Assembly (NCBI GenBank): GCA_018064935.1
Contig: JAGHUF010000011.1
Location: 1-64,000, forward strand
Length of the DNA stretch: 64,000 bases
Origin: Candidatus Merdinaster equi
Lineage (GTDB): Bacteria; Bacillota; Clostridia; Lachnospirales; Lachnospiraceae
Reading direction: 5' to 3'
A program made the position numbers and the translations under genes. A model generated the notes under the pieces. The model saw only the letters and a program-made list of their open reading frames with translations, was not told the origin of the DNA and made no database searches. Position 1 is the first letter of the stretch. The number at the start of each line of letters is the position of its first letter. Below are positions 1 through 64,000 of the stretch, piece after piece.

Positions 1-5
1 ATAGA

Positions 6-383
6 TCACTTTAGACAGTGCTTTTTTAACGCTTCAAAAGTCTCTTCACTTATATCATGTTCAATTCTGCAAGCATCTTCCATAGCAACTTTTTCACTAA
101 CACCAATTTTTATCAGGCATTCAGCCAGTAGGTTATGACGTTCCAATACTTTTTCGGCTTTCTCTCGTCCAGAGCCTGTTAGCTCAATATAGCCAACTTC
201 GTCCATGGTAATAAGATTTTTTTCACGAAGTCCTTTCATAGCGACGCTTATGCTTGCTTTTGTAAATCCCAGTTCTCCTACTATATCAATAGAACGTACC
301 TTACCATTCTTCCTGCTAAGTATGAGAATGGTTTCTAAATAATCTTCCATAGATTCTTCTGATTTATGTTTAATATAGCCCAT
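6..383 (-). CDS. DtxR/MntR-family metal-dependent transcriptional regulator
   Basis: Translation MGYIKHKSEESMEDYLETILILSRKNGKVRSIDIVGELGFTKASISVAMKGLREKNLI...CRIEHDISEETFEAL is typical of the DtxR/MntR family. Start moved to the internal Met at 383; ORF track begins at 464. Divergent from feoAB. Confidence 0.85.
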   Translation of the reverse strand: MGYIKHKSEESMEDYLETILILSRKNGKVRSIDIVGELGFTKASISVAMKGLREKNLITMDEVGYIELTGSGREKAEKVLERHNLLAECLIKIGVSEKVAMEDACRIEHDISEETFEALKKHCLK

Positions 384-596
384 GCATATCCTCTTTTCTA
401 TTGTTCTAATTCTGATAATCTCTTCGGGAGTTCCGCGATAAAGCAGAATTGAAAATCTCCACAAGATTTCTTCATTAAAGCGGACTCGAAAAACTCATTC
501 GATATTTCCTGGTTGAAATAAGAGTAACATAGATACTCTCATTTCACACTATAACAGTTTTAGTTTGATGTGACAAACCAAAAAGAAGAATTAGTA

Positions 597-648
597 TTGA
601 CAAACTGAGTTAGAAATACTAAACTGTCAATGGTTAGAGATAACTAAC
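597..648 (+). promoter_or_regulatory. feoAB promoter (TTGACA-17-TAAACT) with two 16-bp dyads, candidate DtxR-type operators
   Basis: GTTAGAAATACTAAAC (609-624) and GTTAGAGATAACTAAC (633-648), 24 bp apart, overlapping and following the -10. Confidence 0.55.
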
Positions 649-681
649 AGAATTAGATAAAGTTAACAGTACATAAGAAAG

Positions 682-903
682 GTGCACGCAATGAATTTAA
701 CTGAGGCAAAAATCGGCGGAGATTGCATCGTAAAGGACATAGTAGCAGATGATGAAGAATTAAAAAGTTTTTTGTTTTCCCTTGGATGCTACAGCGGAGA
801 GACAGTTACAGTTATTTCCAAGAAACGAGGAGGATATGTTCTGTCAATAAAGGATGCAAGGTACAACATAGATGAAGATCTGGCAAAGGCGATACAGATC
901 TAG
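682..903 (+). CDS. feoA: Ferrous iron transport protein A (FeoA)
   Basis: 73-aa FeoA/SH3-like protein immediately upstream of feoB. Confidence 0.88.
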   Translation: MHAMNLTEAKIGGDCIVKDIVADDEELKSFLFSLGCYSGETVTVISKKRGGYVLSIKDARYNIDEDLAKAIQI

Positions 904-934
904 TGTGTAAATAATTATAAAAAGGAGAATAGAA

Positions 935-2932
935 ATGAGAATTGCACTTACGGGAAACCCTAACAGTGGAAAGACCACGATGTATAATGCATTGACTGGC
1001 CGAAGTGAAAAAATAGGTAACTGGGCAGGTGTAACAGTAGACAGAAAGGAAAGCAGTATTAAAAAGGCATTCTATGATGGCAGCATGGAAGTAATTGCTG
1101 TAGATCTTCCGGGAGCATATTCTATGTCACCGTTCACTTCAGAAGAGAGTATTACAAGTAGCTATGTTAAGAATGAGAATCCGGATGTAATCATAAATAT
1201 CGTGGATGCTACAAATCTTAGCAGAAGCTTACTCTTTACTACTCAGTTACTTGAACTTGGTATTCCGGTTGTCATTGCCCTTAATAAGAGTGATGTGAAT
1301 GAGAAGAAGGGAACTAAAATCGATGTAGCCAAGCTTGCAACGAAATTAGGATGCCCTGTCGTAGAAACTGTGTCTACTTCATCAAACGGATTAAAGGAAG
1401 TTGTCTCTAAAGCGGTAGAGGTGGCAGGCGGCAATCAGAAGGCACCTTATTCTCAAGGAGATATTGATTTACATGATAAGACTGAGGTTGAGAAGGCTGA
1501 TAGAAAGAGGTTCGAGTTTGTAAATAGCCTTGTTAAGGAAGTTGAGACAAGAAAAATCCTAACAAAAGAAAAGAACAAGGGCGACAAGCTTGATGCTGTT
1601 TTAACTCATCCAGTATTGGGACTTATCATTTTTGCAGGCATCATGTTCTTGGTGTTTTACATTTCGCAGTCGACTCTGGGCACTTGGATTGCAGACTGGC
1701 TTGTTGGCTGGATTGAAACTTTCCAGGAATGGGTGGGCGGAATGATGGAAGATGCAAATCCTCTGCTGTATGCGATCTTGGTTGATGGAGTCATTGGCGG
1801 TGTTGGAGCGGTTGTTGGTTTCCTGCCGCTAGTTATGGTTATGTATTTCCTTATTGCTCTTTTGGAGGACTGTGGATATATGTCGCGCGCAACAGTAGTT
1901 CTTGATCCAATCTTTAAGAGAGTAGGTCTTTCAGGAAAAACTGTTATTCCTATGGTCATTGGTACTGGTTGTGGTATTCCGGCGATTATGGCATGCAGAA
2001 CAATCAGAAATGAACGCGAACGCAGGACTTCTGCTATGCTTGCAACATATATGCCATGTGGTGCCAAGCTTCCGGTAATTGCTCTTTTTGCAGGTGCATT
2101 TTTCTCAGACGCAGCATGGGTTGGACCGCTTATGTATTTTGTAGGTATCGTGCTTATCCTTCTTGGGGCATTACTTGTGAAAGCAATCAATGGAATGAAA
2201 TACAGAAAATCATTCTTCATTATCGAGCTTCCTGAATATAAAGCACCAAGCATTAAGTTTGCGCTTGGTTCAATGCTAGAGCGAGGTAAGGCTTATATTA
2301 TTAAAGCGGGAACCATTATTTTAGTTTGTAACACAGTCGTTCAGATTATGCAGTCATTTGATTTGAGTTTCCAGGCCGTAGAAGAGGGCATGGAAAATAC
2401 ATCCATACTGGCATGGGTCGCATCTCCATTCTCATATCTGCTTATTCCTGTTGTAGGAATAGCTGCATGGCAGTTGGCAGCTGCGGCTATTACAGGATTT
2501 ATTGCAAAGGAGAATGTAGTAGGAACTCTTGCGGTATGTTATGCGATTACCAACTTTATTGATACAGAGGAGCTTGAACTTGTGGCGAGCGGAAACGAAG
2601 TAGCAGCTGTTATGGGTCTTACCAAGGTAGCAGCGCTTGCATATCTTATGTTTAACCTCTATACACCACCTTGCTTTGCAGCTATCGGAGCGCTTAACTC
2701 GGAACTTAAGAGTGGTAAATGGCTTGCAGGTGCTATTTGTCTACAGCTTGCAACAGGATTTACTGTAGGTTTCCTTGTATTCCAGATTGGAACCCTTATT
2801 ACTACTGGAAACTTAGGCGCTGGATTTGTAGGTGGACTTATCGCTGTACTTGTTTTTGCGGCAATTATTGTAGGGCTTATTGTAAGGGCTAATAAAAAGA
2901 TAGATAGTAACTATGCATTAAATAAAGCGTAA
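935..2932 (+). CDS. feoB: Ferrous iron transport protein B (FeoB)
   Basis: N-terminal GTPase (GNPNSGKTTMYNALTG, DLPGAYSMSPFTSEE), then a Gate-type membrane domain (GTGCGIPAIMACRTI). Confidence 0.96.
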   Translation: MRIALTGNPNSGKTTMYNALTGRSEKIGNWAGVTVDRKESSIKKAFYDGSMEVIAVDLPGAYSMSPFTSEESITSSYVKNENPDVIINIVDATNLSRSLLFTTQLLELGIPVVIALNKSDVNEKKGTKIDVAKLATKLGCPVVETVSTSSNGLKEVVSKAVEVAGGNQKAPYSQGDIDLHDKTEVEKADRKRFEFVNSLVKEVETRKILTKEKNKGDKLDAVLTHPVLGLIIFAGIMFLVFYISQSTLGTWIADWLVGWIETFQEWVGGMMEDANPLLYAILVDGVIGGVGAVVGFLPLVMVMYFLIALLEDCGYMSRATVVLDPIFKRVGLSGKTVIPMVIGTGCGIPAIMACRTIRNERERRTSAMLATYMPCGAKLPVIALFAGAFFSDAAWVGPLMYFVGIVLILLGALLVKAINGMKYRKSFFIIELPEYKAPSIKFALGSMLERGKAYIIKAGTIILVCNTVVQIMQSFDLSFQAVEEGMENTSILAWVASPFSYLLIPVVGIAAWQLAAAAITGFIAKENVVGTLAVCYAITNFIDTEELELVASGNEVAAVMGLTKVAALAYLMFNLYTPPCFAAIGALNSELKSGKWLAGAICLQLATGFTVGFLVFQIGTLITTGNLGAGFVGGLIAVLVFAAIIVGLIVRANKKIDSNYALNKA

Positions 2933-2942
2933 TAAGTTAGGG

Positions 2943-2985
2943 GACGGAGGAAAATTGCTTCTGAAAGTGAGCTATATCCTCCGTC
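2943..2985 (+). terminator. Hairpin between feoB and the small Cys-rich ORF (weak terminator or attenuator)
   Basis: GACGGAGGA (2943-2951) pairs with TCCTCCGTC (2977-2985); followed by TCTTT only. Confidence 0.4.
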
Positions 2986-3027
2986 TCTTTGACTCGAAAA
3001 AAGGTGATAACTGAATGGAGGATATGT

Positions 3028-3165
3028 ATGATTAACATTATTATTGTTGCAATATTGGTAGCAGTTGTTGGATCCGCAAGTTTTTATATTTGGAAAGAAA
3101 AAAAGAAAGGCAAAAAATGTATCGGATGTCCGTATTCTGGATCAGCATCTTGCCATTGTAAATGA
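3028..3165 (+). CDS. FeoB-associated Cys-rich small membrane protein
   Basis: 45-aa ORF MINIIIVAILVAVVGSASFYIWKEKKKGKKCIGCPYSGSASCHCK with GGAGG RBS; one TM plus Cys-rich tail, as in FeoB-associated proteins. Not in the ORF track. Confidence 0.8.
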   Translation: MINIIIVAILVAVVGSASFYIWKEKKKGKKCIGCPYSGSASCHCK

Positions 3166-3302
3166 AATCTGTTTTGATGTAGTGTTTGGGGTGAAGGATA
3201 AGATAAAAAGCGTGGAAATTATATTTGACAGAATAACCAAATAGTCATACACTAACGCTTGGTAAATAGTTGTCTGAAATTCTGGATAACTCATATATTA
3301 GA

Positions 3303-3477
3303 TTAAGGTGCCTTTGACTACATGTGTATATGTAGGGCCAAGGGGTAAAAGGGAAACAGGTGTGAATCCTGTACGATCTCGTCACTGTGTAGTGGAGTTT
3401 ACTATTAATATGTCACTGGAATGATTTCTGGGAAGACAGTAGTAAGCGATGAAGCGAAGCCAGGAAACCTGCCTTAA
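3303..3477 (+). ncRNA. Cobalamin (AdoCbl) riboswitch
   Basis: Class core: GGGAAACAGGTGTGAATCCTGTACGATCTCGTCACTG ... GAAGCGAAGCCAGGAAACCTGCC; candidate P1 TTAAGG (3303-3308)/CCTTAA (3472-3477). Confidence 0.92.
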
Positions 3478-3551
3478 GTCTAGGTGCACATGATTACGAG
3501 GACTTAATCGTACCGTTTGGAAAAGGGAGTAATACCTTTTATTTTTCGTGT

Positions 3552-3581
3552 GCTTATATTCATTGAATATAGGCTTTTTTT
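3552..3581 (+). terminator. Intrinsic terminator downstream of the cobalamin riboswitch (expression platform)
   Basis: GCTTATATTC-ATT-GAATATAGGC then TTTTTTT. Confidence 0.75.
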
Positions 3582-3634
3582 ATGTCTTTTTTGATAATAA
3601 GAAGCTTATAAATAAATATAAGAGGTGTAAAGTA

Positions 3635-4828
3635 ATGAAAAGAAAGATTTGTGCAACAATACTTGGCGTTTCATTAGTGATGTCATCACTTATTGGATGT
3701 GGAACATCAGGCAATGTTACAACAGAAACTACAACAGAGGCAGAAAAAACAGATGATGCCGATCAGGCAGCAGCTGATAAGGTTGCAGCGCTTATCGATG
3801 CTATTTATGTTCAGGAAAGAACAGCAGATACAGATGCGCAGTGTAAGGCGGCTAAGGATGCATGGGATGCATTAACAGATGCTCAGAAGGAGTTAGTGGA
3901 AGGTGAAGAAGCTGATCCGGATTATTTCGGACGTGATACAGGTGATGCTTCTTTAGATAATACATTGAATCAGGATGGAATTGGTGAAAATGAAATCCTT
4001 GTAGTAAGCTTTGGTACATCATTCAATGATAGCCGAGCAAAGGATATTGGTGGAATAGAGAAGGCTATTCAGGCAGCATATCCGGATTGGTCAGTAAGAA
4101 GAGCGTTTACGGCTCAGATTATTATCAATCATGTTCAGGCTAGAGAAAATGCGCCAATCGATAATATGGAGCAGGCTCTTGAACGTGCTGTGGCTAATGG
4201 TGTAAAGAAACTCGTTGTTCAGCCGACACATCTTATGCATGGTGCTGAGTATGACGAAATGAAGGAAATTCTTGACAATTATGCTGATAAGTTTGAATCA
4301 GTTACAGTTGCAGAACCGCTGCTTGGTATGGTAGGTGCATCCGGCGATGAAGTTAACGAAGATAAGAAGATTGTTTCAGAAGCAGTTACAGCAGAAGCTG
4401 TTAAGGATGCTGGCTATGATTCATTAGAAGCAGCTAAGGAAGATGGTGTTGCATTTGTATTTATGGGACATGGTACATCACATACAGCAAAGGTTTCTTA
4501 TACACAGGTTCAGAGTCAGATGGCTGCTCTTGGATATGACAATGTCTGGATCGGAACAGTAGAGGGTGAGCCAGAAGAAACGGCATGTGAAAATGTCATT
4601 GATGCAGTTGCAGAAGCAGGATACAAGAAAGTAATACTTCGTCCACTTATGGTTGTAGCTGGCGACCATGCAAACAACGATATGGCCGGAGATGATGATG
4701 ATTCATGGAAGAGTATGTTCATTGCTTCAGGTAAATTTGATTCAGTGGATACTCAGATTTCTGGTCTTGGACGTATCGAAAGACTGCAGGCTCTTTATGT
4801 TGAACATGTTGCTGAGGCTATTAAGTAA
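3635..4828 (+). CDS. cbiK: Sirohydrochlorin cobaltochelatase CbiK family, predicted lipoprotein
   Basis: Lipobox-type signal (MKRKICATILGVSLVMSSLIGCG); CbiK-like ILVVSFGTSFNDSRAKDIGGIEKAIQ, QPTHLMHGAEYDEM, FVFMGHGTSH. Start set to 3635; the 3548 start lies in the riboswitch terminator. Confidence 0.85.
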   Translation: MKRKICATILGVSLVMSSLIGCGTSGNVTTETTTEAEKTDDADQAAADKVAALIDAIYVQERTADTDAQCKAAKDAWDALTDAQKELVEGEEADPDYFGRDTGDASLDNTLNQDGIGENEILVVSFGTSFNDSRAKDIGGIEKAIQAAYPDWSVRRAFTAQIIINHVQARENAPIDNMEQALERAVANGVKKLVVQPTHLMHGAEYDEMKEILDNYADKFESVTVAEPLLGMVGASGDEVNEDKKIVSEAVTAEAVKDAGYDSLEAAKEDGVAFVFMGHGTSHTAKVSYTQVQSQMAALGYDNVWIGTVEGEPEETACENVIDAVAEAGYKKVILRPLMVVAGDHANNDMAGDDDDSWKSMFIASGKFDSVDTQISGLGRIERLQALYVEHVAEAIK

Positions 4829-4831
4829 CAT

Positions 4832-5659
4832 ATGAAAAAAAGAGCGTATATATATATGATTGCACTGGCTATTATGCTTGTCTTTACAGGCTGTAGTAGT
4901 CAGGATAATGCAGTTGATAATAATGAAAATGTGCTAGAACTCAATCTCAGTGATGGAAAGTACATGGTAAAGTTTGATACCGATAGTACAATGTTTCATG
5001 TTAATGAAGCTATGAAGGGTAAGGCGGTTTTAACAGTTGAAAATGGTGAAGGTGTAGTTCATCTGGTAATGCCTTCGAAGAATGTCCTGTACCTCTTTAG
5101 CGGTCTGGCAGCAGATGCGGAGAATAACAGAAATGCCTGGATAGAACCAACCACGGAAGATGTTACTTACGAAGATGGAATGACTGAAGAAGTATTTGCT
5201 TTTGATGTTTTGGTTCCAGTGATTGATGAAGAGTTTGATCTTGCATTAATTGGTAAGAAAGATGTGTGGTACGACCATAAGGTCAGTGTATCAGAACCTG
5301 AATTGATAGAAGCAGATAAAACAAATCAGTATGATGCTTCAACAGATGGCATTCAGCCGGAGCAACTTGGAGAAAGCATTAATGTGTCATTAGAAGGCGG
5401 AACCGGCAAGGTTTCGTTGATAACTCCAACTACCATTAAGCAGAATGATGATGGATATATTGTTACTTTGGAATGGAGTAGCAAAAACTATGATTACATG
5501 CTTGTTGATGGAGTCAAATATCTTCCGGTAGAGGTTAATGAACACTCCATTTTTGAAATACCGGTATCTGATATAGATAAGCCGCTAGAAGTAGTTGCGG
5601 ATACTGTTGCCATGAGCGAGCCTCATGAGATTGAATACAAAATTACGTTTGAAAAATAA
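4832..5659 (+). CDS. Uncharacterised lipoprotein, candidate tetrapyrrole/cobalt-capture protein
   Basis: Lipobox signal (MLVFTGCSSQ); lies between cbiK and a BtuF-like SBP; no assignable catalytic motif. Confidence 0.6.
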   Translation: MKKRAYIYMIALAIMLVFTGCSSQDNAVDNNENVLELNLSDGKYMVKFDTDSTMFHVNEAMKGKAVLTVENGEGVVHLVMPSKNVLYLFSGLAADAENNRNAWIEPTTEDVTYEDGMTEEVFAFDVLVPVIDEEFDLALIGKKDVWYDHKVSVSEPELIEADKTNQYDASTDGIQPEQLGESINVSLEGGTGKVSLITPTTIKQNDDGYIVTLEWSSKNYDYMLVDGVKYLPVEVNEHSIFEIPVSDIDKPLEVVADTVAMSEPHEIEYKITFEK

Positions 5660-5669
5660 AATTAACATT

Positions 5670-5695
5670 ATCCCATGGCCTTTTGGTCATGGGAT
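5670..5695 (+). terminator. Intraoperonic hairpin (weak terminator or processing element)
   Basis: ATCCCATGGCC-TTTT-GGTCATGGGAT, 11-bp stem, poor T-tract. Confidence 0.4.
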
Positions 5696-5731
5696 ATTTG
5701 TGATTATTAGAGGCAAGAAGATTATCAAATA

Positions 5732-6913
5732 ATGAAAAAAGTATTATTCATAATATGTGCATTACTGGCGCTTTCAGGGTGTACAAATAAAGAACAAAAT
5801 TATACAGAATCAGCGATAGCAGCAGATGATATTAGTGGAAGTGAAACAGAGAAAAGGGATGTCACTAAAACAGGCAGCCTGGAACTTAAATATGCCACAC
5901 AGTTCAGTGCCGCTTATTATGAAAGAGGCTATATACATATTAATGTCGCCGATGAAGCTGATTATGTAATAGTACCAGAAAATGAGAACGAAAATAATCT
6001 TGGATTAAGTAATCCGGTTTATATACATAGACCTTGCAACAATATATACCTGGCGGCCTCTTCTGCAATGGATTTGTTTATAGAACTGAATGCTTTGGAT
6101 GATATAGCTTTTTGCAGCACAAAGGCAGAGGACTATGCAATGGATGAAGCAAGAAACGCAATAGAGTCAGATAAGATTAAGTATGTTGGTAAGTACAGTG
6201 CGCCTGATTATGAATTGCTTCTTAGCGGAGGATGTACGCTGGCTATTGAGTCTACAATGATAAGTCATTCACCAAAGATTAAGGAACAGCTTGAGAGGGT
6301 TGGAATTCCGGTTTTTATTGAAAGATCAAGCTATGAAGAAAGCCCAATGGGGCGTTTGGAATGGATAAAGCTGTATGGTCTATTAACTGGAAATGAAACA
6401 GAGGCTATAGAATTTTTTGATTTAGAGCAGGAGAAAATTGCAGAGATTATAGCGTCAGGAATTAATTCGGGCTGTACTGAAGAGAAAAAAACGGTTGCGT
6501 TTTTTTCTATTACATCCAATGGATATGTAACAGTTAGAAAACCAGGAGATTATATCTGCAAGATGATTGAAATAGCCGGGGGAGAGTATGCGCTTAATAA
6601 TTTGTTGATTGACGAAGAAAATGCTCTTTCGACTATTAATATTGGAATGGAAGATTTTTACCGAGAAGCTAATGCTGCTGATATCCTGATATATAACGGC
6701 AGTATTGATGGCGGCATTGGCAGTATTGAGGAACTGCTTGTAAAGAACGAATTGCTTAAGGATTTTAAGGCGGTGAAGCAAGGAGATGTGTGGAGCACAA
6801 GCCTTAATATGTTTCAGGAGAGTAGCAAGATTGCTGATGTGATAGAAGAGATGGCGGATGTGATTGCTGGTGGCAGTGAACCTGAGCATAAATATTTAAT
6901 GCGTTTGGAGTAA
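5732..6913 (+). CDS. ABC transporter substrate-binding protein, BtuF/FepB-like (corrinoid or metal chelate)
   Basis: Lipobox signal; helical-backbone SBP pattern (SAMDLFIELNALDDIAFCSTK, GDVWSTSLNMFQ); followed by FecCD permease. Confidence 0.82.
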   Translation: MKKVLFIICALLALSGCTNKEQNYTESAIAADDISGSETEKRDVTKTGSLELKYATQFSAAYYERGYIHINVADEADYVIVPENENENNLGLSNPVYIHRPCNNIYLAASSAMDLFIELNALDDIAFCSTKAEDYAMDEARNAIESDKIKYVGKYSAPDYELLLSGGCTLAIESTMISHSPKIKEQLERVGIPVFIERSSYEESPMGRLEWIKLYGLLTGNETEAIEFFDLEQEKIAEIIASGINSGCTEEKKTVAFFSITSNGYVTVRKPGDYICKMIEIAGGEYALNNLLIDEENALSTINIGMEDFYREANAADILIYNGSIDGGIGSIEELLVKNELLKDFKAVKQGDVWSTSLNMFQESSKIADVIEEMADVIAGGSEPEHKYLMRLE

Positions 6914-6919
6914 GTTATT

Positions 6920-7939
6920 TTGAAAAAAAGAGAATGGATAGTTTTTATTTTTTTAATATTGGCAATTCTCGTATTGGTTATTGTAAATCTGTTTTCTGGA
7001 AGCAGTGATGTTAGCATTAATCAGATGCTTGATATTCTGGCTTCTCATAACACTAATGATTCGCTGGGAGTTATTGTGTGGCAGATACGTATGCCAAGAA
7101 TGATTGAGTCAGCTTTTTTGGGTGGAGCACTGGCTCTTTCGGGATATCTTCTACAATCTTTTTTTGCTAATCCCATAGCGGGTCCCTACGTGCTTGGAAT
7201 TTCTTCTGGAGCAAAATTGTTTGTTGCCATATTAATGGTCTGTTCTTATAAGATGATGTTTAATATGTCGTCACTGATGATGGTTGCTGCATCGTTTATA
7301 GGATCATGTCTTGCAGCGATGCTGGTAATTGTTATTTCCAAGAAGGTTAAGAATATGGCGATTCTGATTGTATGCGGTGTGATGATTGGATATGTATGCT
7401 CAGCCGCGACGGAACTTCTGGTTGCATTTGCAGACGATTCAAATATTGTTAATCTGCATAATTGGTCTATGGGATCGTTTGCAGCAGCTTCATGGAAAAA
7501 TGTTGAAATAATCATACCGGTAGTGTTGATTGGATTAGTTATGTCTGTTTTGCTTTCGAAAGGAACATCGGTGTATCTTTTTGGAGAGAGTTACGCAATG
7601 AGTGTTGGAATGAATATTAAACGCTTCAGGCTTTTCCTAATACTTGTATCAAGTCTGTTATCTGCTATTGTAACAGCGTATGCCGGACCTATTTCATTTG
7701 TTGGTATTGCAGTTCCACATGTGATTAGAACTGTATCCAAGACAAGCAATGTTAAGGCAATGATTTGTTTATCATTTTTAGGTGGGATGGCTACGTGCCT
7801 GATGTGCGATCTCATTGCAAGATGTATGTTTGCACCTATGGAGTTAAGCGTAAGTACAATTACAGCGGTATTTGGTGCGCCTGTTGTAGTTGTAATGCTA
7901 TTAAAGAAAAAGAATAGTCATCAAAGAGTGGATAAGTAA
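6920..7939 (+). CDS. FecCD/BtuC-family ABC transporter permease
   Basis: TTG start; IRMPRMIESAFLGGALALSGYLLQSFFANPIAGPYVLGISSGAKL and AGPISFVGIAVPHVIR are FecCD signatures. Confidence 0.92.
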   Translation: MKKREWIVFIFLILAILVLVIVNLFSGSSDVSINQMLDILASHNTNDSLGVIVWQIRMPRMIESAFLGGALALSGYLLQSFFANPIAGPYVLGISSGAKLFVAILMVCSYKMMFNMSSLMMVAASFIGSCLAAMLVIVISKKVKNMAILIVCGVMIGYVCSAATELLVAFADDSNIVNLHNWSMGSFAAASWKNVEIIIPVVLIGLVMSVLLSKGTSVYLFGESYAMSVGMNIKRFRLFLILVSSLLSAIVTAYAGPISFVGIAVPHVIRTVSKTSNVKAMICLSFLGGMATCLMCDLIARCMFAPMELSVSTITAVFGAPVVVVMLLKKKNSHQRVDK

Positions 7940-10243
7940 ATGTCTGAAATTATTACAAGAGAGCTATCAGTTGGATACGACAAAAAAATAATAATTGGGA
8001 AGATAGGTCTGGAAGTTAAGGCTGGAAAAATAGTTGTACTTATTGGGCCAAATGGCGCCGGAAAATCCACTATTCTTAAGACTATTGCCGGATTTTTAAA
8101 GCCTGTAGGTGGAGCAGTATATTTTGATGGCAAATCTTCCGAAGATATTGGCTTGCAGGACAGGGCTAAGCTGGTTGCGTCTATGATGACGTCAGGATTC
8201 GGGGCAGAATATATGACCGTTTCTGATGTTGTCGCTGGCGGTAGATATCCATATACAGGGTTGCTGGGAAAGCTATCATCTGAGGATGAGAAGGAAATAA
8301 AGAAGGCACTGAGTATTGTTGGGGCATCCGAACATAAAGACAGAGAGTTTAACAAGCTTAGTGATGGGCAGAAACAGAGAGTGCTTCTGGCAAGAGCTAT
8401 CGCACAGAAGTCTAAGTTCATGATTCTTGATGAGCCCACAAGTTTTCTGGATATAGGTTATAAATTATCATTTATAGAAATACTAAAGGACTTGGCTACA
8501 AAAGAGAATATTGGCATTATTATGTCTTTGCATGAATTGGAAATGGCTGCCAAGGTTGCAGACACAGTTGTTTGCATTGCTGACGATGGAAAAATAGATA
8601 AAATTGGAAATCCGAAAGACGTATTTAAGAATCAGTATATTGAACAATTGTTCAATGTTAAGCCTGGACTTTTGAAGGAAACATACTGTTTTGAAAAAAT
8701 TGAAAATCCTATAGCTCAGGTTAAAGCAAAATTAGAAAATAAGAAGGCACATTTTCTCATGGTGCAGGGAACTATGTCAAGTGCAGGAAAGAGTCTTGTG
8801 GTGGCAGGATTATGCAGAATCTTTATGCAGGATGGATATAGGGTTGCCCCATTCAAATCTCAGAATATGGCACTCAACAGCTTCATTACTGAGGAGGGGC
8901 TGGAAATGGGAAGAGCACAGGTAATGCAAGCGGAGGCAGCCGGTGTAAAGCCAAGTGTTTATATGAACCCTATTCTGCTGAAACCTACAAGTGACAGTGG
9001 ATCGCAGATTATTGTTAATGGTAAGGTCAGGGGTAACATGCGAGCCAGGGATTATTTCGAATATAAGACAGAATTAGTGCCTGATATTCTTGCGGCAGTG
9101 GATAGGCTCCAGCAGCAGGCAGATATTATTGTGATAGAAGGAGCAGGCTCCCCGGCAGAGATTAATCTAAAGTCAAATGACATAGTAAATATGGGAATGG
9201 CTGCAATGGTAGATGCGCCTGTTCTACTTGTTGGTGACATCGACAGGGGAGGTGTATTCGCGCAGCTGTTAGGCACAATAGAACTTCTTGATAAAGAGGA
9301 AAGACAGCGCGTAAAAGGGCTCATTGTCAATAAGTTTAGAGGCGACAAGACTATTCTTGATCCGGGTCTGGAGATGTTGGAGAAGCGTGGAGGAATACCT
9401 ATAGCGGGTGTTGTTCCATATATGCGTTTAGCTCTTGAAGATGAGGATTCTCTTTCAGAAAAATTTGATAGAAATGATAAGGCTCCAATTAGTATTGGTG
9501 TAATTAAGCTACCTCATATTGCAAACTTTACAGATTTTGATGCCTTTGAACAGATACCAGACATTGGCATTCATTATATAACAGGTACCGGTGATGTAGA
9601 TGCGATGGATATGATTATTATTCCGGGCAGCAAAAATACAATTTCTGATATGGTATGGCTTAAGGAAAGCGGAATAGAATCTGAGGTAATAAAATATAGC
9701 TCTTCTGGCAGGCCAGTTATGGGAATATGCGGCGGATATCAGATGCTGGGAAAGAAAATACGTGATCCACTGGGAGTCGAAAATGGAGGGGAGATAAATG
9801 GCCTGGGTCTGCTTCCGGTTGAGACGGTTTTGACTAACAGGAAGTATCGAAGTCAGGTCATAGGAACAGTAGTCAATCCTACTGGTATTCTGTCAAAACT
9901 TTCGGGTAAAAGATACGAAGGCTATGAGATACATATGGGAGAAACAAAGCCTATTGAAGGGAATTTACCGGAATATACGTCAAATGGCTCGGGATATTGC
10001 AGCGGAAATGTATGGGGAACCTATGTACATGGAATATTTGACAGCGCGGATATCGTTACAGGAATAGTTGAAATTCTGGCAAAAGAAAAAAATATAGATG
10101 TAAATCTATCAAATGTAACGGATTACAAAGCATTAAAAGAAAAAGAATATGACCGTCTGGCAGATACTATGCGTGAGTATATGGACATGGAACTAATCTA
10201 CCAGATTATGGGTATGGAAGATGGAAAAGCAAAATCTGTTTGA
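7940..10243 (+). CDS. Fusion: ABC transporter ATPase (BtuD/FepC-like) + cobyric acid synthase (CbiP/CobQ)
   Basis: N-terminal Walker [10 protein letters not shown], signature LSDGQKQRV, Walker B FMILDEP; from about aa 272 [46 protein letters not shown] (CobQ) and glutaminase [10 protein letters not shown]. Single uninterrupted ORF. Confidence 0.92.
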
Positions 10244-11303
10244 TATTAGAATAAAAAAACCAGATCGAAATATTTATACAGAAGCTAAGAAGCAATGGGA
10301 CAGCATTTCTAAACCATTAGATGGGCTGGGCGATTTTGAAAATATTATCTGCCAGATTGCGGCAATACAAAAAGAGTTATGTCCTGATATTTATGCTAGA
10401 ACGCTTATTGTTTTTTGCGCTGATAATGGAATTGTAGCCCACGGTGTAACTCAGAGTGAGCAGGATGTTACTAGGAAAGTGGCAATCGCTTTAGGAGAAA
10501 GCAGAAGCGCCGCAAGTGTTATTGCCAAAGGCGTTAAAGCGAATGTCTTGCCCGTGGATATTGGAATTAATTGTGAAGATAAAATATCTGGCGTATTAGA
10601 TATGAAGGTTGCGCATGGCACAAAAGATTTTCTCAGCAGCTCAGCGATGACTGAGAAGCAGACACTTCAGGCTATCGAGTGCGGAATCGAGCTTGCCCGT
10701 GAGCAAAAAAAAGCAGGAGCAGGATTGCTGGCAACGGGTGAGATGGGAATTGGTAATACCACTACTTCCTCAGCAGTTCTTGCAGCAATTCTTAAACTTG
10801 ATAGTGAGAAGATGGTGGGACGCGGAGCGGGACTTGATGATATTAAGCTTCAGAATAAAAGAGAAGTAGTCAGGATGGGAATAGAGAAGTATGCCGATGT
10901 TTTTAATCATATTGATGATGAGGCAGACCGCTCCTTTGAAATTTTAAGATGCCTTGGTGGACTGGATATTGCTGCTATGTGTGGTGTGTTTATTGGCGGA
11001 GCAATATACGGAGTGCCGGTAGTAATTGACGGAGTTATCAGTTCTGTTGCAGCTCTTCTGGCACAGATATTTGTACCGGGTACAAAGGAGTATATGATTG
11101 CGTCGCATGGCGGTAGAGAAGCAGGATTAGAAATTGCACTTAAGAAATTAGGATTAAGACCATTAATCAATGGAAATATGGCTTTAGGGGAGGGCACAGG
11201 CGCCCTTATGATATTCCCTCTTTTGGATAATGCTCTTTATTTATACAGGCATGGAACACGATTCGCTGATAATGAAATTGAAGATTATGAGAGGTTCTGC
11301 TGA
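10221..11303 (+). CDS. cobT: Nicotinate-nucleotide--dimethylbenzimidazole phosphoribosyltransferase
   Basis: [46 protein letters not shown]; overlaps the upstream ORF by 23 bp. Confidence 0.95.
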
Positions 11304-11336
11304 TTTGATTATGGCACTATTTGAAAGGATATACTG

Positions 11337-11879
11337 ATGATAACACTTATTGCTGGAACACCTGACAGCGGTAAATCTCTGCTTGCAGAAAATATAGCTG
11401 TGAAGCTATCTGGAGGTGGCAAGAAGTATTATTTGGCTACAATGGTTCCGTTTGGTGAAGAGGGCAAAATGCGTGTAGAGAAGCATCAAAGGATGCGTGA
11501 AGGGAAAGGCTTTATAACTTTGGAGTGGCCGGATGATATTAGTCTTAGACTAAATGACAGCATGGATTTTTCGGGTTCGACCATTCTTCTTGAATGCATG
11601 TCTAATCTTGTCGGAAACGAATTATATAGCGAAAATAATCACGGTACCAGTGATGAGATTCTTAGTAAAAAAATCATTGATGCCATGCACAAATTGAACG
11701 CTAAAGCGAAAAATGTAATTATTGTAACTAATGAATTTGCACTCGAAGACGAGCAGTATGATGCAGCGACAAAAAGGTATGTAAAACTTATTGCTATTGT
11801 TAATAAAGCGCTAATGGATATGGCAGACGAAACGTATATTCATAAAAATGGAGAATGGATGAGTAATGAAGCTAGTTAG
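11337..11879 (+). CDS. cobU: Adenosylcobinamide kinase / guanylyltransferase
   Basis: P-loop GTPDSGKSLLAE; LLECMSNLVGNE; within the cob cluster. Confidence 0.9.
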   Translation: MITLIAGTPDSGKSLLAENIAVKLSGGGKKYYLATMVPFGEEGKMRVEKHQRMREGKGFITLEWPDDISLRLNDSMDFSGSTILLECMSNLVGNELYSENNHGTSDEILSKKIIDAMHKLNAKAKNVIIVTNEFALEDEQYDAATKRYVKLIAIVNKALMDMADETYIHKNGEWMSNEAS

Positions 11880-12636
11880 AAATCTAATTGTTGCTTTTTC
11901 CTTATATTCACAAATACCAATGCCGAGGTTTGAATGGCAGGAAGAGGATATGAAACATAATATGGTATTTCTTCCATGGATTGGGGCTGTTATTGGCCTT
12001 GTTTCCTTTGGATTATCCCATGTGCTTGGGCTGATAGAATTGCCACTTATATGTCAGATGGCGCTTTATTCACTGCTTCCACTGATTATAACCGGTGGTT
12101 TTCATGTGGATGGTTTTATGGATGTTCAGGATGCTATCCGATCATATAAATCCAGAGAGGAAAAACTTGAGATATTGAAGGATCCGCATATTGGGGCGTT
12201 TGCAGTTATAAGAATGGGAATCTACGCATTAATATGGATTGCTTCATTGTCTCAGATTGTTCATAAAGATAACACGTCAGTGCTGCATATGTACTTTGCG
12301 ATTTTCTTTATTGCCAGAGCATTTTCGGCAGTATCAAGTCAGTGCCTTAAGCATGCCAAAAAAGATGGAATGCTTAATATGGAGACAAAAGACTGTGGGA
12401 AAACTGATTTTGTTATATGCGTAATAGAACTTCTTGTGGGAATTGCTTTACTGGCACTTATTAATGTCTGGGCGATTATTGTTTGTGTATTGGTACTGGG
12501 GGTATATTTCATATATTACAGAAGTCTTTGCTACAGACAGTTTGGTGGTGTAACTGGTGATACAGCAGGTTATTGCATTACTACTCTTGAGGAGTGGCTT
12601 TTGGTTGCAATTGCAATTGCCTCTTTTTTTGTCTAG
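11866..12636 (+). CDS. cobS: Adenosylcobinamide-GDP ribazoletransferase (cobalamin synthase)
   Basis: FSLYSQIPMPRFEW, GGFHVDGFMDVQDAI. Confidence 0.95.
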   Translation: MKLVRNLIVAFSLYSQIPMPRFEWQEEDMKHNMVFLPWIGAVIGLVSFGLSHVLGLIELPLICQMALYSLLPLIITGGFHVDGFMDVQDAIRSYKSREEKLEILKDPHIGAFAVIRMGIYALIWIASLSQIVHKDNTSVLHMYFAIFFIARAFSAVSSQCLKHAKKDGMLNMETKDCGKTDFVICVIELLVGIALLALINVWAIIVCVLVLGVYFIYYRSLCYRQFGGVTGDTAGYCITTLEEWLLVAIAIASFFV

Positions 12637-12649
12637 CGGGGGCTGATAT

Positions 12650-13273
12650 ATGAAGGAAATAGAGTGTCTGCTTATAAGACATGGGAAAACACAGGGAAAT
12701 ATAGAAAAGCGATATATTGGATGTAAAACAGATGAGGAACTTTGCGCTGCAGGGATAGAAGAACTGGAGCGAGGGAAGCTTATTGACAGAACAAAGCTAA
12801 AAATAGATTCCAGGGTTTATATAAGTCCAATGCTTCGATGTGTTCAGTCAGCAGATATTTTACTGCCCGAATGTGAGAAAGAAGTAGTTGATGATTTTAG
12901 GGAAATAGATTTTGGCGCATTTGAAAATAAGACCTATGAGGAACTTAATGGAGATAAACATTACCAGAGGTGGATTGATTCAAATGGTACATTGCCATTT
13001 CCAAAAGGTGAATTAAGAGAAGTATTTATAGTAAGAAATATAAAGGCCTTTACTGATGTTCTATATAAGGAATGTGTGAGGAATACAGAAACTGTCATTC
13101 CTTTTGTGATTCATGGTGGAAGTATTATGGCTATAATGAGTTCTTTGACGGGAGAGGATTATTTTGATTTTCATATATCCTGTGGAGAAGGAATACTGGT
13201 AAAGTGTTTGGTAGGAGAGGGGAAGATAGATGTTATATCATATGATCGCATTTGCGTCGGGTGTGATACTTGA
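12650..13273 (+). CDS. cobC: Histidine phosphatase, probable alpha-ribazole phosphatase
   Basis: LIRHGKTQGNIEKRYIG; REIDFGAFENKTYEEL; cob cluster context. Confidence 0.82.
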   Translation: MKEIECLLIRHGKTQGNIEKRYIGCKTDEELCAAGIEELERGKLIDRTKLKIDSRVYISPMLRCVQSADILLPECEKEVVDDFREIDFGAFENKTYEELNGDKHYQRWIDSNGTLPFPKGELREVFIVRNIKAFTDVLYKECVRNTETVIPFVIHGGSIMAIMSSLTGEDYFDFHISCGEGILVKCLVGEGKIDVISYDRICVGCDT

Positions 13274-14213
13274 CTGGATAATAGGCGATCCCATGAATTT
13301 TCCACATCCTATTCGATGGATTGGAAGCTTGATTGGAAAACTGACTGATAAATGGCTATCTCCTTACCTGAACAATGGGAGAGATGCTAAAAAAGAAAGA
13401 ACAAAGGGACTATTTCTTGTACTGACCGTGATAGCCATAACACTAGTTGGTACTTCGATTATTGTATTCGGCGCTTATCTTATAAATGTTTATCTTGGAA
13501 TCATTGTTGAAGCTGTATTAGTTTGTTATCTTTTGGCAGCTAAAAGTCTGTATGTGGAAAGTATGAAGGTGAGTATGGCACTTAATAACGAAGGACTTGA
13601 GGCTGGAAGATATGCTGTGTCAATGATAGTAGGAAGAGATACCAATGTCCTTGATGAAAAGGGTGTAATCAGAGCTGCGGTAGAAACAGTAGCTGAGAAT
13701 ACATCAGATGGAATTATTGCACCGCTACTATATGCATTTATTGGCGGACCAATTCTTGGATTTGCATATAAGGCAATTAATACCATGGATTCAATGGTGG
13801 GCTATCATAGCGATAAGTATGAGGATTTCGGCCATTATGCAGCCAAGCTTGATGACGTGGTGAATTTTCTGCCAGCAAGAATCAGTGCATTCTTTATGAT
13901 TTTGGCATCCTTCCTGCTTGGAAGAAATTATTCTGGTAAGGATGCTGCAAGAATATTTAAAAGAGACAGATTCAATCACAAAAGCCCAAACTCCGCTCAG
14001 ACTGAAAGCGTATGCGCTGGAGCTCTGGGGATAATGCTTGCCGGAGATGCGAGTTATTTTGGAAAAATAGTTAAGAAACCTTTTATTGGTGATGATAAAC
14101 GAGAGATAGAAAATGCAGACATTCATAGAGCTGGTTTGCTGATGTTTGCAACAGAAGTTCTTATATTTTTTGTCGTAATGATTTTGGGATTGCTAATTGT
14201 TTGGCTCTGGTAA
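13230..14213 (+). CDS. cbiB: Adenosylcobinamide-phosphate synthase CbiB
   Basis: DWIIGDPMNFPHPIRWIGSLI; AINTMDSMVGYHSDKYEDFG. Overlaps the cobC-like ORF by 44 bp. Confidence 0.95.
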   Translation: MLYHMIAFASGVILDWIIGDPMNFPHPIRWIGSLIGKLTDKWLSPYLNNGRDAKKERTKGLFLVLTVIAITLVGTSIIVFGAYLINVYLGIIVEAVLVCYLLAAKSLYVESMKVSMALNNEGLEAGRYAVSMIVGRDTNVLDEKGVIRAAVETVAENTSDGIIAPLLYAFIGGPILGFAYKAINTMDSMVGYHSDKYEDFGHYAAKLDDVVNFLPARISAFFMILASFLLGRNYSGKDAARIFKRDRFNHKSPNSAQTESVCAGALGIMLAGDASYFGKIVKKPFIGDDKREIENADIHRAGLLMFATEVLIFFVVMILGLLIVWLW

Positions 14214-14234
14214 ATGGTTTGGAAGGAAAAAAGA

Positions 14235-15278
14235 ATGAAGCATGGTGGAGACATATATTCGGGCGTAATTGAACACGACTTCTCGGTAAATATTAATCCG
14301 CTTGATTGCAGCAGAATAGTCAAAGAGATAATGGATGAAAGCGCAAAGAAAGTATGTAATTATCCTGACCCTTTTCAGAGGGAGTTTAGAGAAGCTGTTG
14401 CGTTTATCGAAGGAGTAAGTGCGGGAGAAGTATTTGGCGGAAATGGTGCATCCGAGCTATTTTTATCGCTTGTAACTATGATAGCACCTAAGAGGGTTAT
14501 GCTTCCGATTCCTTGTTTTGTTGGATATGAGCATGCCCTTTCATTAATTCGTGGATGTGAAATTGTCTATTACCAACTTGAGGAGAAAAAGGATTATTTA
14601 CTGGACAGACTATTCCTTGATGCATTGGAATATGAAGCGGCAAATGGGCTTGAACTGTTATTTCTGACCAATCCAAATAATCCGACAGGGAGGAATATTC
14701 CGAAGGATGTGCTTGATAAAACCTTTGAGATATGTTCAAGAAACAGCGTCAAAATTATTGCAGATGAATGCTTTATAAGACTATCTGATAGTGGCTGCTC
14801 ACTTGTACCATATATAAGGGATTATGAGGGCTTATTTGTTGTAAATGCGTTTACAAAATTTTTTTCCATTCCCGGAATAAGAGCTGGATACGTAATCTCA
14901 AATTATACGAATATCGAACGTCTTCCGAGTTATATGCCGGAATGGAATCTTTCAGTTGTTGCGCAGACAGCCGGAATTATATGTAGTAATTATCTTAATG
15001 GCGGTAATCTCGAGTATGAGTCCAGACAGATGATTCGTAAAGAGAGAGAGTACCTTATCAGCGAGCTAAGAAATATGGGATATAAGGTATACGACTCGGA
15101 TACGACTTTTATTCTCTTATATAGCGTAACCAATCTGTGTGAGTATTTAAGGAAAAGGAAGATACTTATAAGAGATTGCTCAAATTATAAGGGACTTAAT
15201 AAAGGTTTTTATAGAATAGCTGTTAAGACACATGCAGAAAATGAGCTATTGATAGAAGAATTAAAGAAGATGGTTTAG
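14235..15278 (+). CDS. cobD: Threonine-phosphate decarboxylase CobD-like aminotransferase
   Basis: KHGGDIYSG, FLTNPNNPTGRNIP, NAFTKFFSIPGIRAGY (PLP fold type I). Start set to ATG 14235 with GGAAGGA RBS. Confidence 0.88.
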   Translation: MKHGGDIYSGVIEHDFSVNINPLDCSRIVKEIMDESAKKVCNYPDPFQREFREAVAFIEGVSAGEVFGGNGASELFLSLVTMIAPKRVMLPIPCFVGYEHALSLIRGCEIVYYQLEEKKDYLLDRLFLDALEYEAANGLELLFLTNPNNPTGRNIPKDVLDKTFEICSRNSVKIIADECFIRLSDSGCSLVPYIRDYEGLFVVNAFTKFFSIPGIRAGYVISNYTNIERLPSYMPEWNLSVVAQTAGIICSNYLNGGNLEYESRQMIRKEREYLISELRNMGYKVYDSDTTFILLYSVTNLCEYLRKRKILIRDCSNYKGLNKGFYRIAVKTHAENELLIEELKKMV

Positions 15279-15287
15279 GAGTAAGGT

Positions 15288-15929
15288 ATGGAATTGGAGC
15301 ATGTTCTTCCACAGGATATAGAAAAAAGAAGCTTTGAGATTATTACAAAAGAGCTTGAGCAAAAGAACATAGTTATAGATGAAGACAAAGCTTTTCTTAT
15401 AAAGAGAGCAATTCATACTACAGCAGATTTTGATTATGCGTCTTCATTGAGTTTTTCAGAGGATGCAATCACTATTATGGCCAAAATGATTAGGAACGGG
15501 GCCCACATTGTTACTGATACCAATATGGGTCTCTCTGGAATAAATAAAAATGAACTGAAAAAATATGGCGGCGAAGTGCATTGCTTTATGGCTGATGAGG
15601 ATGTTGCCATCGAGGCAAAACGAAGGGGAGTAACAAGAGCAGTAGTAAGCATGGAACGAGCCGCAATGCTTATAGATGATGTGATATTTGCTATTGGAAA
15701 TGCACCGACAGCGCTTATTAATCTCAGAGAGATGTATGACAGTAGAAAATTTATTCCTAAATTTATAATTGGCGTTCCGGTTGGATTTGTTAATGTGGAG
15801 TATGCAAAGGAATTAATAATGGAAACGGACATTCCCTATATAGTTAACTGTGGGAGAAAGGGTGGCAGTAATGTGGCTGCAGCTATATGTAATGCTGTTT
15901 TATATGAGATGAGAAAAGGGAATCTGTAA
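15288..15929 (+). CDS. cbiC: Cobalt-precorrin-8 methylmutase
   Basis: IKRAIHTTADFDYA, AIGNAPTALINL, GVPVGFVNVEYAKE. Confidence 0.95.
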   Translation: MELEHVLPQDIEKRSFEIITKELEQKNIVIDEDKAFLIKRAIHTTADFDYASSLSFSEDAITIMAKMIRNGAHIVTDTNMGLSGINKNELKKYGGEVHCFMADEDVAIEAKRRGVTRAVVSMERAAMLIDDVIFAIGNAPTALINLREMYDSRKFIPKFIIGVPVGFVNVEYAKELIMETDIPYIVNCGRKGGSNVAAAICNAVLYEMRKGNL

Positions 15930-17036
15930 ATGCGATATGGTTTTACAACTGGGAGCTGTAGTGCGGCAGCAGCCAAGGCAGCGGTCTATATGTTGCTTAC
16001 TGGGAATAGAAAAGAAAAAGTAATAATCACAACGCCTAAGGGGATAGATTTCCATGCTGAAATCGTAGATATTGTCATTGACGAAAACTGCGCCTGTTGC
16101 AGCGTAATAAAGGACGGCGGAGACGATCCTGATGTGACGACAGGTTCATATATATCTGTAAAGGCAGAGGTTATCTGCGATGGAGGCAACAGGATATTAA
16201 TAGAAGGTGGTGAAGGTGTAGGTCGAGTTACCAAGCCAGGTCTTGATCAGCCCATTGGTAATGCTGCAATTAATTCAGTACCAAGACAGATGATTGAAAA
16301 GGAAGTTAGAGAAGTAATGAATATTCTCGACTGCAAGGATACGATCACTATTACTGTTTCGGTTCCGGGTGGAGAAGAACTGGCGCAAAAAACCTTTAAT
16401 CCTCGGCTTGGAATAGTAGGTGGAATTTCCATTCTTGGAACCTCGGGTATAGTTGAGCCGATGAGTAGTCAGGCACTTCTTGATACTATTCGTGTGGAAC
16501 TGAATCAAAAGAGGGAGCTTGGAAATGAAATAATAGCAATAACACCAGGTAACTATGGACTGGATTTCATGAAAAAAAAGTTCGGCTACAATCTTGACGA
16601 GGCAGTAAAGTGCTCCAATTACATTGGTGACTCATTGGAAATGATTGCTGAGTTTGGGTTTAAGAAGGTGGTCTTGTGCGGACATATAGGGAAGCTTATT
16701 AAAGTCGCAGGTGGAATCATGAATACGCATTCCAGGGAGGCGGACTGTAGAATTGAGTTAATGATGTATTCTGCTTTTATGGCAGGTGCAGATAAAGATG
16801 TTTTAGCAAGAATCTCAGAGTGTATCTCAACCGATGCAGCATATGAATATATTCTAAAGGCTGGTCTTGAGAAAAAATTTATGGAAAATGTGATGGGGAA
16901 GATAGGGTTCTATCTGAATAAGAAGGTAGGAGGAAGATTTCAGATAGAATGCATCGTTTATTCCAATGAATTTGGTCTGTTGGGGGAGACTAAAGGGGCA
17001 AGAAAACTGATAGAAGGATTAGTAACAGGGGATTAG
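15930..17036 (+). CDS. cbiD: Cobalt-precorrin-5B C1-methyltransferase
   Basis: RYGFTTGSCSAAAAKAAVYML; VIKDGGDDPDVTTG; GEGVGRVTKPGL. Confidence 0.96.
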   Translation: MRYGFTTGSCSAAAAKAAVYMLLTGNRKEKVIITTPKGIDFHAEIVDIVIDENCACCSVIKDGGDDPDVTTGSYISVKAEVICDGGNRILIEGGEGVGRVTKPGLDQPIGNAAINSVPRQMIEKEVREVMNILDCKDTITITVSVPGGEELAQKTFNPRLGIVGGISILGTSGIVEPMSSQALLDTIRVELNQKRELGNEIIAITPGNYGLDFMKKKFGYNLDEAVKCSNYIGDSLEMIAEFGFKKVVLCGHIGKLIKVAGGIMNTHSREADCRIELMMYSAFMAGADKDVLARISECISTDAAYEYILKAGLEKKFMENVMGKIGFYLNKKVGGRFQIECIVYSNEFGLLGETKGARKLIEGLVTGD

Positions 17037-17037
17037 T

Positions 17038-17805
17038 ATGAATGATTTGAATATACATTTTGTCGGTGCAGGTCCAGGAGCAGTTGATCTGATTACTGTC
17101 AGAGGAATGGAGCTGTTAAAGAAGGCAAAGATTGTCATATATGCAGGCTCATTAGTTAATCCACAGCTTCTTAACTATTCTCCAGAAGCAGAAATATATG
17201 ACAGCTCAAAAATGACTCTTGATGAAGTTATAGAGGTAATGAAAAAAAGCTGCGTTGAGGGCAAAGAACTGGTAAGACTTCATACTGGTGAACCAAGCAT
17301 ATATGGTGCGGTGAGAGAGCAGATGGATGCTCTTGATGAGCTGGGTATAGGATATGATTCCTGCCCCGGGGTAAGTGCATGCTTTGGAGCCGCTGCGAGC
17401 TTAAATCTTGAATATACCTTACCCGAGGTATCTCAGTCGCTGGTTATTACGCGAATGGCTGGAAAGACAAAGGTGCCGGAATTTGAAAGTATTGAGAGCT
17501 TTGCTTCGCACAAGGCAACCATGGCTATTTATTTAAGCACTTCCATGTTAGATGAGTTAAGTGAGAGACTAATCCGGGGAGGATATTCAGAAGATACTCC
17601 GGCTGCAATAGTTTATAAGGCAACCTGGCCGGAGGAGGAAAAATATATATGTACAGTTAAGGAACTTCCCAGTGTCGCGATGGAACATGGCATTACTAAG
17701 ACAGCGCTTATTTTGGTGGGTGATGTTATTGATACAACCAATTATGAGAAATCCAGATTATATGCCGAAGATTTTTCTACAGAATACAGGCAGGCAAAAA
17801 AATAA
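17038..17805 (+). CDS. cbiF: Cobalt-precorrin-4 C11-methyltransferase
   Basis: HFVGAGPGAVDLITVRGMELLKKAKIVIYAGSLVN; VRLHTGEPSIYGAVREQMDAL. Confidence 0.95.
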   Translation: MNDLNIHFVGAGPGAVDLITVRGMELLKKAKIVIYAGSLVNPQLLNYSPEAEIYDSSKMTLDEVIEVMKKSCVEGKELVRLHTGEPSIYGAVREQMDALDELGIGYDSCPGVSACFGAAASLNLEYTLPEVSQSLVITRMAGKTKVPEFESIESFASHKATMAIYLSTSMLDELSERLIRGGYSEDTPAAIVYKATWPEEEKYICTVKELPSVAMEHGITKTALILVGDVIDTTNYEKSRLYAEDFSTEYRQAKK

Positions 17806-17817
17806 AGAAGCAGAGAA

Positions 17818-18894
17818 ATGATTATTAGAACATGTGCATGGACAACTGAAGGATTGAAACTGGCTGACAGAATTGCTGAGAGTGTAACAAAGCATACCTT
17901 TGACTACAAAAGTGTGGACGAAGATGTTGATTTATGGATTAAAACAGGATTTGGGCTGAATGCTCCTATTTTGTTTATCGGTGCTATGGGAATTGCTGTA
18001 AGAAAGATTGCACCATTTGTATATAGTAAGTTTTCGGACAGTCCTGTGATTGTTATTGATGAAAAGGGGCAGTTTGTTATTCCTGTTTTATCTGGTCATG
18101 TTGGTGGGGCAAATGAAATGGCAAAGGACATTGCAGCTGCGATAAAAGCGCAGCTGGTTATTACAACTGCGACAGATGTTCAGGATGTCTTTGCTGTTGA
18201 TGTATTTGCCAAAAAAAATGGACTTCGAATAGTTAATAAAGATGGGATAAAAAAAGTTTCTGCCAAGCTGCTTAACAGAAAAAAGATTAGGCTGGTAATT
18301 GACTCAGATATTGAGTATAACCGAGAGGATGTTCCAGACTCTATAGATATCATTGATTATGAAGAGGCGGTAGAAAGCGGTCTGGAGATAGATGTTTATA
18401 TTATGCATAATAGTAGTGCTATGTCTGGTTTGTTGGCGGATGCGGATAAAACAATTGCCAGAAAAATAAAGTCATCTCTATTTCTGGAATATAAGCCTTA
18501 CGTACTTGGTATCGGATGCAAGAGGGATACTGAATTTGAAAAGCTGGATGTATTTGTAAAAGAACAGCTTGAAAGAGGTGACATAGATATAAAATTCGTG
18601 GCTGGCATGGGCACTATAGATATTAAAAAGTCAGAGAAAGGGATTTTATATTTTGAAACCAAAAACAGAATCCCGCTTACTTTTTTTTCTGCACAGGAAC
18701 TGCAAGAGGTAGAGGGCGAATTCAGCAATTCAGATTTTGTGAAAGAGATTACAGGAGTTTCGAATGTGTGTGAGAGGGCAGCTATGAAACTATCTGGAGA
18801 AGATGGAGAACTGTTGCTGCATAAAATAGCTCAGGATGGAATGACTTTGGCGGTGAGTATAAGGAAAGCGAGAATTAGCGTTTGGAAAAACTAA
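17818..18894 (+). CDS. cbiG: Cobalt-precorrin-5A hydrolase
   Basis: LFIGAMGIAVRKIAPFV; PVIVIDEKGQFVIPVLSGHVGGANEMA; ATDVQDVFAVDVFAKKN. Confidence 0.93.
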   Translation: MIIRTCAWTTEGLKLADRIAESVTKHTFDYKSVDEDVDLWIKTGFGLNAPILFIGAMGIAVRKIAPFVYSKFSDSPVIVIDEKGQFVIPVLSGHVGGANEMAKDIAAAIKAQLVITTATDVQDVFAVDVFAKKNGLRIVNKDGIKKVSAKLLNRKKIRLVIDSDIEYNREDVPDSIDIIDYEEAVESGLEIDVYIMHNSSAMSGLLADADKTIARKIKSSLFLEYKPYVLGIGCKRDTEFEKLDVFVKEQLERGDIDIKFVAGMGTIDIKKSEKGILYFETKNRIPLTFFSAQELQEVEGEFSNSDFVKEITGVSNVCERAAMKLSGEDGELLLHKIAQDGMTLAVSIRKARISVWKN

Positions 18895-19613
18895 TATATG
18901 TTATCGGAATAGGTCCGGGAGATGAAGCCAATTTGACAGGACGGGCAATCAGGGCATTACAGGAAAGTGATGTAATAGTTGGATATACTGTCTATGTTGA
19001 TCTGGTAAAGGAAATCCTTCCGGATAAAGAATATATGACAACTGGGATGACCAAGGAAATAGAAAGATGCAGATTGTGCTTTGATCTTGCCAGAGAGGGA
19101 AAGGTAGTTTCACTTGTGTGCAGTGGTGATGCAGGTGTATATGGAATGGCTTCGCCAGTGTATGAACTGCTTCCTGAATATGATGATGTTGACATTGTTG
19201 TTGTTCCGGGAATAACTGCAGCCAACAGTGGGGCAGCAGTATTAGGAGCACCACTTAATCATGATTATTGCGTTATAAGCCTGAGTGATCTCATGACACC
19301 GTGGGAAGTGATTGAGAATAGAATAAAAGCTGCAATTATGGGGGATTTTGCGATGGCTCTTTATAATCCTTCTAGCAGGAAGCGAGCTGATTATCTACAG
19401 AAGGCATGCGATATAATGCTTGCGGCAGGTGCAAAGCCAGACAGAGCCTGTGGCTATGTAGAAAATATTGGTCGCGAGGGAATGCAATCCTGTGTGTGTA
19501 CGTTGGCGAAACTAAGAGAGCTCTCAGTGAATATGTTTACCACAGTGTTTGTTGGCAATTCAGAAAGTTATATTCAGGGGAATAAGCTTATTACAAAAAG
19601 AGGATATAGATGA
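18882..19613 (+). CDS. cbiH: Cobalt-precorrin-3B C17-methyltransferase
   Basis: IGIGPGDEANLTGRAIRALQESDVIVGYTVYVDLV; VCSGDAGVYGMASPVYEL. TTG start. Confidence 0.94.
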   Translation: MEKLIYVIGIGPGDEANLTGRAIRALQESDVIVGYTVYVDLVKEILPDKEYMTTGMTKEIERCRLCFDLAREGKVVSLVCSGDAGVYGMASPVYELLPEYDDVDIVVVPGITAANSGAAVLGAPLNHDYCVISLSDLMTPWEVIENRIKAAIMGDFAMALYNPSSRKRADYLQKACDIMLAAGAKPDRACGYVENIGREGMQSCVCTLAKLRELSVNMFTTVFVGNSESYIQGNKLITKRGYR

Positions 19614-21646
19614 AACAGGTTCTAATATTTGCGGGAACAACTGAGGGAAGAGAACTGGCAGAGGCGTTTGACAGAAGCAATATCAGCTGTCATGTATGCG
19701 TTGCTACCGAATATGGAAGTCAGCTTATCAAAGACACCAGAAACGTTATTGTTCATATGGGCAGACTTGATGGAAATGACATGAAAGAATTGATGTCGGA
19801 TATCAAGTGTGATGTGGTTGTTGATGCAACGCATCCTTATGCGACGGCTGTGACGTCCACAATCATGGACAGTATTAAAGATACAGATATAGAGTATATC
19901 AGGCTGCTACGAGATACAAAAGTAGAAAATAGTAATGCGGATATTGCTTATTATGCTGATGTTAACCAGTGTATAGAGGGATTGAAGCTAACATCAGGGA
20001 AAATTCTGTTAACGACTGGTAGCAAACAGCTCGCTGAATTTACTGGAGTGGCTGAACTGAAGGACAGAATCATGGCCCGGGTTATACCAGGAATGGAAAG
20101 CCTTAAGCTGTGTTATGATGCCGGACTTGAAGGCAGGCAGATTATTGCTATGCAGGGGCCGTTTTCACAGCAAATGAATGAAGCTGTCATTCGTGAGTAT
20201 AACATTGAGAATCTTGTTACCAAAGAAAGCGGCGCTGTCGGTGGAGTTAATGATAAGCTCCTCGCAGCTGCAAATCTTGGAATAAAGGTACACATGATTG
20301 GAAGCCCAAATGAAACTGTGAATGGTAGTTTGTCCAATGGAAAAGAGGGCTTATCTCTTGGTAAAACCATAAAAAAAATAGAACAGCTGCTTGGTATGTC
20401 ATTTGCAAGAGGTAAGGTCCAGGTAGTTCTTGCCGGAATTGGACCAGGTAATGAAAGGCTTATGACTGAAGAGGTAAAGAGTGAAATCAGTGAAGCAGAT
20501 ATTATCTTTGGCGCGACGAGAATGGTAGAAGCAGTAGAATCCAAAGCAAAAAAATATCCCTATTACCTCAGGGAAGATATTATTCCTGTAATTGAAAATG
20601 AATCAGCAGGCAGTTATAAGGATATAAAAGCTGTTGTGCTTTTTTCGGGAGATTCCGGTTTCTATAGTGGAAGCAGGAAAATGTATGAAGCACTTATTCA
20701 GAAGAGTGAATGGGATGTCAGGATTATGCCGGGAGTATCATCTATTTCTCTTTTATGTGCCAGACTCGGAACAGACTGGAATGATGGGAATATTGTTAGT
20801 CTGCACGGTGTAGACAGTACTCAGTGGATTCCAGAAATATTGGATTCGGTAAGATATAACAGGAAAACATTTTTTATTTGCTCAGGAGTGAAGGATATCA
20901 ATCTGTTAGGCGAAGTGCTCTATGATGAGGGTATTGATTGCCAGATACATCTTGGATATCAATTATCATATCCGGATGAAAAAGTATTGGCTTTATCATT
21001 GCAGCAGTGTATGGAACTTGGCGAAGAGGGGTTATATGCAGGACTGATTACGGTCGGTGATGTATCAAGACGCTTCCTTGTACCCACAATGAAGGATGAA
21101 GATTTCATAAGAGATAATGTTCCTATGACAAAGGAGGATGTTCGTAAGCTTTCTATCTGTCAGATGAAAATCAAGGAAAATGATGTTGTATATGATATTG
21201 GATGTGGAAGCGGTTCTATAGCGGTTCAGGCGGCTATGCTTTCCAGGTCAGTAAGAGTATATGCTGTTGAATGTAGTGAGGAAGCAGTGGCTTTATCCAG
21301 GAGGAACATATCAAAGCATAGACTTCACAATATTGATGTGATACAGGCGAAGGCACCAGGGGGATTAGATAATCTGCCAGCAGCTGATTCCGCGTTTATA
21401 GGAGGCAGCAGGGGTAATCTTAAAGATATTCTTCTTAAGTTATATGCTATTAATCCTTCCATGCGTGTGGTTATTAATGCTGTGAGCATGGAAACAATTT
21501 GTGAAACAAGTAGGCTTATAGAGGAACTGAGTATAGATAACCTTTCCATAGAACAGGTATCTGTAAACAAAGTTAATGAATTGGGTCAATATCATATGCT
21601 CAGTTCAAATAATTCAGTTTTTATTTTTTCCTTCGATTTTGTATAG
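19610..21646 (+). CDS. Fusion: cobalt-precorrin-6A reductase (CbiJ) + C5/C15-methyltransferase domains (CbiE, CbiT)
   Basis: CbiJ-like FAGTTEGRELAEAF and DATHPYATAVT; CbiE-like LAGIGPGNERLMTEEVKSEISEADIIFGATRM; CbiT-like VYDIGCGSGSIAVQAAML, in one 678-aa ORF. Confidence 0.92.
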   Translation: MKQVLIFAGTTEGRELAEAFDRSNISCHVCVATEYGSQLIKDTRNVIVHMGRLDGNDMKELMSDIKCDVVVDATHPYATAVTSTIMDSIKDTDIEYIRLLRDTKVENSNADIAYYADVNQCIEGLKLTSGKILLTTGSKQLAEFTGVAELKDRIMARVIPGMESLKLCYDAGLEGRQIIAMQGPFSQQMNEAVIREYNIENLVTKESGAVGGVNDKLLAAANLGIKVHMIGSPNETVNGSLSNGKEGLSLGKTIKKIEQLLGMSFARGKVQVVLAGIGPGNERLMTEEVKSEISEADIIFGATRMVEAVESKAKKYPYYLREDIIPVIENESAGSYKDIKAVVLFSGDSGFYSGSRKMYEALIQKSEWDVRIMPGVSSISLLCARLGTDWNDGNIVSLHGVDSTQWIPEILDSVRYNRKTFFICSGVKDINLLGEVLYDEGIDCQIHLGYQLSYPDEKVLALSLQQCMELGEEGLYAGLITVGDVSRRFLVPTMKDEDFIRDNVPMTKEDVRKLSICQMKIKENDVVYDIGCGSGSIAVQAAMLSRSVRVYAVECSEEAVALSRRNISKHRLHNIDVIQAKAPGGLDNLPAADSAFIGGSRGNLKDILLKLYAINPSMRVVINAVSMETICETSRLIEELSIDNLSIEQVSVNKVNELGQYHMLSSNNSVFIFSFDFV

Positions 21647-21673
21647 AAATTAAGTTTATTTTTGGTGTAATCA

Positions 21674-23032
21674 TTGATGAAAAAAGCATTTTTAATTGCG
21701 GCAACAGGAAGCGGTTGTGGAAAGACAACAATAACCTGTGCGCTTCTTTCGACAATTAAAAATAGGAATATGACATTAAGAGCTTTTAAGTGTGGACCAG
21801 ATTATATAGATCCCATGTTCCATAAAACTGTGCTTGGAATTGAATCACAGAATCTGGATTTATTCTTCTCCTCAGATGAAGAGCTTGAGCGCATTTTTTA
21901 TGCCGAAAATTGTGCCGATGTCTCAGTAGTTGAAGGCGTTATGGGTTTATACGATGGTATATCGACTTCCTCAAATGAGGGGTCATCCTATGAACTGGCC
22001 TGCAAACTGGACATACCGGTTTTTCTTGTTGTAAATGCACATGGAATGGGAAGATCACTAATTGCACTTATAAAGGGCTTCCTGGAAATGGATACGGAGC
22101 AAAAAATCAAGGGTGTGATTCTAAACCAGATTTCGCCAATGTACTATGAGACTATAAGCAGGCAGATTGAGTTGGAGCTAGGTGTGGCAGCTTTGGGATA
22201 TTTTCCTAAGGTGGGAGATATCAATCTTGAGAGCAGATATCTTGGTCTTAAGATGCCAAATGAGATCGAACAGATTGAGGACAATATTAAAAAGGCAGAA
22301 AAGATTATTTCTGAAACTGTAGATATAGACAGGATGCTACAGATATCTGTGACAGGCAGAGAGGCTAAGTCTGTGTCAGAAATAGAAGAAGTATTGCATG
22401 ATGTTCGTATAGGAGTTGCAAGGGATGAAGCCTTTTGTTTCTTCTATGAAGAGAACCTTAAGCTACTCAGAAAACTTGGAGCAGAAACTGTTGAGTTCTC
22501 GCCAATCCACGATAAGGTGCTTCCAGATAACATTGATGGATTGTTACTTGGCGGAGGCTACCCTGAACTATATGCAGACAAGCTTTCTTCAAATATAAAA
22601 ATGCTTTCTTCTATAAAGGATGCTATTAGTAGGGGCGTTCCCTCGCTGGCTGAATGTGGAGGATTTATGTATCTTCATGACGCTATATGTGTAGATGGCA
22701 CTGAGTATCCAATGGTCGGTGTAGTGGAAGGCACCTGCTCAAAGAAGGAAAGACTTGTTAGATTTGGATATCTTACAATAAGTGAGAATGCAGATAGTTT
22801 CATGAGTAGTGGCAACAAAGGAATAAAAGGACACGAGTTCCATTATTATGACAGTACGAATAATGGTGAGGATGGAACATCTGTTAAGCCTGGAGGTAAT
22901 CGCAGCTGGAAATCTGCCCATATATCTGAAAATCACTGGTGGGGATTTGCACATTTGTATTACCAGACTAATGTTGGATTTGCAAAAGCTTTCATTGATA
23001 AATGTATAAAATGGAGGAATATCAATGAGTAA
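21674..23032 (+). CDS. cbiA: Cobyrinic acid a,c-diamide synthase
   Basis: ATGSGCGKTTITCALLSTI; FKCGPDYIDPMFH; LLLGGGYPELYADKLSSN. Confidence 0.96.
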   Translation: MMKKAFLIAATGSGCGKTTITCALLSTIKNRNMTLRAFKCGPDYIDPMFHKTVLGIESQNLDLFFSSDEELERIFYAENCADVSVVEGVMGLYDGISTSSNEGSSYELACKLDIPVFLVVNAHGMGRSLIALIKGFLEMDTEQKIKGVILNQISPMYYETISRQIELELGVAALGYFPKVGDINLESRYLGLKMPNEIEQIEDNIKKAEKIISETVDIDRMLQISVTGREAKSVSEIEEVLHDVRIGVARDEAFCFFYEENLKLLRKLGAETVEFSPIHDKVLPDNIDGLLLGGGYPELYADKLSSNIKMLSSIKDAISRGVPSLAECGGFMYLHDAICVDGTEYPMVGVVEGTCSKKERLVRFGYLTISENADSFMSSGNKGIKGHEFHYYDSTNNGEDGTSVKPGGNRSWKSAHISENHWWGFAHLYYQTNVGFAKAFIDKCIKWRNINE

Positions 23033-23267
23033 CTCTGATAGATATTTTGAAAATAGAGATTGCAAGTATTATCCATGTCATAAGGGATTGGACAATATTA
23101 ACTGTCTGTTTTGCTATTGTCCATTATATAGGATGCCAAACTGTCCGGGGCATTATAAGTGGATTGAGAAGGAAGGAAAGCAGATAAAGAGTTGTATTGA
23201 TTGTACATTTCCGCATGTGGAAGAAAATTATGAGAAGATTAATAAGATAATTAAGGCGAATAGTTAG
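23025..23267 (+). CDS. Cysteine-rich small domain protein associated with cobalamin clusters
   Basis: CKYYPCHKGLDNINCLFCYCPLYRMPNCPGHYKW...KSCIDCTFPH, matching the small Cys-rich domain often found with cob genes. Confidence 0.82.
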   Translation: MSNSDRYFENRDCKYYPCHKGLDNINCLFCYCPLYRMPNCPGHYKWIEKEGKQIKSCIDCTFPHVEENYEKINKIIKANS

Positions 23268-23307
23268 TACAGAAGTTATGCAAAAATAGTATCTGTTTTT
23301 TCAGCAA

Positions 23308-23347
23308 CTCCCGAGAAATCCTCGGGAGATTTTTTTGGGGTTTTTTT
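23308..23347 (+). terminator. Intrinsic terminator at the end of the cobalamin operon
   Basis: CTCCCGAG-AAATC-CTCGGGAG followed by ATTTTTTTGGGGTTTTTTT. Confidence 0.88.
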
Positions 23348-23387
23348 GTGCAAATTGGATAAAAAATGGAATGAAATTTTTACATCC

Positions 23388-23474
23388 GGAAACTAAAAAT
23401 GCGAAAACAGTTTCTTGAAACGAGGCTGAGGAAATGGTATGATAAAGGAAACTAAAATAGTAAAAATAGTTTCC
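23388..23474 (+). promoter_or_regulatory. Pair of 28-bp inverted repeats upstream of the TetR gene (candidate operators)
   Basis: GGAAACTAAAAATGCGAAAACAGTTTCT (23388-23415) and GGAAACTAAAATAGTAAAAATAGTTTCC (23447-23474). Confidence 0.65.
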
Positions 23475-23487
23475 GAGCGGGTGGCAG

Positions 23488-24048
23488 ATGGATATTAAAA
23501 AACAGATTTTAGAAGCGACAATAGAGGTGTTTCACAAAAAGGGAATAAAGTTTACCATGGATGATTTGGCGAGAGCCTTAGGAATGAGTAAGAAAACCAT
23601 CTATACGGTATTCAAAGATAAAAATGAATTATTCTTATCCATGGTGGACTATCTGTTTGATGCGATAAAGGCAAGTGAAAATGAAATAATCCAGAATGAA
23701 GAACTATCAACGCTGGACAAAATTCAGGCAATACTGTGTGTACTTCCGGACGGATATAAGGATTTGGATTTTGGACAGCTCTACATATTAAAAGATAAAT
23801 ATCCTCAAATATATAAAAAAGTTGAAAAACGTCTGGAAAATGGTTGGGAAAACACAATTATGCTCCTAGAAAAAGGTAAGGCGGAAGGCGTAATTCGAGA
23901 GGTCAATATACCAATCGTAAAGATGATGCTTGAAGCATCGCTGGAGCAGTTTTTTCAGAGAGATATATTAAAACGAAACAAAATAACATATCAAAAAGCT
24001 CTGAACGAAGTGGTGGAGATTTTGATGACGGGAATAATCCGGAAATGA
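23488..24048 (+). CDS. TetR/AcrR-family transcriptional regulator
   Basis: N-terminal HTH ATIEVFHKKGIKFTMDDLARALGMSKKTIYTVFKDKNELF. Confidence 0.93.
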   Translation: MDIKKQILEATIEVFHKKGIKFTMDDLARALGMSKKTIYTVFKDKNELFLSMVDYLFDAIKASENEIIQNEELSTLDKIQAILCVLPDGYKDLDFGQLYILKDKYPQIYKKVEKRLENGWENTIMLLEKGKAEGVIREVNIPIVKMMLEASLEQFFQRDILKRNKITYQKALNEVVEILMTGIIRK

Positions 24049-24134
24049 CTGATGATAAGTCAGCAATAAGCTGGCTGCATCTAGAACTAAACTGAACAGA
24101 AAAGAGAATGAACGAATTTTGAGGAGGGCATGTT

Positions 24135-26537
24135 ATGGCAGAAAGAATTTATATAAATAATGATTGGAAATATTTAGACAGCTTTAAGGATAATGAGCTG
24201 TTTGAAACTGCAACATGGAGAGACGCAGCAGATGTACGTATTCCTCACACCGTAAAAGAAGTGCCTTTTCATTATTTTGATGAAAAAGAATATCAGAAAA
24301 TAGCTGCATATCAGAAAATATTAAGCTGCCCAAAAGAATGGGAAGGAAAAAGAATACTTCTTACATTCGATGGTGTAGCCCATGACAGCAAGGTATTTGT
24401 AAATGGAAAATGTGCTGGAGCTCACCACTGCGGTTATACAGCGTTCACTGTTGATATAACAGATTACATCAATATCGGGAATGATAACGAGATCGTAGTA
24501 GTTGTTGACAGTAATGAAACATTAAATATCCCGCCATTTGGGTTTGTAATTGACTATATGACCTACGGTGGAATTTACAGAGATGTCTATATCGATGTAA
24601 AGGAACAAAGCTATATAAAGGATGTATTTGTTAAGACCAGGGTTGCAAGAGAAGGTAAGCAGTCAGCTACTGACTGTCAGATAACAATAGCTAATCCAGG
24701 CAAGAATATCAGTATCAGACAATATATTAAGAAATATGGAGCTACTGAAGAATATATAAAACTTGATAAAGAATACGATGTTCAGGATGAAATGCTTGAA
24801 GCCTCGCAGAATACTGGAAAAGTAGAACTGTGGGATATAGATAATCCCAATCTGTATATCATAAAGACAGAGTTGATTCGTGATGGAAAATGTATTGATG
24901 AGAAAGAAATCAGATTCGGATATCGCAAAGCGGTATTCCATGCAGATGGTTTTTACCTCAATGGAAAGAAGCTCAAAATCAGGGGCTTAAATAGGCACCA
25001 GAGCTATGCATATGTCGGCTATGCGATGCCAAAGTCCATGCAGGAGCTGGACGCTGATATCCTGAAAAAAGAACTCGGACTTAACGCAGTAAGAACCTCG
25101 CATTATCCCCAATCGCATCATTTTATCGACCGCTGCGATGAATTGGGTCTGCTCGTATTTACAGAGATTCCGGGCTGGCAGCATATTGGAGATGAGCAGT
25201 GGAAGAACCAGGCAGTCGAAAATACAAGAGACATGATACTGCAATATCGCAATCACACATCAATTGTATTGTGGGGCGTAAGAATAAATGAATCTGTTGA
25301 CGATGATGAATTCTATCTAAGAACCAATGCTGTTGCACATGAGCTGGATCCTACAAGACAGACGGGTGGAGTTCGCTGCTATAAAAAGGGAAGCCTTCTT
25401 GAAGATGTATATACCTACAATGATTTTTCTCACACAGGAAATAATGAAGGCTGCGAGAAGAAAATGGCAGTAAGTCCAGATAATAACAAGCCATATCTGG
25501 TGAGCGAATATAACGGACATATGTATCCATGCAAGGCATATGACTGGGAAGAACATAGAAGAGAGCATGCAATGAGGCATGCCAATGTACTTGACAGTGT
25601 TGCAAAAACGCCTGGAATTGCAGGAAGCTTTGGCTGGTGTATGTTTGATTACAATACCCATAAAGATTTTGGAAGTGGTGACAGAATATGTTACCACGGA
25701 GTTATGGATATGTTTCGTAATCCTAAGATGGCTGCATATGTTTATGCATGCCAGCAGGAAGAGAGCCCAGTTCTTGAATTGAGCTCATCAATGGATATTG
25801 GTGAACATCCAGGAAGTAACAGAGGCGACATATATATCTTTACAAATGCAGAATCTGTGAAGATGTACAAGAATGATACCTTTATCAAAGAATATACCGC
25901 ATCGGATTCGAAATATAAGAATCTACAGCATGGTCCAATCAGAATAAATGATTACATTGGCTCAGCGCTGGAAGAGAATGAGAATATGAGCCATAGTCAG
26001 GCTGAAGCAGTTAAGGAACTGCTTAATGAAGCAGCAAGGTCTGGTCTATACGGACTATCTAAGCAAATGTATCTGAAGGCAGCAGGACTTGTCGTGAGAT
26101 ACCATATGAAAATGACCGATGCAGTTGAACTATATAACAAGTACATTGGTGACTGGGGCGGAACATCTACGGCATATCGTTTTGAAGCAATAAGAAATGG
26201 TGAGGTAGTAAAAGAATTAGTTATTAAACCGATGTCTTCCTGGAGCATAAACGCTGCTATTGATCACGATGTGTTAAAAGAGCAGGAAAGCTATGACGTA
26301 GCAGCAATCAGAATTAATGCAGTAGATGAAAATAATAATATACTTCATTTCTTCAATGACCCTGTGGAGATTGCCGCTACTGGACCAATAGAAATAATAG
26401 GACCGAAGGTTGTTAGCCTTCAGGGCGGTATGGGAGGAACCTACATAAAGACAACTGGAGAAGCTGGAGAAGGCTCTGTTGTGATTAAAGGAATGAATGG
26501 AATGCATAAATCAATTCAGATAAAAGTTGAAGTATAG
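24135..26537 (+). CDS. Glycoside hydrolase family 2 (beta-galactosidase-like)
   Basis: GH2 order: sugar-binding (VFVNGKCAGAHHCGYTAFTVDITDYI), FYLNGKKLKIRGLNRHQSYAYVG, LNAVRTSHYPQSHHFIDRCDELGLLVFTEIPGW, WGVRINES, YLVSEYNGH. Confidence 0.92.
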   Translation: MAERIYINNDWKYLDSFKDNELFETATWRDAADVRIPHTVKEVPFHYFDEKEYQKIAAYQKILSCPKEWEGKRILLTFDGVAHDSKVFVNGKCAGAHHCGYTAFTVDITDYINIGNDNEIVVVVDSNETLNIPPFGFVIDYMTYGGIYRDVYIDVKEQSYIKDVFVKTRVAREGKQSATDCQITIANPGKNISIRQYIKKYGATEEYIKLDKEYDVQDEMLEASQNTGKVELWDIDNPNLYIIKTELIRDGKCIDEKEIRFGYRKAVFHADGFYLNGKKLKIRGLNRHQSYAYVGYAMPKSMQELDADILKKELGLNAVRTSHYPQSHHFIDRCDELGLLVFTEIPGWQHIGDEQWKNQAVENTRDMILQYRNHTSIVLWGVRINESVDDDEFYLRTNAVAHELDPTRQTGGVRCYKKGSLLEDVYTYNDFSHTGNNEGCEKKMAVSPDNNKPYLVSEYNGHMYPCKAYDWEEHRREHAMRHANVLDSVAKTPGIAGSFGWCMFDYNTHKDFGSGDRICYHGVMDMFRNPKMAAYVYACQQEESPVLELSSSMDIGEHPGSNRGDIYIFTNAESVKMYKNDTFIKEYTASDSKYKNLQHGPIRINDYIGSALEENENMSHSQAEAVKELLNEAARSGLYGLSKQMYLKAAGLVVRYHMKMTDAVELYNKYIGDWGGTSTAYRFEAIRNGEVVKELVIKPMSSWSINAAIDHDVLKEQESYDVAAIRINAVDENNNILHFFNDPVEIAATGPIEIIGPKVVSLQGGMGGTYIKTTGEAGEGSVVIKGMNGMHKSIQIKVEV

Positions 26538-26553
26538 AAACGAGGTGGGGGAA

Positions 26554-27978
26554 ATGAGATTAACGGGAAAAGAGAAGTTTGCATATGGTCTCGGCGCAGT
26601 TGGCAAGGACATGGTATACATGCTATCGGCCAGCTATGTGCTGTATTACTACCAGGATATTTTGGGCGTTAATGCAGTTGCTATGGGAGTTATCTTACTA
26701 ATAGCAAGAATATTTGATGCCTTTAACGATCCGATTATGGGAGTAGTTGTTGCGAAAACAAAAACCAGATGGGGTAAATTCAGACCATGGTTACTTATTG
26801 GAACAATTACCAATGCAGTTATCCTGTACCTTCTGTTTGCTGCGCCGCCGCAGCTCACAGGAAGCGGTCTTGTGGTATATGCCGCAGTGTTCTATATCCT
26901 TTGGGGTGTGACTTACACCATGATGGATATTCCTTACTGGTCAATGGTTCCGGCATTTACCGAAAGTGGTAGGGAGAGAGAAAACTTATCTGCACTTGCC
27001 AGATCATGTGCAGGTGTTGGCTCAGCACTTATCTCCATAGTCGCTATCATCGCTGTACAGGCACTTGGTACCATGATGGAGGGGGCAGATGCATCGGCCG
27101 TTGCAATAGAAAGAACAGGCTTCAAGTGGTTAGGACTCATTGTCGCTGTGCTGTTCATTGTATTAACGCTAGTGACCTGCATATGTATCAAAGAAAAATC
27201 TTCCGTCGATATGGAAACGGCGTCTGTGAAAGACATGTTCAGATCACTTATTCACAATGATCAGGCAATGACTATGGTTATTGCAATTGTACTTGTAAAC
27301 ACAGCTGTATATATTACTAACAATCTTGTTATTTATTTCTTTAAGTATGATATAGCAAATCTGTCATGGCAGAGTGATTATACTTTATTTACTACATTCG
27401 GCGGTGGTATGCAGATACTTGCGATGATGGCATTTTTCCCACTGCTTCGAAAAGCATGGAGCACAATGAAGATATTCTATATCAGTATAGCAAGTGCAGT
27501 TGCCGGCTATATTATGCTGCTTGTCATGGCGTTATCTGGAACAAGAAATATTTATGTTTTATTTATCCCGGCATTCTTCATAATGTCTGCCGTAGGAATT
27601 CTGAATGTAATTGTAACAATCTTTCTTGCGAATACAGTTGATTATGGTGAATGGAAGAATAAGAGACGTGATGAGTCAGTTATTTTTTCAATGCAGACAT
27701 TCGTTGTTAAGCTTGCTTCAGGTATAGCAGCGCTTGTCGCATCTATTTGCCTCTCAATATTCAGTATTGGAGGAGCGTCAACAGATGAAGTGGTAACAGA
27801 GGTTGTCAGAGCATCCGACAGTTCTGTATTTGGCCTTCGTATGACAATGACAATTATTCCTGTTATTGTGCTACTAATTGCGCTGGTGGTATTCAGGAAG
27901 AAGTATTGCTTAAACGATGAGAAACTCAATGAAATAACAGCAGAATTGGCAAACAGAAAAAATAATCAGTCAGTTTAG
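26554..27978 (+). CDS. GPH-family (MelB-like) sugar:cation symporter
   Basis: KFAYGLGAVGKDMVYMLSASYVLYYYQDILG; FDAFNDPIMGVVVAKTKTRWGKFRPWLLIG. Start set to ATG 26554. Confidence 0.93.
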   Translation: MRLTGKEKFAYGLGAVGKDMVYMLSASYVLYYYQDILGVNAVAMGVILLIARIFDAFNDPIMGVVVAKTKTRWGKFRPWLLIGTITNAVILYLLFAAPPQLTGSGLVVYAAVFYILWGVTYTMMDIPYWSMVPAFTESGRERENLSALARSCAGVGSALISIVAIIAVQALGTMMEGADASAVAIERTGFKWLGLIVAVLFIVLTLVTCICIKEKSSVDMETASVKDMFRSLIHNDQAMTMVIAIVLVNTAVYITNNLVIYFFKYDIANLSWQSDYTLFTTFGGGMQILAMMAFFPLLRKAWSTMKIFYISIASAVAGYIMLLVMALSGTRNIYVLFIPAFFIMSAVGILNVIVTIFLANTVDYGEWKNKRRDESVIFSMQTFVVKLASGIAALVASICLSIFSIGGASTDEVVTEVVRASDSSVFGLRMTMTIIPVIVLLIALVVFRKKYCLNDEKLNEITAELANRKNNQSV

Positions 27979-28003
27979 TACGCTAATTAATAAGGATAAT
28001 CAA

Positions 28004-30400
28004 ATGGATAATGCTAATAATTCTGAAATGAATACGGACTGCAAATATATTACCAGACTTGAGGACAACACCTTTGTGTTAAATACCTTTAACACCACAT
28101 ATGCATTTCGGGTTATGGATAATTGCAAATATCTCGAGCACTTATATTATGGCCGAAAGATACATTTGAATACGGCTGATGGTCTGGTTGAGCAGCACGC
28201 CTTTGCACCAGGTAACACTATTGTGTATGAAACAGGATGCGATTCGTTCTCACTGGAGGATGTATGCCTGGAAATGTCCAGCCTGGGAAAAGGTGATATT
28301 AGAGAGCCATTTATTGAGGCTGTATTGTCTGATGGTAGTACAACCCTTGATTTTAAGTTTGAGAAGGCAGCAGTAGTTAAGGGTAAGAAAGCGCTCAAAA
28401 CATTACCAAGCTCCTACGATGAGAATGAGGAAGCCTGTCAGCTCATTATAGATATGGTTGATGATAATAACAGTATCAACGTAAGCCTATTATATTCCGT
28501 CTTTCCGTCAAAAGATGTTATTGTCAGAAGCACGCTTGTTTACAATGCTGGTAAAGAGCCTCTGAGAATCACCAGAATTATGAGTAATCACCTTGATCTA
28601 AATACTAGTGACTATGTATTTACAAGATTCAGCGGTGCCTGGGCAAGAGAAATGAGCAGACATGATACTCTGCTAAACTGTGGAAAGATAGTAAATTCTT
28701 CATTCACAGGAACTTCATCAAACAGAGCCAATCCATTTGTGATGCTCTCAAAAGAGAATACAACGGAAGACCATGGAGAGTGCATAGGTTTCAATTTGAT
28801 TTACAGCGGTAACCACTATGAAGCGGCCGAGGTAAACAGCTTTGGAAAGACCAGATTTGTTCAGGGCATTAATCCACAGAATTTTGAATATCTATTACTG
28901 CCAGAAGAATCTTTTGAAGCGCCGGAAGCTGTTATGAGTTATGCGGCAGGCGGGTTTAATTCTCTGAGTCATAATATGCATTCTTTTATAAGAGAGAATA
29001 TTGTCCGCGGCAGCTATAAGAAAAAAGAAAGGCCCGTGTTGTTAAACAGCTGGGAAGCAGCTTATTTTGATATTAATAAGTCCGGACTTGTTAAGCTGGC
29101 AAAGGAGGGCAAAAGCGTTGGTATAGAGCTCTTTGTCATGGATGATGGATGGTTTGGAGACAGAAATGATGACAGCCATTCACTGGGAGACTGGGAAGTA
29201 AATGAGAAAAAGCTTCCAGGTGGATTAGCCGGAATCGCAAACGAAATCAAGAAGCTCGGGATGGATTTTGGAATCTGGGTCGAGCCGGAAATGATAAGCG
29301 TGCAGAGTGAGCTTTTTAAGAAGCATCCGGAGTGGGTTATGGATATTCCGGGGAAACCACATTCAGAAGGCAGAAACCAAAGGATTCTCGACCTGTGTAA
29401 TAAAGAGGTCCAGGACTTCATAATCGAGTCGATGACGAAAGTCTTTTCTAGTGCAGATATCTCATATGTTAAGTGGGATATGAACAGGATTATCTCTGAT
29501 TATTATAGTAGAACACTTAGCAGCGACAGACAGAAAGAAGCTGGTCACAGATATGTACTTGGTCTGTACAGATGCATGGATGAATTGACAAGAAGATTTC
29601 CTGACATTTTGTTCGAGGGCTGCGCGTCAGGTGGAAATCGATTTGACCTTGGTATTTTATGCTATTTTCCACAGATATGGGCCAGCGATAATACGGATGC
29701 AATCTGCAGAACAGAAATACAGACGGGATATAGCTATGGCTATCCCCAGTCAGTAGTTGCTGCTCATGTTTCAAGCATTCCCAATCATCAGACACTCAGA
29801 AAGACTCCTCTGGATACAAGATTTAATGTTGCGGCATTTGGTGTGCTTGGATATGAGTGTAATCTGTGTGACATGAAGAAAGAGGATAAGGAAGCAATTG
29901 CCAAACAGATTAGCCTATATAAAGAATGGAGAAGTGTATTACAGTTTGGAAGCCTGTACAGAAATGATACAGATGATAATCAGACACAATGGACAGTCGT
30001 TTCTGAAGATAAGAAGAGGGCTGTCGGACTTAATCTGCAGAAATTAGTCACACCTAATTGGCAGTATGCACAGTATATAGCAAAAGGCCTGGATGAGGAA
30101 GCTTTATACAGCTTTTATAATAATGAAATAAAAATCAATATAAAAGAATTTGGTGATTTGATTAACACAGTTGTGCCAGTTCACATCAGACAGGATTCCT
30201 TTGTTCATAATGTAGCAGCGCAGTTTGTGAAGATGGACAGTGCTAAGGAAGATCACAAGATGTTTGGTGATGCATTAATGTACTCTGGTGTGAAGCTAAA
30301 ACAGGGGTTTAGTGGAACTGGCTATAATGGTGAAGTCAGATATTTTCAGGATTTCTGTTCGCAGCTCTTTCTCATGGAATGTGCGGACACACGCATGTAG
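28004..30400 (+). CDS. Alpha-galactosidase, GH36
   Basis: FVMDDGWFGDRNDD, LGDWEVNEKKLPGGL, FGIWVEPEMIS, YVKWDMNR, FEGCASGGNRFDLG. Confidence 0.95.
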   Translation: MDNANNSEMNTDCKYITRLEDNTFVLNTFNTTYAFRVMDNCKYLEHLYYGRKIHLNTADGLVEQHAFAPGNTIVYETGCDSFSLEDVCLEMSSLGKGDIREPFIEAVLSDGSTTLDFKFEKAAVVKGKKALKTLPSSYDENEEACQLIIDMVDDNNSINVSLLYSVFPSKDVIVRSTLVYNAGKEPLRITRIMSNHLDLNTSDYVFTRFSGAWAREMSRHDTLLNCGKIVNSSFTGTSSNRANPFVMLSKENTTEDHGECIGFNLIYSGNHYEAAEVNSFGKTRFVQGINPQNFEYLLLPEESFEAPEAVMSYAAGGFNSLSHNMHSFIRENIVRGSYKKKERPVLLNSWEAAYFDINKSGLVKLAKEGKSVGIELFVMDDGWFGDRNDDSHSLGDWEVNEKKLPGGLAGIANEIKKLGMDFGIWVEPEMISVQSELFKKHPEWVMDIPGKPHSEGRNQRILDLCNKEVQDFIIESMTKVFSSADISYVKWDMNRIISDYYSRTLSSDRQKEAGHRYVLGLYRCMDELTRRFPDILFEGCASGGNRFDLGILCYFPQIWASDNTDAICRTEIQTGYSYGYPQSVVAAHVSSIPNHQTLRKTPLDTRFNVAAFGVLGYECNLCDMKKEDKEAIAKQISLYKEWRSVLQFGSLYRNDTDDNQTQWTVVSEDKKRAVGLNLQKLVTPNWQYAQYIAKGLDEEALYSFYNNEIKINIKEFGDLINTVVPVHIRQDSFVHNVAAQFVKMDSAKEDHKMFGDALMYSGVKLKQGFSGTGYNGEVRYFQDFCSQLFLMECADTRM

Positions 30401-31698
30401 AAAAAAACAGACAGGCCTGTAGCAATGCACCAGCCAATTGGCCACGCATACCATATGCCAAGATAGCCAAGTATGGTGCCTGATAACAGCAGAGCTAGTG
30501 CAACTCGGATGATTAAATCTGAGAAAGTTGTGACCATGAATTCTTTCATTTTTTCCGCACCTCGTAGAACACCATCGGCAACGAGCTTGATGGATATAAC
30601 AAAGTAAAATGGTGAAAGAATTCTAAGATATAATGTGCCTGATGTAATTGCATCCAGAGAAGGATCCTTGATAAAAAAAGTAAGTAGCGGACTGGGGAGT
30701 GTCAGGTAAAGAATGCATATTGGCAGGGAAATTAGCCATACCATCTTTACACCAGCGATGAAGCCAGGTTTGATTCTTTCGGGCTTCTGCGCGCCAAGGT
30801 TCTGCGCAGTGTAATTGGAGACACCATTACCAAACGTGGTCAGTGATGTGATTATAAGGTTATTGAGTTTTACCGCTGCAGAATATCCCGCCATTACACC
30901 TGGTCCAAACATATTAATTGAACCCTGAATAATAATATTTCCGATAGATATAAAGCTTTGCTGAAGTATGCTGGGGACCGCGACCACAATGAACTGGCGA
31001 AGTATTTGGGCAGAGAACAGGGCTGGTTTCTTAGGTGCTTTCATGGAATGTACTCTTTTGAATACAAATAGGAGCGCCAGAATGCAGCTTACACTCTGGC
31101 ACAGGAAGGTAGCCCATGCAATTCCAGGGACACCAAAATTAAATACTTGCACAAAGAGAATATCCATACCGATATTAGAAAGTGAAGAGGCTGCGAGGAA
31201 GTAAAAAGGTGTTTTCGAATCACCGAGTGCGGAGAAAATTCCTGTCGAAATATTGTAGAAGAACACGAAGGGGAGCCCCAACAGGTATATATTCATATAC
31301 GTGACAGAGTCTGGCATGAGGTTTTCCGGTGTATTAACTATATGTAGTAAAGGAACGAAAAAAAGGAAGCCAATCAGCATGAGAGTAGCACATATTGCAC
31401 CACTTGAAATGATAGAGGTAGATACTGCTGTTTTGAGTGAACTTATATCTTTTGCTCCAAAGAATCTGGATGCAATGACTGAACAGCCGATATTGCAACC
31501 AAATGCAAATGCTATGAAGATTAGAGTTACCTGGTAGCTGTTGCCGATTGCGGCTATTGCATCCTCACCTATGAAGCGTCCGGCGACCCAGGAATCTGCG
31601 AGATTGTATAACTGTTGAAAGATAACGCTCCCGAACAGCGGGAGGCAGAAGTCCCGTATTGCTTTTGACGGTGTTCCGATAGTAAGATCTTTATTCAT
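30346..31698 (-). CDS. MATE-family efflux transporter
   Basis: FCLPLFGSVIFQQLYNLADSWVAGRFIGEDAIAAIG; 3' end overlaps the GH36 3' end by 55 bp. Start set to internal ATG 31698 (track 31752). Confidence 0.92.
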   Translation of the reverse strand: MNKDLTIGTPSKAIRDFCLPLFGSVIFQQLYNLADSWVAGRFIGEDAIAAIGNSYQVTLIFIAFAFGCNIGCSVIASRFFGAKDISSLKTAVSTSIISSGAICATLMLIGFLFFVPLLHIVNTPENLMPDSVTYMNIYLLGLPFVFFYNISTGIFSALGDSKTPFYFLAASSLSNIGMDILFVQVFNFGVPGIAWATFLCQSVSCILALLFVFKRVHSMKAPKKPALFSAQILRQFIVVAVPSILQQSFISIGNIIIQGSINMFGPGVMAGYSAAVKLNNLIITSLTTFGNGVSNYTAQNLGAQKPERIKPGFIAGVKMVWLISLPICILYLTLPSPLLTFFIKDPSLDAITSGTLYLRILSPFYFVISIKLVADGVLRGAEKMKEFMVTTFSDLIIRVALALLLSGTILGYLGIWYAWPIGWCIATGLSVFFYMRVSAHSMRKSCEQKS

Positions 31699-31839
31699 AT
31701 CCCATGACCTTTCCATAACCTGCAGGCTTTGGGTCGCAGGTGGAAGTGGCAAGGTTCACCATTTCCAATTTCCAAAAAGATATTATACTCGCGTATGAAA
31801 AAAATGAAATAAAAGAAAAGATAAAATTTTTATAAATAC

Positions 31840-31871
31840 CTATTGACATAGTAGGAAAATAGGTGTAAATT
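31840..31871 (+). promoter_or_regulatory. Promoter (TTGACA-17-TAAATT) overlapping a palindrome, upstream of the sulfur amino acid operon
   Basis: TTGACA 31843-31848, TAAATT 31866-31871; CTATTGACATAGT at 31840-31852 spans the -35. Confidence 0.6.
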
Positions 31872-31902
31872 AACATCATCTTAAATGAAAGGGGCAAGAC
31901 AA

Positions 31903-32022
31903 ATGAAGAATGTTTTACTAACTTCGAGTTCAAACATGTGTATGTGTATGTGTCGAATGCTATTCTCCCAGGCAAGTGAAATGACCGGGTGTATGGCACA
32001 TTTGTCATGCAGCCGAAAATAA
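31903..32022 (+). CDS. Putative 39-aa Met/Cys-rich leader peptide
   Basis: MKNVLLTSSSNMCMCMCRMLFSQASEMTGCMAHLSCSRK; AAAGGGG RBS at about 31888-31894; below the ORF-track cutoff; overlaps attenuator segment 1. Confidence 0.72.
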   Translation: MKNVLLTSSSNMCMCMCRMLFSQASEMTGCMAHLSCSRK

Positions 32023-32078
32023 TAAGAATTATTATTTGAAGTCATTGCCTGGGAGTTAACAACCCAGGCATTTTTATT
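31965..32078 (+). promoter_or_regulatory. Candidate ribosome-mediated transcription attenuator (antiterminator/terminator)
   Basis: CTCCCAGGCAA (31965-31975) is the exact reverse complement of TTGCCTGGGAG (32045-32055); the latter also forms TGCCTGGG-AGTTAACAA-CCCAGGCA (32046-32070) followed by TTTTTATT. Confidence 0.72.
32046..32078 (+). terminator. Intrinsic terminator of the leader
   Basis: 8-bp GC-rich stem (32046-32053/32063-32070), 9-nt loop, TTTTTATT. Confidence 0.8.
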
Positions 32079-32146
32079 GCAGAAAATGCTCGACAAAACA
32101 CATACATATTATTGAATTACGAATAAAAGAAAGAGGAAAAAAGATT

Positions 32147-33808
32147 ATGAAAAAGAAACTATTGACGAAAATATTAACTAGTGCTGTTGCACTGACTTTA
32201 GGCCTGACAACACTTGCTGGCTGCGGTGCACAGAATGGTGATACACAGACAGCTGATGCGAATAAAGTCTACAGAACACTTGATGAGATTAAAGAGAGCG
32301 GAAAGATAAACATCGGAGTATTCTCAGATAAGAATCCATTCGGTTATGTAGATGAGAATGGTGAATATCAGGGCTATGATGTTTATTTCGCAGATAGAAT
32401 CGGTAAGGACCTGGGCGTAGAAATCAATTATGTTTCTACCGAGGCAGCAAGCAGAGTTGAGTATCTTGAAACTGGTAAGGTTGATATAGTACTTGCAAAC
32501 TTCACAGTAACTGAGGAGAGAGCACAGAAAGTTGATTTTGCTCTTCCATACATGAATGTAGCACTTGGAGTTGTATCACATGAGGGTAATGTGGTTGAGA
32601 GCCTTGATCAGGTCGGTGCTGATGAGCAGGTAATCGTAATCTCTGGAACAACTGCTGAGACATATCTTGAGAAGAATTATCCAGACATCAAGCTTCAGAA
32701 GTTTGATACCTATGCTACAGCAAAGACTTCTTTTGAAAACGGAACCGGAGCTCATTGGGCAAATGATAATACTGAAGTTATCGCATATGCAATTGAGAAC
32801 CCAGGATATGTTGTAGGTATTCCTTCTCTCGGAAGCCAGGATACAATTGCACCTGCTGTTTCTAAGGGCAATGATACACTTCTTGCATGGCTTAATGATG
32901 AGATTAAGAGCCTTGGAAATGAGAATTTCTTCCATGCAGATTATGAGGCAACCCTCATCGGAACCTATGGCGCTGAATATGAAGATACACTTGTTGTAGA
33001 AGGTGGTGTGACAGCTTCTGGTAATGAGCAGACAACAACAGCAGCTGGCGATTTAAACATCGTACCTGGAAATGGTGAAAAGATTAAGATTGCAGCATCT
33101 CCAATCCCTCATGCTGAAATTCTTGCTAAGGCAGCAGAGATCCTTAAGGATTACGGATATGAGCTTGATGTTGTTGAGTTCGAAGATTATGTTCAGCCAA
33201 ACCTTGTTGTAGAATCAGGTGAATTTGATGCTAACTATGTAGAGCATGTACCATACTTAAACAGCTTCAATGCAGAGCAGGGAACACACCTTGTTGATGC
33301 AGGACAAATCCACTATGAGCCATTTGGTATCTATCCAGGAACAAAGAGTAGCTTAAGCGATATTGCAGATGGCGATACAATCGCAATTCCTAATGATACA
33401 ACTAATGAAGCAAGAGCATTGCTTCTTCTTCAGGACAATGGACTTATTAAACTTGCTGACGGAGCTGGACTAACAGCAACAGTAAATGAAATTGTTGAGA
33501 ACCCAAACAATATTAAATTCATCGAGCTTGAGGCAGCACAGGTTGCCAGAGTAGCAGACGAAGTATCTTATGTAGTATTGAATGGTAACTATGCTCTTGA
33601 GGCTGGTTTCTCTGTAGGAAAAGATTCAATTGCATATGAGGCAAGTGATTCAGTTGCAGCAACAACATATGTAAACATCATCGCTGTATATGAAGGAAAT
33701 GAGACCAGCGACAAGATCCAGGCACTGGTTGCAGTACTTAGATCTGATGCAATCAAGAATTTCATTACTGAGACATATGATGGTGCAGTTATCTTCTTCG
33801 AGAAGTAG
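32147..33808 (+). CDS. Fused dual substrate-binding lipoprotein: SBP_bac_3 (CjaA-like, cysteine-type) + NlpA/MetQ-type domain
   Basis: Lipobox (LTTLAGCGAQ); N-half INIGVFSDKNPFGYVDENGEYQGYDVYFADRI...IVLANFTVTEERAQKVDFALPYMNVALGVV; C-half IKIAASPIPHAEILAKAAEILKDYGYELDVVEFEDYVQPNLVVESGEFDANYVEHVPYLNSF (NlpA/MetQ). Confidence 0.9.
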   Translation: MKKKLLTKILTSAVALTLGLTTLAGCGAQNGDTQTADANKVYRTLDEIKESGKINIGVFSDKNPFGYVDENGEYQGYDVYFADRIGKDLGVEINYVSTEAASRVEYLETGKVDIVLANFTVTEERAQKVDFALPYMNVALGVVSHEGNVVESLDQVGADEQVIVISGTTAETYLEKNYPDIKLQKFDTYATAKTSFENGTGAHWANDNTEVIAYAIENPGYVVGIPSLGSQDTIAPAVSKGNDTLLAWLNDEIKSLGNENFFHADYEATLIGTYGAEYEDTLVVEGGVTASGNEQTTTAAGDLNIVPGNGEKIKIAASPIPHAEILAKAAEILKDYGYELDVVEFEDYVQPNLVVESGEFDANYVEHVPYLNSFNAEQGTHLVDAGQIHYEPFGIYPGTKSSLSDIADGDTIAIPNDTTNEARALLLLQDNGLIKLADGAGLTATVNEIVENPNNIKFIELEAAQVARVADEVSYVVLNGNYALEAGFSVGKDSIAYEASDSVAATTYVNIIAVYEGNETSDKIQALVAVLRSDAIKNFITETYDGAVIFFEK

Positions 33809-33834
33809 AAATAATCAAATAGGATAAACATTGG

Positions 33835-33859
33835 AAAGAGGACAGCAGATGTCCTCTTT
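33835..33859 (+). other. Intercistronic hairpin between the fused SBP gene and metN-like gene
   Basis: AAAGAGGACA-GCAGA-TGTCCTCTTT, perfect 10-bp stem, no following T-tract. Confidence 0.55.
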
Positions 33860-33876
33860 CTAGTTAGGTGGCGTAG

Positions 33877-34890
33877 ATGAGTGAAATTGAAATCAGGAAT
33901 TTATCAAAAAAATTCCAAATTAAAGGCCAGCAGATAGTTGCTTTAAGCGAGATAAATTTGAATATAGAAAAAGGGGATATATTCGGAATAATAGGTATGT
34001 CCGGAGCAGGAAAAAGCACTCTTGTAAGATCAATCAATTTCCTCGAAAAACCAACTGAGGGAGAGATACTGATTGATGGAGTAAATCTGGCAGAGTTATC
34101 TGCGAGAGAACTCAGGAAAAAAAGAAGCGAGATTGGAATGATATTCCAGAGCTTTAACCTGCTAGAGCAGAAAAATGTGCTTGATAATATTTGCTTTCCT
34201 CTTGAGATAAATGGTATCAGGAAAAAGGAAGCGAGGAAAAAGGCGAAGGAATTATTAGCAGTCGTAAAGCTTGAAGATAAAGAGAAGGCATACCCGTCAC
34301 AGTTGTCTGGCGGACAGAAACAGAGAGTAGCCATAGCGAGAGCACTTGCAACTGATCCCAAAATACTATTGTGTGATGAGGCGACAAGCGCGCTGGATCC
34401 ACAGACAACAGAGGCAATACTTAATTTGCTCCGTGAGATAAATGAGAGACTCGGCATAACGATAGTGATTATTACACATCAGATGTCTGTTGTAACTGAT
34501 ATATGTAAGAAAGTTGCGATTATTGACAGCGGAAGACTGGTTGAGGAGGGTGATGTTGAGACTATATTCGAATCGCCAAGGTCAGATGCTGCAAAAGAGT
34601 TAATTTCAGGAAAAACTGTAGGAAGAAAGACCTATTCGGAGCTTGAGGCCGAGAGAAAAATACGAATTGTATATAGAGAGAATTCGGCGTATGAACCTAT
34701 TATCTCTAACCTGGTACTGAAATTTAATGCACCAGTTAATATTCTGAAGGCAGATACAAAAAATGTAAATGGAAGAGCCGTCGGTGAGATGATTCTGGGT
34801 TTGCCGGATGATAAAGAATTACAAAATGAGCTTATTGATTATCTGAAAGAGAAAAAACTGGTAGTTACGGAGGTTACAGAGGATGTTTGA
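33877..34890 (+). CDS. metN: Methionine-type ABC transporter ATPase with C-terminal NIL domain
   Basis: Walker A GMSGAGKST, LSGGQKQRVAIARAL, LLCDEATSALDPQTT; C-terminal RIVYRENSAYEPIISNLVLKFNAPVNILKADTKNVNGRAVGEMILGL resembles NIL. Confidence 0.92.
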   Translation: MSEIEIRNLSKKFQIKGQQIVALSEINLNIEKGDIFGIIGMSGAGKSTLVRSINFLEKPTEGEILIDGVNLAELSARELRKKRSEIGMIFQSFNLLEQKNVLDNICFPLEINGIRKKEARKKAKELLAVVKLEDKEKAYPSQLSGGQKQRVAIARALATDPKILLCDEATSALDPQTTEAILNLLREINERLGITIVIITHQMSVVTDICKKVAIIDSGRLVEEGDVETIFESPRSDAAKELISGKTVGRKTYSELEAERKIRIVYRENSAYEPIISNLVLKFNAPVNILKADTKNVNGRAVGEMILGLPDDKELQNELIDYLKEKKLVVTEVTEDV

Positions 34891-35545
34891 TGCAAAAGTA
34901 ATACAAATGCTGTTAGAAGGCGTGAGAGATACTCTGTACATGACATTGGTATCTACAATTATTGGATATGCTGTTGGTCTACCACTTGGTATTCTGCTAA
35001 ATGTTACAGGAGTGACCGGGCTTAGGCCGAATCGAATAGTATATAGAATAGTGGATGTTATATGTAATATAATCCGAAGCATTCCATTCATTATATTGCT
35101 TATTCTACTTATTCCATTCACAAGATTTGTTGTTGGACAGAGCTATGGATCTAATGGTGTAATTGTACCTCTGGTTGTATGTGCATCGGCATATATTGCC
35201 CGAGTGGTTGAGTCTTCGCTGAATGAAGTTGACCATGGAATAATTGAGGCGGCAAAGTCAATGGGAGCTAACAATATTCAGATTGTATTTAAGGTACTTC
35301 TGGTTGAAGCAAAGACATCACTTATCACTGGTTTTACTATCACCACCGGGTTGCTTCTCGGATATTCTGCTATGTCAGGAACTGTTGGTGGTGGCGGACT
35401 CGGAGATATTGCGGTCAGATATGGATATCATAGATGGCAGGCAGATATCATGATTACAACAGTAATTCTGCTAATCATTATTTTCCAGATAATTCAGTAT
35501 ATTGGAACAAAGATTGCTTCTTCGTTAGATCATAGAAAAAGATAG
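34883..35545 (+). CDS. metI: Methionine-type ABC transporter permease
   Basis: LLEGVRDTLYMTLVSTIIGYAVGLPLGILL; AKSMGANNIQIVFKVLLVEAKTSLITG; SAMSGTVGGGGLGDIAVRYGY. Confidence 0.94.
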   Translation: MFDAKVIQMLLEGVRDTLYMTLVSTIIGYAVGLPLGILLNVTGVTGLRPNRIVYRIVDVICNIIRSIPFIILLILLIPFTRFVVGQSYGSNGVIVPLVVCASAYIARVVESSLNEVDHGIIEAAKSMGANNIQIVFKVLLVEAKTSLITGFTITTGLLLGYSAMSGTVGGGGLGDIAVRYGYHRWQADIMITTVILLIIIFQIIQYIGTKIASSLDHRKR

Positions 35546-35557
35546 TAGGAACACATT

Positions 35558-36217
35558 ATGGATTTTGGAGTAATTGCCAATTATATGCCGCTATATTCTG
35601 AGGCATTTCTTCTGACAATAAAAATAGGGTGGATAGGAATTGCGATTTCGATTGTTATCGGAATTGTTGTGGCATTTGTGCTGCATTTCAAAATTCCTTT
35701 TTTGAATATAATCGCAAAGGGATATGTGGAATTATTCAGAAATACACCACTTCTGGTGCAGCTGTTTTTCATCTATTTTGGTTTGCCAAAGATTGGTATT
35801 GTTATATCGGCAGAGGTATGTGGAGCAGTTGGACTTGGACTTTTAGGTGGAAGCTACATGGCGGAAACAATTAGAAGCGGGCTGGATGCAATTCCGGTAT
35901 CGCAGGGAGAGAGCGCTAAGGCATTAGGACTTAAACCAGTACAGATTTTCACCAGAATAACGCTCCCACAGGCCTTTACGATTAGTGTCCCGGGAATAGT
36001 TGCCAATGTAATATTTCTGCTTAAGGAAACGAGCGTTTTTTCGGCGATAAGCCTAATGGATCTGATGTTCACGGCTAAGGATTTGATTGGACTGTATTAC
36101 AACACTACGGAATGCCTGGTGATGCTGGTAGCATTCTACATCGTGATGCTTCTTCCTGTTTCAATTGCTGGAAGCATAATCGAGAAAAAATACAGATATA
36201 AAATGTATGGAGCATAA
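35558..36217 (+). CDS. Polar amino acid ABC transporter permease 1 (His/Glu/Gln/Cys type)
   Basis: GYVELFRNTPLLVQLFFIYFGLPKIG; SQGESAKALGLKPVQIFTRITLPQAF. Confidence 0.92.
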   Translation: MDFGVIANYMPLYSEAFLLTIKIGWIGIAISIVIGIVVAFVLHFKIPFLNIIAKGYVELFRNTPLLVQLFFIYFGLPKIGIVISAEVCGAVGLGLLGGSYMAETIRSGLDAIPVSQGESAKALGLKPVQIFTRITLPQAFTISVPGIVANVIFLLKETSVFSAISLMDLMFTAKDLIGLYYNTTECLVMLVAFYIVMLLPVSIAGSIIEKKYRYKMYGA

Positions 36218-36219
36218 AT

Positions 36220-36888
36220 ATGGGATTTGAGGTTTTATTTAAGGGTAGTAATATGCTAAGGCTTCTGGAAGGGCTTGGAGTCTCACTTGGAATCAGCCTC
36301 ATTTCGGTAGTAATCAGCATCGTTCTCGGCGTGTTTGTAGGAATGCTGATGACTATGAAAAATAAGGTAATCAAGGCAATAACGAGAGTGTATCTGGAAA
36401 TTGTTAGAATTATGCCCCAGATGGTGCTGCTGTTTATCGTGTATTTTGGTGCGACAAAGGCAATGGGAATTAATCTCAGTGCAGAAGTGTCAGCGATTAT
36501 TGTTTTTTCCTTCTGGGGAGTTGGCGAGATGTCAGACCTGGTGAGAGGTGCGATGCAGAGTATACCTGTCATTCAGTACGAGAGCAGCTATGCGCTGGGA
36601 CTGAATAAATTTCAGACGTTTATACACGTTATCATTCCGCAGATAATCAGAAGGATGCTTCCCTTGTCAATCAACCTGATTACGCGAATGATAAAAACGA
36701 CAAGCCTTGTCATGATGATAGGAATTGTTGAGGTACTTAAGGTAGGGCAGCAGATAATAGAGGCTAACAGAAAGACTTCTCCAGATGCGGCATTTGGAGT
36801 ATTTGCAACAATTTTTCTGCTGTATTTCATTGCATGCTGGCCAATAAGCTGTCTGTCTAAGTATTTGGAAAAGAAATGGGGGAAATAG
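36220..36888 (+). CDS. Polar amino acid ABC transporter permease 2
   Basis: YLEIVRIMPQMVLLFIVYFGATK; IQYESSYALGLNKFQTFIHVIIPQIIRRMLP. Confidence 0.9.
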   Translation: MGFEVLFKGSNMLRLLEGLGVSLGISLISVVISIVLGVFVGMLMTMKNKVIKAITRVYLEIVRIMPQMVLLFIVYFGATKAMGINLSAEVSAIIVFSFWGVGEMSDLVRGAMQSIPVIQYESSYALGLNKFQTFIHVIIPQIIRRMLPLSINLITRMIKTTSLVMMIGIVEVLKVGQQIIEANRKTSPDAAFGVFATIFLLYFIACWPISCLSKYLEKKWGK

Positions 36889-36889
36889 T

Positions 36890-37588
36890 ATGGGTGAGAT
36901 ATTGAGAGTCAAAAATGTAAGTAAGAGTTTTGACAATCTGCAGGTGCTTGATGATATTGATTTGACTGTAAATAAAGGCGAGGTCGTAGTTGTAGTTGGA
37001 CCCTCTGGATGTGGAAAAAGTACACTTCTTCGTTGCATAAATGGACTCGAGGATATTCAGGATGGCACAATAGAATGTGATGGAGACATCGGAATGGTAT
37101 TTCAAAGCTATGATTTGTTTCCTCACAAAACGATCCTTCAGAATCTGACGCTTGCACCTATGGTAGTGCAAAAGAGAAAGAAAGATGAAGTGACAAAGGA
37201 AGCTTTGGAACTGCTTGATAGGGTAGGATTATTGTCTAAAAAGAATAATTATCCAAGGCAGCTCTCCGGTGGGCAGAAACAACGAGTTGCAATTGTGAGA
37301 GCTCTTATCATGCATCCGGAAGTTCTGCTGCTTGATGAGATAACAGCGGCACTTGACCCGGAGATGGTAAGAGAGGTGCTTGATGTTGTTCTGTCACTTG
37401 CAAAAGAAGGCAGAACCATGGTAATTGTCACTCACGAAATGGAGTTTGCAAGAGCAGTGGCTGATAGAGTGGTCTTGGTTGATGGAGGTAAAATTGTGGA
37501 AGAGGCTCCTCCGCAGGAGTTCTTTGAACATCCAAAGACTGACAGACTGAAAAGGTTTTTGCAGACCTTTATGTATGAAAAAGGATGA
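36890..37588 (+). CDS. Polar amino acid ABC transporter ATPase (GlnQ-like)
   Basis: GPSGCGKSTLLRCINGLE; LSGGQKQRVAIVRALIMHPEVLLLDEITAALDPEMV. Confidence 0.93.
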   Translation: MGEILRVKNVSKSFDNLQVLDDIDLTVNKGEVVVVVGPSGCGKSTLLRCINGLEDIQDGTIECDGDIGMVFQSYDLFPHKTILQNLTLAPMVVQKRKKDEVTKEALELLDRVGLLSKKNNYPRQLSGGQKQRVAIVRALIMHPEVLLLDEITAALDPEMVREVLDVVLSLAKEGRTMVIVTHEMEFARAVADRVVLVDGGKIVEEAPPQEFFEHPKTDRLKRFLQTFMYEKG

Positions 37589-37620
37589 GATATAGTTGAG
37601 CTGACACGTAAACAATGCTA

Positions 37621-37633
37621 CTATTACCATAGT
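37621..37633 (+). promoter_or_regulatory. Palindrome upstream of the Rrf2 gene, shared with the operon promoter
   Basis: CTATTACCATAGT; 11/13 identical to CTATTGACATAGT at 31840-31852. Confidence 0.45.
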
Positions 37634-37662
37634 TCATGTGATGTTGTTTGGAGGTGACAGAA

Positions 37663-38058
37663 GTGATTTCAACAAGAGGAAGATATGCGCTTAGAGTCAT
37701 GCTTGATCTGGCGAATAATCAGGATGATGGATATGTCCCAATGAAGGATGTTGCGCTCAGACAGGATCTGTCACTTAAGTATTTAGAACAGATTCTACCT
37801 TTACTAAAGCAGAATAAAATGGTGGTTGGAATACAGGGCAAAGGCGGCGGTTATCGCCTGACTAAGAAGCCCGAAGAATACAGGATTGGTGATATACTAA
37901 GAGTCACTGAGAAGGAGATGGCTCCGGTTAGCTGCCTTGCGGAAGGAGCACAGGAGTGTGCTCATCGCGCATCTTGTAAAACAATTGGATTCTGGGAAGG
38001 CCTGGATAAAGTTATATCTGAATATATTGATTCGAAGACTTTGGCAGATTTGCTGTAG
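37663..38058 (+). CDS. Rrf2-family transcriptional regulator with three cysteines
   Basis: ISTRGRYALRVMLDLANNQDDGYVPMKDVALRQDLSLKYLEQILPLLKQNKMVVGIQGKGGGYRL; C-X7-C-X5-C in SCLAEGAQECAHRASC. GTG start 37663 with TTGGAGGTG RBS. Confidence 0.9.
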   Translation: MISTRGRYALRVMLDLANNQDDGYVPMKDVALRQDLSLKYLEQILPLLKQNKMVVGIQGKGGGYRLTKKPEEYRIGDILRVTEKEMAPVSCLAEGAQECAHRASCKTIGFWEGLDKVISEYIDSKTLADLL

Positions 38059-38062
38059 AAAA

Positions 38063-38103
38063 AATCAGAGGGACGAGGTTTTGTTAACCGCGTCCCTCTG
38101 ATT
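38063..38103. terminator. Bidirectional terminator between convergent genes
   Basis: AATCAGAGGGACG (38063-38075) pairs with CGTCCCTCTGATT (38091-38103); A-rich and T-containing flanks. Confidence 0.8.
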
Positions 38104-40148
38104 TATTGTCCGAGATATAGGGCTTTGGCGATTTGGACAAGCGAGGCATCGACCTTGCCAGCCTGCGCTTCCTCGTCAAGTATCTTGAATGCTACCTCGA
38201 CTGTTTTAGGCTTTTTATACGGTCTGTCGTCGGCAATGAGGGAATCGTAGATGTCCATGATGGTAAGTATGCGAGTCATAGGACTTAAATCTTTTGATTC
38301 TTTACTATTTGGATAGCCACTTCCATTTAATAGTTCATGGTGATCTGCAGCCATGGTTTTCACGTTGTCAAATTCATGGCCGAAATAAACATGTGACAGA
38401 ATTCGGTCGGTAAACACAACATGACTCTTCATCATCTCTCTTTCTCTATCTGAAAGTGTACCCGCTTTGATATGCAAATCGTCTAACTCATCCTCTGTGA
38501 GATAGGGGATTACTGAGTTATCTGGCGCAGTGTATTCTCTTGAACCAAAGTCGTCTATAAATGCTATTTCATCTTCCTTCAGAGGTCTTCCTGAGTCAAA
38601 GCTACCCAGAGAAGCGATAAACTGCTCGATATCTGCAATCTGTGAATCTACATAGTCTGATGCTTTAGTCTGTTCAAGTTTATCGACTAATAATCTGTAT
38701 TTAATAATTGATAGGCGGTCAGTAAGAGCCTTGATTTTGTCGCCCAGTCTGGTGGGCTTATCCATTACCTCGAGTGGCACATCCATTTTGCCAATGTCAT
38801 GGAGCATGGCTGCGAGATACAGCTGCCTACGGTCTTTCTCGGTGAAATGAAGGTCGGTCTTCTTCTGAGCATGAAGCTCGTTAATGTAATCCAGCATTTC
38901 AATACAACGCTTTGCTACATTCTTCGTATGATTAGCATTGTATGGAGTTCTTCCCTCGATGGCTTCCGCCATGGAATCTGCCATGGAAAAGAGCATCTTC
39001 TGCATATCTTCAGCGCGTTCATGTTGACTGATTGCATGTTTAACCAAAACGATGACAATGAATAGAAATACAAGAGCAAATGGTATATAAAGAACAGGAA
39101 TTATGTACCTTGTGGCTGCAAATACTAACAGGCACAAAGCGATATGAAGAATTAGTGAAATGGCAAGGATGATGGCTCCTTTTTTTATTCCAGTTCTCGA
39201 CATCAGAAATCCGGCTCCGATAAGGAAAATCAGGGATAATAGGATGGTTAGTGCCATTGGAAGACGGTGTGAAATGCGGTTATATAAAAGCGCGGCTATC
39301 TCATTGGCTTGTATCTCGACACCATACATATTGTTGGAATGGTCTATGGGAACGCTATAGGAATCCATGAGGCCTTCTTCATATGCACCGACCAGAACAA
39401 TCGAGTCTGCAAAATAAGATGAAGGAACCGTACCGTCCAGAACCATAGACATTGGAATTGCTTCGAATTCGCCGGGTTTGCCGCTGTATGTGAATTCATA
39501 TACAGCAGGAGTCTCACCGGTGTATCCAGCCATTTGGGCTGTGCGCATGGCAAAGCCATAGTACTCTGCGCCGTCAGATACAAGCCTGCCGTAAGCCTTC
39601 CTGGTATAGCCATCTTCGTCGAAAATGGGGGTGGTGAATCCGCTGACGCAGGCATCCGATAGCTCGTCATAGGCACCAATCTCAGAGACAACATAGGTCT
39701 GGTTATAGTAAGTGTCCCCCTGTTTCTCAACACGGTTTGCAAGCTCGAGTTTTGAAGCTACAAGAACGTTTTGATATTTTCCGGCTTCTTTGACCAAACG
39801 CTCATCGTTCTGCGAGTTGTCTGAACCTGAGAAAATAACATCCAAAGATATTACAGATGGTCTGTGATTCTCGTCAGAATTAAGAATCTCTAATAAATCA
39901 GCGAAGAGCGTTCTGTCCCAACTGCTGTAAGGACCAAGCTTATCGAGTGTGAGTTCATCAATTGCGATTATCTTGATTTCACTAGGAATTGCTGAGGCAT
40001 TCTGATATATGAAATCTTCTGCGAAATACTCGATTTCTTTAAATGGCTGCAAAATGGACATGAGCACAGTCATCAGTGCAATAATTAGTACGACAGAATA
40101 AAGTAATGCTTTTTTCGGAAATTTCCGATTTAGCTGGAGCATGTCCAT
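38103..40148 (-). CDS. CHASE2 sensor + HD-GYP-type phosphodiesterase membrane protein
   Basis: CHASE2-like IIAIDELTLDKLGPYSSWDRTLFADLLEIL; TM segments; HDIGKMDVP and HHELLNGSGYP motifs. Start set to ATG 40148 (AAGGAG RBS). Confidence 0.85.
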   Translation of the reverse strand: MDMLQLNRKFPKKALLYSVVLIIALMTVLMSILQPFKEIEYFAEDFIYQNASAIPSEIKIIAIDELTLDKLGPYSSWDRTLFADLLEILNSDENHRPSVISLDVIFSGSDNSQNDERLVKEAGKYQNVLVASKLELANRVEKQGDTYYNQTYVVSEIGAYDELSDACVSGFTTPIFDEDGYTRKAYGRLVSDGAEYYGFAMRTAQMAGYTGETPAVYEFTYSGKPGEFEAIPMSMVLDGTVPSSYFADSIVLVGAYEEGLMDSYSVPIDHSNNMYGVEIQANEIAALLYNRISHRLPMALTILLSLIFLIGAGFLMSRTGIKKGAIILAISLILHIALCLLVFAATRYIIPVLYIPFALVFLFIVIVLVKHAISQHERAEDMQKMLFSMADSMAEAIEGRTPYNANHTKNVAKRCIEMLDYINELHAQKKTDLHFTEKDRRQLYLAAMLHDIGKMDVPLEVMDKPTRLGDKIKALTDRLSIIKYRLLVDKLEQTKASDYVDSQIADIEQFIASLGSFDSGRPLKEDEIAFIDDFGSREYTAPDNSVIPYLTEDELDDLHIKAGTLSDREREMMKSHVVFTDRILSHVYFGHEFDNVKTMAADHHELLNGSGYPNSKESKDLSPMTRILTIMDIYDSLIADDRPYKKPKTVEVAFKILDEEAQAGKVDASLVQIAKALYLGQ

Positions 40149-40220
40149 CTGATTGTTTCTCCTTTTGTATGCATGATGAAACTGCATGCGAAAATTCTGG
40201 TAATAAATCGCTAGCAAATC

Positions 40221-41477
40221 TTAGTTGAATAACATCTCCCAGTCTCCATACAGAGGTATTGGGTGCATCCCTTCACCCTCCAAATCGACTACGAGGTGAT
40301 CATAGGATTTTTCAAGAACATAGACTAAACCGTTATGGACACTAACCAGATACAGGTATGAATCATAGGAACCGTGTGTCCAGAAATAGCGTGCCATTTT
40401 GCCGTCATATTCAGCGTAGAAGGACTCGTCATTATGCTCATCATAGTTGACTGCCAGAGTATAAATTGATTGTGTGGCTTCGTTGTAATCAAGGAATACT
40501 ACATCTCGCATAAATTCGGAATTTTCGTCATTGAAACCGGCATACAGAATGAGTTCGTTCTGTCCATCTCCGTCGTAGTCAAAGTACATATAATCTCGTG
40601 AAATATAGTCCCTGCCATGTTTGGTATTTTCAGCTAGATAATCAGCCATGTGGGCTATAATTTCATTATATCCGGCAAGAAGCTGTGAATCATTTGTTAT
40701 ATTTGTGGTCTTCTGCCAATCGTAGCCGGATGAGTTGCCTGAACCGGATGCACCGGTATCAACAGAACCTGCTACATGATTTCCGGAATCAGAATTGTCG
40801 CTTGCAGAATTTCCGGTGCTGTCAGAACCAGTATTTGAAGACGCGTCCGCGCTTGAATCATTGTCTGCTATGGATACGGCTATATCATAGGACTGATCCT
40901 GTCCAATTACCTTACCAGCTCCGGCGCTGACGTCTTCTGTTTCATCTGAGTTTTCATATTCAATCGCAACAACGCCATCATAAACCTCAAGTGTTGTCTC
41001 GTTATCAGCTTCATTATATGAAACTCTGAATTCAGTTCCACGCACGCTGAAAACAGCATTTGGTGTATGAACATCAAAGAATGAATTATCGCCAAGCTTA
41101 TTCTCAATTTCAAATAAGGATGAACCATTTATTATATCGATGGATATTCGTCCGTCCTCTGCACTTCCGCTTGTGATGAGCTTAAAAGTAGTATTGGCCT
41201 CGGCTAACATGTGCTTATCGGTATCCATGAGCATTTCAAGATTAGAAGAATCTCCGACAGATACTTTATCGCCGCTAAGCAGATTCATTCCTTTGAATAT
41301 ATCTACATCTGTGTTGTTAGAGGTTCTGTCGATGGCTATCTCACCGTCATAGTTTTCTACTTTTACAACGCGGTATTGATCTTGGTGTCCCAGAACCAGT
41401 ATTAGTACGATGGCAGCAGCAATTACAAGTGCAGCTGCAGAACAGATGATGATTATTTTGCTTTTTGTCAGTTTCAT
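40221..41477 (-). CDS. FecR-domain membrane-anchored protein
   Basis: N-terminal TM; FecR-like GMNLLSGDKVSVGDSSNLEMLMD, FDVHTPNAVFSVRGTEFRVSY; Ser/Gly/Asp linker and C-terminal domain. Confidence 0.8.
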   Translation of the reverse strand: MKLTKSKIIIICSAAALVIAAAIVLILVLGHQDQYRVVKVENYDGEIAIDRTSNNTDVDIFKGMNLLSGDKVSVGDSSNLEMLMDTDKHMLAEANTTFKLITSGSAEDGRISIDIINGSSLFEIENKLGDNSFFDVHTPNAVFSVRGTEFRVSYNEADNETTLEVYDGVVAIEYENSDETEDVSAGAGKVIGQDQSYDIAVSIADNDSSADASSNTGSDSTGNSASDNSDSGNHVAGSVDTGASGSGNSSGYDWQKTTNITNDSQLLAGYNEIIAHMADYLAENTKHGRDYISRDYMYFDYDGDGQNELILYAGFNDENSEFMRDVVFLDYNEATQSIYTLAVNYDEHNDESFYAEYDGKMARYFWTHGSYDSYLYLVSVHNGLVYVLEKSYDHLVVDLEGEGMHPIPLYGDWEMLFN

Positions 41478-41624
41478 TGTGATGTTCCTCTTTTATTATT
41501 TTTTGAATAATTCCTAAACCGAAATTCCGACTAATGTAGTAGTTTTTTTTATACACTGTTGCCCATTAATTATAATATAATAGTGGAGTAAGTAAAAGAA
41601 AAAAGGAGGCATAGGCGAACTGAT

Positions 41625-42665
41625 ATGGATATGATAAAGATTGCTTTTTTTGATGCTAAGGACTATGATATCGAATCTTTTAATAGGTCGAATACTAGTA
41701 ATGATGTGAGCATTAGTTTTTTTGAAACGAGACTCACAGAAGATACTGTGAAGCTTGCCCATGGCTTCGATGTGGTGTGTATATTTGTAAACGATCTTGT
41801 CAGCGAGAAGGTAATTGACGGCCTCGTGGATGCTGGAGTAAAACTCATTGCCCTCAGATGTGCGGGATACAATAATGTTGATATTAAGTATGCTTATGGG
41901 AAAATACATATCGTCCGTGTTCCGGCATATTCTCCATATGCTGTTGCAGAGCACGCAGCAGCCCTATTGTTGACCTCTGTTAGGAGAATTCACAAGGCAT
42001 ATAACAGAACGAAGGATTTTAATTTCAGCCTCAGCGGAATGACAGGATTTGACCTGCATGGGAAGACCGTAGGAATTGTCGGAACGGGTAAGATAGGACG
42101 CATTTTCATTGATATCTGCAAGGGATTTGGGATGAATGTAATAGCCTATGACAAATTCCCTGCCAAGGATAGTGGGATAGAGTATGTTGAGCTGGAAGAA
42201 CTGTGGAAGAGGAGTGATATCATTTCCTTCCACTGTCCGTTGACGGATGAAAATAAGCATATGGTAAATGCTCAGTCAATCGACATGATGAAAAAAGGGG
42301 TTGTTCTTATTAATACTTCGCGAGGAGCATTGATTGATTCAGCTGCGTTACTCGAGGGAATTAAGGAGAGAAAAATAGGAGCTGCATGTCTTGACGTGTA
42401 TGAGGAAGAGAGCAATGTATTCTTCCATGATTTCTCGGGGCATATTGTTGATGACGATACCTTGGTAAGGCTTATTTCAATGCCGAATGTAATAGTTACG
42501 TCGCATCAGGCTTTTCTTACAAATGAGGCACTTAGCAATATCGCCGACACGACGATTGGAAATGTTAAAGAGTTCTTCACAAATGAATATAGTGCCAATG
42601 AAGTCTGCTATATGTGCGATAAGGTGGGAAGCTGTCCTCAGGCACATGGAGGGAAATGCTTCTAG
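41625..42665 (+). CDS. D-lactate dehydrogenase-like 2-hydroxyacid dehydrogenase with Cys-containing tail
   Basis: GKTVGIVGTGKIGRIFIDICKGFGMNVIAYD; FHCPLTDENKHMVNAQSIDMMKKGVVLINTSRGALID; tail CYMCDKVGSCPQAHGGKCF. Confidence 0.92.
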   Translation: MDMIKIAFFDAKDYDIESFNRSNTSNDVSISFFETRLTEDTVKLAHGFDVVCIFVNDLVSEKVIDGLVDAGVKLIALRCAGYNNVDIKYAYGKIHIVRVPAYSPYAVAEHAAALLLTSVRRIHKAYNRTKDFNFSLSGMTGFDLHGKTVGIVGTGKIGRIFIDICKGFGMNVIAYDKFPAKDSGIEYVELEELWKRSDIISFHCPLTDENKHMVNAQSIDMMKKGVVLINTSRGALIDSAALLEGIKERKIGAACLDVYEEESNVFFHDFSGHIVDDDTLVRLISMPNVIVTSHQAFLTNEALSNIADTTIGNVKEFFTNEYSANEVCYMCDKVGSCPQAHGGKCF

Positions 42666-42687
42666 GAAGAACGAAGGAGAGTTTAGA

Positions 42688-43506
42688 GTGATTCTGCAGA
42701 TTAAAGATGATTTTGATATTGAGAAAATAGTGAATTCAGGGCAATGCTTCAGACCACGAATGCTATCTGACGGGAGTTTTTTATTTGTGACGGGCAGGGA
42801 GTTCTTGAAGATTAAAGAAGTAGGGCACAATTCGTTTGGAGTTTCAGTCGATCTTGATACCTGGAAGAGGATATGGTTTGACTATTTTGATATGGGAAGC
42901 GAGTATTGTCATGTAAGAGAGTCCGTCAGTAAAGATGATGAATTCATGCAAACCTGCGCTAGAGAAAGTCAGGGGATTCGAATACTCAGACAAAACAAGT
43001 GGGAAATGCTTATATCTTATATCATCTCTCAAAGGAAGAGTATTCCTGCGATAAGAACTGCAGTCGAGAAATTGTGCGTGCTCTACGGTGACAAGATTGG
43101 TGATGTGGATGGAGAGGTTATATATTCTTTTCCTGAGCCGGAGCAAATGATGAATGCGACTAAGAAAGAACTTGACTCGTGTGGACTTGGATACCGCACA
43201 GAGTATATCCTTAATGCAATCGATTATGTGAATAAAAATAAAACTGAGTGGGATAGTATTGAGTCTCTAGGCGACGAGGAGCTGTTTGATTACTTGAAAA
43301 AATTCAAAGGGGTAGGAGATAAAGTCGCAAACTGCGTTATGCTGTTCGCCTACCACAGAATATCAAGGGCACCTGTTGATACTTGGATTAAGAAAGTCAT
43401 GGATGAGAAATATGGTGGAGAGAATCCTTTTATAGAGTATGGAGAGAATGCTGGAATAATACAGCAGTATGTTTTCCACTATGTGCAGAATAAGAAAGGG
43501 CTCTAG
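42688..43506 (+). CDS. OGG1/AlkA-like HhH-GPD DNA glycosylase
   Basis: NSGQCFRPR; KWEMLISYIISQRKSIPAIRTAVEKL; LKKFKGVGDKVANCVMLFAYHRISRAPVDTWIKKVM. Start set to GTG 42688. Confidence 0.88.
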   Translation: MILQIKDDFDIEKIVNSGQCFRPRMLSDGSFLFVTGREFLKIKEVGHNSFGVSVDLDTWKRIWFDYFDMGSEYCHVRESVSKDDEFMQTCARESQGIRILRQNKWEMLISYIISQRKSIPAIRTAVEKLCVLYGDKIGDVDGEVIYSFPEPEQMMNATKKELDSCGLGYRTEYILNAIDYVNKNKTEWDSIESLGDEELFDYLKKFKGVGDKVANCVMLFAYHRISRAPVDTWIKKVMDEKYGGENPFIEYGENAGIIQQYVFHYVQNKKGL

Positions 43507-43573
43507 GAAACGTAGAGGAATTTGAAGAGACTTTGAGTGGGTTAAAAATTAAGAGAGGATTTAATTAACGGCT

Positions 43574-44311
43574 GTGACAGGAGAGAGAAAAGAACAATTT
43601 GCAAGAACTGAGATGCTGATAGGTCCAGAGGGCGTCGATATTTTATCGCGTTCCAGAGTAGCTGTGTTTGGGATTGGCGGAGTTGGAGGCTACGTGTGTG
43701 AGGCTCTTGTAAGAAGCGGAGTGGGTGAATTTGACCTTATTGACTCTGATAAGATAGTGATAAGTAATATAAACAGGCAGATTATTGCAACTCACAAGAC
43801 AGTAGGTATGTATAAGACTCAGGCGATGCTCGAGAGAATGAAAGACATCAATCCGGATGTTAAGGTTAATGTGAGAAATTGTTTTTTCCTGCCTGAAAAC
43901 GAGAATGAGTTTGCATTTGAAGAGTACGATTATGTTGTGGACGCAGTTGATACCGTCAGTGCAAAAATAGCACTAGTTATGAAATGCAATGAGGCTGGAG
44001 TACCTATCATCAGTGCAATGGGAGCTGGCAATAAGCTTGAGGCGAGCTCATTCAAGGTGGCTGATATTTATAAGACAAATGTCTGCCCACTGGCTAAAGT
44101 GATGCGCAGAGAACTTAAGAAAAGAGGCATCAAAAAACTGAAAGTTGTCTATTCAGAGGAGATGCCGATTAAGCCTGGTGAATGTAAAGAGGAAACTAGT
44201 ACAAGTACTAGAAGATCGACGCCAGGCAGCATAGCATTTGTCCCATCTGTGGCGGGACTTATAATCGCGGGAGAGGTAGTAAAAGATCTGATATGGAGCA
44301 GTATAAAGTAA
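43574..44311 (+). CDS. tcdA: tRNA threonylcarbamoyladenosine dehydratase (TcdA, ThiF/E1-like)
   Basis: FGIGGVGGYVCEALVRSGVGEFDLIDSDKIVISNINRQIIA; YVVDAVDTVSAKI; SAMGAGNKLEASSFKVADIYKTNVCPLAKVMRRELKKRGI. Confidence 0.93.
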   Translation: MTGERKEQFARTEMLIGPEGVDILSRSRVAVFGIGGVGGYVCEALVRSGVGEFDLIDSDKIVISNINRQIIATHKTVGMYKTQAMLERMKDINPDVKVNVRNCFFLPENENEFAFEEYDYVVDAVDTVSAKIALVMKCNEAGVPIISAMGAGNKLEASSFKVADIYKTNVCPLAKVMRRELKKRGIKKLKVVYSEEMPIKPGECKEETSTSTRRSTPGSIAFVPSVAGLIIAGEVVKDLIWSSIK

Positions 44312-47043
44312 CAGGGATGAGCTGCGCGGCATGCCAAACAAGAGTTGAGAAGGCGGTCATGGCTGTAGACGGAGTGAGTAGCTGCGCGGTGAATCTTCTT
44401 ACTAATTCTATGGGCGTGGAAGGAAATGCCAGCCCAGATAAGATAATAAAGGCCGTGGAGACTGCAGGCTATGGGGCAAGTCTAAAAAATGCAAATGTGG
44501 CTGCAGGTTATGGAGATAGTCTTCAAAACGTAGGTGAGGCTGCAGGCTATGGAACTAGCCATAAAGGTGCAGATGAGGCTGAAGATATAGGTACAGATTC
44601 CGAGACGAAACAGCTTAAGAACAGGCTGATTGCCTCGGTTGTTCTGGTGATTCCGCTCGTATATGTTTCGATGGGAAACATGATGTGGGGATGGCCGATA
44701 CCGGAGTTTATGGCTAAGAATCATGTTGCCATAGGTATATATGAACTGCTTTTGTCCGGGCTGATCATGGTAATAAACCAAAAAGTTTTCGTCAGAGGAT
44801 TTAAGGGAGTGATCCATGGCTCGCCAAATATGGATACGCTTGTGGCACTTGGATGCGTGGCATCTTACTGCTACAGTTTGTATGCTCTTTTTGCGATGAC
44901 TGCGTGTGTGCAGGACGGAGATATGAACAGAGCCATGTATTTCATGGACCAGTTCTATTTTGAATCCGCAGCGATGATTCTGACCCTTATCACAGTGGGC
45001 AAAACGCTTGAAGCGAGGTCTAAGGGGAAAACTACCGATGCGCTGAAGGGACTTATGAAGCTGGCGCCGAAATCGGCTGTTCTACTTGTTGATGGTGTTG
45101 AAAAAACTGTTGATATTAGAGATGTAAAGCGTGGCGACAGATTTGTTGTAAAGTCTGGAGATAGCATACCGGTTGATGGAATTGTTATTGAGGGAGCGAG
45201 TGCTGTGAATGAGTCGGCGCTTACGGGTGAGAGCGTGCCTGTTGACAAGCTTCCAGGAGATAGTGTCTCTGCTGCTACAATCAACACATCTGGATATATG
45301 GTATGTGAGGCGACTGCCGTCGGTGAGGATACTACCCTTGCGGGAATAATCAGGCTCGTGAGCGATGCAGCAGCAACTAAAGCTCCGATTGCAAAAATAG
45401 CAGACAAGGTTTCAGGAATTTTTGTTCCATGTGTTCTTGGCATTGCGCTAATTACATTCCTGGTTTGGATTCTAGTAGGGGCTGACTTTGGGGATGCTCT
45501 TACCAGGGCAGTAGCGGTTCTGGTTATCAGCTGTCCATGTGCCCTTGGTCTTGCGACGCCTGTTGCAATTATGGTGGGTAATGGTGTCGCCGCCAAGGCT
45601 GGAATTCTATTCAAGACAGCTGCAGCGCTGGAGCAGACTGGAAGAACACAGATAATTGCCCTGGATAAGACTGGTACGATCACTACTGGAATAATGAAGG
45701 TAACAGATGTTATTCCTTCAACTGGAATGCCTCGCGAAGAGGTTTTGAGGGTTGCATATGGGCTTGAGAATAAGAGCGAACATCCGATAGCGAAAGCAAT
45801 ATGTGAATACGCTAAGGAAGAAGGTATTGAATGTGCTGAAGCGGAGGATTTTAAAGTTCTGCCCGGAAATGGTCTTTGCGGTGTTATTGATGGTGGTGAG
45901 ATAATAGGTGGAAGTGCCTCATATATAGAGGAACTGCTTGGTGGAACTGGTGCGTTGCCGGAAGGTGTTATTTCCGAACTATCAAGCCAGGGAAAAACGC
46001 CTGTTCTTTTTACAAAAGGCGGAAAAATTCTTGGATTAGTCGCTGTGTCTGATATAATTAAAAAGGACTCAGCAGAAGCAATAGAGCAGCTGAAGAAGCT
46101 TGGCATGTACGTTGTCATGCTCACTGGTGATAACAGGCTGACGGCAGAGGCTATTGCTAAGCAGGCAGGGGTTGATGACGTCGTTGCATCTGTTAAGCCG
46201 GATGGGAAAGAGAGTGTAATCCAAGAGCTTATGAAACATGGCAAGGTTGCCATGGTGGGTGATGGAATAAACGATGCGCCTGCGCTTACCAGAGCTGATC
46301 TTGGAATCGCAGTTGGAGCAGGAACGGATATAGCGATAGATTCGGCGGATGTTGTTCTGATGAAGAATAGTCTCATGGACGTTGCTGCCGCTATAAGGAT
46401 ATCCAGAGCGACACTTAGAAATATAAGAGAGAACCTGTTCTGGGCCTTTATTTACAATGTTATTGGAATACCGCTGGCAGCAGGTTGCTATGTGGCGTTG
46501 CTTGGCTGGTCACTCAATCCAATGTTTGGAGCAGCTGCAATGGGGTTGTCGAGCTTCTGCGTTGTGACTAATGCGCTTAGATTAAACCTTGTTAAACCAT
46601 ATAGCACTAAGCATGATTCGAGAAGAAACAGTCTGGCGATTAACTGCAGGGATGTAATGATGAAACTGCAGGGAAAAAAGGAAGATGCGCAGTGCTGTGG
46701 AGAAGACGAAATTGCGCGGTGCTGTGGAGAAAACGGAAATGCGCGGTGCTGTGAAGAAAACGGAAATGCGCGTTGTTGCGAAGAAACCGAAAATGCACAG
46801 TGCTGTGAAAAAATTATAGGAGGGGATGTATTAGAGATGAAAATAGCTGTTAAGGGAATGATGTGTGGACATTGCGAGATGCATGTAAAAAAAGCTCTTG
46901 AGTCGATTGAAGGAATAGAGAGCGCTACACCTTCACATGAGGAAGGCAGCGTTACAATCACAATGTCTAAAGAGGTTGATGAGGAACTTATCAAGGCAGC
47001 GATAGTTGAAGCTGGATATGATTACGCTGGCAAAATCGATTAA
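44293..47043 (+). CDS. copA: Copper-translocating P1B-type ATPase with N- and C-terminal HMA domains
   Basis: GMSCAACQTRVEKAV, SCPCALGLATPVAIMVG, DKTGTITTG, C-terminal GMMCGHCEMHVKKAL; repeat-bearing linkers at both ends. Confidence 0.95.
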   Translation: MEQYKVTGMSCAACQTRVEKAVMAVDGVSSCAVNLLTNSMGVEGNASPDKIIKAVETAGYGASLKNANVAAGYGDSLQNVGEAAGYGTSHKGADEAEDIGTDSETKQLKNRLIASVVLVIPLVYVSMGNMMWGWPIPEFMAKNHVAIGIYELLLSGLIMVINQKVFVRGFKGVIHGSPNMDTLVALGCVASYCYSLYALFAMTACVQDGDMNRAMYFMDQFYFESAAMILTLITVGKTLEARSKGKTTDALKGLMKLAPKSAVLLVDGVEKTVDIRDVKRGDRFVVKSGDSIPVDGIVIEGASAVNESALTGESVPVDKLPGDSVSAATINTSGYMVCEATAVGEDTTLAGIIRLVSDAAATKAPIAKIADKVSGIFVPCVLGIALITFLVWILVGADFGDALTRAVAVLVISCPCALGLATPVAIMVGNGVAAKAGILFKTAAALEQTGRTQIIALDKTGTITTGIMKVTDVIPSTGMPREEVLRVAYGLENKSEHPIAKAICEYAKEEGIECAEAEDFKVLPGNGLCGVIDGGEIIGGSASYIEELLGGTGALPEGVISELSSQGKTPVLFTKGGKILGLVAVSDIIKKDSAEAIEQLKKLGMYVVMLTGDNRLTAEAIAKQAGVDDVVASVKPDGKESVIQELMKHGKVAMVGDGINDAPALTRADLGIAVGAGTDIAIDSADVVLMKNSLMDVAAAIRISRATLRNIRENLFWAFIYNVIGIPLAAGCYVALLGWSLNPMFGAAAMGLSSFCVVTNALRLNLVKPYSTKHDSRRNSLAINCRDVMMKLQGKKEDAQCCGEDEIARCCGENGNARCCEENGNARCCEETENAQCCEKIIGGDVLEMKIAVKGMMCGHCEMHVKKALESIEGIESATPSHEEGSVTITMSKEVDEELIKAAIVEAGYDYAGKID
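44461..44577 (+). repeat. Three 39-bp in-frame tandem repeats (AGYGxS) in the copA N-terminal linker
   Basis: Units 44461-44499, 44500-44538, 44539-44577, each starting [AG]CTGCAGG[CT]TATGG. Confidence 0.85.
46687..46812 (+). repeat. 27-bp in-frame tandem repeat encoding CysCys 9-aa units in copA
   Basis: AQCCGEDEI / ARCCGENGN / ARCCEENGN / ARCCEETEN / AQCCEK. Confidence 0.9.
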
Positions 47044-47087
47044 ATGCTTTCTGTTGGGGGAATAGGAAGCTTGGCTAGAGAAAGGAA

Positions 47088-48380
47088 ATGGGGATTGAGA
47101 TGGAAGCAAAGCAGCTCATTATTAATATTGAGAATAAAGAATATGATGATACTCTTGTTGATGTATATGTGGATGAGAGCAAACTTGAATATCAAAGAAA
47201 ACGTTACGCTCAGACTATTGGTAAGTATATAGAAAACTTTGGAAATGATGACGTTCAGATTTATAGTGCGCCTGGCAGAAGCGAGGTTGGAGGAAATCAT
47301 ACTGATCATCAGCATGGAGAGATTCTGGCTGCGTCAATCAATAATGATGCAATTGCAATTGTTTCCAAAACAGAGGAGTCTGTCGTTAGGGTAGCGTCGG
47401 CTGAATATGGTCTTATCGAAGTGGATTTGGCTTGTCTGGCTATGGCTGAAGAAGAGAAGGGCACCACTATTAGCTTAATAAAAGGGGTGTTGCATAAGAT
47501 TGTAGAGAATGGACATAAAATTGGAGGATTTAATGCTTATATAACCAGTGATGTGCTTATTGGAGCAGGTTTGTCTTCGTCAGCTGCATATGAAACTCTC
47601 ATCGGAACTATTGCTTCCGGTCTGTACAACAATATGGATATAGATGCAGTTGAGATTGCGATTATAGGACAGTTCGCAGAGAATGTTTATTTTGGCAAAC
47701 CCTGCGGCCTTATGGATCAGATGGCTTGTTCAGTAGGTAATTTGGTGCATGTGGATTTTGCTGACCCAATGAAACCTGTTGTTGAGAAGGTGGAGCTGGA
47801 TCTAAATAAGCATGGATACAGTTTATGTATAACGGATACCAAAGGCTCTCATGCAGATCTTACAGGTGATTATGCTGCAGTGCCAGCAGAAATGAAATCT
47901 GTTGCGGCATATTTCGGGAAGGATGTACTTCTTGGATTGTCTATGGAGGATATTCTGAATAATATTGCCGATATTAGAGCTAAAGTAGGTGATAGAGGCG
48001 TGTTAAGAGCCCTGCACTTTATTTGCGAAAATGAGAGAGTAAGAAAAGAAGTAGACAGTCTGAAAAGTGAAGATATTGATAGATTCCTTCAGTTAGTGAC
48101 AGAATCAGGCAATTCTTCATACAAGTACCTTCAGAATGTATACACCAACTCAGATGTTCAGCATCAGAATGTTTCGATTGCCCTTGCTATTAGTGATAAT
48201 TATTTGGGAAAAGAAGGAGCCTGCAGAGTTCATGGTGGTGGATTCGCGGGTACCATCCAGGCATTTGTGAAAAATAGTGCTGTTGCTGAATACAAGAAAC
48301 TCATGGATTCAGTATTTGGTGAAGGAGCCTGTAGCGTTCTGAAAATCAGAAAATATGGTGGAATGCGAGTAATCGGGTAG
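47088..48380 (+). CDS. galK: Galactokinase
   Basis: YSAPGRSEVGGNHTDHQHGEILAASI; VLIGAGLSSSAAYETLIG; ACRVHGGGFAGTIQAF. Confidence 0.94.
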   Translation: MGIEMEAKQLIINIENKEYDDTLVDVYVDESKLEYQRKRYAQTIGKYIENFGNDDVQIYSAPGRSEVGGNHTDHQHGEILAASINNDAIAIVSKTEESVVRVASAEYGLIEVDLACLAMAEEEKGTTISLIKGVLHKIVENGHKIGGFNAYITSDVLIGAGLSSSAAYETLIGTIASGLYNNMDIDAVEIAIIGQFAENVYFGKPCGLMDQMACSVGNLVHVDFADPMKPVVEKVELDLNKHGYSLCITDTKGSHADLTGDYAAVPAEMKSVAAYFGKDVLLGLSMEDILNNIADIRAKVGDRGVLRALHFICENERVRKEVDSLKSEDIDRFLQLVTESGNSSYKYLQNVYTNSDVQHQNVSIALAISDNYLGKEGACRVHGGGFAGTIQAFVKNSAVAEYKKLMDSVFGEGACSVLKIRKYGGMRVIG

Positions 48381-48381
48381 A

Positions 48382-49128
48382 TTATTCTTCGTCCTTGGTA
48401 TCAGTGTCGTCCTCGGTATCAGCGTCGTCCTTGGAATCAGCATCGTCCTTGGAATCAGCATCGTCCTCGGTATCAGCATCGTCCTTGGTATCAGTGTCGT
48501 CCTTGGAGTCAGCGTCGTTCTTGGAATCAGCATCGTCCTTGGTGGCACCTGCATTTTGGGATTCATCCGTGTCATCGATATCATTTATATCTTCGATATA
48601 CTCTATATCATCAAAATCATCAACATCCTCGTCGTCTTCGTCGAGGATGTATTTTGTTTTTTTAGTACGACCTTTACCTTGCTTATTGGCCATATCCTGA
48701 AATAGGTCGGAAATAGACTCCCTGGAGTCGGCTTCGCTGGGCTCTTTCAATATCACTGGCCATAATAGGAGTGATAAAACAATAAAGCCTATTGCTGCAA
48801 AATACAGGTATAGGGAAGGTAGTCCAAATAATGAACATGCATTTAAATCACCGAGAAAAACAAGGAAAAATGAAGCGCCTGATAGTATATAAAGGAATCC
48901 GCTGACTCTGGAATACACCTTCATGGACGTTGGAGAGTATTTGTTATTCACGTGTCGGTAACCAACTAATTGACCTTTGAACAGCATGATAATACCTGCA
49001 ATGAAGATATAAACGCCGACAATTGCAGATATCCATGAAGAAATATCTGGTGCAGAATTAACTGGAATCGAAGATGCAGCTGTTACATCGGAAACAGATG
49101 AAAGAAAAATATTAAGGATAGTATTCAT
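48382..49128 (-). CDS. Membrane protein with DUF3784-like helices and an Asp-rich repetitive tail
   Basis: Four hydrophobic segments followed by ...DSKNDADSKDDTDTKDDADTEDDADSKDDADSKDDADTEDDTDTKDEE; family name is tentative. Confidence 0.65.
   Translation of the reverse strand: MNTILNIFLSSVSDVTAASSIPVNSAPDISSWISAIVGVYIFIAGIIMLFKGQLVGYRHVNNKYSPTSMKVYSRVSGFLYILSGASFFLVFLGDLNACSLFGLPSLYLYFAAIGFIVLSLLLWPVILKEPSEADSRESISDLFQDMANKQGKGRTKKTKYILDEDDEDVDDFDDIEYIEDINDIDDTDESQNAGATKDDADSKNDADSKDDTDTKDDADTEDDADSKDDADSKDDADTEDDTDTKDEE
48389..48550 (+). repeat. 18-bp tandem repeat array (8 full copies plus a degenerate one) in the 3' end of the minus-strand gene
   Basis: TCGTCCTTGGTATCAGTG-type units in register from 48389. 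Confidence 0.9.
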
Positions 49129-49272
49129 AAATACCCCACAAAAAAATGACTCAAAATTTGATTAACATGATTTCATATAGTATTATAGCAAATAAATATC
49201 CATTGAGAAATGGGAAACTGGTCAAAAAATGACGCATAAAATAAAAATAAAATTAACATACGAGGTGTTATT

Positions 49273-50781
49273 ATGAGAGAAAGCGGAATTTTATTCCCGA
49301 TATTTTCCTTGCCTTCGAGATATGGCATTGGCTGTATTTCAAAGGAAGCATATGGATTTGTTGATTTTCTGGAATCGGCAGGACAGGGTTTCTGGCAGAT
49401 TCTTCCGCTCGGACCAACAGGATTTGGAGATTCTCCTTATCAGCCATTTTCTGCCTTTGCAGGAAATCCATATTTCATTTCACCAGAAGCACTTATTGAT
49501 AAGGGACTTTTGTCTTATTCTGATGCTGATGGACTTGATTTTGGGCAGGATGAGCAGCATGTCGATTATGGGGCTTTATATAACAATCGATTTGCATTAC
49601 TTAAAACAGCGTTTAACAAATTCACAGAAAATGGTGGTGCTAAACTCAAGGAATACAAAGATTTTTGCAAGAAAGAGGCGTTCTGGCTTGAAGATTATTG
49701 CCTTTTTATGGCACTGAAAGATAAATACGAAGGCGCTTCCTGGCTGACATGGGATGATGATTATAGACTTAAAAAGGAGGATGCAATTAAAAAAGCTAAG
49801 AAGGAATTATCCGAAGCAATTGACTTTTATTGTTTCCAGCAGTTTGAGTTTGACCAGGAATGGAAGGCATTAAAAGAGTATGCAAATAAGATGAATATAA
49901 AGATAATAGGGGATATTCCCTTTTATGTATCACTCGATGGGGCTGATGCATGGTCACATCCTGAAGCATTTCAAATGGATGAGGATGTAAAACCAGCTGT
50001 GGTAGCAGGATGTCCGCCCGATGCTTTTTCGTCGACAGGACAGCTGTGGGGGAATCCGATATATGATTGGGAGAATCGTAAGGCTGGCGGTTATGAATGG
50101 TGGATGAAACGTCTCGAAAGAAGCTATGAGCTGGTAGATGTCGTTAGAATTGATCATTTTCACGGTTTTTCTGATTATTATGCTGTGCCGTATGAAGATA
50201 AAACTGCAGAAAAAGGTACAATGCATAAGGGTCCAGGAATGGATTTTTTCAATACTGTTAGAAAGGTATTTGGTGACCTGACTGATTTTAAGCTGATTGC
50301 TGAGGATCTTGGCACGGTTACAAAAGATAATCAGAAATTGCTGGAAGATAGCGGAATACCGGGGATGAAGGTTCTTCAGTATGCATTCACTAGCTGGGAT
50401 AGCTATTATATAACCCATAGACACGATAGACATTGCGTTGTATATACTGGAACACATGATAATACTCCTTCGAGAGCATGGATTGAAGAGATCGGCGATG
50501 GAGACAGAGATTTTGTAAGACGCTATATCAATTCGATGAATACTGATTATGGTGCATTCGTTTGGGATTTTATCAGAGAAGCTTATAGATCTGTAGCAGA
50601 TTTGTGCATTATTCCGCTTCAGGATTATCTTGTAACTGGAAAAGAAGCAAGGATAAATGCTCCTGGAACGGCTGAAGGAAACTGGCAGTGGAGGCTTAAA
50701 CCTAATTTTCTGTCAAATGAACTGGCTGGAAGCATAAGAAAACTTGCAGAGACCTATGGAAGAATTCCGAGGAATGAGTAA
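49273..50781 (+). CDS. malQ: 4-alpha-glucanotransferase (GH77)
   Basis: RESGILFPIFSLPSRYGIGCISKEAYGFVDFL; WQILPLGPTGFGDSPYQPFSAFAGNPY; VRIDHFHGF; LIAEDLGTVT; YTGTHDNTP. Confidence 0.96.
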   Translation: MRESGILFPIFSLPSRYGIGCISKEAYGFVDFLESAGQGFWQILPLGPTGFGDSPYQPFSAFAGNPYFISPEALIDKGLLSYSDADGLDFGQDEQHVDYGALYNNRFALLKTAFNKFTENGGAKLKEYKDFCKKEAFWLEDYCLFMALKDKYEGASWLTWDDDYRLKKEDAIKKAKKELSEAIDFYCFQQFEFDQEWKALKEYANKMNIKIIGDIPFYVSLDGADAWSHPEAFQMDEDVKPAVVAGCPPDAFSSTGQLWGNPIYDWENRKAGGYEWWMKRLERSYELVDVVRIDHFHGFSDYYAVPYEDKTAEKGTMHKGPGMDFFNTVRKVFGDLTDFKLIAEDLGTVTKDNQKLLEDSGIPGMKVLQYAFTSWDSYYITHRHDRHCVVYTGTHDNTPSRAWIEEIGDGDRDFVRRYINSMNTDYGAFVWDFIREAYRSVADLCIIPLQDYLVTGKEARINAPGTAEGNWQWRLKPNFLSNELAGSIRKLAETYGRIPRNE

Positions 50782-50832
50782 TTCTTAATTTGATTTATTG
50801 AGCGATTTTTGTTGAATGATAATAAGTAAAAG

Positions 50833-50868
50833 GCGATGTGTGACAGAAGTGTCACACATCGCTTTTTT
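50833..50868 (+). terminator. Intrinsic terminator after malQ
   Basis: GCGATGTGTGACA-GAAG-TGTCACACATCGC followed by TTTTTT; 13-bp perfect stem. Confidence 0.92.
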
Positions 50869-51041
50869 AGGTTTCGAAGAGAAGCTGGGTATAAATATGA
50901 CACTGAAAAAACAAAAATGACATTAAATAACACCCTGTATGTCATGTGCCTCAAAGGCTGAATAACAGGGGGGTTTTGCTAGAAAAAAGTTATACACATC
51001 ATTTTGCTAATGACAATTGTGTCATTAATCGCAAGGCTTGT

Positions 51042-52238
51042 TTACGTGAAGTATAGTCTGAACTTTATATAGTCTGACAGCTTATTTGCCATATACTCTC
51101 TGACTTCATCAGTTACATGGATTGCATCATCCATATATTTATCTGAGTTTTCTGCATGAAGTATATTGTCGTAGTAGCAGTCGAGATATGTTACATTATC
51201 ACGAATTGCAATATCATTTATTGCTGATACATAACCGGCTAGAGACTCATAGGAACGTCCCCAGGTTTCGAGATTATCTGGAGACTGCTCGTCTGCAGGT
51301 ATTCCTGTATAGTACAAATCGCCGGAAATCTTGGTGCCATCCTCGCTCGTGTAGAATCCGTAGGTTGGACTAACAACTACGAAGCGGATATGTGGATATT
51401 TGGTATGAATTGCTTCCATACCCAGAGTCAGGGCACCAGTAGTTGCTTCCTGTGAAGAAGGGTTGTAGATATTCTTTGTATTATGACCGCGGAGATAGTC
51501 GTTTGTTCCATAGCACAGGAAGATGATGTCGATATCGTTGAAGTCTATATGCTCGAGTGTGTCGAGCGATTTATCGAACTCTTCAGCTTCATAGATGTTG
51601 GCATATGTTTTGTAGTAATCCAGCATGGTATAATCGCCAGTCATTATACAGGTCGCTATCGAGATGAAGCTGAATACATCATCACAGGTATCAAGGGAAA
51701 GCTTCTCGGCATCTCTTGCGTATGAGGAGCCGCTAAAGCCACAGTTGTATACTGTAGCACCTGTATTGTCAGCAACCTGCTCGGCAATGCTTGTTTCTCC
51801 GTAGGTCAGGATGTCATCACCAAGGAAGAGTATGTATGTATCGTCATCGTCCCTGCCTGCGACCAGTTCTTTGTCAAAAGCAACGTAGTAATCCTGAGAA
51901 TCGCTGATTTCAACATCGATATCGCCAGTAGCTTCATAGTGATATTCTCTGGAAGAACATGCCCACAGACCAAATTTCAATCCAAATACGATTATGAGAA
52001 TCGCGATAATTCCGACTAGTCCAAGAAGAGGGAGGAGCACCATTAGTCGCTGCCTTTTGGCGTCGTAGGGCGCATCTCCTGTAGATTCTGAGACCATGAC
52101 ATCATCCTCACCATCGGCCGTAGTATTATTGACCGGATCTGGCGAATTGACATCTGTAAGGGTTTTGTTCATATCTGAATCTAAATCAGCTGAATTAATA
52201 TCTGTAATTGTCTTATTTTTATCTGAATCTGATTTCAT
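51042..52238 (-). CDS. SGNH/GDSL-type hydrolase, membrane-anchored
   Basis: One TM after a charged N-terminal tail; ILFLGDDILTYGETS, FLCYGTNDYLRG, DAIHVTDEVREYM resemble SGNH blocks. Start set to ATG 52238. Confidence 0.75.
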   Translation of the reverse strand: MKSDSDKNKTITDINSADLDSDMNKTLTDVNSPDPVNNTTADGEDDVMVSESTGDAPYDAKRQRLMVLLPLLGLVGIIAILIIVFGLKFGLWACSSREYHYEATGDIDVEISDSQDYYVAFDKELVAGRDDDDTYILFLGDDILTYGETSIAEQVADNTGATVYNCGFSGSSYARDAEKLSLDTCDDVFSFISIATCIMTGDYTMLDYYKTYANIYEAEEFDKSLDTLEHIDFNDIDIIFLCYGTNDYLRGHNTKNIYNPSSQEATTGALTLGMEAIHTKYPHIRFVVVSPTYGFYTSEDGTKISGDLYYTGIPADEQSPDNLETWGRSYESLAGYVSAINDIAIRDNVTYLDCYYDNILHAENSDKYMDDAIHVTDEVREYMANKLSDYIKFRLYFT

Positions 52239-52520
52239 AAATAATCCTCGTTTCTGAACAAATAAAAAAGCCATTTCTATGCTTGTGAATGTAAAACGTA
52301 TAGATGTCTTAATTTTACAATAAAAGTTGAGGGGTGTCTACTGGACGAACGCAATATATTGTGGATTGAAGGAGAAATAAGAGCGTTTTTTTCGTGACAG
52401 TTCCAATAGAGAAACTTCTATGATATAATATAGCAGCTATGAAAAACGCAGGCCATGAAAATAAAGGGTGGACTGTGGTTTTTCTGATGTTTGTACATGA
52501 GTATTATTTGGAGAATTAGC

Positions 52521-55325
52521 GTGTCGTCAAGAAAAGCGGACAGAAATGAATTGAATCACGGTATTACCGAAGAATTGGAATTCCTAGATTTAGGGATGGA
52601 TGAGGAAGAAGTTCGGGATATGCATGTGTCTGATGAGACTGGTGAAATCATTCTCGAAGGTTTTGATTTGACTGAGCTTGAGGCTGAAGCTAACCGCACT
52701 GAAACTGGTTCAATAAAGCTGGTAGACCTCGAGGATAGCGCTAACCTCACTGAAACTGGTTCGATAAAGCTGGTAGACCTCGAGGATAGCGCCAACCTTA
52801 CTGAAACTGGTTCGATAAAGCTGGTAGATCTTGAGAATAGCACTAACTTAACTGAGACAGGTTCAATAAAACTCATTGATTTAGAGGATGAGGCGAATCT
52901 AACTAAGACAGGTTCTATTAAGCTTGGTGAAGACGATTTGGATAGTAGGAAGATTAGCAGAAACAGAGTATCTTCCGGCAAGAGAGGAACTCGTTATCAG
53001 AAAGAGAAAACCTCTATTTTTGATAAACTCTCCCCAATGAAGCTCGCAATGGGAGGTCTAATAGCAATTCTTCTCATTGTGGCAACTGTTTTTGTGCTTA
53101 TTCTTCTGGGTAAGAAACCTGGGGATACCGAACTTTCAGGCGAACTTCTTGCCAATGCACAGCTCATAGAGAATATGAAGCCTGTCGGAATTCCGGGCAT
53201 GGAGAGTATTGCAGCCCAGAAGATGCAAGAGAATGTGGATGATGATTTTGGGGATTTCATTGAGGATGATATTGAAGAAATAACCCCAGAACCAGTTATA
53301 GCAGAAGATGTTGATGTAAAGGTTACATTTACATCTGTGGAAAAAGATTTAAAAATCAAATTTATCAATAAAAGCACTGGAAAACTTGTTAACAATGCTA
53401 GATTCAGCGTTGTGCTTAAGGATTCATCGGGCAAGGATTATCCATTTGAGGATGATGATATGGATGGAGTTATCCATCAGAAGTCGATGGCGCCCGGTAA
53501 ATACAAGGTTTCAATTACTGCACCACAGGGCTTTTTGATTGCATCAGCTGATGACAATGTTACTGTCAAGGACAAGATTGAATACAAGAAGATTGATGTC
53601 GCTGATGAAATTAAAAATCAAAATCAGGTAGCAGCAAGCGAAGATAAAGGAAATGTGTCGGCGACCACGCAGGAGGCGGTTACCGGTAGTTTGACAGATA
53701 CGGTAGAATATGTCGAATCATCAAGTAGTCCGGTTCAGACGGCTGCGACGTATTCTGAGATAAGTAAGGACAGTATTGCCAATCCAGATGATCTTGCCGC
53801 TGTCGCTAATATTGGCAGAGATGTTATGAATATCCTCCAAGGTGGATACGAGAGCGCTGCTCCTTGCGAGGAACCTCTTATTGGCCCGCTTCCGATGTAC
53901 GACCCGGAGGCAGGAGATGGAGACAATCATGAGGAGGGACCGGGAGAGACACCGACGCCAACTCCAGAGACAACGCCTGAGCCTACGCGCGAGCCGGAGG
54001 GACAGGTAACACCTTCTCCAACGCCTGAGGAGACACAGATACCTTCGCCGACTCCGACACCAACACCAGAAGTTTCGCTGTCACCAAGTGTTACACCGTC
54101 TGTCAGCCCATCGCCAAGCGCGACTCCGTCACCTACCGTGACACCTACACCATCAACTGGTCCTGAAGTGACTAAGCTGACTATTGATAAGACAGAACTG
54201 ACAGTGTTTACCGGTCGTAAGCAGGTTATTAATGCGACTGTTACCGTAGATGGTAAAGAGTATAAGAGCAGCGAAAACAAAGGATATGTGACATTCGCAA
54301 GTTCGGATAAAAATATCCTTTCTGTTGATTCGGAGAGTGGAGAAATTAATCCGTTAAAGGCAGGAACTGTCACACTTACTGTTAAAAGTAATGGAAAAAA
54401 TAAAGACGGTAAGGAACTTACGCAGGATATCAAGATTACTGTAAAACTTAATCCTGCGGATAATAAAACTGACAAGTTAAAGAATAAAAACGGAGATCAG
54501 GTATATATTCAGAAAGCTGACGGAAGCTATGCGGAAGCGACGTATGCTGATTATTATACAGCATCAAAATTTTTCGTTCAGAATGCGGCTCAGTATTCAT
54601 ATACAGGATGGCAGACGATAGATAACAAGCGTTATTTCTATACAAAAGAAGGAGTTCCTGTCACAGGAAAGCAGATTATTCAGGGAGTTGAGTATACATT
54701 TGATTCAACTGGAGCGCTGTTCACGGGTAATGCTGTATTTGGAATAGATGTTTCAAAGTGGAATGGCAATATCGACTGGAATGCAGTAAAGCAGTCGGGA
54801 GTCGAGTTTGTAATTATAAGATGTGGTTTCCGTGGATCGTCGGTTGGTGGACTTGTTGAGGATACGATGTTCAAGAAGAATATTCAGGGAGCTACAAACG
54901 CTGGACTTAAGGTTGGTGTGTACTTCTTTTCGCAGGCAATAAATGAAGTTGAAGCGGTAGAAGAGGCATCGGCTTGTCTTGCACTTGTTTCTGGTTATAA
55001 GCTTGCATATCCAATCTTCATAGATACGGAAGCTTGTAACGGAAGAGCTGACAAAATAGACAAGGGAACCAGAACGGCTGTATGTAAGGCATTCTGCCAG
55101 ACTATCCAGAATGGTGGCTATAAGTCGGGAATATATGCAAGTAAGAGCTGGTTCATCAATCAGTTAAAGACGTCAGAACTGAATTCCTTTACTATATGGG
55201 TTGCGCAGTATGCAACAGCCAATACTTATGGAGGACGCTATGATATGTGGCAGTATTCTTCAAAGGGTAAGGTTAAGGGAATAAGTGGTGATGTGGATTT
55301 GAACTATAGTTATGTAGGTTATTAA
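52521..55325 (+). CDS. Membrane-anchored GH25 lysozyme-like protein with repeat tail, prealbumin-like, Big-like and cell-wall-binding segments
   Basis: 17-aa repeats, TM, Pro/Thr/Ser-rich linker, VTKLTIDKTELTVFTGRKQVINATV, GWQTIDNKRYFYTKEGVPVTG, GH25 FGIDVSKWNGNIDWNAVKQSGVEFVIIRCGFRG...PIFIDTEAC...GDVDLN. GTG 52521 with TTGGAGAA RBS preferred. Confidence 0.85.
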   Translation: MSSRKADRNELNHGITEELEFLDLGMDEEEVRDMHVSDETGEIILEGFDLTELEAEANRTETGSIKLVDLEDSANLTETGSIKLVDLEDSANLTETGSIKLVDLENSTNLTETGSIKLIDLEDEANLTKTGSIKLGEDDLDSRKISRNRVSSGKRGTRYQKEKTSIFDKLSPMKLAMGGLIAILLIVATVFVLILLGKKPGDTELSGELLANAQLIENMKPVGIPGMESIAAQKMQENVDDDFGDFIEDDIEEITPEPVIAEDVDVKVTFTSVEKDLKIKFINKSTGKLVNNARFSVVLKDSSGKDYPFEDDDMDGVIHQKSMAPGKYKVSITAPQGFLIASADDNVTVKDKIEYKKIDVADEIKNQNQVAASEDKGNVSATTQEAVTGSLTDTVEYVESSSSPVQTAATYSEISKDSIANPDDLAAVANIGRDVMNILQGGYESAAPCEEPLIGPLPMYDPEAGDGDNHEEGPGETPTPTPETTPEPTREPEGQVTPSPTPEETQIPSPTPTPTPEVSLSPSVTPSVSPSPSATPSPTVTPTPSTGPEVTKLTIDKTELTVFTGRKQVINATVTVDGKEYKSSENKGYVTFASSDKNILSVDSESGEINPLKAGTVTLTVKSNGKNKDGKELTQDIKITVKLNPADNKTDKLKNKNGDQVYIQKADGSYAEATYADYYTASKFFVQNAAQYSYTGWQTIDNKRYFYTKEGVPVTGKQIIQGVEYTFDSTGALFTGNAVFGIDVSKWNGNIDWNAVKQSGVEFVIIRCGFRGSSVGGLVEDTMFKKNIQGATNAGLKVGVYFFSQAINEVEAVEEASACLALVSGYKLAYPIFIDTEACNGRADKIDKGTRTAVCKAFCQTIQNGGYKSGIYASKSWFINQLKTSELNSFTIWVAQYATANTYGGRYDMWQYSSKGKVKGISGDVDLNYSYVGY
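52692..52925 (+). repeat. 51-bp in-frame tandem repeats (about 4.6 copies) encoding NLTETGSIKLVDLEDSA
   Basis: Units begin at 52692, 52743, 52794, 52845 and 52896 (partial). Confidence 0.92.
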
Positions 55326-55366
55326 AACGTAGGTTATTAAAACAGGGTAAATAAAGGAGAGAAAAA

Positions 55367-56449
55367 ATGAGAACCTATCTTGTAACAGGCGGAGCCGGAT
55401 TTATCGGATCAAATTATATTCATTACATGTTTAAGAAGTATGATAATGATATCAGAATAATAAACGTGGATGCTTTGACCTATGCAGGAAATCTTGAGAA
55501 TCTTAAAGATATTGAGAAAAGAGATAATTATACCTTTGTGAAGGCAGATATCTGTGATAAGGATGCTATTTCAAAGATTTTCGAGGAGAACGATATTGAT
55601 CGTGTTGTTCATTTTGCAGCTGAGAGTCATGTAGACAGAAGTATTAAGAATCCCGAGGTTTTCGTCCAGACCAATGTTCTTGGAACAGCTGTAATGCTCA
55701 ACTGTGCTAAGGCGGCATGGGAATTGCCAGATGGAAGCTTCAAGGAAGGCAAGAAATTCTTACATGTCTCAACAGATGAGGTCTATGGCTCGCTCGAGAA
55801 TGATGGTGAATATTTCTATGAGACAACACCTTATTCACCACACTCACCATATTCTGCAAGTAAGGCAAGTTCAGATATGCTCGTAAAAGCATATATGGAT
55901 ACATACAAGTTCCCTGCTAACATAACCAACTGTTCTAATAACTATGGTCCTTACCAGTTCCCTGAGAAGCTGATTCCACTGATTATTAACAACGCACTTC
56001 AGGGTAAAAAGCTACCTGTTTACGGCGATGGCAAGAATGTCAGAGACTGGTTATATGTTGAGGATCATGCAAAGGCAATTGATATGGTTCAGGAGAAGGG
56101 AAGACTTTTTGAAACATATAATGTCGGAGGTCACAATGAGAAGCAGAATATTGAAATAATCAATATCATCATTGATACTCTCCAGGAAATGCTTCCAGAT
56201 GGTGATCCCAGAAAGCAGCTTGTATCTAAGGAACTCATCACATATGTTACAGATAGAAAAGGTCACGACAGAAGATATGCAATTGCTCCTGATAAGATTA
56301 AATCAGAAATCGGTTGGGAGCCTGAAACCATGTTCAAGGATGGAATTAAGCTTACAATCAAGTGGTTTTTTGAACATGAAGATTGGATGAAGAATGTAAC
56401 AAGTGGCGATTATCAGAAGTATTACAATGATATGTATACAGGAAGATAA
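55367..56449 (+). CDS. rfbB: dTDP-glucose 4,6-dehydratase
   Basis: YLVTGGAGFIGSNYIHYMF; HFAAESHVDRSI; NNYGPYQFPEKLIPLII. Confidence 0.96.
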   Translation: MRTYLVTGGAGFIGSNYIHYMFKKYDNDIRIINVDALTYAGNLENLKDIEKRDNYTFVKADICDKDAISKIFEENDIDRVVHFAAESHVDRSIKNPEVFVQTNVLGTAVMLNCAKAAWELPDGSFKEGKKFLHVSTDEVYGSLENDGEYFYETTPYSPHSPYSASKASSDMLVKAYMDTYKFPANITNCSNNYGPYQFPEKLIPLIINNALQGKKLPVYGDGKNVRDWLYVEDHAKAIDMVQEKGRLFETYNVGGHNEKQNIEIINIIIDTLQEMLPDGDPRKQLVSKELITYVTDRKGHDRRYAIAPDKIKSEIGWEPETMFKDGIKLTIKWFFEHEDWMKNVTSGDYQKYYNDMYTGR

Positions 56450-56491
56450 TTTTTGTGATAAACGACTGAAAATGGAAATGGAGATATCTCA

Positions 56492-57361
56492 ATGAAGGGA
56501 ATAATTCTTGCCGGTGGCTCCGGTACTCGCTTGTATCCACTTACAAAAGCAATAAGCAAACAGATTATGCCGGTTTATGACAAGCCAATGATATATTATC
56601 CGCTTTCAACACTTATGCTTGCGGGGATTAGTGAAGTGCTCATCATTTCTACACCGAGGGATTTGCCTGTGTTTAAGGAGCTTCTAGGAAGCGGTGAGCA
56701 GCTTGGAATGAGATTCGAATATGCAATTCAGGAAACACCAAGAGGTTTGGCCGATGCATTTATCATTGGTGCTGATTTCATAGGCAATGACTCAGTTGCG
56801 CTTGTTCTTGGAGATAATATTTTCTATGGGCAGAGCTTCTCAAAGGTTCTTAGACAGGTTGCCTCAAGGGATAAGGGAGCAACTATCTTCGGATACTATG
56901 TGCGAGATCCAAGAGAGTATGGTGTTGTAGAATTTGACGAGAACGGAATGGCTATTTCCATTGAGGAAAAGCCGGAGAAACCAAAGAGCAATTATGCTGT
57001 TCCAGGATTGTATTTCTATGATAACGATGTAGTTGAAATTGCAGCAAATGTTAAGCCTTCTGCCAGAGGGGAAATTGAGATTACAAGTATCAATAATGAG
57101 TACTTGAACAGAGGAACACTTCATGTTGAAACTCTCGGAAGAGGATTCGCTTGGCTCGATACAGGAAGCCACGACTCACTTCTCGATGCAGCGAACTTTG
57201 TTGCTACTTTCCAGAAGAGACAGGGTCTGTATATCTCATGTATTGAGGAAATCGCCTTTAAGAGAGGCTTTATTGATAGGGAGCAGCTACTTAAGTTAGC
57301 TGATCCACTTATGAAGACTAACTACGGTAAATATCTTGTAGAGGTTGCGAATGGGCTCTAA
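56492..57361 (+). CDS. rfbA: Glucose-1-phosphate thymidylyltransferase
   Basis: [45 protein letters not shown]. Confidence 0.97.
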
Positions 57362-58853
57362 GCTGGTTGCCAGAACGATTATAATATGTTCCCTTTGCAT
57401 ACTGCTTATTCTCGGAGTAATTTTTATTGCAAATAAGACGGGAATTCTCGGCGGGGAGGGTGGAGGAACCTCACCGAATAATGAAGAGCTGCTGTCAATG
57501 AGTTCGGATCAGTATGTGTTAAACTCAGGAAATAATATAGCCTTGAATGGTGATGTCAGGGCATTTATGAGTGATGAGTCCTTCTGGGACACCGAAGAGA
57601 TAGGGGAAGGCTTGTCCGACATTATTGATACGGATGCAGTTAACAATGAACTTGTTCGTGTGAAATTGTCAGCGATAAGCGTCGACCATGATTTAAGAGT
57701 GCAGATTCTGGACAATCAGGGCAAAAGAGTAACAGGTGTTTCTTTTTATATCACAATAGAGGACGTAGGTCAGTTCAAGGATTTGGATAAGGATGGAGTG
57801 ATTTATGTCGGCGATATGGAGCCGGGAGATTATGCAGTAAGTGTAGACCCGTTGGAAGGCTTTCTGGTTGCCTCATCAAGGCTCAATGTCCATGTGAAGG
57901 ATGCACTTGAATACAGAACTATAAACGACATAGCGCTCCTCATGCACATGGAGAGCGAAGTCGATGCGGAAAATGATATATATAATGAGCCCTGCGGCAA
58001 GTCTGATACGGATTCTACGGAGAAGATTACCAGGTTTCAGAATCTGGTAAATACCAAAACTGGTATTGATGTATCAAGTAATAATGGTGAAATCGAGTGG
58101 AAGAAGGTTGCAAATGACGGAATTGATTTTGCAATGCTCCGAGTTGGAATGAGGGGATATACCTCAGGAAATCTGATTGCAGACCAGAGATTTACGGACA
58201 ATATTGTGAAGGCACAGGCGGCTGGAATAAAGGTCGGGATATTCTTCTTTTCTCAGGCAATTAATGAAAAAGAGGCTGTTGAGGAAGCAAGCCTTGCGAT
58301 TAATCTGTCGAGAAGCTATGACCTGGATCTTCCAATATATGTTCAGATGCAAAATATTGGCGGAAAGGGAAGAGCCGACAATCTGAGCGTGGAGGAACGA
58401 ACTAGAATTGCTACTGCTTTCTGCAGGACGGTATCAAATGCCGGATACAGAACTGGAGTGTCAGCCTCAGCTTCTTATATTCAGAACGAACTCGACCGAA
58501 ATGAGACCGGAAAATATCTCACGTGGCTGGCTGAATATCGAGGCGAGACCACATATCCGGGAATATATCAGATGTGGCAGTACACAGGAAATGGTGTTGT
58601 TGATGGGATAACAGGGGCTGTTCATCTAAATATTGGTAATCTTGACAATACGTATATTGATGAATACAGGTCCGTTAAAGCAAGCGAGAGCGATATTGAC
58701 AGAGTGAAAGATCCACTGGATTCCGACGATGAGGACGATTTACAGTCAGAGCAGAATAATGAGGAAACTATTTCTCGTTACGATGAACCTGAAGAAAACG
58801 AACAGAATTCAAATTCAAATAACGAAACCGAAGACAGAATAGGTTGGGGGTAA
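57345..58853 (+). CDS. Membrane-anchored GH25-like protein, predicted catalytically inactive
   Basis: TM + prealbumin-like domain + GH25 fold ([33 protein letters not shown]); the DTE position reads QMQ and the DVDLN position reads AVHLN. Upstream start TTG 57345 or ATG 57351. Confidence 0.82.
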
Positions 58854-58855
58854 AA

Positions 58856-59416
58856 ATGGGAAAGTTAACAGTAGAAACATGTGAGATTGAAGGACTTAAG
58901 GTTATTACACCACAGGTGTTTGGAGATGCCAGAGGGTATTTCATGGAGACCTATCAGTTTAATGATTTCAAGGAAATCGGTATTGATGAGCCATTTGTTC
59001 AGGATAATCAGTCGGCTTCCAAGAAAGGAGTGCTCAGAGGGCTTCATTTTCAGATAAATTATCCACAGGCTAAACTCGTAAGAGTGGTAAACGGAGAGGT
59101 TTACGATGTTGCTGTCGACCTTAGAAAAGGTAGCAAGACATATGGTAAGTGGTTTGGAGTTGTGCTGTCAGCAGAGAACAAAAAGCAGTTCTTTATACCA
59201 AAGGGATTTGCTCATGGTTTCCTCGTATTGTCTGATTATGCCGAGTTCTGTTATAAGGTTACGGATTTTTATCATCCAAATGATGAAGGTGGTTTATTAT
59301 ATTCAGACCCTGATATTGGAGTTGAGTGGCCTATCCCCGAAGGAATGGAACTTATCATGTCAGATAAGGACACCAAATGGGGTGGAATAAAGGAATATAC
59401 AGAGAAGAACAGCTAA
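58856..59416 (+). CDS. rfbC: dTDP-4-dehydrorhamnose 3,5-epimerase
   Basis: GYFMETYQFNDFKEIGI; FVQDNQSASKKGVLRGLHFQ; IPKGFAHGFLVLSDYAEFCYKVTDFY. Confidence 0.96.
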   Translation: MGKLTVETCEIEGLKVITPQVFGDARGYFMETYQFNDFKEIGIDEPFVQDNQSASKKGVLRGLHFQINYPQAKLVRVVNGEVYDVAVDLRKGSKTYGKWFGVVLSAENKKQFFIPKGFAHGFLVLSDYAEFCYKVTDFYHPNDEGGLLYSDPDIGVEWPIPEGMELIMSDKDTKWGGIKEYTEKNS

Positions 59417-59417
59417 A

Positions 59418-60449
59418 TTGTTCAAAAAATCACACTGGAAGATTGAGAAGATGAAACAAAAGGTACGTATTTCCAAGAAGGCAGGAATATTACTTGGCGT
59501 GTTATTTGCGGTGGGTATGCTGTCGATATTGTGGCTGCATGATAATCCGCTTGCGGTCGAGATGGAGGAGTTTATCAAGAAAATCGTTGCAACTGGAATA
59601 ATTCTGGTTGCATTGGTTATCTATATCCTTGTTTATGATAAATTAGTAGTTCTTCCCAAAGAGTTATGGTCCAACAGAAGATTGATATGGAAGCTTGCAA
59701 AGAATGATTTCAAAACCAGATATGCAGGGTCATATCTTGGAATGGTGTGGGCACTGGCGCAGCCGGTGGTCACTATTTTGCTTTATTGGTTTGTATTCGG
59801 TGTGCTCATGCCGGCAAAGGCTCAGGTTGCAGGAGAATTGGACGTCCCAATAGTCATTTGGCTGACTGCTGGTCTTGTTCCGTGGTTCTATTTTTCTGAA
59901 GCTTTGTGCAATGGAACTAATGCGCTGCTTGAATATAATTACCTTGTTAAGAAGGTGGTCTTTAAGATAAGTGTCCTGCCTATAATTAAGGTTTTAGGAG
60001 CGACCTTTATCCACGTATTCTTTTCAGTTGTTATGCTTATTGTCTATTTCTGTCTTGGTTTTGCACCTAGCATATATCTGATTCAGATTCCATATTACAG
60101 TATTTGTCTATTTGCTTTTGTGCTTGCACTGAGCTATTCGACATGTGCAATTGTCGTATTTTTCAGAGATCTAAATCAGATTATAAGTATATTTCTTCAG
60201 GTGTTTATGTGGGCAACGCCCATTTTATGGAATATTAACCTTCTTCCAAATCCAGTTCTCCAGCTGATTTTCAAATTGAATCCAATATTCTATGTGGTCA
60301 ATGGTTATAGAAGCGCAATGTTTGAGAATACCTGGTTTTGGCAGGATTTCTACTCTACAATGTATTTCTGGATTGTGGTTGTAGTTCTTTTTGGCCTCGG
60401 GGCATTGATATTCAAGAGACTTAAAGTCCATTTCGCTGACGTGATGTAA
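59418..60449 (+). CDS. ABC-2 type polysaccharide export permease (Wzm/TagG-like)
   Basis: LAKNDFKTRYAGSYLGMVWALAQPVVTILLYWFVFG; NPIFYVVNGYRSAMF. Start uncertain (TTG 59418 or ATG 59451). Confidence 0.9.
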   Translation: MFKKSHWKIEKMKQKVRISKKAGILLGVLFAVGMLSILWLHDNPLAVEMEEFIKKIVATGIILVALVIYILVYDKLVVLPKELWSNRRLIWKLAKNDFKTRYAGSYLGMVWALAQPVVTILLYWFVFGVLMPAKAQVAGELDVPIVIWLTAGLVPWFYFSEALCNGTNALLEYNYLVKKVVFKISVLPIIKVLGATFIHVFFSVVMLIVYFCLGFAPSIYLIQIPYYSICLFAFVLALSYSTCAIVVFFRDLNQIISIFLQVFMWATPILWNINLLPNPVLQLIFKLNPIFYVVNGYRSAMFENTWFWQDFYSTMYFWIVVVVLFGLGALIFKRLKVHFADVM

Positions 60450-60562
60450 GCTATATGGCAGAAGAGTGGCATATAGATTTGTGCGTGTGGGTTGTGCGTT
60501 AGCGTGTTGCTGATGATTATGACGTAGAGCCTGCAGAATATGGAAATCGTGGGAATTAGTAT

Positions 60563-61846
60563 ATGATAAATGAAACAGTTAATCAGGAAAATAGAAAAGT
60601 GGCAGTTTCGGTAGATAACGTCTCGAAGGTGTACAAGCTCTATGACAGAAATAGGGATAGAATGCGTGAGGCACTTGGACTTACCAGAAAGAAGCTTCAC
60701 AAAGAGCATTTTGCACTTCGTGATGTGAATGTAAAGATATATCAGGGTGAAACTGTCGGAATAATCGGAACGAATGGTTCTGGCAAATCAACAATTCTTA
60801 AAATAATTACCGGAGTACTTAATCCGACTTTTGGAGAAGTCAGGGTGAATGGCCGAATTTCAGCGCTTCTTGAGCTGGGTGCTGGCTTCAATATGGAGTA
60901 CTCTGGAATGGAGAATATCTATCTGAATGGAACGATGATGGGATTCTCCAAGGAGGAAATAGAGAAAAGGATTCCTGACATTCTGGAATTTGCAGATATA
61001 GGTGATTTTGTTCATCAGCCATGTAAGACATATTCTTCGGGTATGTTTGTAAGACTTGCGTTTGCAGTGGCAATCAATATTGACCCCGAGATTTTGATAG
61101 TTGATGAAGCGCTCTCTGTCGGAGACGTTTTTTTCCAGAGTAAGTGCTATCACAAATTTGAAGAATTCAAAAAAGCAGGAAAGACAATTCTGTTTGTATC
61201 ACACGACCTGTCATCGGTTGCAAAATATTGTGATCGCGTAGTGCTTCTTGATAAAGGAGTTAAGCTTGGCGAGGGAAGCCCTAAAGCCATGATAGATGAT
61301 TACAAGAGAGTTCTGGTTGGTCAGTATGAGATGAATTCGCAGAAAGCTGATGCGGCTCTTGCACCGGGAGAGAATCCTGAACTGTTGGAATACGGTACTG
61401 GTCAGGCAAAGATTACAGAATATTTCATCGAAGATGACCACGGCAAGAATACGACAGCTGTGATAAAGGGAACAGAATTCTCTATTCACATGAAAGTTGA
61501 ATTTATGGTTGATCTTCCGGCTCCTATCTTCGCCTTTTCGTTCAAGAATATAAAGGGAACAGAAATAACTGGAACAAACACCATGTTTGAAAAATCCTAC
61601 TTAAAGCCTGTTAAAAAGGGGCAGGTTCTTGAAATTGTGTTTACTCAGGATATGAGCCTTCAGGGCGGGGATTATCTGTTATCGCTTGGACTGACGGGGT
61701 ATGAAGGGGATCAGTTCCAGGTATATCACAGACTCTACGATGTTCTGAATATTACAGTCATATCGGAGAAGAATACTGTGGGATTCTATGATATGGGTTC
61801 TAAAATAGAGGTAATTAACGTTAATAATTCATCTGAAGATGAATAA
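60563..61846 (+). CDS. Polysaccharide export ATPase with C-terminal Wzt-like domain
   Basis: VGIIGTNGSGKSTILKIITGVLNPTFGEVRVNGRISALLELGAGFNMEYSGMENIYLNG; C-terminal beta-rich about 150 aa. Confidence 0.92.
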   Translation: MINETVNQENRKVAVSVDNVSKVYKLYDRNRDRMREALGLTRKKLHKEHFALRDVNVKIYQGETVGIIGTNGSGKSTILKIITGVLNPTFGEVRVNGRISALLELGAGFNMEYSGMENIYLNGTMMGFSKEEIEKRIPDILEFADIGDFVHQPCKTYSSGMFVRLAFAVAINIDPEILIVDEALSVGDVFFQSKCYHKFEEFKKAGKTILFVSHDLSSVAKYCDRVVLLDKGVKLGEGSPKAMIDDYKRVLVGQYEMNSQKADAALAPGENPELLEYGTGQAKITEYFIEDDHGKNTTAVIKGTEFSIHMKVEFMVDLPAPIFAFSFKNIKGTEITGTNTMFEKSYLKPVKKGQVLEIVFTQDMSLQGGDYLLSLGLTGYEGDQFQVYHRLYDVLNITVISEKNTVGFYDMGSKIEVINVNNSSEDE

Positions 61847-62605
61847 TTGTCAGAAATGAATATGATGAACGATAACAATATTAAGAAAAAATTGGATAGT
61901 CTGTATATAGTAATGCCTGCCTATAATGAGGAAGAAGCAATAGAGCAGGTGGTGTTGTCATGGTACGAATGTCTGAAGGGGAAGGCACCGGAGAGTCGAC
62001 TTGTTGTGGCTGATAGCGGAAGTCAGGACAGGACGCATGGGATTCTGGTCGAGTTGCAAAAAAGTCATCCACAGCTTGAGATATTAGGAGACACGCTGAC
62101 AACGCACGGACCTAAGCTTATTGCACTTTATCGATATGCCCAGTTAAAAGGGGCAGATTATATATTTCAGACAGATTCTGACGGACAGACAGAAGTGTCA
62201 GAATTCGATGCGTTCTGGAAAAAACGCCGTAAATACGAGGCTTTGATAGGATACAGGAAGAAGCGTGGTGACGGTATTGTCAGAAAGTTTGTAGAGAAGG
62301 TTGTATGCTTTTTGCTCCAGATTATATTTGGAGTAAAGGTTCCAGATGCAAATGCTCCATACAGATTGATGAAGACATCTTTGGTTGCAAAGTACTGTGA
62401 CAGATTTAGAGAGGATTATAATCTTCCTAATATTATGCTGACTACTTTTTTTGCGTATTATAGAGAAAACGTAGCATTTAGGATTATCAGCTTTAAGGCA
62501 AGAAAAACGGGAACAAATAGTATTCATTTTCTTAAAATAATCAAAATAGGCATCAAGGCACTTGCTGATTTTGGCGCATTCCGTAAACAGATGCGAGAGA
62601 ATTAG
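61847..62605 (+). CDS. Family 2 glycosyltransferase
   Basis: YIVMPAYNEEEAIEQVV; LVVADSGSQDRTHGIL; YIFQTDSDGQT. Confidence 0.9.
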   Translation: MSEMNMMNDNNIKKKLDSLYIVMPAYNEEEAIEQVVLSWYECLKGKAPESRLVVADSGSQDRTHGILVELQKSHPQLEILGDTLTTHGPKLIALYRYAQLKGADYIFQTDSDGQTEVSEFDAFWKKRRKYEALIGYRKKRGDGIVRKFVEKVVCFLLQIIFGVKVPDANAPYRLMKTSLVAKYCDRFREDYNLPNIMLTTFFAYYRENVAFRIISFKARKTGTNSIHFLKIIKIGIKALADFGAFRKQMREN

Positions 62606-62671
62606 ACTTTTAGAGAGTAGAGAGCAGGCAATACGCCTCTTCGCAACTTGTTGCGAAGAAATGAGGTTGGT

Positions 62672-64000
62672 ATGGAACAGATTGGATCAGTTATATTAGA
62701 TGACAGCAGATATAAAGGCGAGGATTTATACTGCGATGGTCCTGTAGAAGACGAAATACTTGATATTGTATCGACGAGAGAGCCGGGAGAGTATGAAGAA
62801 ATCATAGAAGAGAGGTTGTCTTGGCCGATTCTGTATCATTTGTCTCATTTGAGAGAGAATATTGTAAGCTGGATGCCTGCCAACAAGAATGCAAGAGTGT
62901 TGGAAATTGGCTCAGGATGCGGTGCTATTACAGGAATCTTAACTGAAAAATATGGAAGCGTTACAAGTGTTGATTTATCAAAGAAAAGAAGCAGAATTAA
63001 TGCGACCAGACATAAAGATGCAAGTAATCTGACAATCAAAATCGGTAATTTTGAAGATATTGAGCCGGATTTGGACACAGATTATGATTATATCTTTCTG
63101 ATTGGCGTTTTCGAGTATGCCAGAGGCTATATCAATTCAAAGACACCATTTGAAGATTTTCTAAACATAATGAAGAAGCACCTTTCTTCAAATGGAAGAA
63201 TTGTAATAGCAATTGAGAACCAGTACGGCCTCAAATACTTTGCGGGCTGCAGAGAGGATCATGCGGCCGTATTGTATGAGGGAATTGCCGATTATCCGGG
63301 TGAAGGAGTGGCCAGAACTTTCGGAAGAAATGGTTTGATACAGATTTTTGATAGGTGCAATATGCCTGAGTATCATTTCTATTATCCTTATCCTGATTAT
63401 AAGTTTCCTATGTCAATTTATTCAGATGAGTATCTGCCGAAAGTAGGTGAACTCATCAACAATATGCGTAATTTTGATAATGAGCGAGTTTTGGCCTTTG
63501 ACGAGAAGGAAGCTTTTGATGGATTAATCAGGCAGAATTATTTTGGAGATTTTTCAAATTCATTTCTTGTCATTTTGGGATCAAAACCCGAGATTACATA
63601 CACTAAATTCAGCAATGATAGGCGAGATAAATATAGAATAAGGACTGCAATCTGTGAAAATGGTGAGAAAGCGGTCATAAAATATGCAAACGATACAAAG
63701 GCAGAGGAACATATACGTGCATTGGCAGAACATTATAAAGTTCTGACAAAGAAGTATGAAGGCAGTGGTGTCTGCCTTAATAAATGTCATCTTATTAATG
63801 CATCAGGTGGAGCTTCGGCTTGTTTTGACTATGTTGAGGGCAAAACTCTTGAGGAAATTCTTGATAGTCTGATTGATGAAGGCAATGATAAGGCATTTCT
63901 AGAACTTATTGATCGATTTGACAAGCTTGCTGCATATAACGAATCAGAGAAAGTAAGTGATTATGATCTGATTTATTCAAATATTATGGTTGATAGCGAT
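62672..64000 (+). CDS. SAM-dependent methyltransferase with C-terminal kinase-like region, truncated by the window edge
   Basis: MEQIGSVILDDSRYKG...NARVLEIGSGCGAITGILTEKYGSVTSVDLS; later YRIRTAICENGEKAVIKYANDTKAEEHIRAL...SACFDYVEGKTLEEIL. Open to the last base; not in the ORF track. Confidence 0.78.
   Translation, partial: MEQIGSVILDDSRYKGEDLYCDGPVEDEILDIVSTREPGEYEEIIEERLSWPILYHLSHLRENIVSWMPANKNARVLEIGSGCGAITGILTEKYGSVTSVDLSKKRSRINATRHKDASNLTIKIGNFEDIEPDLDTDYDYIFLIGVFEYARGYINSKTPFEDFLNIMKKHLSSNGRIVIAIENQYGLKYFAGCREDHAAVLYEGIADYPGEGVARTFGRNGLIQIFDRCNMPEYHFYYPYPDYKFPMSIYSDEYLPKVGELINNMRNFDNERVLAFDEKEAFDGLIRQNYFGDFSNSFLVILGSKPEITYTKFSNDRRDKYRIRTAICENGEKAVIKYANDTKAEEHIRALAEHYKVLTKKYEGSGVCLNKCHLINASGGASACFDYVEGKTLEEILDSLIDEGNDKAFLELIDRFDKLAAYNESEKVSDYDLIYSNIMVDSD

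Follow-up and report, generated by a model that had tools for sequence, protein, structure and literature searches.

Receptors of ABC importers are mostly regarded as one, or several, per translocator. The L-cysteine receptors Ngo2014 (2yjp) and 1xt8 of C. jejuni, which belong to the SBP_bac_3 family, are single-domain proteins, and the MetQ/NlpA lipoproteins (among them 4ib2, TpN32, NmMetQ and E. coli MetQ) are associated with the MetNI translocator. Two tandem receptor domains on a flexible linker are found in GlnPQ (SBD1-SBD2, 6h30); both belong to the same family, form one protein with the permease and deliver to a single translocator. The ribosome-mediated attenuators of trp and his consist of a short ORF with regulatory codons and an antiterminator that overlaps an intrinsic terminator. 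In the Firmicutes such control is usually the business of T-boxes or riboswitches. Cysteine leaders are known in the Actinobacteria (PMC1262725) and a cysS leader in the Rhodobacterales (PMC8632094); the Mycobacterium Cys leaders are without conserved terminators.

The locus described here lies in a window of 64,000 nucleotides (the whole stretch of DNA that was analysed) and shares features with each of these systems. In the open-access literature searched (most subscription papers lie outside it) no SBP_bac_3 + Lipoprotein_9 fusion and no Met/Cys leader is described; tandem receptors such as GlnPQ and Cys leaders are already known, and the fusion and the Met/Cys leader are new versions of them. 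The genes of the operon are as follows.

32147..33808, + strand: fused two-domain lipoprotein receptor, 553 aa (Pfam, structure-sequence matches, conservation, AlphaFold2)
33877..34890, + strand: MetN-type ATPase with C-terminal NIL domain (PF00005 and PF09383, the latter above cut-off; best model TIGR02314 ABC_MetN, 348.8 bits against a cut-off of 499.7)
34883..35545, + strand: MetI-type permease (NF008049 MetI, 217.5 bits, above the cut-off of 212)
35558..36217, + strand: polar amino-acid permease A (PF00528, HEQRo_perm_3TM)
36220..36888, + strand: polar amino-acid permease B (PF00528, HEQRo_perm_3TM)
36890..37588, + strand: amino-acid ABC ATPase (L-cystine TcyN is the top model, with 274 bits against a cut-off of 406)
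37648..38058, + strand: Rrf2-family regulator, CymR/IscR-like (60 bp past the ATPase gene; PF02082, E 7.9e-34; matches to the IscR and CymR models fall short of the cut-offs)

The earlier note, made from the sequence alone, had read the first gene as one 553-aa ORF with one lipobox that joins an SBP_bac_3 receptor to a NlpA/MetQ-like one, and this is confirmed. The ORF runs unbroken from the ATG at 32147 to the stop ending at 33808, and its signal peptide and lipobox (TLAGC, Cys26) are present in a single copy. A Pfam profile search finds two families rather than one in the same chain, each above its gathering score: PF00497 (SBP_bac_3) at residues 54-258 (E 6e-28, 97.7 bits against a gathering score of 26.4) and PF03180 (Lipoprotein_9) at residues 313-549 (E 1.3e-77, 260.6 bits against 27). 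The AlphaFold2 model, built from 37 fused homologues that align cleanly across N half, linker and C half, has a mean pLDDT of 73.6 and two globular halves, with a low-confidence or disordered linker between them at about residues 284-309. Foldseek matches the C half to MetQ structures with a TMt of about 0.9, and the N half, which is modelled less well, to 2yjp and 1xt8 with a TMt of about 0.53. Both halves thus match type II periplasmic-binding-protein structures, so the earlier statement that the two have different folds exaggerates their difference; that they belong to different Pfam families stands.

The N half aligns with the L-cysteine receptors over its whole length and keeps their ligand-residue motifs, but the chain then continues into a MetQ domain. 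Likewise, the C half is a full-length match to the MetQ/NlpA lipoproteins and a NIL-bearing MetN and a MetI gene adjoin it, but unlike those lipoproteins it lacks a separate signal peptide and lipobox, being attached to the end of the cysteine receptor. As the lipid anchor sits at one end of the chain, the MetQ half is about 285 residues away from the membrane; in Neisseria MetQ the lipidated form is required for full activity (PMC8416018), a point that weighs against the two-headed reading given below. In contrast to GlnPQ, the fused receptor has two Pfam families and a lipid anchor, its permeases are encoded by separate genes, and two translocators are present in the operon.

We consider it highly probable that this two-headed receptor supplies separate cysteine and methionine importers, and that it is induced by a shortage of charged tRNA-Cys and/or tRNA-Met. 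The identity of the two ligands is suggested by the nearest relatives of each half. Those of the N half among solved structures are the L-cysteine receptors 2yjp of N. gonorrhoeae (221 bits) and 1xt8 of C. jejuni (212 bits), and the cystine receptor 2yln scores only 50 bits, which makes cysteine a likelier ligand than cystine. Residues that contact cysteine docked in FliY (Thr109, Arg114, Thr158 and Asp192; PMC7170509) map to T120, R125, T169 and D207, all of which are invariant in the 37 fused homologues. The C half is nearest to 4ib2, a Ruminococcus gnavus lipoprotein (375 bits), and next to MetQ/TpN32 structures. NmMetQ contacts methionine through R156, N213, N238, Y81, F98, H100 and Y103 (PMC6739813); six of these seven are kept, as R423, N481, N510, Y348, H367 and Y370, and all six are invariant in the 37 fused proteins. 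Published contacts were placed on the fused receptor by motif and spacing, not by superposition, and the residues so placed are consistent with both heads being functional. The C half misses the curated NCBIfam MetQ cut-offs (TIGR00363, 158 bits against 229; NF008285, 162 against 374), and the domain is therefore classed here as Lipoprotein_9/MetQ-like and not as MetQ in the NCBIfam sense.

The alternative that survives best, unlikely as it is, concerns these ligands: the N head might take cystine or another amino acid, and the C head D-methionine, methionine sulfoxide or a methionine-containing dipeptide. MetQ proteins are able to bind methionine analogues (PMC8416018), and the counterpart of F98, a thioether contact in NmMetQ, is V365 in this copy (F, M, V or I at this position among the 37 fused proteins). 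However, the cystine receptor is a far more distant match to the N head than the cysteine receptors are, the contacts to the amino and carboxyl groups are invariant, and the codon run of the leader peptide (below) is made of Met and Cys codons. The candidate Met/Cys attenuator, which the earlier note does not mention for this gene, indicates independently of the receptor that the ligands are sulfur amino acids. The families of the two halves, their nearest structures, the presence of both translocators and the leader together lend strong inferential support to the bifunctional cyst(e)ine and methionine receptor that the earlier note proposed.

Two importers, putatively one for cysteine and one for methionine, are also what the operon encodes. 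MetN, MetI, two permeases and an ATPase lie downstream of the receptor gene, so that one receptor polypeptide accompanies two complete translocators. The second of these, the PAAT set, has the domains of two HEQRo permeases and a TcyN-like ATPase, and its substrate-specific models fall below cut-off. No MetN and no MetQ domain was found in the source genome (a 75% complete assembly) other than those of the fused operon. Of 80 fused loci three end before the next gene, and in 66 of the remaining 77 the next gene is MetN; the other 11 run straight into the PAAT genes without MetNI. These 11 loci allow a second reading, to which we give slightly less weight than to that of other ligands, namely that both heads serve one translocator as in GlnPQ, whose SBD1-SBD2 tandem (6h30) is the closest architectural parallel (PMC8025302); the MetQ head would then pass methionine to the PAAT permeases or merely concentrate ligand. 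One genome with such an operon, L022, whose completeness is not known, would fit this, since no MetN or MetI was found in it. Against it, MetNI is part of the operon at those 66 loci, and most genomes checked that have no MetNI in the fused operon have it elsewhere. In L043 a different contig carries the MetNI pair, and no MetQ domain besides the fused one was found; most of the others have a separate MetQ and MetN.

The one-translocator reading is also opposed by a decayed copy of the operon in G556 (L160, G556:C27; contig ~30642-33500). Here the Cys domain has been deleted inside the gene, and the signal peptide, a DTLVVEGG scar, the linker and the MetQ domain remain; the permease B gene has a frameshift and a cut that reaches into the ATPase gene, so the N terminus of the ATPase is broken too, while the MetQ domain is intact and the leader (MCMCMC) is retained. 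Because loss of the Cys head is here accompanied by decay of the PAAT genes, we take their joint decay as a natural pointer to a partnership between them. We note that in thirteen fused loci (L066-L069, L071, L073, L075, L076, L079, L080, L028, L048 and L054) the match of the neighbouring MetN stops before the NIL domain, and methionine feedback inhibition may therefore be lost there.

Full-length or nearly full-length fusions are present on at least 80 independent contigs, at 68–86% identity. In a one-per-genus sample of the Lachnospiraceae, the full-length fusion occurs in about 15 of 299 genera; in many other genera of the family the two halves have counterparts in separate genes, with identities that reach 77% for the N half and 75% for the C half. 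An order-wide sample gave no full-length fusion beyond the Lachnospiraceae, and the records of the named fused loci give Lachnospiraceae or broader or related Clostridia/Clostridium labels. Hosts of the fusion include gut and rumen bacteria. This survey, which the earlier note had called for, also dismisses an assembly artefact: the source assembly is incomplete (75% complete, 113 contigs), but the independent copies in about 15 genera, with linker position and operon order conserved, already refute it.

An intermediate state is seen in G454 (L159), where the Cys operon is followed in the same direction by MetQ-MetN-MetI, unfused. Single-half derivatives occur as well: in addition to the MetQ-only gene of G556, in G423 (L161:2445-3344) only the Cys half is present, followed by a long acidic, Ala/Ser-rich tail that resembles the fusion linker; this form possibly arose by loss of the MetQ half. 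Such derivatives would be expected if one half of the fused protein were an inactive passenger and a single amino acid were imported. We regard this as quite improbable, as neither half varies at its ligand residues among the 37 fused homologues and both translocators are retained in most operons. The trees of the N and C halves both require several changes of state. In the C-half tree, a single clade of all fused rows is rejected (p-AU 0.004), and when the G556 remnant is added it is no longer rejected (p 0.055); the history of the fusion may be one gain with losses, or several gains.

The receptor gene with its two importers is preceded by a leader region with the following features.

31838..31855, + strand: candidate operator/promoter ACCTATTGACATAGTAGG, an imperfect inverted repeat over the -35 TTGACA (from 31843), with a -10 TAAATT that ends at 31871 (promoter scan)
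31903..32022, + strand: leader peptide ORF MKNVLLTSSSNMCMCMCRMLFSQASEMTGCMAHLSCSRK, 39 aa, with a Met/Cys codon run (covariance-model match, 137.8 bits)
31965..31974, + strand: RNA segment A, antiterminator 5' arm CTCCCAGGCA, in leader codons F-S-Q-A (pairs with C in 28 aligned loci)
32046..32055, + strand: RNA segment C TGCCTGGGAG, shared arm (pairs with A in the antiterminator or with D in the terminator)
32063..32078, + strand: RNA segment D CCCAGGCA and U tract TTTTTATT, intrinsic terminator 3' arm (C:D stem)

The leader resembles the trp and his attenuators in its short ORF with putative regulatory codons and in an antiterminator that overlaps an intrinsic terminator. It differs from the known ones in that Met and Cys codons are mixed, that it occurs in a Firmicutes family, and that the genes behind it are a transport operon or other sulfur genes. 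The Met/Cys run, MCMCMC, occupies leader codons 12-17 (31936-31953). A leader of the same type precedes at least 51 fused-receptor loci, and in some fused loci with full upstream sequence no such leader was found. Over the eight codons that lead up to a conserved Arg, leaders of the fused group average 2.4 Met and 3.8 Cys; in a second fused group they have mainly Cys codons. In the 28 aligned loci the A:C helix is paired in 98.2% of cells and has double changes in five of its ten pairs; none of 500 shuffles gave covariation as high, and it is far above that of slid controls. RNAalifold recovered A:C unprompted, the C:D stem is 88% paired in the same loci, and folding of the 257-nt leader region is much more stable than that of shuffled sequences (z -7.5). 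A search of the upstream region against Rfam 15 gave no match at the gathering score and, at a relaxed threshold, sub-threshold and unrelated matches only; a T-box or SAM riboswitch upstream of the fused receptor was ruled out by this lack of an Rfam match.

The antiterminator and terminator hairpins exclude each other, and modelling of the states of the leader predicts antitermination with the ribosome stalled in the Met/Cys run and termination once it has arrived at the stop codon. With a ribosome footprint imposed at codons 13-16 the probability of A:C is at least 0.99, and at codon 17 it is 0.65; with the footprint at the end of the ORF, C:D exceeds 0.99. Intermediate positions gave mixed outcomes, and so kinetics will matter.

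From these features we infer the following course of events. At low levels of charged tRNA-Cys or tRNA-Met the ribosome would stall in the Met-Cys-Met-Cys-Met-Cys run and leave segment A free; A:C would then pair, the terminator would be blocked and the operon read. When both charged tRNAs are plentiful, the ribosome would reach the stop codon with A covered or separated from C, and as A is unavailable the C:D terminator would form and transcription end. The receptor so produced would be anchored by the single lipid at Cys26; its N-terminal venus-flytrap domain, which most likely binds L-cysteine, would deliver to the PAAT translocator (permeases A and B and the TcyN-like ATPase); the MetQ domain at the C terminus, held by the flexible linker, would bind methionine and deliver it to MetNI. 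With both receptors, both pumps and an apparent Met/Cys switch together, the import of cysteine and methionine looks like a single unit. One anchored polypeptide would thus apparently serve two unrelated importers, and the system opens to experiment the way in which a tethered receptor docks with two partners, and the question whether capturing one ligand affects delivery of the other.

A further layer of control is probably added by an Rrf2-type regulator at the conserved operator over the -35. The ACCTATTGACATAGTAGG repeat, with four or fewer mismatches, is found upstream of 47 of 56 leaders, with none expected in shuffles, and Rrf2 genes adjoin several fused-receptor operons; an Rrf2/CymR-type protein probably binds the candidate operator at 31838-31855. 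A scan of the source genome for further operator sites gave matches at three mismatches that were no commoner than in the control.

The leader element is not confined to fused receptors, and most of its sites precede sulfur genes. Its covariance model finds 51 sites in 39 of 299 Lachnospiraceae genera, and it also matches in some other families of the order. The downstream gene was read for 50 of the 51 sites. Half of these (25) precede Cys/Met PLP enzymes, which form a single-linkage cluster whose members, among those checked, are O-acetylhomoserine sulfhydrylase (metY-type) and cystathionine lyase/synthase. The fused receptor follows at seven, a separate Cys receptor at two and another cystine-type receptor at one. 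Three sites lie before MetN or MetQ genes, one each before cysK, metK and a sulfopropanediol dehydratase gene, three before a GST-like protein family and six before other genes. In a few cases the codons go with the operon, as in G153, where a Met-rich leader precedes MetN-MetI-MetQ genes, and L085, where a Cys-rich leader precedes a separate Cys operon.

Across the loci of this family survey (L103-L152) the element looks like an undescribed sulfur-regulon element. It is probable, if less so than the two-importer reading of the operon itself, that an undescribed class of leader-peptide attenuator which reads Met and Cys codons jointly governs a sulfur regulon in the Lachnospiraceae, by which we mean transport, metY-type enzymes, cysK, metK and sulfonate breakdown; where it precedes a fused receptor, the sensing of the two sulfur amino acids would be merged, and so would their capture. 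The element is in any case a concrete and widespread candidate for a Met/Cys attenuator in the Firmicutes, and it offers a way to study how gut and rumen bacteria sense sulfur amino acids. The sulfopropanediol dehydratase gene, L140:599-3061, encodes a (2S)-3-sulfopropanediol dehydratase (NF048011, 1398 bits) and has the same type of leader just upstream, which suggests that sulfonate breakdown is under the same control there.

Elsewhere in the window, a cobalamin riboswitch at 3290-3490 (103.9 bits) precedes a gene for a lipoprotein at 3548-4828. By eye this lipoprotein resembles CbiK-type cobaltochelatase; if it is of the CbiK type, it would be an exported chelatase, which would be unusual.
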